Below the pieces are notes generated by a model. That model was not told the DNA's origin, ran no database searches, and worked only from the letters and a program-made list of their open reading frames with translations. The position numbers and the translations under genes are program-made. From positions 1 to 34,287 of the forward strand of contig AYNO01000021.1 of the NCBI GenBank assembly GCA_000500915.1: 34,287 bases of DNA. Direction: 5' to 3'. Positions 1 through 34,287 of this stretch are shown here, piece by piece (position 1 is the stretch's first letter; the number at the start of each line of letters is the position of its first letter). Source of the DNA: Rhodobacter sp. CACIA14H1 (GTDB taxonomy: Bacteria > Pseudomonadota > Alphaproteobacteria > Rhodobacterales > Rhodobacteraceae).

Positions 1-444
1 GGGATTCAGCCGCACCAGATCCAGCATCTCCGCCACGCGGCGCCTGCGGGCGGCGGTGTCCAGATCGCTGATGCGCAACGGCTCGGCGATGTTCTCTGCC
101 ACCGTCATCCTCGGATGCAGCGACGCATAGGGGTCCTGGAACACAAGCTGCACCTTCCGCCGCAGCATCCGCATCTCTTCCGCCGGCAGCGCGTTGATGT
201 CCTGCCCCCGGAACAGCGTCTGTCCCTCCGTCGGCTCGATCAGCCGCAGGATGCACCGGCCCAGCGTGGATTTCCCGCAGCCCGACTCCCCCACAAGCCC
301 CAGCGTCTCGCCCGCCGCCACGTCGAAGGACACACCCGCCACCGCGTTCACATGGCCCACGTCCCGCTCGATCAGCAGCCCGCCCTTCACGGGAAAGCGC
401 TTCACCAGATTGCGGACGGACAAAAGGGGTTCGGACGGGCTCAT
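1..444 (-). CDS. Oligopeptide/dipeptide ABC transporter ATP-binding protein (DppF/OppF type), 3' end cut by window edge
   Basis: This is the second ATPase of a peptide/nickel-family importer and would power uptake from the cytoplasmic face. The visible 148 residues carry Walker [10 protein letters not shown] (52-60) and a Q-loop VFQDPYASL (101-109), followed by the HPRMTV stretch typical of DppF/OppF rather than DppD/OppD, which usually has NPVMTV. The signature motif, Walker B and C-terminal domain lie beyond the left edge. The ATG (complement of 442-444) overlaps the stop of the preceding ATPase gene by 4 nt, so the two are translationally coupled. It is the last visible gene of a minus-strand operon starting at 3280. 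The substrate cannot be read from an ATPase. The family call is firm. Confidence 0.93.
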
Positions 445-1430
445 GCGGCGCTCTCCGTTGCCGAAAAGGCGAAATGGCAGGCGGCCGCATGGTCGCCCTT
501 CCGGTGCAGCGGCGGGGCCTCGCGCCGGCAGATGTCCTGCGCCGCCACACAGCGCGGGTTGAACGGACAGCCCGCGGGCAACCGGCCCAGCGCGGGGGGC
601 GTCCCGTCGATGGAAAACAGCCGCTCGCTCTGCGCCGTCATGTCGGGGATGGATGCGATCAGCCCCCGCGTATAGGGATGCCCCGGCCGCGCGAACAGGT
701 CATCCACCCCCGCCTGTTCCACCACCTGCCCGGCATAGACCACGGCCACGCGGTCGGCATGGCCTGCCAGAACGCCAAGGTCATGCGTGATCAGCACCAG
801 CCCCAGCTTCAGCCGCGCCTGCAACTCGGCCAGCACCTCCATGATCTGCGCCTGCACGGTCACGTCCAGCGCCGTCGTCGGCTCGTCCGCGATCAGCAGG
901 TCGGGGTCGTTCGCCACCGCCATGGCGATCATCACCCGCTGGCGCATCCCGCCGGAAAACTCGTGCGGATACTGCTGCAGCCGCCGGTCCGGCTGCGGTA
1001 TCGCCACCAGCGCCAGCAGGTCCTTGGCGCGGTCCAGCGCCGCCCGCCGCGACAGGTCGGGATTGTGCAGCCGCACCGCCTCGGCGATCTGGTCCCCCAC
1101 CGTCATCACGGGGTTCAGCGATGACAAAGGGTCCTGGAAGATCATGGCGATCCGCGACCCGCGCAACTCCCGCAGCGCCCGCCGCGGCAACCCCACCAGC
1201 TCGCGCCCCTTGAACCGCACCGACCCGCTCACCCGCGCCCCTTCGGGTTGCAGCCCCAGCGCGGCCAGCATCCCGACCGACTTGCCGGACCCGGACTCGC
1301 CCACGATCCCAAGCACCTCGCCATGATCGACATGCAGGCTGATGCCGCGGACCGCTTCCGCAAAGACACCGTTCCGGCCAAAGGCCACGCGCAGGTCGCG
1401 CACCTCGAACAGGGGGGGATGCGCGTTCAT
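441..1430 (-). CDS. Oligopeptide/dipeptide ABC transporter ATP-binding protein (DppD/OppD type)
   Basis: A full-length 329-residue ATPase of the peptide/nickel importer family. It shows Walker A GESGSGKS (44-51), Q-loop [11 protein letters not shown] (98-108), signature FSGGMRQR (158-165), Walker B LLIADEP (178-184) and switch His216. The C-terminal Opp/Dpp extension holds four cysteines (288, 294, 301, 318), the arrangement associated with an iron-sulfur site in this family. It overlaps the permease gene upstream and the second ATPase downstream by 4 nt each, giving a tight transcriptional unit. It presumably forms a heterodimer with the DppF-type protein. The matching solute-binding protein is not in this operon; the nearest candidate is the frameshifted gene at 11004-12601. 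Confidence 0.95.
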
Positions 1431-2263
1431 TTCGACCTCGGGTCAAAGTAGTCGTGCAGGCCGTCGCCGATGAAGTTGAACCCCAGCACGATGGTCAGGA
1501 TCGCCAGCCCGGGGCCAAGCGCGACCCACCATGAATAGAATTGCGACGCCCCGTCCGAAATCATCGACCCCCATTCCGGCGTCGGCGGCGTGGCCCCCAG
1601 CCCGATGAAGGACAAAGATGCCGCCAGCAGGATCACCTGCCCCAGATCCATCGTCGCGCTGATCAGGACGGGGGTCCAGCACAGCGGCAGCACATGCTTG
1701 GTCAGCACCCGCGTCTGCGTCGCGCCCGAGGCGACGGCCGCCTCCACATGCTCGCGCTCCCGCACCTCCAGCACCTGCGCCCGCATCAGCCGCGCATAGA
1801 CCGGCCACCACACGATCACCATGGCGATGGTCGCATTCTCCAGCCCCGGCCCCAGCGACGCCGCCACGGCCATGGCCAGCAGCATCGGCGGAAAGGACAG
1901 CGTCACATCCACCAGCCGCATGATGACCGTGTCCACGATCCCCCCGATGAACCCCGCCAGCGCCCCCAGAAAGGCACCGATCGCCACCGCGACGGCCACC
2001 ACCGTCACCGCGATGGGGATGGAATGCCGCGCCCCGTGCAGCGTCCGGCTCAGGACGTCCCGCCCCAGCGCATCCGTGCCCAGCAGGTGGTCCCAGCTTG
2101 GCGCCTGCAACCGCCGCCCGACCATGTCCAGCGGGTCATGGACCGTCATCCACGGCGCGGCGACCGTCGCCACCAGCCAGAACAGGACCAGCGCGATCCC
2201 CACCATCAACGGCAGTGACAGCCAGCGGGGGCGGACGAAACGGGGTGCGGAAAGGACGCTCAT
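1427..2263 (-). CDS. Peptide/nickel-type ABC transporter permease (DppC/OppC type)
   Basis: An inner-membrane permease of 278 residues. The first membrane segment is near residues 18-38, followed by a periplasmic loop with the DppC hallmark LGTDALGRDVLSR (61-73). The cytoplasmic EAA loop, which docks on the ATPase, spans about 174-192 (EAAVASGA...HVLPL). The C-terminal part SFIGLGATPPTPEWG is also characteristic of OppC/DppC. The ATG at 2263 follows the partner permease stop by 3 nt, and the stop overlaps the DppD-type gene by 4 nt. It should pair with the 2267-3280 product to form the translocation pore. Confidence 0.94.
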   Translation of the reverse strand: MSVLSAPRFVRPRWLSLPLMVGIALVLFWLVATVAAPWMTVHDPLDMVGRRLQAPSWDHLLGTDALGRDVLSRTLHGARHSIPIAVTVVAVAVAIGAFLGALAGFIGGIVDTVIMRLVDVTLSFPPMLLAMAVAASLGPGLENATIAMVIVWWPVYARLMRAQVLEVREREHVEAAVASGATQTRVLTKHVLPLCWTPVLISATMDLGQVILLAASLSFIGLGATPPTPEWGSMISDGASQFYSWWVALGPGLAILTIVLGFNFIGDGLHDYFDPRSK

Positions 2264-2266
2264 GGA

Positions 2267-3280
2267 TCAGCCCAGCCTCACGCGCGGGTTGGCGACGACA
2301 TAGGCGATGTCGGTCAGCAGGTTGGTCACAAGGAAGACCACGCCCCCCACGATGGTCACGCCGATGATGGCGGGGAAATCCAGCCCCCGCGCCGCATCCA
2401 CCGCATAGGACCCCATGCCCGGCCACGAAAAGATCGTCTCGGTCAGCACCGCGCCGGTCAGCAGATAGGCAAAGGAATAGCCGATCACCGTCAGCGTCGG
2501 CACCATCGTGTTGCGCAGCGCATGACGGATCACCACGCGGAACTCCCCCGCCCCCTTGGCCCGCGCCGTCAGGATGAACTCCCGCGACAGCACCTCCAGC
2601 ATGTTCGCCCGCACAAGGCGCGAGATCGTCCCCGCCACGGCCCAGCCCAGCACGAAAGCCGGAAGGATCAGATGCCACACGGCGTCCAGGAACAGCCGGA
2701 AATCCCCCGCCAGCAGCGTGTCGATGGTCATGAACCCCGTCACCATCGGCGGCGGCGTCGCCCGCGCGTCCAGCCGCCCGGGACCGGGCAGCACCCCCCA
2801 TTGCACCGAAAAGACATACAGCAGCGCCAGCCCCAGCCAGAACACCGGGATCGAAGACCCGAACAGCGCGAACAGCCGCGCCACATGGTCGATCACCGTA
2901 TTGCGGAAATAGGCCGCAAGGACGCCAAGGCTGATGCCGATGGTGGCCCCGACGGCCATCGCCGCGATGACCAGTTCCATCGTCGCCGGCAGCCGGTACA
3001 GCACATCCTGCGCCACGGGGCGGCGGGTGATGAAGGATGTCCCCATATCCCCCGTCAGCAGGTTGCCGACATAGATCGCATACCGCTCCGGCAGGCTGCG
3101 GTCCAACCCCCACTTCGCCTTGGCCGCTGCCACCACCTCGGGGTTGTTCAACTGCCGGTCCGACACGATGGCCGTCAGCGGGTCGCCCTTCGTGACGCTG
3201 GTCAGAAGGAAGGCCAGCGTCACGATTCCCAGCACAAGGAACGGCATCGCGATCAGGCGGCGCAGGATGTAGCGGGTCAT
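2267..3280 (-). CDS. Peptide/nickel-type ABC transporter permease (DppB/OppB type), first gene of the operon
   Basis: A 337-residue permease beginning MTRYILRRLIAMPFLVLG, the usual DppB/OppB amino terminus whose first helix follows directly. The EAA-like cytoplasmic loop (FILTARAKGAGEFRVVIRHA) is in the last third. It contains an insert with LPGPGRLDARATPPPMVTG before the second half, common in the family. It is the promoter-proximal gene of the minus-strand transporter operon and diverges from the IclR regulator gene across a 176-nt gap with a palindrome. That arrangement suggests regulator control of uptake. The substrate is unknown; neighbours suggest an amine, amino acid or small peptide-like compound. 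Confidence 0.94.
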   Translation of the reverse strand: MTRYILRRLIAMPFLVLGIVTLAFLLTSVTKGDPLTAIVSDRQLNNPEVVAAAKAKWGLDRSLPERYAIYVGNLLTGDMGTSFITRRPVAQDVLYRLPATMELVIAAMAVGATIGISLGVLAAYFRNTVIDHVARLFALFGSSIPVFWLGLALLYVFSVQWGVLPGPGRLDARATPPPMVTGFMTIDTLLAGDFRLFLDAVWHLILPAFVLGWAVAGTISRLVRANMLEVLSREFILTARAKGAGEFRVVIRHALRNTMVPTLTVIGYSFAYLLTGAVLTETIFSWPGMGSYAVDAARGLDFPAIIGVTIVGGVVFLVTNLLTDIAYVVANPRVRLG

Positions 3281-3352
3281 GGCCTTGTCCTTCCCGACAG
3301 CTCTGGCCGGCAGCCTGTGCCGGATGGAGGGGTGGCGAATTCCCGGCTAGTA

Positions 3353-3400
3353 TTGACAACCGGCAGGCGCGTCGTCAACATAATTGAAATTATGTTTCAA
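3353..3400. promoter_or_regulatory. Divergent promoter region with IclR-type operator palindrome
   Basis: The 3281-3456 gap separates the transporter operon from the IclR gene. A perfect inverted repeat TTGAAA-N5-TTTCAA lies at 3384-3400, and an overlapping one, CATAATT-GA-AATTATG, at 3379-3394. This size and A/T-rich centre fit IclR-family operators. On the plus strand TTGACA (3353-3358) could be a -35 box, with CATAAT (3379-3384) or a nearer hexamer as -10. On the minus strand TTGACG followed by AATACT at 18-nt spacing could serve the transporter operon. The palindromes are seen directly; promoter assignments are weaker. Confidence 0.55.
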
Positions 3401-3456
3401 ATATTCGCGTGACTGCCGGACAACGAACGGACAGACGGCAAGACCGGGGGGAAACG

Positions 3457-4281
3457 ATGCGGAAACGGGCACTGCCTGCAGATGGGGCCGAAGCGGCAGA
3501 GACAAGCAATCCTGCCGCCTCGCTCACGCGCGGGCTGGAAATCCTGCGCTCCTTCACGGCCGAGGATACGACCCTCGGCAACCAGGAACTCATCGAACGC
3601 ACCGGCCTGCCCAAGGCCACCGTGTCCCGCCTGACCGCCACGCTCGTCTCGCTGGGCTACCTGCATTACGACACCCAGCTTGGCCGCTACAGCATCGGCC
3701 CCGCGACCGTGTCACTGGGCTATTCCGCGCTCAGTTCCAGCGCGGTCGTCCACATGGCGCAACCGCTCATGCAGGAACTGGCGGACCGCACGGGCGTCGC
3801 CACGGCGCTGGGCACCCGCGACGGGCTGGAGATGGTCTATCTCGCCAACTGCCGCTCGCAGAGTCCGGTCTCCCTGCGGCTGAACGTCGGCTCGCGCCTG
3901 CCCATCTGGCGCACGGCGATGGGACTGGCCTATCTGGCAGGGATGCGCCCCGAAATCCGCGACGATGTGGTGGCGCAGATCATTGCCCGGGAACCGGATC
4001 AGGAAGTCCGCATCCGCGCCACTCTGGCCGAGGCGATCGACAGCTACAGCCGCCACGGCTTCGTCGCCACCTTCGGCTCGTGGTACAGCTACATCAACGC
4101 CGTCGGCATCGCCTTCCGCCCGACCGACGGCTCCCCCCTCGTCGCCATCACCTGCGGCGGGATCGTGGACATCATCCCGCAGGATATCTGCCTGTCCCGC
4201 GTCGGGCCCGACCTCGTCCGCACCGTGGACCGCCTGCGCACCCGCCTCGCCGGACAGCCGGACACGACCGCCGCCCAATAG
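3457..4281 (+). CDS. IclR-family transcriptional regulator
   Basis: A 274-residue regulator. The winged helix-turn-helix covers about residues 20-82 (RGLEILRSF...LIERTGLPKATVSRLTATLVSLGYL). The IclR effector-binding domain fills about 95-265. I chose ATG 3457, preceded by a GGGGGG run about 6-11 nt upstream, over the in-frame GTG at 3409, which would add 16 residues unlike the family. The gene is followed after 20 nt by the E2 gene, so they are probably cotranscribed. The palindrome before it suggests autoregulation, and a related site lies before the E1 gene at 8716-8730. The effector is probably an intermediate of the island's pathway (inference). Confidence 0.93.
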   Translation: MRKRALPADGAEAAETSNPAASLTRGLEILRSFTAEDTTLGNQELIERTGLPKATVSRLTATLVSLGYLHYDTQLGRYSIGPATVSLGYSALSSSAVVHMAQPLMQELADRTGVATALGTRDGLEMVYLANCRSQSPVSLRLNVGSRLPIWRTAMGLAYLAGMRPEIRDDVVAQIIAREPDQEVRIRATLAEAIDSYSRHGFVATFGSWYSYINAVGIAFRPTDGSPLVAITCGGIVDIIPQDICLSRVGPDLVRTVDRLRTRLAGQPDTTAAQ

Positions 4282-4301
4282 CCCCAGCCCAAGGAAGCGC
4301 C

Positions 4302-5561
4302 ATGCCGATCCCCGTCCTCTACCCCAAGGTCAGCCTTGAAATGCAGACCGGCCGGATCGCGCGCTGGCTGGTGGAGGATGGCGCGACCGTCACCGCCGGC
4401 CAGATCATATTCGAGATCGACAACGACAAGGCCGCCGTCGAAGTCGAAGCCCCGGCAGCCGGCACCCTGCGCCACATGGCACCGGAAGGGGCCGAGGTGG
4501 ACGTCGGCGCCGAAGTCGCCCGCATCACCGCAGCCGACGACGTGGCAGCCCCCGCGCCGCTTCCCGCAGCCGTCGCGGCCGCTGCCCCTGCGGCCCGCCT
4601 TGCACCCGAATCCGCCCCGCGCCCCGCAAGGTCGCGCCTTCCCAACCCCACCCCGCTCGCCCGCCGCATCGCGCGGGAACGCGGCGTGGACCTTGCCGGT
4701 CTTGCCGGAACCGGCCCGCGCGGCAGGGTCCAGAAATCCGATGTCCTGTCCCGCCTCGAAGCCATCGCCGCCGCGCCGCTTTCCACCCCGCCCGCTGCTG
4801 GCGCCCTGAACGCAGTCTGGCTCCGTCGCGGCGAAGGGATGCCGGTCGTCCTGCTGCACGGCTACAGCGCCGACCTGAACAACTGGCGCGGCCTCTTCGC
4901 CGCGGCGCGCCCGGCCTTCCCCGTCCTCGCGCTCGACCTGCCCGCGCACGGCGACTCCCCCCGCGCCGTCCCCGCCGATGCCGACGCCCTTTGTGCCGCC
5001 GTCGAATCCACGCTCGCCCCGCTCCTGACCCGCCCCGTCGTCCTTGCGGGCCACTCTTTCGGCGGTGCCATCGCCGCCCGCCTTGCCACCCGTGGCCATC
5101 TGGACCTGCGCGGCCTCTGCCTCTTTGCGCCCGCCGGACTCGGCCCCGAGATCGACGAAGCCTTCACCCGCGGCATCCTCCGCGCCCGCAGCGCCGCCAG
5201 CCTGCGCCCGTGGCTGGAACGCCTTGTCAACGATCCCGCCACCATCACCGATGCCTTCGTGAAGTCCGTCGCCGCACGGCGTCAGGACGATGCCCTGACC
5301 GCCGCCATGTCCGCCTTCGCAGACCGCTTCTTCCCCGACGGCACCCAGACCCTTTCCATCAGGGCCGATCTCGCCCGCCTCCGCATCCCCGCCCGCGTGG
5401 TCTTCGGGCGGCAGGACCGCATCCTTCCCTTCGCCACGACGCGCGACCTGCCCGCCACCGTGGCCCTGCACGCCGTCGATGCCTGCGGGCACCTGCCGCA
5501 TCTGGAACATCCCGACCTGTCGCTCCGGGTCCTGACCGAACTCTGGCGCAGCGCGTCCTAG
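4302..5561 (+). CDS. AcoC-like dehydrogenase E2: lipoyl domain, E1/E3-binding domain, alpha/beta-hydrolase
   Basis: A 419-residue three-part protein. Residues 1-78 are a biotinyl/lipoyl domain with the lipoylation lysine K43 in DNDKAAVEV. A proline/alanine linker follows, then a peripheral subunit-binding domain (about 115-152, TPLARRIARERGVD...GPRGRV). Residues 175-419 form an alpha/beta-hydrolase with LLHGY, nucleophile S252 in GHSFGG, and likely D372 and H397. The usual CHAT-type acyltransferase domain is missing. This layout matches acetoin dehydrogenase E2 proteins such as Pseudomonas AcoC. AAGGA precedes ATG 4302. The matching E1 is the fused protein at 8788-10962; no E3 is seen. Its stop codon is shared with the convergent gene (CTAG, 5558-5561). 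The exact oxo-acid or ketol substrate is uncertain. Confidence 0.88.
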   Translation: MPIPVLYPKVSLEMQTGRIARWLVEDGATVTAGQIIFEIDNDKAAVEVEAPAAGTLRHMAPEGAEVDVGAEVARITAADDVAAPAPLPAAVAAAAPAARLAPESAPRPARSRLPNPTPLARRIARERGVDLAGLAGTGPRGRVQKSDVLSRLEAIAAAPLSTPPAAGALNAVWLRRGEGMPVVLLHGYSADLNNWRGLFAAARPAFPVLALDLPAHGDSPRAVPADADALCAAVESTLAPLLTRPVVLAGHSFGGAIAARLATRGHLDLRGLCLFAPAGLGPEIDEAFTRGILRARSAASLRPWLERLVNDPATITDAFVKSVAARRQDDALTAAMSAFADRFFPDGTQTLSIRADLARLRIPARVVFGRQDRILPFATTRDLPATVALHAVDACGHLPHLEHPDLSLRVLTELWRSAS

Positions 5562-6205
5562 CGCCGCTGCTGCCCATAGCCCGCATACCGCGCCGCAACC
5601 TCCGCCATCTCTTCCGGCGACAGCCGCACCGGCACCCCCGCCGCCCGCGCCAGCAGATATTGCCGCGCCAGCGTCTCCAGCTTCGCCGCCCGTGCCAGCG
5701 CCGCCGCAGGCTCCGCGCCCAGCGACACCATCCCGTGATTGGCCATCAGGCAGGCGTTGAACCGCTCGCCCAGCGTTTCGGCCACCGCCACGGCCAGCTC
5801 CATGCTGCCGAAACAGGCATAGGGCGCACAGGGCACCTCCTCCCCGCCGAACCCCGCCACCATGTAGTGAAAGGGCGGGATCGCCTCGCGCAGACAGGAC
5901 AGCGCGACGCAATGGTCGGGATGGGCATGGACCACCGCCCCCGCATCGGGCCGCGCCGCATAGATCCGCGCATGGATCGCCCATTCCGACGACGGCACCC
6001 AGTCGCCCTGCCATCCGCCCCGCAGGTCCATCGCCACGATCTGCTCCGGCCCCATCTCCCCGGGCGGGATGCCCGTGGGCGTGACCAGCATCCCTTCGCC
6101 ATGGCGCAGGCTGAAATTCCCCACCGTCCCGCTGTTCAATCCCAGCCGCACGGACTCCCGCGCTGCCGCCACCAGACTGTCCCGCGCCGCCGCCTCGCCG
6201 CTCAT
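5558..6205 (-). CDS. Class II aldolase/adducin protein, probable 3-oxo-tetronate 4-phosphate decarboxylase (OtnC-like)
   Basis: A 215-residue metal-dependent class II aldolase. The zinc set is complete: Glu74 (PSSEW), His93 and His95 (VVHAHPDH) and His157 (MANHG), at almost the same positions as the Glu/His ligands of L-fuculose-phosphate aldolase. TVGNFSLR is the family's substrate phosphate loop. The preceding gene, overlapped by 4 nt, is an OtnK-like kinase. The OtnK/OtnC pair phosphorylates 3-oxo-tetronates and decarboxylates the product to a triose phosphate, so this is more likely OtnC-like than a fuculose or ribulose-phosphate enzyme. I chose ATG 6205 (ATGA overlap) over an upstream in-frame start at 6313 that adds 36 residues unlike the family. 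The stop overlaps the E2 stop on the opposite strand. Confidence 0.82.
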   Translation of the reverse strand: MSGEAAARDSLVAAARESVRLGLNSGTVGNFSLRHGEGMLVTPTGIPPGEMGPEQIVAMDLRGGWQGDWVPSSEWAIHARIYAARPDAGAVVHAHPDHCVALSCLREAIPPFHYMVAGFGGEEVPCAPYACFGSMELAVAVAETLGERFNACLMANHGMVSLGAEPAAALARAAKLETLARQYLLARAAGVPVRLSPEEMAEVAARYAGYGQQRR

Positions 6206-7467
6206 GCGCCCCGTCCCTCCCCGTGCAGGATCGCCCGCTGCAGCACATCCTCGCTGCCCAGCTTGCCGGGCTTCAGGAACAGCCAAAGCGGCCCGTCCGC
6301 ATCGGCCAGACATTCCCCGAGTCCGATCCGCCCCTCCGGCAAGGCCCGCGCCGCCCCCGCCCCCAGCGCGGCCACCACCGCGCCCGACGTTTCGCCCCCG
6401 GCCACCGCGAACCGGCGCAGACCACGCCCATGCAGCCCCGCCGCAACCCGCCCCAGCAGCGTCTCGGCCCGCCGCGCCGCGCCTGCCGCGCCCAGCGCCG
6501 CCTGCGTCCTCGCCAGCCCCTCCGCCCCGGTTGCCGTGGACACCGCGAAAGACCCGCCCTGCCGCCCCGCCCAGTCCAGCGCCTCGGCCACGACGCCCTC
6601 CACCCCCCGCGCATCCAGCAGGTCCAGCACCAGCACCGGATGCCCCAGCGCCGCCAGTTGCCCCATGACCACCGGCCCCGTGCTGCCCGCCAGCACCGCC
6701 ACCGGACCGGGCGCGGGGCAGGGGCGCGGCACCTCCACCGCTTCCGCCAGTCGCACCGCCAGTTCCACGATCAGCGGATCGCTCGCCACCACGGGCAGGT
6801 CCAGCCGCGCCGCAAGCTCGGCCGTCACCGCCACGTCCCCGTCATCCGACGCGTCGAACAGCACATGCCCCGCCCCGTCCGCCGCCAGCGCCGCCAGCGC
6901 CTCGCCCGCCGCGCGGACCCCCTGCCGCAACACCGCATGACCCACCAGAGCCACGCGATGCGGGCTCTGCCGGCCAAGGAAGCGCACCAGATCGGGGTCC
7001 TCCATCGGTGTCAGCGGGTCCAGCCGCTTGATCGACTCCGACACCAGCCGGTTGCGATAGAACAGATAGCCCTGATGCACCGTCGCCCCGAACCGCGGGA
7101 AACCGGCGCCCATCAGCACGGGCCGTCGCCCCGCCCGCGCGGCCAGCAGGTCCGCCGCAGGCCCGATATTCCCCTCTGCCGTGGAATCGAAACTCGCGCA
7201 GGCCTTGTAGGCCACCCGCCCGCATCCCGCCGCCACCAGCGCGTCATGCCAGCCCGCCACCTCGGCCATCGCCTCGGCCACCGCGACCGTCCGGCTCCGC
7301 GCCGCCGCCACCAGCGCCCCCGCGCCTGCCAGATCCGCCCCCGCCAGATCCGCCCCCGCATCGGGCCGGAACAGCACCGGACAGCACAGCCCGCGCCCCT
7401 CCAGCATCCCGGCCACCATCACCGCGCCGGTGAAATCATCCGCGATGATGCCGAGTGCGGGGGGCAT
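6202..7467 (-). CDS. Four-carbon acid sugar kinase (OtnK/DUF1537-like)
   Basis: A 421-residue member of the DUF1537 (four-carbon acid sugar kinase) family. The N-terminal substrate domain opens with GIIADDFTGA, the family hallmark, and includes KACASFDSTAEGNIGPA. The C-terminal nucleotide domain carries VAGGETSGAVV and a late LKPGKLGSEDVL. Family members phosphorylate 3-oxo-tetronates or other C4 sugar acids and act with a class II aldolase, which here overlaps by 4 nt. A short internal duplication, ADLAGADLAGAG, lies near residue 40. The gene follows the acyl-CoA dehydrogenase by 9 nt in the same operon. How a C4 sugar acid step joins the aminotransferases nearby is not clear from sequence. 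Confidence 0.87.
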   Translation of the reverse strand: MPPALGIIADDFTGAVMVAGMLEGRGLCCPVLFRPDAGADLAGADLAGAGALVAAARSRTVAVAEAMAEVAGWHDALVAAGCGRVAYKACASFDSTAEGNIGPAADLLAARAGRRPVLMGAGFPRFGATVHQGYLFYRNRLVSESIKRLDPLTPMEDPDLVRFLGRQSPHRVALVGHAVLRQGVRAAGEALAALAADGAGHVLFDASDDGDVAVTAELAARLDLPVVASDPLIVELAVRLAEAVEVPRPCPAPGPVAVLAGSTGPVVMGQLAALGHPVLVLDLLDARGVEGVVAEALDWAGRQGGSFAVSTATGAEGLARTQAALGAAGAARRAETLLGRVAAGLHGRGLRRFAVAGGETSGAVVAALGAGAARALPEGRIGLGECLADADGPLWLFLKPGKLGSEDVLQRAILHGEGRGA

Positions 7468-7476
7468 GGCTGTCTG

Positions 7477-8619
7477 TCACCTCCCCGCGCACATCTCGCG
7501 GGCAATGATGATCTGCTGGATCTGCGATGTCCCCTCATACAGCCGGAACAGCCGCACGTCGCGGTAGAAGTGTTCCACCGGATAATCCTGCATGTAGCCC
7601 GCGCCGCCATGGACCTGCACGGCACGGTCCGCCACGCGCCCCACCATCTCCGAACAGAACAGCTTGCACGCCGCCGCCTGCTGGATGATCCGCTCCCCCG
7701 CATCGAACCGCCGCGCCGCGTCGATCACCATGCAGCGCCCCGCATAGGTCTCCGTCGCGCAATCCGCCAGCATCGCCTGCACCAACTGGTGTTCCGAAAT
7801 CCGCTTGCCGAACTGCACCCGCGACGTGGCAAAACCCGTCGCCTCCTCGCACAGCCGCTGCGCCTGCCCCACGCAGACCGCCGCGATATGCAGACGGCCC
7901 CGGTTCAGCACCTTCATCGCCGTCTTGAACCCCTGTCCCTCCACCCCGCCGATGACCGCCTCCGCCGGAACGCGGCACCCGTCAAGGATCACGTCGCAGG
8001 TCTTGGTCCCCCGCTGCCCCATCTTGCGGTCCGGCTGGCCAAGGCTCAGCCCCGGACTGTCCGCAGGCACGAGGAAGGCCGTCACCCCCGACGGTCCCGC
8101 CTCCCCCGTCCGCGCCATCAGCGTGAACACATCCGCCACCGGCGCGTTGGTGATATACCGCTTGGTCCCGTTCAGGATGTAGTGATCCCCCTCGCGCCGC
8201 GCCGTCGTCCGCACCGACCCCGCATCCGACCCTACATCCGGCTCGGTCAGCGCGAAGGACCCGATCACCTCGCCCGACGCCATGCGCGGCAGCCAATAGG
8301 CCTTCTGCGCCTCGGTCCCGTCCGCGATGATCCCCTGCGACCCGATCCCGTTATTGGTCCCGATCACCGACCGGAACGCCGCCGAGGTGGCGCCCAGTTC
8401 AAGGGCCACCATCACCTCTTCCTCCATGGTCAGGCCCAGCCCGCCATAGGCTTCGGGAATCGACAGCCCGAACAGCCCCAGCGCCCGCATCTCCGCGATG
8501 ATGGCGGGCGGGATCGTGTTGGTCTCCTCCACCTCCGCCTCGGCGGGAACCAGCCTTTCCCGCACGAAGCGGCGCACGGTTTCCACAAGCCCGTCAAGGA
8601 TTTCGGCGTCTCGGATCAT
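7477..8619 (-). CDS. Acyl-CoA dehydrogenase
   Basis: A 380-residue FAD enzyme of the short/medium-chain acyl-CoA dehydrogenase family, forming trans-2-enoyl-CoA and passing electrons to electron-transfer flavoprotein. FALTEPDVGSDAGS is the FAD/substrate signature, KRYITNAPVADVF follows, and QVHGGAGYMQDYPVEHFYRD is the second signature. The catalytic base is Glu362 in YEGTSQIQ, at the MCAD/SCAD position rather than the isovaleryl position. It is the first gene of a minus-strand trio with the OtnK- and OtnC-like genes, and diverges from the E1 gene across 168 nt. It probably oxidises the acyl-CoA made by the E1/E2 pair or a related intermediate (inference). Chain specificity cannot be read. Confidence 0.94.
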   Translation of the reverse strand: MIRDAEILDGLVETVRRFVRERLVPAEAEVEETNTIPPAIIAEMRALGLFGLSIPEAYGGLGLTMEEEVMVALELGATSAAFRSVIGTNNGIGSQGIIADGTEAQKAYWLPRMASGEVIGSFALTEPDVGSDAGSVRTTARREGDHYILNGTKRYITNAPVADVFTLMARTGEAGPSGVTAFLVPADSPGLSLGQPDRKMGQRGTKTCDVILDGCRVPAEAVIGGVEGQGFKTAMKVLNRGRLHIAAVCVGQAQRLCEEATGFATSRVQFGKRISEHQLVQAMLADCATETYAGRCMVIDAARRFDAGERIIQQAAACKLFCSEMVGRVADRAVQVHGGAGYMQDYPVEHFYRDVRLFRLYEGTSQIQQIIIAREMCAGR

Positions 8620-8669
8620 CGCTTGTCCTGCCCTCGGGAACCGGGCCGGACCCGGCGCGAAAATTTATG

Positions 8670-8730
8670 TTGCACGAAAAGGCTGGCACGGCTTAGTGTT
8701 CGTTTCAAGCGAAAACGGAATTAATTTCCA
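8670..8730 (+). promoter_or_regulatory. Candidate promoter and IclR-like operator for the E1 gene
   Basis: The 8620-8787 gap separates divergent acyl-CoA dehydrogenase and E1 genes. TTGCAC (8670-8675) and TTAGTG (8693-8698) are spaced by 17 nt and could form a plus-strand sigma-70 promoter. An inverted repeat CGTTT-N7-AAACG spans 8701-8717. Just downstream lies CGGAATTAATTTCCA (8716-8730), close to the classical IclR consensus TGGAAATNATTTCCA and matching the 3385-3399 palindrome at 10 of 15 positions. Binding there would sit on the expected transcription start. AGAAGG before ATG 8788 is the ribosome-binding site. Palindromes are directly visible; promoter and regulator assignment are inference. 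Confidence 0.5.
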
Positions 8731-8787
8731 CAAAAGCGATCCGCACTGTTCCGCACCCCTGCGGCAGGATCGCCAGAAGGACCGACG

Positions 8788-10962
8788 ATGCCGCAACGGA
8801 CCCCGCTTTCCCCATCGGCCCCCTGGTTCCGCATCGAGGCGGATCTGGCCGACTGGCAGGCAAAGCGTCCTGCCGATCTGGTCCACTGGTATGCGCAGAT
8901 GCTCCTCATCCGCCGGTTCGAGGAAAAGCTGCTGGAACTGGAAAAGGCCGGTCTCATCCACGGCCCCGCCCATGCTTCCATCGGGCAGGAGGCCGGCGCC
9001 GTCGGTGCCATGTCCGTCCTCGGTGCGCAGGACCGCATCAACGGCACCCACCGCGCCCATCACCAGGTCCTGCTGAAACTGGTCAACGCCGTCACCCCTG
9101 CGGGCTTCGACGTGCTGAACGACGACTTCACGCCCGAAATGGACGACGCCATCCACCGCTTCATGGCCGAAATCATGGGCCTCACCCCCGGCTATTGCGG
9201 CGGGCGCGGCGGCTCCATGCACATGCGCAACGCGGCGGCGGGAATCATGGGCACCTCGGCCATCGTCGGCGGCAACCCGCCCCACGCCGTGGGCTATGCG
9301 CTGGCCGACCGGATGCTCGGCCGCGATCAGGTCTCGGTCGCCTTCTTCGGCGACGGCGCCGCCCAGAACGGCGCCAGCTACGAAGCGATGAACATCGCCG
9401 CCGCCCAGCGCGTCCCCGCCATCTTCTTCATCGAAAACAACCTCTACGGCGTCTCCACCCGCATCACCGACATCACCCGCGAAACCCGCATCTCCTCGCG
9501 CGGGGCGATGCTCGGCATCCCCTCGATCGAGGTGGACGGAATGGATGTCGTCGCCGTCCATGACGCCATGGCCGAAGCCCGCCGCATCATCGCCACCGAA
9601 GGCGGCCCCGTGGTGATCGAGGCGCTGCTCTACCGCCACTTCCACCAGTCCGGCAGCCGCAAGGGCAGCGACTTCGGCTATCGCCCCACCGACGAGGAAG
9701 ACGCATGGCTCGCCCGCGATCCCGTCACCACGGCCGCGGCCCGCCTGCGCGAACTCGGCATCACCTGCGCCGAAGACCTGACCCGCATCGATGCCACCGT
9801 GACGGCCCGCGTCGCGGCAGCGGCGGCACAGCTCACCGAAACCGTCCCCGGCGGCAACGCGCTGCGCATCCCCGACAGGCTCTGGCCCGATCCCGCCAGC
9901 CGCGACGACGGCATCCTCGGCGACCTGTCCGAACTCGCGGATGCCCGCATCCTCGACCATGACGACCTGCCCCTCGTCCGGACCGAACGCGTGAAATTCG
10001 TCACCGCCGCCTCCGAAACGCTGGCCGCCGCCATGGACCGCGACCCCCGCATCATCGTCATGGGCGAGGATGTCCACCAGATGCGCGGCGGCGTCTCCGG
10101 TTTCACCAAGGGGGCGCTGGAACGCTGGCCGGGGCGCGTGCTGCCCATGCCCATCGCGGAAAACGGCTTCACCGGCGTCGCGCTGGGCGCCGCGCTGAAC
10201 GGCCTGCGCCCGGTGGTGGAAATCATGTTCGGCGATTTCTGCTTCACCGCCGCCGACCAGATCGCCCACGGCGTCGGCAAGGTCCGCCACATGTTCGGCT
10301 CCGGCTTTCCCGTCCCCCTCGTCATGCGCGTCCGCGTCTCGCCCCATACCGGCTACGGCTCGCAGCACTCGGCCGATCCCTCCGCGCTCTTCGGCCTGTT
10401 CCCCGGCTGGCGGATCGTCACCCCCTCCACCGCGCATGACTACATCGGCCTGCTGAACGCCGCCCTGCGCTGCGACGATCCCGTCCTCGTCGTCGAACAT
10501 ACCGAACTCTACCAGCGCGAATTCGACGTGCCCGCAGGCGACCGCGACTACATCATCCCCTTCCGCCGCGCCCATGTCGTCCGCCCCGGCACCGCCTGCA
10601 CCGTCCTCGCCACCTCCGTCATGGTCGCCAATGCCGTCAAGGCTGCCGACGAAACCGGCATCGACGCCGAAATCATCGACCTGCGCAACATCGACCACCA
10701 CGGCATCGACTGGGACACCATCGGCGCCTCCATCGACCGCACGGGCCGCGTCATCATCGCGGAACAGACCGCCCGCAGCATGTCGATGGGCGCGACATGG
10801 GCAGACGGCATACAGGACCGCTTCTTCGACAGCCTCGACCACGAAATCCTGCGCGTGACAGGCGGCCTTGCCGCACCCACCGTCTCCGCAGTCCTCAATC
10901 GCGCCGCGCTGGGTTCGGCGGCGGATATCCGCGAAGCCCTGCTTCGCATCACCGGCAACTAG
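8788..10962 (+). CDS. Fused E1 alpha-beta component of a thiamine-diphosphate 2-oxoacid/acetoin-type dehydrogenase
   Basis: A 724-residue fusion of E1 alpha and E1 beta, normally separate genes. The alpha part (about 30-345) has GRGGSMH and the thiamine-diphosphate motif from FFGDGAAQNG (GDG at 188-190) to ENN (216-218). The beta part (about 395-724) has IIVMGEDV, a PIAENGFTGVALGAALNGLRPVVE stretch split across the cofactor-binding region, and a transketolase C-terminal domain. A charged stretch near residues 100-130 between THRAHH and CGGRGG looks longer than in pyruvate or branched-chain E1 alpha. It would transfer an acyl or hydroxyacyl group to the lipoyl lysine of the E2 at 4302-5561. 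No E3 gene is in the window, so a shared lipoamide dehydrogenase is probable. The substrate is undetermined. Confidence 0.9.
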   Translation: MPQRTPLSPSAPWFRIEADLADWQAKRPADLVHWYAQMLLIRRFEEKLLELEKAGLIHGPAHASIGQEAGAVGAMSVLGAQDRINGTHRAHHQVLLKLVNAVTPAGFDVLNDDFTPEMDDAIHRFMAEIMGLTPGYCGGRGGSMHMRNAAAGIMGTSAIVGGNPPHAVGYALADRMLGRDQVSVAFFGDGAAQNGASYEAMNIAAAQRVPAIFFIENNLYGVSTRITDITRETRISSRGAMLGIPSIEVDGMDVVAVHDAMAEARRIIATEGGPVVIEALLYRHFHQSGSRKGSDFGYRPTDEEDAWLARDPVTTAAARLRELGITCAEDLTRIDATVTARVAAAAAQLTETVPGGNALRIPDRLWPDPASRDDGILGDLSELADARILDHDDLPLVRTERVKFVTAASETLAAAMDRDPRIIVMGEDVHQMRGGVSGFTKGALERWPGRVLPMPIAENGFTGVALGAALNGLRPVVEIMFGDFCFTAADQIAHGVGKVRHMFGSGFPVPLVMRVRVSPHTGYGSQHSADPSALFGLFPGWRIVTPSTAHDYIGLLNAALRCDDPVLVVEHTELYQREFDVPAGDRDYIIPFRRAHVVRPGTACTVLATSVMVANAVKAADETGIDAEIIDLRNIDHHGIDWDTIGASIDRTGRVIIAEQTARSMSMGATWADGIQDRFFDSLDHEILRVTGGLAAPTVSAVLNRAALGSAADIREALLRITGN

Positions 10963-11003
10963 AAAACGGACCGGACCTCGGTCCACCAACAGGAGGACGG
11001 CAA

Positions 11004-12601
11004 ATGGTAATCAGGGTTCCCAGACGGAAGGCGATGGTCCTGTCGCTCGCGGTGGCGGCGGCCGTGTTCGGCCTTTCGGTCCCGCAGGCACAGGCGCAGG
11101 AAAAGGCGCTCGTCATCGCCCGCGACATGGACGTGAACGCGCTAGATCCGGCCCGCGCATGGTGCGACACCTGCCAGATCTACAACACCTCGGTCTATGA
11201 ACAGCTCGTCACGCTGGACAAGGACAACAACCTGCAACCCCTGCTGGCGGCAAGCTGGTCCTTCAACCCCGAACAGACCGAATTCACCTTCACCCTCGAC
11301 CCCGCCGCCAAATTCTCCGACGGCTCGCCGGTCGAAGCCAAGGACGTGAAATGGTCCTTCGAACGGCTGAAGAACATGAAGGGCAACGCGGCCTTCCTCG
11401 CCGATCCCATCACCGCCATCGAAACCCCCGATGCGGCCACCGTCGTGGTCAAGCTTGCCGCGCCGAACTCGGAATTCCTCAACCAGGCCGCCGCCGGCTT
11501 CCTCGGCGTCATCAACAGTGACGTGGCCGCCGCCAACGGCGCCCTCGCGGACGAGACGGCCGCCGAAAAGGACACCTCGGAAACCTGGTTCCTCTCCAAC
11601 TCGGCGGGCAGCGGACCCTTCGTGCTGGCCGCCTACGAACCCAATGCCGAACTGCGCCTCGCACGCAACGAAAACTACTGGCGCACCAAGCCTGCCGTGC
11701 CGGAAGTCATCTTCCGCCAGGTGAAGGACGCCGTCGCACAGGCCCAGATGCTGCAATCCGGCGAGGTGGACATCGCCATGCAGATCGACCCCGAAACGCC
11801 AAGTCGCTCGAAGGCACGCCCGCCGTCGTGGAAAAGGTGCCGTCCTACAACTTCGTCTATATCGCCCTCTCGCCGGGGGCCAAGGCCACCCCCATCGACA
11901 TGACCCCCGACGTGCGCGAGGCGATCTCCATCGCCATCGACCGCACCTCGCTGATCGACTTCACGCTGGGCGGGGCAGGGCGCCCGCTCGCCGCGCCTAT
12001 CCCGCTCGGCTTCCCCGGCGGTGACGGCCACGCCGTGCCGGAATACAACCCCGACAAGGCCAAGGAGATGCTGGCAGCGGCGGGCCACGCCGACGGCTTC
12101 ACGCTCCAGTCCATCTATCCCGACCTGAACGTCTATGGCGTGGACTTCAACCTCATGATGCAGAAGATCCAGCAGGACCTGTCCAAGGTCGGCATCACGC
12201 TGGAACTGTCCCCCGTGCCCTTCGCCAACTGGCGCGAGGCCGCGAATGGCGACCACATCCCGCTGACCGCCGTCTTCTTCGCGCCCGACTTCTTCGGCAC
12301 GTCGCAATACATCGACGTCTTCGGGATGCAGGAGGGGTCGGTCTGGGCCAACCGCGCCGGCGGTGACACCGTCCCGGGCATCATCAACCCCCGCCCCGGC
12401 GAATTGAAGGCCGCCGCCCTTGCCGCACCCACGGCGGACGAGGCGAACAAGCTCTGGACCGAAGCCGCGCAGGAGATGATCAACAACAAAATCATCATCC
12501 CCATGGTCAGCCCCGACCTGATCCTCGCCTACGGCCCCGACGTGAAGGGCGTGCGCTACAGCGCCTGCTGCAACCTGCCGCTGGCCGAAATCACCAACTG
12601 A
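11004..12601 (+). pseudogene. Family-5 (DppA/OppA-type) solute-binding protein gene with a one-base frameshift
   Basis: AGGAGG precedes ATG 11004. The first frame gives a signal peptide (ending about VPQAQAQ) and a typical SBP_bac_5 amino domain (residues 30-260: NALDPARAW, LAASWSF, FSDGSPVEAKDVKWSFERL). After QIDPET at about 11797 this frame turns into nonfamily sequence and stops at 11903. The frame shifted by one base resumes at once with family sequence (SLEGTPAVVEKV, then DVREAISIAIDR) and runs to 12601. Restoring one base near 11797 (GAAAC-GCC) would give about 532 residues, the usual family length. It is therefore either a fresh loss-of-function mutation or a sequencing error. It is the natural partner of the transporter at 1-3280. 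Confidence 0.85.
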
Positions 12602-12608
12602 TCCCGCA

Positions 12609-12634
12609 GGGGGCGCCCGCAGGCGCCCCCTTTC
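12609..12634 (+). terminator. Hairpin terminator or attenuator after the solute-binding protein gene
   Basis: GGGGGCGCC (12609-12617), loop CGCA and GGCGCCCCC (12622-12630) form a perfect 9-bp stem followed by TTTCCTT. It lies 8 nt after the stop codon and 22 nt before the next ribosome-binding region. It probably reduces expression of the downstream aminotransferase genes relative to the binding protein. The run of U is short, so it may act as an RNA-stabilising or partial terminator. Confidence 0.7.
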
Positions 12635-12655
12635 CTTCCCGACAGAGAGAAAGCC

Positions 12656-13900
12656 ATGACCGCGCCCCTCGGCAATTCCCGCGACCAAGCCCTCCAGGAC
12701 CGGGCGCGACACGTCATTCCCAACGGCATGTGGGGCCACATGGCCACCCGCGCCATCACACCGGGCTATCCGCAATTCTTCTCCCGCGCCGACGGCTGCC
12801 GCGTCTGGGATGCCGATGGCAACGGATACATCGATTTCATGTGCGCATGGGGCCCGAACGTCCTCGGCTACCACCACCCCGAGGTGGATGCCGCCGCCCT
12901 CCGCCAGTTGCAGGTCGTGGATTCCGGCAACGGCCCGACCGAGACGCTGGTGGAACTGGCCGAAACGCTGACCCCCACGCTCGCCCATGCCGACTGGTGC
13001 CTCTTCCAGAAGAACGGCACCGACGCCACCACCGCCTGCGTCACCATCGCCCGCGCCGGCACCGGCCGCCGCAAGGTCATCATGGCGAAAGGCGCCTATC
13101 ACGGCGCCGTGCCGTGGTGCTCGCCCTCCGTCATCGGCGTCACCACCGAAGACCGCGCCCATCTCATCACCTTCGACTGGGGCGATACCGCCAGCCTCGA
13201 CGCCGCTGTGGCACAGGCGGGCGACGACCTCGCCGCGATCATCCTGACCGCCTTCCGCCACGATGTCGGCCGCGATCAGGAAATGCCCACGCGCGACTTC
13301 CTGACCGCCGCCCGCACCCATTGCGACCGCACCGGCGCCATGCTGATCTGCGACGATGTCCGCGCGGGCTTCCGCCTCGACGTGCGGGGAAGCTGGGCCG
13401 TGCATGGCGTGAAACCCGACCTCGCCGCCTATTCCAAGGCCATCGCCAACGGCTGGCCGCTCGCTGCCATCGCCGGTGCGGACCGCGCCCGCGAAGGCGC
13501 GGAAAAGATCTTCACCACCGGCTCCTTCTGGTATGGCGCGGCGGCCATGGCGGCGGGCCTCGCCACCGTCCGCATCCTGCGCGACACCGATGCGCTCGCC
13601 CATACCGAAGCGATGGGCAACCGCTTCCGCAAGGGGCTGGACGAAGCCGCCGCCCGCCACGGCTACCGCCTGCGCCAGACAGGGCCGGTGCAGATGCCCA
13701 TGGTCCTCGTGGACGGCGATCAGGACCTGCGCATCGGCAACGCCCTCTGCCTCGCCGCGCTGCGCCACGGGGTCTATCTGCACCCGAAACACAACATGTT
13801 CCTCTGCGCCGCCCACACCGCCGCCGACATCGACCGCGCCGTCGAAGGCGTGGACCGTGCCTTCGCCGACATCGCCGCCGCAGGCGTCGTCCCCGCCTGA
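12656..13900 (+). CDS. Class III PLP-dependent aminotransferase (glutamate-1-semialdehyde aminomutase-like)
   Basis: A 414-residue fold-type I enzyme of aminotransferase class III. PLP-binding features are Lys261 ([12 protein letters not shown]), Asp233 in [10 protein letters not shown], and the [14 protein letters not shown] stretch that binds the phosphate. Layout and length resemble glutamate-1-semialdehyde aminomutases. The usual DEVQ/DEVM sequence is DDVR here, and the context is catabolic with no heme genes, so a true HemL is unlikely. It begins 11 nt upstream of, and is probably cotranscribed with, the class IV aminotransferase. It probably moves an amino group to or from an omega-amino or beta-amino substrate (inference). 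GAGAGAAAG before the ATG is the ribosome-binding site. Confidence 0.9.
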
Positions 13901-13911
13901 ACAGGAAGACC

Positions 13912-14874
13912 ATGTCCTATACCGACCACATCTTCACCGGCTACCGCCAGCGCCTCGCCGACCTCCGCCAAAGCACCAACCCCTTCGCACAGGGCATCGC
14001 ATGGGTCGGCGGCGACTACGTCCCCGTGGCCGAGGCGAAGGTCCCGCTGATGGATCAGGGCCTGCTGAAATCCGACCTCACCTATGATGTCCCCGCCATC
14101 TGGGACGGCCGCTTCTTCCGGCTGGACGACCATCTCGACCGGTTCGAGGCCAGCCTTGCCAAGCTCCGCCTGAAAAGCCCGATCCCCCGCCATGAAATCC
14201 GCGACCGCCTCGTGGAAATGGCGGCGAAAAGCGGCATCCGGGATGCCTATGTAATGATGATCGTCACCCGCGGCCTGCGCTACATCCGCCAATACGCCCC
14301 CGAGGAATGCGAGAATTTCTGCTACCTCATGGTCACGCCCTATCTCTGGGTCATGGGCGAAGAGGTGCAGAAGACCGGCGGTTCCGCCATCATCGCCCGC
14401 ACCGTCCGCCGCATCCCGCCGGGGGCGATCGACCCCACGGTCAAGAACCTGCAATGGGGCGACTTCACCCGCGCCATATTCGAAGCACGGGATCGCGGTG
14501 CCATGTATCCCATCCTGACGGACGGCGATGCGAACCTGACCGAAGGCTCGGGCTTCAACGTCGTGCTGGTCAAGGACGGCAAACTCTACACCCCCCGCCG
14601 TGGCGTGCTGGAAGGCGTCACCCGCAAGACCGTCCTCGGCGTGGCCGAAAAGCTGGGCATCCCGTGGGTGATGGACGACATCCCCGTGCAGCTCGCCTAT
14701 GACTGCGACGAGATCATGTTCGTCACCACCGCAGGCGGCGTCATGCCCATCACCACGCTGGACGACCGCCCCGTGGGCGACGGCCAGGTCGGCCCCGTGA
14801 CCAGGGCCATCTGGAAAGGCTACTGGGACGCCCATACTGACCCCGAACTCAGCTTTCCGATCAACTACTACTAG
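13912..14874 (+). CDS. Class IV (fold-type IV) aminotransferase, (R)-amine transaminase-like
   Basis: A 320-residue PLP enzyme. Lys178 ([11 protein letters not shown]) is the Schiff-base lysine, and [12 protein letters not shown] plus the late [10 protein letters not shown] bind the cofactor phosphate. From memory it is strikingly like the (R)-selective amine transaminase of Aspergillus terreus: shared stretches include [29 protein letters not shown]-like strands, DPT.KNLQWGD and a GPxT..IW.GYW carboxy end. Tyr58, Val60 and Arg126 match active-site residues Y60, V62 and R128 of that enzyme, but F115 and E117 appear as Tyr113 and Met115, and H55 as Lys53. It may thus be an (R)-amine or D-amino-acid transaminase with altered specificity. 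Branched-chain aminotransferase (IlvE) is the default annotation and looks less likely. Confidence 0.86.
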
Positions 14875-14883
14875 GGCCGTCCC

Positions 14884-15702
14884 ATGGGGTTTCTGGATTA
14901 CAGGGTGCGGCCGCGCGTGCTGGTGGTGGGCAACGGCCATACCTATGACCGCACCGCGCTCATGGCGATGTTCGAAAGCTTCGACGGCATGGAATGCTTC
15001 CTCGTCGAACACCCCCTCGCCGAAAAGGTGCTGAACCCCGCCACCCTGTCCGACGTGGACGCGCTGGTCTTCTACGACATGCCGGGCGGCGATCCGTGGT
15101 CCGGTCCGGGCTATCAGGTTGACCCGTCCCCCGCCCTCCGCGACGGCTTCGCCGCGCTGCTGCGGGCCGGTATGCCCATCGTCGCCCTGCACCACGCCAT
15201 CGCCGCATGGACCACATGGCCCGACTGGGCCGAGGCACTGGGCGGCGCCCTCTACCACTTCCCCGGCACCTTGCGGGGCAGGGCGGTGATGGACGGCGGC
15301 ACCCGGGCCGAGATGGACATGACCATCACCGCCACCGACCCCGCACATCCCCTCTTCCGCGGCCTCCCCCCCGCCTTCACCCTGCGCGACGAGGCCTATC
15401 TGATGGAGGTGTTCACCGATTCCGTGGACGTGGTGGCACGGACCGATGTGGAACTGACCTGCCGCAACCTCTATTCCATGGCCCTCGCCATGACCGGCGA
15501 ACGCCGCTCCAACCGGGGCTGGGTCCGTCCCGACGGCGACAGCGCGGTGGTCTGGACCCGCCGCGCAGGCAACAGCGCACTCGCCTACATCCAGCCGGGG
15601 CATTACGGCGAAACCTTCGCCGACCCGAATTACCGCCGCCTCGTGCGCAACGCCCTGGACTGGACCATGGCCGAAAGCCCGTGGCGCGGGGCGGGCGCAT
15701 GA
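14884..15702 (+). CDS. ThuA-like domain protein
   Basis: A 272-residue protein of the ThuA (trehalose utilization) superfamily, which has a glutamine-amidotransferase-like fold. Visible family features are RVLVVGNGHTYDR at the start, DALVFYDMPGG, the IVALHHAIAAWTTWPDWAEALGG stretch seen at the centre (about 100-123), HPLFRGLPPAFTLRDEAYL and the late AYIQPGHYGETFADPNYRRLVRNALDW. ThuA proteins are linked to 3-keto-sugar or trehalose metabolism in rhizobia, but most have no proven activity. It sits 9 nt after the class IV aminotransferase and overlaps the next gene by 4 nt. Its role in this pathway cannot be inferred beyond the shared operon. Confidence 0.87.
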   Translation: MGFLDYRVRPRVLVVGNGHTYDRTALMAMFESFDGMECFLVEHPLAEKVLNPATLSDVDALVFYDMPGGDPWSGPGYQVDPSPALRDGFAALLRAGMPIVALHHAIAAWTTWPDWAEALGGALYHFPGTLRGRAVMDGGTRAEMDMTITATDPAHPLFRGLPPAFTLRDEAYLMEVFTDSVDVVARTDVELTCRNLYSMALAMTGERRSNRGWVRPDGDSAVVWTRRAGNSALAYIQPGHYGETFADPNYRRLVRNALDWTMAESPWRGAGA

Positions 15703-16340
15703 TCCTCTTCGTCTCGGTCGGCCCCAACCCCCGCATCGTCCGCTTCTTCCTGCAGGAAAAGGGCCTAACCCTGCCGGAAACCCGCATCGACCTCGTCGGC
15801 GGCGAAAACCGCGCCCCCGCCTTCCTCGCGCTCAACCCCGCAGGCCAGTTGCCCGCCCTGCGCACGGACGACGGACATGTCATCGCCGAAGGGCCGGTCA
15901 TCTGCGACTACATCGAAACCGTCATGGGCGGCCCGCCCCTCATCGGCCCCTCCCCCGAACGGCGGGCCAGCGTGATGATGTGGACCCGCCGCGTCGAACA
16001 GGCCTTCTGCGACCCCGTCACCCGCGCCTTCCGCTACGGCCCCGCCATCGGCCTCTTCGGCAAACGGATGCGCTGCCTGCCCGAAGCCGCCGCCGGCATG
16101 GCCGACCTTGCCCGCGACGGCGCGGCATGGATCGACGCGCAACTGGACGGGCGGGATTACCTCGCGGGCGACACCCTGTCGCTGGCCGACATCGTGCTGT
16201 GGTGCTTCGCCGACTTCGCCGCCACCCGCGCCGGACTGCCCGTCGACCCGGCCCACGCGAACCTGTCGCGCTGGTTCGCCCGCATCGCCGACCGCCCTGC
16301 CGCACAGGACACGGCCGCGCTGGCCTACGGTCGCGCCTGA
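15699..16340 (+). CDS. Glutathione S-transferase family protein
   Basis: A 213-residue two-domain protein. The N-terminal thioredoxin-fold domain (1-80) has ALNPAGQLPAL with the cis-proline that contacts the glutathione backbone. EGPVICDYIE stands where the usual ES motif binds the gamma-glutamyl group; here Ser is replaced by Gly. The helical C-terminal domain holds DYLAGDTLSLADI, the N-capping box of the family. The ATG overlaps the ThuA-like stop by 4 nt, making this the last gene of the island's plus-strand run. It ends 4 nt from the convergent HAD gene stop. Some such proteins act as isomerases or dehalogenases in catabolic operons, but the substrate is unknown here. Confidence 0.88.
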   Translation: MILFVSVGPNPRIVRFFLQEKGLTLPETRIDLVGGENRAPAFLALNPAGQLPALRTDDGHVIAEGPVICDYIETVMGGPPLIGPSPERRASVMMWTRRVEQAFCDPVTRAFRYGPAIGLFGKRMRCLPEAAAGMADLARDGAAWIDAQLDGRDYLAGDTLSLADIVLWCFADFAATRAGLPVDPAHANLSRWFARIADRPAAQDTAALAYGRA

Positions 16341-16344
16341 CCCG

Positions 16345-17250
16345 TCAGGTCGTGGCCACCACCGCATCCGGCACGATCCCCGACCGCGCGATATAGCCCC
16401 GCACGTCGCGCCCCGCGAACAGCCCGTGATCGGCGACCAGCACCGCACCCATCCCCGCCGCACGCCCCCCCAGCACATCGGTGTGCAGCGTATCCCCCAC
16501 CATCGCCAGCCGCTCCGGCGCCAGCCCCGTCCGCCCGCAGGCATCGTCGAACCCGTCCGCAAAGGGCTTGCCGAACCAATGCGCTACAACCCCCAGCCGG
16601 TCGATCAGGTCATGCGCAAAGAGCCCCGGTTCCTGCGACAGCCCGTCCTCGCGCGGCGCGACAAGGTCGGGATTGGCCACCACCAAAGGCACAGGCCGCC
16701 GCGCCAGCGCCTCCAGCAACCGCAGGTGCAGCGCCGCCGTCCACCGCGCCGATGACAGGAACAGCACCCCGTCCGCCACGTCGAACAGCGCAGGGTCCGC
16801 CACCGCATCCCCCACGCGCCCCGGAATGTCGGAAAACCCGTCCCCCTCTGCCGCAATGGCCGCCCAATGCGCACCGGGCATCATCGCCCCGATCCGCGAC
16901 ACGGCCACGTCACGGCTCGACACCACCTCGTCCGCCGTGAAATCGAACCCCAGCCGCCGGTATTTCACCAAAGCCTCGGCCCGCGTGTAACTGGCCGCAT
17001 TGGTCAGCACGCACAGCTTCTTGCCCCGCGCCCGCAACTCGGCCATCCGCGCCACCGCGCCCGCAATCGGCGTCTCGCCCACGTTCAGCACACCGAAGGC
17101 ATCCAGCACGAACCCGTCCCACCGATCCGCCACCGCGCCAAGGTCGGGCGCAAAGACCGCCTCCGCCGGAAACCGCGCCACGGGCAGCCGGTCCCGCACC
17201 GCCTCGTATCGCAGGAACGCGGCCTCCGCGTCCCGCAGGTCGTCAAACAC
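16345..17250 (-). CDS. HAD-superfamily IIA hydrolase (NagD/AraL-like), atypical motif I
   Basis: A 301-residue HAD subfamily IIA protein. Motif I is FVLDAFGVLN (nucleophile Asp50), motif II VLTNAAS, motif III WFGKPFADGF and motif IV MVGDTLHTDVLGG, with the large IIA cap between II and III. The second aspartate of motif I, normally the general acid/base of phosphatases, is Phe52. Some IIA members of unassigned function have an aromatic residue there, so catalytic ability is uncertain. It is last in the minus-strand operon of the carbohydrate locus, its start overlapping the SDR stop by 8 nt. In the Bacillus ara operon a HAD-IIA phosphatase (AraL) similarly accompanies an AraM. A sugar-phosphate substrate is plausible. 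Confidence 0.87.
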   Translation of the reverse strand: MFDDLRDAEAAFLRYEAVRDRLPVARFPAEAVFAPDLGAVADRWDGFVLDAFGVLNVGETPIAGAVARMAELRARGKKLCVLTNAASYTRAEALVKYRRLGFDFTADEVVSSRDVAVSRIGAMMPGAHWAAIAAEGDGFSDIPGRVGDAVADPALFDVADGVLFLSSARWTAALHLRLLEALARRPVPLVVANPDLVAPREDGLSQEPGLFAHDLIDRLGVVAHWFGKPFADGFDDACGRTGLAPERLAMVGDTLHTDVLGGRAAGMGAVLVADHGLFAGRDVRGYIARSGIVPDAVVATT

Positions 17251-18013
17251 TGGAATAGCCCCCTTCGATCATCATGATCGCCCCGTTCACCAGCCCCGAT
17301 GCAGGCGACGCCAGATACAGGGCCATATCCGCCACCTCCACCGTCTCGCCGAAGCGCCGCGCAGGGGTGGCGGCCCGCATCGGCCCGCCCTTCTCCTCCG
17401 GCCCCCAGACCGCCTTGCCCATCGGCGTCAGGATCACCGTGGGACAGATCGCATTGACCTGCACATTGTGCCGCGCCCATTCCGCGCAAAGCGACTTGGT
17501 CAGCGCATTCAACGCCCCCTTCGACGTCGCATAGGCCGCATGGTCATCCAGCGCGATCACCCCCGTCTGCGACGATATGTTGATCACCTTCCCCCAGCGC
17601 TGCGCGATCATTGCCGGACCCAGCGCCTGCGCCAGAAGGAAGGGCGCACGCACATTCACCGCCATCGTCTCGTCCCAATCCGCCAGCGTCAGGTCGGTCG
17701 CCGGTGCGATCCGCGCAATCGCCGCGTTATTCACCAGAATGTCGATGGTCCCCCACGCCTCCAGCGCCGCCTCGGCCGCCGCGACCGGGCCCTCGGGCGT
17801 GCCCATCTCGGCCTCGATCACCAGACAGCGCCGCCCCCGCTGCTCAACCTCGCGCTCCACCTCGGCCAGCCCGTCCGAATCCCGCGCCACGGCCACGATA
17901 TCCGCCCCCGCATCGGCAAAGACGCGGCAGATCTCGAACCCGATCCCCTTCGACGCCCCCGTGACCAGCGCCTTGCGCCCGGCCAGCGAAAACCGCTTCT
18001 CCCAGTCGGCCAT
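17243..18013 (-). CDS. SDR-family oxidoreductase (polyol/sugar dehydrogenase-like)
   Basis: A 256-residue classical short-chain dehydrogenase. NAD(P)-binding TGASKGIG is at 18-25 and NNAA at 95-98. The catalytic set is Asn120, Ser148 (NISSQTG), Tyr161 and Lys165 (YATSK). The carboxy end MMIEGGYSSV resembles gluconate 5-dehydrogenase and polyol dehydrogenases. An Ala-Arg-Asp sequence after the second strand (VARDSDGL) may favour NADP, but this is uncertain. It lies between the SIS and HAD genes in one operon and is the most likely enzyme for oxidising an imported polyol or sugar to a keto compound for the FGGY kinase (inference). Confidence 0.91.
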   Translation of the reverse strand: MADWEKRFSLAGRKALVTGASKGIGFEICRVFADAGADIVAVARDSDGLAEVEREVEQRGRRCLVIEAEMGTPEGPVAAAEAALEAWGTIDILVNNAAIARIAPATDLTLADWDETMAVNVRAPFLLAQALGPAMIAQRWGKVINISSQTGVIALDDHAAYATSKGALNALTKSLCAEWARHNVQVNAICPTVILTPMGKAVWGPEEKGGPMRAATPARRFGETVEVADMALYLASPASGLVNGAIMMIEGGYSSV

Positions 18014-18019
18014 GAAACG

Positions 18020-18592
18020 TCACTCCAGATTGGTATGCCGTGCCCGCATCGCGTCGGGCGAAACACCCAGACGGTCCCGCAGCATCAGGATCAGCATCTC
18101 GAACACCAGATACTGCGCCCCCTCGAACAGCGACCCCATCGGCAGAACAGACGCCACTGAAGGCCCCCGATCTGACGGCAAATCATCCGCCATCGTCTGC
18201 GCCGGAATCACCAGCACGCGGTCAGACCCCGCAGGCACCGCCGCCCCCGGCTGCGCCGTCACGCAAGCGACCCGCGCCCCTGCGCCCTTGGCCACCCCCA
18301 TCAGCCCCAGCACCGTCGAAAACGCCCCCGGCCCCGCGCTGACCACCAGCAGGTCGCCCGCGCCGACCGGCGGACAGGACATGTCCCCCACCACATGCGC
18401 ATCCAGCCCCATGTGATACAGCCGCATCGCCAGCGCCCGCATCATCAGCCCCTCGCGCCCGACGCCGTAACAGACGACGCGCTTCGCCGCCGCCAACTCC
18501 TCCACCATCCCCGCCAGCGCGGCAGGGTCCACCCCCGCCGCCGCCACGCGCAACTCCTCGGCCGCCCGCGAAACCTGTTCGGCGTAGCTCAT
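18020..18592 (-). CDS. SIS-domain sugar-phosphate isomerase, 6-phospho-3-hexuloisomerase-like
   Basis: A 190-residue single SIS domain. Motifs [20 protein letters not shown] (start of the phosphosugar site), [17 protein letters not shown] and the terminal MRARHTNLE are close to HxlB/PHI enzymes, which isomerise 3-hexulose 6-phosphate and fructose 6-phosphate. The usual partner HxlA (hexulose-phosphate synthase) is absent, so this is not a formaldehyde-fixing ribulose monophosphate pair. I chose ATG 18592 because it overlaps the AraM-like stop by 4 nt and starts the family fold properly. In this locus it may isomerise the kinase product. The substrate assignment is inference. Confidence 0.86.
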
Positions 18593-19938
18593 CCCCGCCC
18601 CTCCTTCCGCATCGGCGCAGGCAAGGACGCCTCCACCGCCGCCTCCAGCATCCCGCATTCGTCCAGCAGGTCCAGCACGGTGTACCGGCTCCGCAGGAAG
18701 CGCGCGTTCAGCGTGGTGCGCCGCAGGTAATCGCGGCCCACCCCGATCTCCGCCGCCTCGGCAGGCGCACCCGCACGGTGCAGCATGTCCACCATCTGCG
18801 CGGGTGGCATCACCTGCTCCCGCAGCCGCCCCGCAAGGGCAGGCCAGCCATCCCGCACCCGCTCCAGCCGCACCCGCAGGGCATCGCCCGCGACATGCTT
18901 TGCCCGCACCTCTTCCACCGCCCGCGCCGCGATCTCGCCGGGACCGAAGGCCTGATGCACCGCCGTGATCTTCGCATCCAGCGACGGCGCAGCTGCCACC
19001 AGCCCCGCCACGTCCAGCCCCGTCAGGTCCTGCGCCAGCATCCAGTCGAACAGCCGCAGCGACATCACGCAGCCCACGGCCACGCAGGCCCCGTGGCTCA
19101 CCCGCTCGCCGCCGTATTTCAGATCGTCCATCTCCCACAGATGGGCAATCTGGTGATCCGCGCCCGACGCGGGCCGCGACGACCCGTGCAGCTCCATCGC
19201 CAGACCCACCACCGTCAGCCCCGCGAACAGACCTTCCAGCGCCACGGGCTCCCCCGCCGCAATCGCATCCGCCGCGCCCAGCCAACCGCGCAACCCGCCC
19301 TGCACAAGGGGCCATGCCACATCATCCACCGCCTCGATCCCCAAGGCATCCGCGATGATCCAGTCCCCCCCGGCAGGCACCTTTCCGGCAAGGTCGCCAT
19401 ACCCCCACCCCGTCATCTCGGCAGGGGCCGCCGCGATCACATCCAGATCCCCCAGAACCGCCTTCGCAGGCCGGCACTGGATCGTCTTCTTGAACCCCCT
19501 GTCCGACAGCGGCGCCCCCGCCGAGGTATAGCCATCCATCGACGCCGCCGTGCCCACGCACAGATAGTCCCGCCGCAGCGAGAACGCCGCGTGCTTCACC
19601 ACGTCGTTGATGACGCCCGACCCCACCGCCACCGGCACCGACGCATCCTGCGCCAGCACATCCCGCAGGCTGTTCGCCAGTTCCACCGTCGGCTTCAGCC
19701 GCGGCTTCCCGCCCAGCACATGCCGCCGCACGGCCACACCGGCGGCCCGCAGCGATGCCTCCACCGCCGCGCCCGCCGCCGCCCATGTATTGTCATCCGC
19801 GATGATGCAGGCCGGCCCGTCCCCGAACTGCCGCCGGAACAGCGCCCCGGCCTGACCCAGAACCCCCCGCCCCACCAGCACCTCGGACACCGTGGCCGAT
19901 TTCGCCACCGCCCCCGCGACCAGATCGCCCGTCGTCAT
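18589..19938 (-). CDS. AraM-like sn-glycerol-1-phosphate dehydrogenase family protein
   Basis: A 449-residue member of the iron-containing dehydrogenase/dehydroquinate-synthase-like fold. [17 protein letters not shown] is the dinucleotide-binding loop, [17 protein letters not shown] the substrate/cofactor loop, and [13 protein letters not shown] together with [13 protein letters not shown] supplies the metal-binding histidines. This matches AraM of Bacillus, an NAD-dependent glycerol-1-phosphate dehydrogenase (dihydroxyacetone phosphate and sn-glycerol 1-phosphate). Its start overlaps the ATPase stop by 4 nt, and its stop overlaps the SIS gene start. Bacterial members often sit in sugar loci with uncertain physiological substrate, so the reaction here may be on another polyol phosphate. 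Confidence 0.87.
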
Positions 19939-20999
19939 GCCGCCACGCCTCCCGAAGACAGCCTCACCCCGTCCCCGTCAAACAGATGCAGCCGGTTCGC
20001 GGGGAAGGAAAGCCCCACCTCCGAACCGTGATCCAGCGCCGTGTCGCCATCGGCACGCACCACCATCTGCCCCGCCTCCGTGCGCACATACAGATAGGCA
20101 TCCCCCCCCAGCGTCTCGCGCAGGGCGACCGTGCCGTCGATCTCGCCCGCGCCGCGGGCGACCAGCCCCACATGCTCGGGCCGTATTCCCAGCCGCACCG
20201 CGCCCGGCACGGGTGCGGCTGTCCCGATCACCGTCTTGCCGCAGGTGATGCGACCACCTGCAAGCCGGATGTCCAGGAAATTCATGCTCGGCGCACCGAT
20301 GAACCCCGCCACGAATTCGGTGCGCGGCCGGTGGTACAGCTCCATCGGAGACCCGACCTGTTCCACCCGCCCGGCATTCAGAACCACGATCTTGTCCGCC
20401 ATCGTCATGGCCTCGACCTGGTCATGGGTCACATAGATCATCGTCGCCTTCAGCTCGGAATGCAGCGCTTCCAGCTCCACCCGCATCTGCACCCGCAGCT
20501 TGGCATCAAGGTTGGACAGGGGTTCGTCGAACAGGAACACCTTCGGCTGCTTCACGATCGCCCGCCCGATCGCCACCCGCTGCCGCTGCCCGCCCGACAG
20601 TTGCGACGGCTTGCGGTCCAGATAGGGTTCCAGTTGCAGGACCCGCGCCGCCTCTGCAATCCGCCGCTCCCTGTCCGCAGCAGAGAACCCGTTGATCTTC
20701 ATCCCGAAATCCATGTTCTCGCGCACGGTCATATGCGGATAAAGCGCATAGGACTGGAACACCATCGCCACATCCCGCTCCGACGGCGCAAGCCCCGTCA
20801 CATCCCGCCCGCCGATGGAAACCGTCCCGCCGGAAATCGACTCCAGCCCCGCGATCGACCGCAGCAGCGTGGATTTCCCGCAGCCCGACGGCCCCACGAA
20901 CACGACGAACTCGCCATCCGCAATGTCGAGGCTGACCCCGTGCAGCGCCTGCTGCGCGCCATAGAACTTGTCCACCCCGACCAGCTTCACCTCGGCCAT
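19935..20999 (-). CDS. MalK/UgpC-type sugar ABC transporter ATP-binding protein
   Basis: A 354-residue ATPase of the carbohydrate uptake class 1 family. Walker A GPSGCGKST is at 36-44, Q-loop VFQSYALYPHMTV around 80-92, signature LSGGQRQR at 134-141 and Walker B VFLFDEPLSNLDAKLR at 154-169. A C-terminal TOBE domain contains the conserved GAPSMNFL, LGIRPEHV and late RLHLFDGDG elements. It is the first gene of the leftward operon and diverges from the solute-binding protein and permease genes, which lack their own ATPase. It therefore very likely energises that transporter. Confidence 0.94.
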   Translation of the reverse strand: MAEVKLVGVDKFYGAQQALHGVSLDIADGEFVVFVGPSGCGKSTLLRSIAGLESISGGTVSIGGRDVTGLAPSERDVAMVFQSYALYPHMTVRENMDFGMKINGFSAADRERRIAEAARVLQLEPYLDRKPSQLSGGQRQRVAIGRAIVKQPKVFLFDEPLSNLDAKLRVQMRVELEALHSELKATMIYVTHDQVEAMTMADKIVVLNAGRVEQVGSPMELYHRPRTEFVAGFIGAPSMNFLDIRLAGGRITCGKTVIGTAAPVPGAVRLGIRPEHVGLVARGAGEIDGTVALRETLGGDAYLYVRTEAGQMVVRADGDTALDHGSEVGLSFPANRLHLFDGDGVRLSSGGVAA

Positions 21000-21036
21000 C
21001 CGCCGCCCTCCCGTTCCTTCCGCGAATTTTTCCCCG

Positions 21037-21084
21037 TTGACAGGATGCCTCCGCGATACATTTATATGCTAGGCGTTACAAATG
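21037..21084. promoter_or_regulatory. Divergent promoters and candidate operator of the carbohydrate locus
   Basis: The 21000-21127 gap separates the ATPase and binding-protein genes. Rightward, TTGACA (21037-21042) is followed after 18 nt by TTTATA (21061-21066). Leftward, TTGACT on the complement has GCATAT or CATATA at 17-18 nt. Between them CATTTATA-N10-TACAAATG (21059-21084) is an imperfect palindrome with 7 matching positions per arm. Repressor binding there would cover both promoters. The SorC-type regulator at 24302-25267 is the natural candidate. GGGAGG before ATG 21128 is the ribosome-binding site. Confidence 0.58.
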
Positions 21085-21127
21085 GAAGTCAACGGTCCAA
21101 AACGCTCAAACCGCTGGGAGGATAACC

Positions 21128-22465
21128 ATGAAGCTCAAGATGCACGTGAGTGCGCTCGCGCTGGCCGCGTCCGCACTCGCATTCGGCGCACAGGCGAATG
21201 CCTGGTCGCTGGAAGAGGCCGCAAAACCCTATGCCGGCACGGAAATCGAGGTGCTCTTCCTCGACCGCCCCGGCTACAACGCCGCGATCAAGATGCTGCC
21301 GGAATTCGAGGCGGCGACCGGCATCAAGGTGAACTACACCACCGTTCCCTACGAAAACGCGCTGGGCGAACAGGTCCGCGACTTCGCCGCGGGCGGTGAT
21401 CTCGACGTCGCGCTGATCGACCTCGTCTGGATCGGCAACTTCGCCGAAAACGGCTGGCTGGTGCCGTCCGAAACCTTCATCAACAACGCCGAACTGGCCG
21501 ATCCCGAACTCGATATGGCCGACTTCTTCCCGCTGGTGCTGGATGCCTTCGGGTCGTGGAACGGCGTGAACTACGGCCTGCCCTTCGACAACTATTCGGG
21601 CCTGCTGTTCTACAACCGCTGCATGCTGGAAGCCGCCGGTTTCGACAAACCCCCGGCCACCTGGCAAGAGGTGATGGACACCTACGGCCCCGCCCTGACC
21701 AAGGACGGCAAATACGCCTACGCCCTGCAATCCAAGCGCAACGAAACCCAGTCGGCGGACAGCTTCGCCCGCTTCCTGTGGCCCTTCGGCGGGTCCTTCC
21801 TGAACGCGGAGTTCAAGTCCAACCTGAATTCGGCCGAATCGCAGGCGGGCCTGCAATTCCGTCAGGACCTGATGAAGTTCATGCCCGAAGGCATCGTCGC
21901 CTATGACCACGCCGAAACCGTCAACGCCTTCGCGCAGGGTGACGTGGCGATGATCACCGAATGGTCGGCCTTCTATTCCACCGTCGTCTCGCCCGACACG
22001 TCCAAGGTCGCGGACTGCGTGGAAATCGCCCCCGAACCGACCGGTCCCGCAGGCCGCAAGCCCGCGCTGGGCGGCTTCTCCCTCGCCGTCGCATCGCAGG
22101 CGGACGAGGCGGAACAGGCCGCAGGCTGGCTCTTCATCCAGTGGGTGACGTCCAAGGCCAAGGCCGGCCAGTACCTCGAAATGGGCGGCGTCCCCGCCCG
22201 CCAGTCGGCCTATGCCGACCCGGCGCTGGCCGAAACCTACAAGTTCATCCCCGCACTCGTGGAATCGTGGAAGGAAGGCGTGCCGGAATTCCGTCCGCGC
22301 TTCGCCGAATGGCCCGCGATCACGGAAATCGTGCAGGAATGGGGCACCAAGATGATGCTGGGTGAAGTCAGCATCGACGAAGGCGCCAAGACCATCGGCG
22401 AAAAGATGGAAGCCGTCCTCGCCGAGGCTGGCTACTATGACGGCAAGAAGCCGCTCGCCCAGTAA
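21128..22465 (+). CDS. Family-1 extracellular solute-binding protein of a sugar/polyol ABC transporter
   Basis: A 445-residue periplasmic protein. Residues 1-25 form a Sec signal peptide with probable cleavage after AQANA. The mature part shows SBP_bac_1 features: an early strand with IEVLFLD, AGGDLDVALIDLVWIGNFAENGWL, LPFDNYSGLLFYNRCML, PPATWQEVMD and a late GGFSLAVAS and AGWLFIQWV. Aromatic residues likely line the sugar site. It is the first gene of the rightward operon. A strong hairpin lies between it and the permeases, fitting the excess of binding protein over membrane parts. It is about as likely to bind a polyol as a sugar; the ligand is unknown. Confidence 0.93.
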   Translation: MKLKMHVSALALAASALAFGAQANAWSLEEAAKPYAGTEIEVLFLDRPGYNAAIKMLPEFEAATGIKVNYTTVPYENALGEQVRDFAAGGDLDVALIDLVWIGNFAENGWLVPSETFINNAELADPELDMADFFPLVLDAFGSWNGVNYGLPFDNYSGLLFYNRCMLEAAGFDKPPATWQEVMDTYGPALTKDGKYAYALQSKRNETQSADSFARFLWPFGGSFLNAEFKSNLNSAESQAGLQFRQDLMKFMPEGIVAYDHAETVNAFAQGDVAMITEWSAFYSTVVSPDTSKVADCVEIAPEPTGPAGRKPALGGFSLAVASQADEAEQAAGWLFIQWVTSKAKAGQYLEMGGVPARQSAYADPALAETYKFIPALVESWKEGVPEFRPRFAEWPAITEIVQEWGTKMMLGEVSIDEGAKTIGEKMEAVLAEAGYYDGKKPLAQ

Positions 22466-22470
22466 AACGG

Positions 22471-22499
22471 GTGACGAGTGATCCTGTGACCAGTGCGCT
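22471..22499 (+). repeat. Short degenerate heptamer repeat after the binding-protein gene
   Basis: Directly after the stop come GTGACGA, GTGATCC, one extra T, GTGACCA and GTGCGCT, four 7-nt units sharing a GTG start, three of them GTGA. The unit resembles the complement of the 7-bp arrays near 29000 (GTGAGCG, GTGAGGA). It could be a decayed or incipient copy of the same repeat type. Four units could also occur by chance, so confidence is modest. Confidence 0.4.
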
Positions 22500-22533
22500 G
22501 CGCTCCTGATCCCTAGCAGGACGCGCCACCTTT

Positions 22534-22563
22534 CCCCGGCCCCCCGCAAAGGGGCCGGGGTTT
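22534..22563 (+). terminator. Intercistronic hairpin between binding-protein and permease genes
   Basis: CCCCGGCCCC (22534-22543) and GGGGCCGGGG (22551-22560) form a perfect 10-bp stem with a 7-nt loop, followed by TTT. It lies between the first gene and the permeases, and the next gene starts 21 nt later. It is probably an attenuator or mRNA-stabilising hairpin that lowers permease relative to binding-protein expression. Confidence 0.72.
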
Positions 22564-22584
22564 CCAACCCGAAGGACCGCCCGA

Positions 22585-23463
22585 ATGACCGCTCATGTGC
22601 GCCGAAAGACGATCATCGCCTTCCTCGGCCCCGCCGTCGCCGCCCTTGTCCTCGTGGGCATTGCGCCGCTGCTCTACGCGGTCTGGAAAAGCCTTCACAA
22701 CTTCAACCTGACGAAACAGGCGCAGTCGCGCTTCGTCTGGTTCGACAATTACGCCACCGTCCTGACCGACCCGGTCTTCTGGCAGGCGATGGGCCGCACC
22801 GCGACGCTGTTCCTGATCTCGGTCCCGATCCAGATCGCGCTGGGCCTCCTCATCGCCATCGTCCTGCACCGCCCGGGGCTGACCTTCTTCAAGACGCTGA
22901 CCCGCCTGTCGCTGGTGCTGCCCATGGCCACGACCTATGCCGTCGTGGGCCTTCTGGCGCAGGTGATGCTCAACCAGAAATACGGCGTGGTGAACCAGAT
23001 GCTCGGCTGGATCGGCATCGACCCCATCAACTTCATCGGCGACCCCACCAACGCCTTCATCGCCGTCATCATCTGGGACATCTGGCAATGGACGCCCTTC
23101 GTGGCGCTGGTCCTGCTGGCGGGCCTGTCCACCGTGCCGCCCGAAATCGAGGAAGCGGCAACGTTAGAGACGAAATCCCAATGGCTCGTCCTGCGCTACG
23201 TCCAGCTCCCCTTCCTGATTCCCTCCCTCGTCGCGGTCCTGATCCTGCGCACCGCCGACACGCTCAAACTCTTCGACATGCCGTTTACAATGACGCGCGG
23301 CGGCCCCGGCTCCGCCACCGAATTCATCGCCGTCCTGATCGAACGCGTCGGCAACCGGCAATTCGACATCGGCATGGCCTCGGCCCAGGCCATCATCATG
23401 CTGGCGATCACCATCTTCCTCGCCCGCCTCTACATCCGCTTCTTCTACCGCGAGGTGAACTGA
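22585..23463 (+). CDS. Sugar ABC transporter permease (MalF/UgpA type)
   Basis: A 292-residue inner-membrane permease with six predicted helices. The first lies at about 13-35 (IIAFLGPAVAALVLVGIAPLLYAV), following a short cytoplasmic amino end. The ATPase-docking EAA loop is IEEAATLETKSQWLVLRYVQLPFL in the second half, with the conserved Glu-Ala-Ala. FTMTRGGPG after it is a hallmark of the MalF/UgpA branch. The gene ends directly against the second permease with no gap. It pairs with that permease and with the MalK-type ATPase encoded divergently. Confidence 0.94.
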   Translation: MTAHVRRKTIIAFLGPAVAALVLVGIAPLLYAVWKSLHNFNLTKQAQSRFVWFDNYATVLTDPVFWQAMGRTATLFLISVPIQIALGLLIAIVLHRPGLTFFKTLTRLSLVLPMATTYAVVGLLAQVMLNQKYGVVNQMLGWIGIDPINFIGDPTNAFIAVIIWDIWQWTPFVALVLLAGLSTVPPEIEEAATLETKSQWLVLRYVQLPFLIPSLVAVLILRTADTLKLFDMPFTMTRGGPGSATEFIAVLIERVGNRQFDIGMASAQAIIMLAITIFLARLYIRFFYREVN

Positions 23464-24291
23464 ATGGCCGCCCCCGTCCAACGCCGCGCCCTCTGGGCCG
23501 AAGGGCTGCTCCTTCTCGCCATCGCGCTGTTCTGCATCTTTCCCTTCTACTGGATGGTCACCACCAGCCTGAAGACACAGGTCGTGGCACTGGAAAGCCC
23601 GCCGGTCTGGACCTTCACCCCCACACTGGCCAACTACTGGGAAGTGCTGTTCGAAGACAAGGTCGGCGCCTCCCTCATCAATTCCATCATCGTCGCGGTC
23701 TGCACCACGACCCTTGCCGTCGTCCTCGGCACGCCCGCCGCCTATGCGCTGGCCCGCTTCGAATTCCGCGGCAAGCAGGACCTGTGGTTCTGGTTCATCA
23801 CCAACCGCTTCGTGTCCCCCGTCGTCCTCGCCTTCCCGGTATTCCTCATCAGCCGCGAGCTTGGCCTGCGCGACACCCACCTCGCGCTGATCCTGATGTA
23901 TCTGACCTTCACCCTGCCCATCGTCATCTGGATCTGCACCGACCAGTTCCGCTCCATCCCCCGCGAACTGGACGAGGCCGCGCTGCTGGAAGGCGCTTCC
24001 CAATGGCGCATCTTCCGCTCCATCTGCCTCCCCCTCGCCATGCCGGGCGTGGCGGTGTCCTCCATCCTCTCCTTCATCTTCTCGTGGAACGAACTCCTCT
24101 TCGCCTACATCCTCGCGCCAAAGGCCGCCAAGACCGCCCCCGCCATGGCCATCACCTTCATGGAAGGCTATGACGTGCCCTACGGAAAGATCATGGCCAC
24201 CTCGACCCTGATCGTGATCCCCGTGTTGATCTTCGCCCTGATCGCGTCGAAACATCTGGTGCGCGGCCTGACCATGGGCGCGGTGAAGTAG
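23464..24291 (+). CDS. Sugar ABC transporter permease (MalG/UgpE type)
   Basis: A 275-residue permease whose ATG directly follows the previous stop. It has an amino-terminal helix at about 14-33 (LLLLAIALFCIFPFYWMVTTSLK), a MalG-type start, and an EAA loop LDEAALLEGASQWRIFRSICLPL. It ends AIIASKHLVRGLTMGAVK-like, as usual for MalG proteins, where a ..GLT.GAVK tail is conserved. It completes the transporter of the carbohydrate locus. Ten nucleotides separate it from the regulator gene, so the operon continues. Confidence 0.94.
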   Translation: MAAPVQRRALWAEGLLLLAIALFCIFPFYWMVTTSLKTQVVALESPPVWTFTPTLANYWEVLFEDKVGASLINSIIVAVCTTTLAVVLGTPAAYALARFEFRGKQDLWFWFITNRFVSPVVLAFPVFLISRELGLRDTHLALILMYLTFTLPIVIWICTDQFRSIPRELDEAALLEGASQWRIFRSICLPLAMPGVAVSSILSFIFSWNELLFAYILAPKAAKTAPAMAITFMEGYDVPYGKIMATSTLIVIPVLIFALIASKHLVRGLTMGAVK

Positions 24292-24301
24292 AAGGAAACG
24301 G

Positions 24302-25267
24302 ATGGCCCGCGCCCCGAAACTGCCCCAGATCGACGCGGAACAAAGGTTCCTCGCGCAGGTTGCATGGGCCTATTACGTCGAAGGCCTGACACAGGAAAAG
24401 GTCGCCGAAAAGCTCGGCGCCACCCGCCTCCGCGTCAACAAGGCCCTGTCCGAGGCGCACAGGATCGGCCTCGTCCGCATCACCTTCAACACCGCCTACG
24501 CCGCCTGCTTCGACCTTGAATCCGCGCTCTGCGAACGCTTCGGCCTGCAACAGGCCTACGTCGCCCCTGCCCCCGCGCAAGAGTCGGACGTCCAGATGAT
24601 CACCGGCGCAGCCCTCGGCAACCTCCTGTCCGAAGTGCTGGCCGACCCCGCGGTCAAACGCTTCGGCATGTCATGGGGCGGCACGCTCAACATCGCCACC
24701 CGCTTCCTTGCCGCCATCGAACGGCCCGACCTCGAAGTCATCTCCGTCATGGGTGGCCTGACCCGCGGCTCCGACCTCAACAGCTTCGAAATCACCACCC
24801 GCCTTGCCGACCTCATGGGCGCGCAACACAGCTACTTCACCGCCCCCCTCTACGCAGGCTCCGCCGAAAGCCGCGACACGATCATGCAGCTCGACGTCTT
24901 CCGCGAGGTGCTGGAAAAGATCCGCGCCGTGGACGCCATGGCCATGGCGGCGGGCGACCTGTCCAAACGCTCGCTCCTCATGCGCGACGCGCTGCCCAAC
25001 GGCACCACCATCGACGAACTGCGCGAAGCGGGCGGCGTGGGCGACATCCTCGGCACCGTGATCGACGCGAAGGGAAACCCCATCGACCACCCGATAAACG
25101 AGAAAGTCATCGGCATCGGCATCCCCGACCTGAAGGCCATCCCCAACGTCATCCTTGCCGCAGGCGGCGCGCACAAGGTCCCCGTCTGCCGCGCCATCCT
25201 CGGCCTCGGCCTGATCGACACCTTCGTCACGGACGAAGCCACCGCCCGCGCTCTGGTATCCGCATGA
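24302..25267 (+). CDS. SorC-family sugar-binding transcriptional regulator
   Basis: A 321-residue regulator. The N-terminal helix-turn-helix lies at about 12-60 (AWAYYVEGLTQEKVAEKLGATRLRVNKALSEAHRIGLVRI). The rest is a SorC/DeoR-type sugar-phosphate-binding domain with a CoA-transferase-like fold; GMSWGGTL, SVMGGL and IGIGIPDLKAIPNVILAAGGAHK are typical. AGAAGGAAA precedes the ATG. It is cotranscribed between the permease and kinase genes, whose ATG overlaps its stop. Phosphorylated product of the kinase is the expected inducer (inference from the family). The palindrome at 21059-21084 is its probable site. Confidence 0.92.
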   Translation: MARAPKLPQIDAEQRFLAQVAWAYYVEGLTQEKVAEKLGATRLRVNKALSEAHRIGLVRITFNTAYAACFDLESALCERFGLQQAYVAPAPAQESDVQMITGAALGNLLSEVLADPAVKRFGMSWGGTLNIATRFLAAIERPDLEVISVMGGLTRGSDLNSFEITTRLADLMGAQHSYFTAPLYAGSAESRDTIMQLDVFREVLEKIRAVDAMAMAAGDLSKRSLLMRDALPNGTTIDELREAGGVGDILGTVIDAKGNPIDHPINEKVIGIGIPDLKAIPNVILAAGGAHKVPVCRAILGLGLIDTFVTDEATARALVSA

Positions 25268-26724
25268 CCCTGACCATCGGCATCGACCTCGGCACCTCGG
25301 GCGTGAAGGCCGTGATCCTGCAGGACGCCGAAACCGTCCTTGCCGACGCCGCGCAGCCCATCGCCGTGTCGATCCCCCATGTCGGCTGGTCCGAACAGGA
25401 TGCCGACGACTGGGTCGCCGCCGTCTGGTCCTGCCTAGACCGCCTCGCTGCCACCGCGCCAAGGGAAATGGCCGCCGTCACCGCCATCGGCCTGTCCGGC
25501 CAGATGCTCTGCGCCCTGCTGCTGGACAAATCCCACAAACCCCTCCGCCCCGCGATCCTCTGGAACGACCAGCGCAGCATCGCGGAATGCGCCGTACTCC
25601 TGCACCGCTGCCCCGACATCGGCCAACGCACCAACGGCACCCCCGACCCGGGCATCACCGCGCCGAAACTCCTCTGGCTGGCGAAACACGAACCGCAGGT
25701 GATGCGCGACGCGCGGATGCTCCTGCTGACCAAGGATTACGTCCGCCTCGCCCTGACCGGGGAAGTCGCCACCGAACCCACCGACGCAGGCGGCACGCAA
25801 CTGATGGACTGCCGCACCGGCACATGGGACACCGACCTGTGCGAAGCCGCAGGATGGAACCCCGACCACCTGCCCCCCGTGACTCAGGCATGGAAAGCAG
25901 CCGGAGGCCTCCGCCCCCAACTCGCCCAACGTTGGGGCCTGAAACCGGGCATCCCCGTCGCCGCAGGCGCGGGCGACAACATGGCCTCCACCCTCGGCGC
26001 AGGGGCGGCCCGCCCCGGCGACGCCGTCCTCACCATCGGCACCTCCGGCGTGGCCTGCATCGTGGACGCCACCTTCCACCCCGGCCCGCAACGGGCCATC
26101 CTCACCTCCGCCCACGCCGCGCCCGACACCTTCCTGTCCATGGGCGTCGTCATGTCCGCCACGGCCGCGCTGGACTGGACCGCCCGCCTGTCGGCCACCA
26201 CCGCCGCGACACTGGCAGGCGAAGCCGAAGCCATGCCCCCCGCCAAACAGGCCGAATCCCCCGTCTTCCTCCCCTGCCTCAACGGCATCCGCACCCCCGC
26301 CAACCGCCCGCAGGCCACCGCGCGGCTGGAAGGTCTGCACCCCGGCGTGGACCGCGCCATGATGGGCTACGCCACGATGGAAGGCGTCGCCTTCCAGTTC
26401 GCCGACTGCATCGCCGCCCAGCGCGAAGTCGGCGCGATCCCGCAGCGCTTCGTCGCCGTGGGCGGCGGCACCCGCTCCACCCTCTGGACCACCCTCATCG
26501 CCACCGCCATCGGCGAACCCGTCGCCCTTCCGGCACGGTCCGATATTGGCGGCCCCGCCGGCGCCGCCCGCCTCGCCGCCGTGGCCGCAGGCGCCTCCAC
26601 CGATGTCCTCGCCGCCCCCCTGCCCATGCGCGGCACCATCGACCCCGACCCCGCACTGGCCGAACGCCTGCTGCCCCGCAAAGCCCGCTTCGACGCACTG
26701 GTGGAAAGCGCAAGGCGCGGCTAG
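25264..26724 (+). CDS. FGGY-family carbohydrate kinase (xylulokinase-like)
   Basis: A 486-residue sugar kinase with the ASKHA fold. The N-terminal domain has the phosphate-1 loop GIDLGTSGVKAVI (6-18), IGLSGQM, and ILWNDQR, which resembles xylulokinase. The C-terminal domain has AAGAGDNMASTLGAG, LTIGTSGVACIV and FVAVGGGTRSTLWTTLIA. In Escherichia coli xylulokinase GLSGQMHG has a His contacting substrate; here it is Leu, and the WND motif continues QR. A ketopentose or other ketose/polyol substrate is likely, but not proven to be xylulose. It overlaps the regulator by 4 nt. The product would feed the SIS isomerase and the AraM-like enzyme (inference). Confidence 0.92.
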   Translation: MTLTIGIDLGTSGVKAVILQDAETVLADAAQPIAVSIPHVGWSEQDADDWVAAVWSCLDRLAATAPREMAAVTAIGLSGQMLCALLLDKSHKPLRPAILWNDQRSIAECAVLLHRCPDIGQRTNGTPDPGITAPKLLWLAKHEPQVMRDARMLLLTKDYVRLALTGEVATEPTDAGGTQLMDCRTGTWDTDLCEAAGWNPDHLPPVTQAWKAAGGLRPQLAQRWGLKPGIPVAAGAGDNMASTLGAGAARPGDAVLTIGTSGVACIVDATFHPGPQRAILTSAHAAPDTFLSMGVVMSATAALDWTARLSATTAATLAGEAEAMPPAKQAESPVFLPCLNGIRTPANRPQATARLEGLHPGVDRAMMGYATMEGVAFQFADCIAAQREVGAIPQRFVAVGGGTRSTLWTTLIATAIGEPVALPARSDIGGPAGAARLAAVAAGASTDVLAAPLPMRGTIDPDPALAERLLPRKARFDALVESARRG

Positions 26725-26733
26725 CCTGCCGCC

Positions 26734-27708
26734 ATGCGCTTCACCACCTTCAACATCCAGTATGGCTTCGGCGCGGACGGCCGCTACGACCTCCACCGCG
26801 CAGCCGACGCCATCCGCGACCGCGACCTCATCGCCGTGCAGGAGGTTGACCGCCACTGGTCCCGCACCAACCGCGACGACCAACCCGCCATCCTGTCATC
26901 CCTCCTCCCCGACCACCACATGGTCTATGGCCCCGCCTTCGACATGGCCCTGCCGGACGACCGCACCAACCGTCGCCAGTTCGGCCCCCTGATCCTGTCG
27001 CGCTGGCCCATCCTCTGGTCCCGCACATGGCCGCTTCCCAAACGCCGGATGCTCGACCCCCTCAACACCCAGGCCGCCGCGCTGGAGGCCGTGATCGACC
27101 ACCCCTCCGGCCCGATCAAACTCGTCAACCTCCACCTCGCCCATGTCGGCGTGCAGGAACGGCTGCAGCAGATCGCCTTCCTGCAATCCCTCCTCCAAAA
27201 CCCGGCCGCCGAAGGCGGACCGTGGAGCGGCACCGACGACGAACCCGCCCGCAACTGGACCGAAGGCGAAGCCGAACCCCCGAACCCCGCCCGCGCCATC
27301 TGGGCGGGCGATTTCAACATGGAACCGGACAGCGCCGAATACCGCGCCCTGACGCAGCAGAGCCCTTACCACCCCGGCGCCCGCTATGCCGAAGGGCTGA
27401 TCGACGCGACGGCAGGGCAGGGGCTGCACACCCATGTAAAGGTCATCGCGGGGGAAACGCGGCTCCGGCAACTGGACCATATCTTCGTCACGCCGGACCT
27501 CGCGCCACGGGTCCACCGGACATGGGCGGATAACGGCTGCCCCGCCTCCGACCACCACCCCCTCGCACGCCGATTTCACGCTCTGACAGCCCCGCCGACA
27601 CCGGCCTTGGGGGGCGCTTCCCTCCCCCCTCGGGGGGGAGGGAGAGGGTGGGGGGCACCCGATCCCGGACCTTACCGGTTCGTCACCCTACCGTCCGCTG
27701 CGTGCTGA
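26734..27708 (+). CDS. Endonuclease/exonuclease/phosphatase-family protein with a repeat-encoded C-terminal tail
   Basis: A 324-residue EEP-fold hydrolase. Family motifs are FNIQYG (Asn7), VQEVD (metal Glu37), LVNLHLAHVG, WAGDFNMEP, QLDHIFVT and the closing catalytic SDHHPL. Such proteins cleave phosphodiesters or phosphomonoesters; without nuclease-specific regions the substrate is open. The true domain ends near residue 284. The last 40 residues (27586-27705) run through a G/C-rich palindromic repeat and look unnatural (SLPPRGGGRGWG). A TGA one base out of frame at 27584-27586 would end the protein right after the domain, so a small indel or repeat insertion may have extended it. It follows the kinase by 9 nt. 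Confidence 0.83.
   Translation: MRFTTFNIQYGFGADGRYDLHRAADAIRDRDLIAVQEVDRHWSRTNRDDQPAILSSLLPDHHMVYGPAFDMALPDDRTNRRQFGPLILSRWPILWSRTWPLPKRRMLDPLNTQAAALEAVIDHPSGPIKLVNLHLAHVGVQERLQQIAFLQSLLQNPAAEGGPWSGTDDEPARNWTEGEAEPPNPARAIWAGDFNMEPDSAEYRALTQQSPYHPGARYAEGLIDATAGQGLHTHVKVIAGETRLRQLDHIFVTPDLAPRVHRTWADNGCPASDHHPLARRFHALTAPPTPALGGASLPPRGGGRGWGAPDPGPYRFVTLPSAAC
27620..27642. repeat. G/C palindromic element inside the 3' end of the EEP gene
   Basis: CCCTCCCCCC (27620-27629), loop TCG and GGGGGGAGGG (27633-27642) form a perfect 10-bp stem; flanking GGGGGGCGC and GGTGGGGGGC extend the G/C-rich block. This type of sequence is, in my recollection, a dispersed intergenic element of alphaproteobacterial genomes. 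Here it is read as coding sequence. It could also terminate transcription of the operon, though no U tract follows. Confidence 0.55.
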
Positions 27709-27738
27709 CAGTTTGCGGTACACAGTGCGGCACAACAT

Positions 27739-27753
27739 CCGGCACGCTGCCGG
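27739..27753. terminator. Small hairpin between convergent EEP and aroC genes
   Basis: CCGGCA-CGC-TGCCGG is a perfect 6-bp stem in the 49-nt gap between the convergent stops (27708 and 27758). There is no clear U tract on either side, so termination here is only plausible. Confidence 0.35.
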
Positions 27754-27757
27754 AAGC

Positions 27758-28858
27758 TCACCCGATCCGCCCGCGCACGCCGCCCGTCTGGCCCCGATCC
27801 AGCAGCAGATGGTCCAGCAGGACACAGGCCATCATCGCCTCGCCCACCGGCACGGCACGGATTCCGACACAGGGGTCATGCCGCCCCTTGGTGATCAGAT
27901 CCAACTCCTCGCCCTTCACATTCACCGTCCGGCGCGGCGTCAGGATGGACGAAGTGGGCTTGACCGCAAAGCGGCAGACCACCGGCTGACCCGTTGATAT
28001 TCCACCCAGAATGCCGCCCGCATGGTTCGACAGGAACTCCGGCCCGTTGGCCCCCATGCGGATTTCGTCCGCATTCTCCACCCCGGTCAGCGCGGCGGAT
28101 GCCATGCCGTCCCCGATCTCCACAGCCTTCACCGCGTTGATCGACATCATCGCCGATGCCAGATCGCTATCCAGCTTCCCGTATAGCGGCGCCCCCAGCC
28201 CCGCAGGCACGCCCTCGGCCACAACCTCGATCACCGCACCGACCGAGTTGTGCGAAAGTCTTAATTCGTCCAGATAGTTGGCCCATTCCTCCGCCGCCAC
28301 CGGATCGGGGCACCAGAACGGATTCCGCTCCACCTCCGCCAGATCGACCCGGGTCCGGTCGATGCCCCTGACCCCCATCTGGACCATATATCCCGTGATC
28401 CGCAGCCCCGGCACCATCCGCGCCAGAACCGCCCGCGCCACGGCCCCCGCCGCCACCCGCGCCGCCGTCTCCCGCGCACTGGACCGCCCGCCGCCGCGAT
28501 AGTCCCTCACGCCATATTTCTGGTGATAGGTGATATCCGCGTGACCGGGCCGGAAAGCCTGCGCGATGTCCCCGTAATCCTTTGATCGCTGGTCGGTATT
28601 CTCGATCATCAACTGGATCGGCGTGCCCGTCGTCACCCCCTCGAACACGCCGGACAGGATGCGCACCTCGTCCGGTTCCTTGCGCTGGGTGGTGAACTTG
28701 TTCTGCCCGGGCTTCCGCTTGTCCATCCACGGCTGGATATCCGCCTCCGCCAGCGCCACACCCGGAGGCACCCCGTCCACCGTGCAACCCAGCGCCGGCC
28801 CATGGCTCTCGCCCCAGGTGGTGACGCGGAAGATATGGCCGAAGGTGTTGAAGGACAT
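27758..28858 (-). CDS. aroC: Chorismate synthase
   Basis: A 366-residue enzyme converting 5-enolpyruvylshikimate 3-phosphate to chorismate, the last common step of aromatic amino acid synthesis; it needs reduced FMN. All family signatures are visible: [16 protein letters not shown] near the start, [44 protein letters not shown] and AVKPTSSI. Length is normal. I chose ATG 28858 (MSFNTFG), preceded by GGAG, over an upstream in-frame start at 28990 that adds 44 unrelated residues. It stands alone on the minus strand. Upstream lie the heptanucleotide arrays. Confidence 0.97.
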
Positions 28859-28884
28859 CGCAAAGGCTCCCTGTTCCGGCACCG

Positions 28885-28913
28885 TCCATAGGCCAAAGCA
28901 GGGCAAGGCGCAA
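28885..28913 (-). promoter_or_regulatory. Candidate aroC promoter
   Basis: On the complement, TTGCGC (28908-28913) and TATGGA (28885-28890) are 17 nt apart, 27 nt before the aroC ATG. Spacing is ideal but the boxes are only partial matches. Confidence 0.35.
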
Positions 28914-28987
28914 AGGGGTTTGGAGGCGCCCACGTGCCAAGCCTCCCGCCCGACGAAGGGCTTGACCCGCCAGCCCCTCCGGGCAAC

Positions 28988-29215
28988 CACCGCTCACCGC
29001 TCACCGCTCACCGCTCACCGCTCACCGCTCACCGCTCACCGCTCACCGCTCACCGCTCACCGCTCACCGCTCACCGCTCACCGCTCACCGCTCACCGCTC
29101 ACCGCTCACCGCTCACCGCTCACCGCTCACCGCTCACCGCTCACCGCTCACCGCTCACCGCTCACCGCTCACCGCTCACCGCTCACCGCTCACCGCTCAC
29201 CGCTCACCGCTCACC
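28988..29215. repeat. Perfect heptanucleotide tandem array, CACCGCT x32
   Basis: From 28988 to 29211 the unit CACCGCT repeats exactly 32 times (224 nt) without a substitution, then breaks after a partial CACC (29212-29215). It begins about 130 nt upstream of the aroC start codon. Forward frames are all open and spell the same HRSPLTA heptapeptide because three units equal seven codons. Reverse frames meet TGA every 21 nt, so it is not part of aroC. Perfect identity over 32 copies indicates recent expansion or active homogenisation by slippage. Copy number may differ between isolates or be compressed in assembly. Confidence 0.97.
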
Positions 29216-29243
29216 TTTACACGTCAACGCTTGCGCCCAAGTC

Positions 29244-29334
29244 TTTCCTCTTTCCTCTTTCCTCTTTCCTCTTTCCTCTTTCCTCTTTCCTCTTTCCTCT
29301 TTCCTCTTTCCTCTTTCCTCTTTCCTCTTTCCTC
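29244..29334. repeat. Perfect heptanucleotide tandem array, TTTCCTC x13
   Basis: Thirteen exact copies of TTTCCTC (91 nt), beginning 28 nt after the first array ends. The tract is pure pyrimidine on this strand. It runs without a gap into the third array. The unit rotated as CTCTTTC differs from the third array's CTCACTC at two positions, so the two are probably derived from one another. Confidence 0.97.
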
Positions 29335-29369
29335 ACTCCTCACTCCTCACTCCTCACTCCTCACTCCTC
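29335..29369. repeat. Perfect heptanucleotide tandem array, ACTCCTC x5
   Basis: Five exact copies of ACTCCTC (35 nt), in the same 7-nt register as the preceding TTTCCTC array (their CTC positions are 91 nt apart, 13 units). Rotated as CTCACTC it is two changes from CTCTTTC and two from CTCACCG, the rotated first-array unit. It therefore lies between the other two in sequence. Confidence 0.96.
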
Positions 29370-29381
29370 ATCCTTCGCGCC

Positions 29382-29466
29382 ATTAACCCTAACGCCGTTA
29401 ACCTTAACCCCCCATTCGTCTCGGCCCCAAATACCCCACGGGGGTCCGGGGTGTTGAAACCCCCGG
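29382..29466. repeat. TTAACC direct repeat and G/C hairpin between the arrays and the thiamine operon
   Basis: 29382-29396 and 29397-29411 are adjacent 15-nt units agreeing at 12 of 15 positions, each starting with a TTAACC core. Downstream, CCGGGG (29446-29451) and CCCCGG (29461-29466) can pair around a 9-nt loop. Similar TTAACC runs and GGGGTCCGGGG blocks are, as I recall, frequent in intergenic Rhodobacteraceae DNA. No gene is visible between 28859 and 29674. Confidence 0.45.
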
Positions 29467-29498
29467 TCCGACGCCAGACCAAGCGCCCACGTCCCCCC

Positions 29499-29526
29499 TT
29501 GCACCCGCCACCCCAGCCCTTATGTT
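29499..29526 (+). promoter_or_regulatory. Candidate promoter of the thiBPQ operon
   Basis: TTGCAC (29499-29504) and TATGTT (29521-29526) are 16 nt apart. Transcription would start near 29533, at the first bases of the TPP riboswitch, a sensible position. The match to consensus is partial. Confidence 0.45.
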
Positions 29527-29529
29527 CCG

Positions 29530-29625
29530 CCTTACCTCGGGGTGCCCGCCGGACCTGGTCCGACTGGCTGAGATGCGAAAGCGGACCCGTTGAACCTGAA
29601 CCGGATCATACCGGCGGAGGGAAGG
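29530..29625 (+). promoter_or_regulatory. TPP riboswitch (THI element)
   Basis: The conserved THI-box parts appear in order: CTCGGGGTGCCC (29536-29547), GGCTGAGA (29576 region), ACCCGTTGAACCTGA (29585-29599) and a closing GGCGGAGGGAAGG (29613-29625). CCTTACCTC (29530-29538) pairs with GAGGGAAGG (29617-29625) as helix P1, with 8 of 9 positions matching. A local hairpin CCGGATCATACCGG sits in the 3' half. It precedes a thiamine ABC transporter operon, as in many proteobacteria. Thiamine pyrophosphate binding is expected to switch expression off. Confidence 0.96.
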
Positions 29626-29636
29626 TGCATGGAATT

Positions 29637-29669
29637 CCTCCATCTCCGACCACCCGTCGCATTTGGAGA
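29637..29669 (+). promoter_or_regulatory. Riboswitch expression platform that can sequester the thiB ribosome-binding site
   Basis: CCTCC (29637-29641) can pair with GGAGG in the 3' side of riboswitch helix P1 (29616-29620). Alternatively CTCCA (29638-29642) pairs with TGGAG (29664-29668), which is the thiB ribosome-binding site; TCTCC (29643-29647) with GGAGA (29665-29669) is a further option. No U-tract terminator is visible before thiB. A translation-level switch is the simplest reading (inference). Confidence 0.6.
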
Positions 29670-29674
29670 GAACC

Positions 29675-30664
29675 ATGAAGACTTCGATCCTTGCGCTGGG
29701 CCTTGCCACACTCGCCACCACCGCAGTGGCGCAGGACAAGCCCGTGCTGACCGTGCTGACCTATGACAGCTTCACCGCCGAATGGGGCCCCGGCCCCGCC
29801 GTCGAAAAGGCGTTCGAGGAAACCTGCGCCTGCGACCTGCAATTCGTCGCGGCCGGCGACGGCGCCGCGCTCCTGTCGCGCATCCAGATGGAAGGCGCGG
29901 GCTCCGACGCCGACATCGTCCTCGGCCTCGACACCAACCTTACTGCCGCCGCCGCCGCGACGGGACTCTTCGCCCCGCATGGCCAGACGTGGAAGAACAC
30001 CCTGCCCGTGGCCTATGACGACCCGACCTTCCTGCCCTTCGACTGGGGCTGGTTCGCCTTCGTCCATGACAAGGCGAAAACCCCCAACCCGCCGGCCTCC
30101 TTCGATGACCTCGCCGCCTCGGACCTGAAGATCATCATCCAGGACCCGCGGTCCTCCACCCCCGGCCTCGGCCTGCTGATGTGGGTCAAGGCCGCGCATG
30201 GCGACCGCGCCGCCGAGATCTGGAAGGGGCTGGCCGACAACATCGTCACCGTCACCCCCGGCTGGTCCGAAGCTTACGGCCTGTTCCTGGAGGGCGAGGC
30301 GGACATGGTCCTCTCCTACACCACCTCCCCCGCCTATCACCTGATCGCCGAGGAAGACCCGTCGAAAGCCGCCGCCCCCTTTGCCGAGGGTCACTACCTG
30401 CAGGTCGAAGTCGCAGGCAAACTCGCCGCGACCGACCAGCCCGCGCTGGCCGATGCCTTCCTCGCTTTCCTCGGCACCGATGCCTTCCAGTCCGTGATCC
30501 CCACGACCAACTGGATGTATCCCGCCGTCACCCCGGCGGCGGGCCTGCCCGCAGGGTTCGAAACCCTCATCCAGCCGGAGAAGTCGCTGCTCCTGTCGTC
30601 AACCGACGCACAGGCCGCCCGCGATGCGGCGCTGGCCGAATGGCAAGCCGCGCTCGCCCGCTGA
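29675..30664 (+). CDS. thiB: Thiamine ABC transporter substrate-binding protein
   Basis: A 329-residue periplasmic thiamine/TPP-binding protein. A signal peptide ends about AVA-QD (residue 19). The mature protein begins LTVLTYDSF, the ThiB start, and contains ADIVLGLDTNL, PFDWGWFAFVHD, DPRSSTPGLGLLMW and VTPGWSEAYGLFLEGEADMVLSYTTSPAYH, the classic ligand-binding stretches. Aromatic residues (Trp, Tyr) of these regions stack on the thiazole and pyrimidine. I chose ATG 29675 with GGAGAG just upstream, not the TTG at 29663. It follows a TPP riboswitch. It overlaps the permease start by 25 nt. Confidence 0.95.
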   Translation: MKTSILALGLATLATTAVAQDKPVLTVLTYDSFTAEWGPGPAVEKAFEETCACDLQFVAAGDGAALLSRIQMEGAGSDADIVLGLDTNLTAAAAATGLFAPHGQTWKNTLPVAYDDPTFLPFDWGWFAFVHDKAKTPNPPASFDDLAASDLKIIIQDPRSSTPGLGLLMWVKAAHGDRAAEIWKGLADNIVTVTPGWSEAYGLFLEGEADMVLSYTTSPAYHLIAEEDPSKAAAPFAEGHYLQVEVAGKLAATDQPALADAFLAFLGTDAFQSVIPTTNWMYPAVTPAAGLPAGFETLIQPEKSLLLSSTDAQAARDAALAEWQAALAR

Positions 30665-32199
30665 CATCCGCCCGGGGGGCGGCGCTCGCCGCCGCCTTCC
30701 TCGGGGCGATGACGCTCGGCACCGTCGCTGCCGTGGCGCTCCATGCGGGCACCGCGCGACCGGGGCCCGCCGACTGGTCCGCGCTCCGCTTCACCCTGCT
30801 GCAGGCGGGGCTGTCGGCCGTGATCTCCACCGCCCTCGCCATCCCCGTCGCCCGCGCCCTGGCCCGCCGCCGCTTTGCCGGTCGCGGCCTGCTCGTCACC
30901 CTGATGGGGGCGCCCTTCCTGCTGCCGGTCATCGTCGCCATCCTCGGCCTGCTGGCCGTCTTCGGGCGCAGCGGCACGCTGAACGGCATCCTTGCAGCCC
31001 TGAACCTGCCGCAGATCTCTCCCTACGGGCTGCACGGTGTCCTGCTGGCCCATGTCTTCCTGAACCTCCCCCTTGCCACGCGGATGATCCTGCAAGGCTG
31101 GCAATCCATCCCCGCCGAACGCTTCCGCCTCGCCCGCTCCCTCGCCCTCACACCGGCCGCGCAGTTCCGCCATCTGGAGCTGCCGATGCTCCGCGCCACC
31201 CTGCCGGGCGCGGCGCTGACGATCTTCACCCTCTGCCTCGCCAGCTTCGCCACGGCCCTGACGCTGGGGGGCGGCCCTGCCGCCACCACCGTCGAACTCG
31301 CCATCTATCAGGCGCTGCGCTTCGATTTCGCCCCCGACCGCGCCGCCACCCTTGCCCTGATCCAGTTCGCCCTGACTACCGCCGCCCTGCTGGCAGGCTG
31401 GGCGCTGATCCGCGACGCGGGCTTCGGTGCGGGGCTGGGGCGCCCGCCCGAACTTCCCGCACCCGGCGGCTGGCGCAAGGGGATGGACGCCACGGCCATC
31501 ACCCTTGCCGCCGCCTTCCTGCTGGCCCCCCTTGCCGCCCTTGTCGCGCGCGGCCTTCCCGGTCTGACCGACCTGCCGCAAGGACTGATCGGCGCCACCG
31601 CCCGCTCGCTCGCCATCGCGCTGGCCTCCACCGCGCTTGCCACGGCGGCAGCCCTTGCCCTCGCGCTCGCCACCGCCCGCAAGGCGCCTGCGCATCGCCT
31701 CTTTGACGCCGCTGCAACCTTTCCCCTCGCCGCCTCCTCGCTGGTGATCGGGACCGGCCTCTTCCTGGCGCTGCGGCCCTTCGCAAACCCGTCCGACATG
31801 GCCATCCCCGTCACCATCGCCACCAATGCCACCCTTGCGCTGCCCTATGCCTACCGCCTGCTGGCCCCGCCTGCCCGCAGCCTGCACCAGGATTACGCAA
31901 GGCTCTCCGCCTCCCTTGCCCTGACACCCGTCGCCCGCCTGCGCCTCGTGACCCTGCCGCATCTGGCGCGGCCCCTCGGCTTCGGCGCGGGCATCACGGC
32001 GGCGCTGTCCATGGGCGACCTTGGCGTGATCACCCTCTTTGCGGGGCAGACAAATGCCACCCTGCCGCTCTATATCCACAGCCTGATGGGCAGCTACCGG
32101 ATGGAACAGGCTGCTGCCGCCTCGCTCGTCCTCCTGACGCTGTCCTTCGCGCTCTTCGCCCTTTTCGACGGGATCGGCCGCCGCCATGCTCCAGCTTGA
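30640..32199 (+). CDS. thiP: Thiamine ABC transporter permease
   Basis: A 519-residue double permease: two fused six-helix modules, as in ThiP and FbpB proteins. Each half carries an EAA-type docking loop (first: PAERFRLARSLALTPAAQFRHLELPML; second: HQDYARLSASLALTPVARLRLVTLPHL). The late MGDLGVITLFAG and LPLYIHSLMGSYRMEQAAAAS are typical of ThiP. I chose ATG 30640, inside the thiB 3' end, because the first hydrophobic segment starts about 15 residues later; the ribosome-binding site is weak and translation is probably coupled. Its stop overlaps thiQ by 14 nt. Confidence 0.92.
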   Translation: MASRARPLTSARGAALAAAFLGAMTLGTVAAVALHAGTARPGPADWSALRFTLLQAGLSAVISTALAIPVARALARRRFAGRGLLVTLMGAPFLLPVIVAILGLLAVFGRSGTLNGILAALNLPQISPYGLHGVLLAHVFLNLPLATRMILQGWQSIPAERFRLARSLALTPAAQFRHLELPMLRATLPGAALTIFTLCLASFATALTLGGGPAATTVELAIYQALRFDFAPDRAATLALIQFALTTAALLAGWALIRDAGFGAGLGRPPELPAPGGWRKGMDATAITLAAAFLLAPLAALVARGLPGLTDLPQGLIGATARSLAIALASTALATAAALALALATARKAPAHRLFDAAATFPLAASSLVIGTGLFLALRPFANPSDMAIPVTIATNATLALPYAYRLLAPPARSLHQDYARLSASLALTPVARLRLVTLPHLARPLGFGAGITAALSMGDLGVITLFAGQTNATLPLYIHSLMGSYRMEQAAAASLVLLTLSFALFALFDGIGRRHAPA

Positions 32200-32887
32200 C
32201 CACCTGTCCCTCGCTGCCGATGGCTTCCGCCTGACGGCCGACCTCTCGGTTCCAGCGGGCGCAAGGGTGGCCATCATCGGCCCTTCCGGCGCGGGGAAAT
32301 CCACGCTTCTGAACGCCATCGCGGGTTTCGTCACGCCACAGGCGGGCCGCATCCTCTGGGACGGAGGCGATCTCACCGGCACGGACCCCGGCCAGCGCCC
32401 CGTGACGATCCTGTTCCAGGACCAGAACCTGTTCCCCCACCTGACCATCGAACGAAACCTCGCCCTCGGCCTCGCGCCCGATGGCCGGCTGACCCCCGCC
32501 ATCCGCGCCCGCGTCGCCGACGCGCTGAACCGCACGGGCCTCGACGGGCTGGCGCAACGCAGACCCGCCGGCCTTTCGGGTGGCCAGCAGGGCAGGGCGG
32601 CGCTGGCCCGCGCCCTGCTGCGGGCGCGGCCGATCCTCCTGCTCGACGAACCCTTCGCCGCCCTCGGCCCCGCGCTGAAGGCGGAAATGCTGGCGCTGGT
32701 CACCGACGTCGCCACCGAGACCGGCGCGACGGTCCTGATGGTGACGCATGACCCGCAGGATGCCCGCCGATTCGCACCGCTCACCATCCTCGTGGCTGAC
32801 GGCACCGCGCATCCCCCGACAGACACGGCCGCGCTTTTCGCCGATCCGCCCAAGGCGCTCGACGACTATCTGGGCAGCGGTTTCTGA
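32186..32887 (+). CDS. thiQ: Thiamine ABC transporter ATP-binding protein
   Basis: A 233-residue ATPase. Walker A is GPSGAGKST (32-40), the Q-loop is LFQDQNLFPHLT, the signature LSGGQQGRAALARAL, Walker B ILLLDEPFAALG and the switch His is in VTHDPQDA. QDQNLFPHL and EPFAALGPALKAEM are characteristic of ThiQ. No TOBE domain is present, also usual for ThiQ. It is the last gene of the riboswitch-controlled operon and energises ThiP with ThiB as receptor. Confidence 0.95.
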   Translation: MLQLDHLSLAADGFRLTADLSVPAGARVAIIGPSGAGKSTLLNAIAGFVTPQAGRILWDGGDLTGTDPGQRPVTILFQDQNLFPHLTIERNLALGLAPDGRLTPAIRARVADALNRTGLDGLAQRRPAGLSGGQQGRAALARALLRARPILLLDEPFAALGPALKAEMLALVTDVATETGATVLMVTHDPQDARRFAPLTILVADGTAHPPTDTAALFADPPKALDDYLGSGF

Positions 32888-32985
32888 CACAGAAACCGCG
32901 CCGGAACCCGACGCTTTCCGCTCGATCTCCCGCGCGGAAAACCTGCGCGAAATCCGGGTCCGGCCTCGCGCCTTCCGCCCAAAGA

Positions 32986-33012
32986 AAAACCCCGCCACAA
33001 GGGCGGGGTTTT
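32986..33012. terminator. Bidirectional terminator between thiQ and petC
   Basis: AAAACCCCGCC, loop ACAAG and GGCGGGGTTTT make an 11-bp stem with A/T ends on both sides. It therefore carries a U run for transcripts from either direction. It lies 98 nt after the thiQ stop and 26 nt after the petC stop. Confidence 0.88.
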
Positions 33013-33037
33013 CCGTCATTCACAAAGTCCGGACCGT

Positions 33038-33886
33038 TCAGGCAGTTGCCTTCTTGCCCTTCACGCCCGCCCAGATCCGCTTGTTCGTCAGATAGAGCAG
33101 CGAGCCGAGGATGATCAGGAAGACCACGGCCTTCAGGCCCGATTCCTTGCGGTCCATCAGCTTCGGCTCGGCGGCCCAGAGCAGGAAGGACGACACGTCC
33201 TCCGACATCTGGCTGACCGTCGCGGCGGTGCCGTCGGCATAGGTCACCTGATCGTCCGACAGCGGAGGGGGCATGGCGATCCAGCTTCCGGGCACGGTCG
33301 AAACGCCATGCTCGTCCTTGCAGCTGTCCGGCACGCCACCATTCGGGAACGAGGTGTTGTAGTAGAACCCGTCGATCCCGTCGGGGGCGCATTCGGGGTT
33401 TTCCTCGTAATGGGTCAGGATGGAATAGATGTATTCCGGCCCGCCCATCCCGTTGAACAGCTGGCTCATCCCCGTGCCATAGGGCCCGTGGAAGCCCGCG
33501 CGCGCCTTCGCCATCAGCGACAGGTCCGGCGCACCTTCCATCCCCGACACGGGGAAGTGGTCCGTCGGCTTGCCTTCGCGGTCTTCGCCCGTTTCCGCGT
33601 CCGTGACGGTGAACTGGGTCGCATAGGCGCGGACCTGGTCCTCCGGCAGTTGCGGACCGCCTTCGTCGGCCAGCGTGCGGATCGGGACATATTTCAGCCC
33701 GTGGCAGGCGGCACAGACCTCGGTATAGACCTGAAGCCCGCGCTGCAGCTGGAACTGGTCGAACTTGCCGAACGGCCCTTCATGGGCGAAGGCGACATCC
33801 GTCAGCTCCGTATGCCCGCCCGCGGCCATCGCCGCGCCGGCCGAAATGGCCAGCGCCGATGCGGTGAGTGCGATTTTCCTCAGCAT
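33038..33886 (-). CDS. petC: Cytochrome c1 of the cytochrome bc1 complex
   Basis: A 282-residue precursor of the c-type heme subunit, which passes electrons from the Rieske protein to cytochrome c in the periplasm. A signal peptide ends at AMA (residue 21). Heme c binds at CAACH (Cys58, Cys61, His62), and the axial Met is Met205 in IAMPPPL (about mature 184, as in Rhodobacter). Cys166 and Cys189 match the disulfide known from Rhodobacter cytochrome c1. A C-terminal membrane anchor spans about 251-267. I chose ATG 33886, with GGGG upstream, over the GTG at 33907, which would overlap petB. It lies downstream of petB in the usual petABC order. Confidence 0.96.
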
Positions 33887-33903
33887 TTTGGTCAATCCCC
33901 TTC

Positions 33904-34287
33904 TCACTCGGCCGGGTGCGCTTTTGCGCCGTAATGGGCGTTGAAGTCATCCTCGATCGTCGCCGGCTGCGGCAGCGGCTTCTCGATCACGCCAAGCAGC
34001 GGCAGGATCACGAGGAAATAGGCGAACCAGTAGGCCGACGCGATCAGCGAGATGGTCGCATAGGGTTCTTCCGCCGGCATGGCACCGACCCACATCAGGA
34101 CGATGAAATCCACCACCAGCAGCGCGAACCACCACTTGAACATCGGCCGATACCGGCCCGACCGCACGGACGAGGTGTCCAGCCACGGCGCCAGCGCCAT
34201 GACCGCGATCGCCCCGAACATCGCCAGCACGCCGAAGAACTTGGCATCGACGATCCCGAAGGTGATCCACTCGGCCGCGATCACCAC
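33904..34287 (-). CDS. petB: Cytochrome b of the bc1 complex, carboxy-terminal part only
   Basis: The visible 127 residues are the carboxy end of cytochrome b; the start and the heme-binding histidines lie beyond the right edge. [20 protein letters not shown]-type sequence (here [20 protein letters not shown]), [19 protein letters not shown] and [19 protein letters not shown] match Rhodobacter cytochrome b helices near the carboxy end, followed by the [11 protein letters not shown] tail. The first window codons (GTG GTG) are internal, not a start. The 17-nt gap to petC supports cotranscription. Confidence 0.95.

Follow-up and report, generated by a model that had tools for sequence, protein, structure and literature searches.

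Perfect heptanucleotide arrays in a divergent aroC-thi spacer of Rhodobacter, probably a hypervariable tandem-repeat locus

Results

The spacer and its three arrays

The window, by which we mean the whole stretch of 34,287 nucleotides of Rhodobacter sp. CACIA14H1 that was analysed, contains a spacer from which aroC runs leftwards, and a TPP riboswitch and the gene of an extracellular solute-binding protein run rightwards; the spacer is therefore divergent. Within it lie three tandem arrays of different seven-base units (Table 1).

Table 1. Features of the aroC-thi spacer and its flanks, in window coordinates
Feature	Position	Strand	Basis or remark
aroC, chorismate synthase	27758..28858 (start codon 28856-28858)	-	Pfam Chorismate_synt
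Candidate aroC core promoter (TTGCGC, 17, TATGGA)	28885..28913	-	Conservation
Array 1, CACCGCT (= CTCACCG) x32.6	28988..29215	+	100% perfect; TRF and exact-period script
Unique DNA separating arrays 1 and 2, 26 bases	29216..29241		Sequence
Array 2, TCTTTCC (= CTCTTTC) x13.3	29242..29334	+	100% perfect; TRF and exact-period script
Array 3, TCCTCAC (= CTCACTC) x5.9 exact	29330..29370	+	TRF and exact-period script
Two TTAACCYTAAC motifs adjoining the arrays	29383..29408	+	In 4/4 long spacers, 0/12 short ones
Candidate thi core promoter (TTGCAC, 16, TATGTT)	29499..29526	+	Conservation
TPP riboswitch (RF00059)	29528..29639	+	RNA family match, 67.9 bits
Extracellular solute-binding protein gene, thiB-like	29675..30664	+	Name thiB-like inferred from the riboswitch

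The initial annotation had described three perfect heptamer arrays at this place, the last two joined without a gap, and both TRF and the exact-period script bear it out: array 3 abuts array 2 in one common register, and TRF extends array 3 to position 29374 at 97%. The perfect period-7 runs measure 228, 93 and 41 bases; across 30 copies of the window generated by a first-order Markov model, the longest such run had 18. The window holds no further exact array of at least three copies (periods 5-12, at least 18 bases).

The same annotation had pointed out that two of the rotated units each lie two changes from the third. A similarity at least as great arises in 26% of composition-preserving shuffles, and in 6% of random triples drawn with the composition of the window. 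We therefore reject the likeness of the units as a sign of shared origin, since it falls within the range of shuffles. When the six array strands were folded as DNA, by a program whose model leaves out quadruplexes and triplexes, a structure was obtained for the G-rich strand of array 1 alone (-19.8 kcal/mol, z -6.2), and each of the remaining five gave 0.

Two open reading frames (28934-29386 and 28623-29678, both on the plus strand) cross the arrays, since a heptamer free of stop codons leaves three frames open. The sister species described below carry differing units, and we treat protein coding by these frames as spurious.

On either side of the arrays stands a block that is conserved among the 16 same-genus loci aligned below and that, judged by conservation and by eye, we read as a candidate core promoter. 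The TTG and TAT columns of the candidate thi promoter, which lie outside the arrays, do not vary in any of the 16 aligned rows; the aroC block is conserved less. A promoter consensus scan of positions 28800-29700 called neither candidate and no terminator. All three arrays lie outside both candidate core promoters, with 74 bp between array edge and candidate -35 on the aroC side and 128 bp on the thi side. It is possible, as had been suggested, that changes in the arrays would alter the distance between the control regions of aroC and thi.

The same spacer in related species

A DNA search with the thi 5' region gave a match in 19 of the 19 genomes of the genus, our own included. The comparison of spacers comprises the 16 same-genus loci, own included, at which both spacer ends are present, with one genome per species. 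The loci dropped were L197 and L201, whose aroC end was not found, L204, where nothing but a short match to the riboswitch was obtained, and L205, the second match in genome G303; genomes G299, G296 and G301 have no representation among the 16 spacers.

In a tree built from parts of the flanking genes, our genome forms one clade with G104, G300 and G302 (support 100/99), next to G295. The members of this clade differ from the other species in the length of the spacer, which measures 465-1179 bp from aroC start to riboswitch in the four, as compared with 112-308 bp elsewhere. They also differ from one another in what the spacer contains. G300 carries CTCACCC in 29.3 copies, an array that is internally perfect; G104 carries 11.8 copies of an 8-bp unit; and G302 has no array, its 1179-bp spacer (52% GC) holding extra DNA of low GC content. 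None of the remaining 12 compared spacers contains an array.

These observations bear on two further points of the initial annotation. One is the outcome by which it would have been refuted, units and period being random among close relatives: the unit is not kept, whereas two of the three species with an array share period 7. The other is the idea that three units, or 21 bp, would set a bound protein on one face of the helix. This idea is not supported, since the array that G104 carries in this spacer has an 8-bp unit, so that three units span 24 bp, and G302 has none. The G300 array closes with a CTCACCG unit, which hints at a shared seed but at no more than that. The tree of the flanking genes would allow a single origin of the 7-bp arrays.

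The long spacers carry marks of their own, namely a hairpin-like block and the TTAACCYTAA motif, found in all four clade members and in 0 of the 12 others. The hairpin-like block (CCACGGGGGTCCGGGG..., window 29430-29470), common to the four long spacers, has one or two partial matches per 400-kb sample and is perhaps a dispersed intergenic element. The sequence TTAACCYTAACG (window 29383-29408) is dispersed in 15 of the 19 genus genomes, with 1-26 copies (0-2 for a reversed-pattern control), and forms runs with a spacing of about 118-136 bp in G305 (C1:2666621-2667104) and G298 (C1:1041310-1041834); it is palindrome-like and a candidate binding site. The long low-GC spacer of G302 contains a 160-aa open reading frame (L188:2749-3231) with no Pfam match. 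In G303 (contig C52), two adjacent riboswitch/solute-binding-protein matches, L203 and L205, lie about 1.3 kb apart, perhaps through tandem duplication.

Turnover of the arrays

Alignment of the right flank of our spacer with that of G300 gives 22 mismatches and 6 gap openings in 159 columns. At the rate of the flank, simple arithmetic leads us to expect about 16 substitutions in 228 bases on our own branch, and the observed number is 0. Since the flank has diverged while the arrays are internally perfect and have unlike units, the present copies are younger than the split between our species and G300. The recent expansion or homogenisation proposed in the initial annotation is thereby supported. 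The arrays have been re-amplified faster than bases change, and the unit and even the period turn over faster than point mutation.

Rarity elsewhere in these genomes

We sampled stretches away from the spacer in our own genome (400 kb), G104 (800 kb) and G300 (400 kb), which together make 1.6 Mb and represent between about one tenth and one fifth of each genome. These samples contain no exact array of at least four copies with a period of 5-12; at three copies they contain three hexamer arrays, and no period-7 array of three copies or more. A search of our whole genome for (CTCWYYS)x3 returned this locus only. Among the 19 genus genomes, (CTCACCS)x4 occurs in our own and in G300 only, in each case at the aroC-thi spacer. 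The spacer thus looks like a local hot spot, which could be owed to mutation, to selection or to inheritance of a single ancestral array.

Neither the unit nor the period is special

Arrays of CTCACCG are present in at least 120 stretches from many phyla. Within the family, 3 of 295 genomes carry them, namely our own and members of two further genera, in which the loci are unrelated to ours; CTCWYTC x4 occurs in our own genome only among the 295. In order to judge how far such matches depend on the particular unit, we compared CTCACCG x4 with five other orders of its letters in 398 Pseudomonadota genomes, own included. CTCACCG was found in 1 of the 397 other genomes and the five permuted units in 2, 0, 1, 0 and 3 of them, making 7 of 2382 unit-by-genome trials, or about 0.3%. 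Since permuted units are about as frequent, transfer need not be invoked for a long list of matches when the collection comprises 84,980 species, and we have dropped the idea of a pan-bacterial mobile heptamer despite the many CTCACCG stretches.

Some genomes use one unit repeatedly: CTCACCG recurs at several places in genomes of Rudaea and Dokdonella. In Methylomicrobium sp. wino1, GAAAGGT occurs in 21.6 copies near the CTCACCG array of L108, and in 4.9 copies in L275 and L281. Of the 120 stretches listed, which were picked for carrying a heptamer, 28 have a second heptamer unit no more than 500 bp away from the searched array; the corresponding numbers are 3 for units of period 6 and 5 for those of period 8. 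Thus neighbouring arrays of unlike units, as found here, are common where heptamers occur.

Among the matches listed in these heptamer-chosen stretches, 202 arrays have period 7, and periods 5, 6, 8 and 9 account for 2, 9, 8 and 6. This dominance is absent from stretches that were not chosen for an array: at three copies or more, 400 kb of wino1 holds two arrays of period 7, and 400 kb of Dokdonella BIN16 holds one of period 7 and three of period 6. We therefore make no claim that period 7 is special in itself. Heptamers are reported to be over-represented in many bacterial genomes (PMC4692102), which is not seen in the unchosen stretches of our genome, G104, G300, wino1 or BIN16.

The gene context of 131 CTCACCG arrays from the 120 stretches listed was assigned with a crude home-made gene caller: 37 lie between tandem genes, 18 between convergent and 10 between divergent ones, 11 within an open reading frame and 8 across a gene end, 32 at the end of a stretch, and 15 are unclear, so that 47 of 131 remain unclassed. 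With 10 of 131 divergent and 47 unclassed, these arrays show no preference for divergent spacers.

Discussion

We consider it likely that the spacer is a hypervariable simple-sequence-repeat locus of the VNTR type, lying in non-coding divergent DNA, driven by slippage and mostly neutral. The units are short, perfect and head to tail, and the array differs at the same place between species. The spacer would have been lengthened in the ancestor of the four-species clade; short direct repeats in it would then have been multiplied repeatedly by slipped-strand mispairing (or unequal recombination), one unit variant filling the array until another took its place. Being situated upstream of the riboswitch and of both candidate core promoters, the arrays would be tolerated, and changes of copy number would probably be mostly neutral for aroC and thi, with mild tuning at most. 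Slippage and neutrality, like the promoter positions, are parts of this reading that we infer. Tandem repeats of Xanthomonas are reported to change by slippage, mostly in single-unit steps (PMC4045669); against the reading counts the report of Rehm et al. that the stability of G-rich heptamer loci in Xanthomonas exceeded that of controls (PMC4692102). That three of the four clade members carry an array at one place is more than can be expected from random birth, and calls for mutation bias, shared descent or selection in addition. Altogether the locus looks like a known kind of fast-changing DNA rather than a conserved machine.

The STRR of heterocystous cyanobacteria are heptamer arrays dispersed over the genome, and this dispersal is taken as their defining feature. 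Our arrays resemble them in having more than one heptamer unit in tandem, but differ in belonging to another phylum and in lacking such dispersal: the genome-wide CTCWYYS search and the 400-kb exact-array sample show no array away from this locus in our genome. The initial annotation had named such heptamers as known from these cyanobacteria, and they are, but they are not peculiar to them, as the many phyla with CTCACCG and other reported cases show. The paper on Xanthomonas and Nostoc describes heptamer arrays in both and mentions those of Calothrix (PMC4692102); heptamers are also reported for Beggiatoaceae (PMC4679880) and Haemophilus (PMC2651432). In the open-access literature we found no paper on heptamer arrays in the group to which our genome belongs, the only one retrieved being that on Beggiatoaceae.

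The short tandem arrays of Xanthomonas VNTR or MLVA loci are similar, with units of up to 7 bp in one scheme, but variation within species is documented for them, whereas here the differences are seen between species only (PMC4045669). The GGGNATC-type heptamers of Xanthomonas and Nostoc also form arrays, mostly intergenic. They are quadruplex-forming, occupy many loci per genome, prefer four units and are under-represented between divergent genes (PMC4692102), unlike our arrays of 6-33 copies at one locus in a divergent spacer. The runs of three or more G that mark that family are lacking in our units, which have GG only on the G-rich strand, and in our whole genome units of our type occur at this locus only, with 0 arrays in the 400-kb sample. 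The corresponding strand has GGGG in the G300 unit and GGG in that of G104, which could form quadruplexes. The TAACTGA direct repeats of Beggiatoaceae share with ours their heptamer period and intergenic position, but comprise 169 sets of 2-6 copies of one unit, mostly just upstream of start codons (PMC4679880).

The nearest precedent in behaviour comes from Haemophilus influenzae, where hmw1A and hmw2A, which encode surface adhesins, have perfect 7-bp arrays of 13-38 copies upstream, and 8- or 9-bp units in other strains, so that unit and period turn over as they do here; for these repeats, a position inside the promoter and an effect of their number on expression are reported (PMC2651432). 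This precedent favours another explanation, in which selection or a site-directed process would re-create arrays of any unit in the spacer, their length resetting the expression of thi (thiamine uptake), aroC (shikimate pathway) or both. So does the contrast between an array in three of four clade members and none of at least four copies in the 1.6 Mb sampled. We nevertheless regard it as unlikely. Our arrays differ from those of hmw1A and hmw2A in standing beside housekeeping genes and in keeping clear of the candidate core promoters, at a distance of at least 74 bp from either candidate -35 box; G302 and 12 of 12 other spacers manage without an array; and the aroC and thi genes have no surface or antigen function. 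The same source describes an octanucleotide, ATTATTTG, between the divergent cmkB and pdxS genes of H. influenzae (PMC2651432), like ours in its divergent spacer with a vitamin gene adjoining, but unlike ours in having only 1-6 copies and lying 12 bp upstream of the gene. Were the selective explanation true, the unit and period would be free, since only length or stiffness between two divergent promoters would count, and Rhodobacterales would have here a contingency locus of the hmw kind that serves housekeeping genes.

It is still less probable, indeed very improbable, that the copy number or part of an array is an artefact of assembly. Our copy number is taken from a draft of 236 contigs (88% completeness), a perfect repeat of 228 bp is longer than many short reads, and the 32.6 copies of array 1 exceed every one of the 131 CTCACCG arrays among the matches listed (maximum 24.6). 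However, the arrays are internal to a contig, their flanks agree with those of relatives, and the same place holds arrays in other assemblies too (G300, and G104, whose assembly has 3 contigs), so that the existence of the arrays is hardly in doubt, and only the copy number is. Least credible of all is a heptamer that is sequence-specific and either spreads among bacteria or serves as the binding site of a conserved protein: its occurrence in many phyla and at unrelated loci of two other family genera, and the reuse of one unit in some genomes, are countered by the absence of any excess over permuted units in 397 genomes and by the other units at the same place in sister species. The permutation control may serve as a warning against taking a repeat unit shared by distant phyla for transfer.

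If the locus is, as we think likely, a VNTR-type one, the point of interest becomes why one divergent spacer is a recurrent site in this clade. The four sister species form a natural series, in which one spacer holds three different arrays and, in one species, none, with conserved candidate promoter blocks and a riboswitch alongside. Such a series makes it possible to test directly whether housekeeping genes are tuned by arrays in divergent spacers or whether these arrays are neutral.
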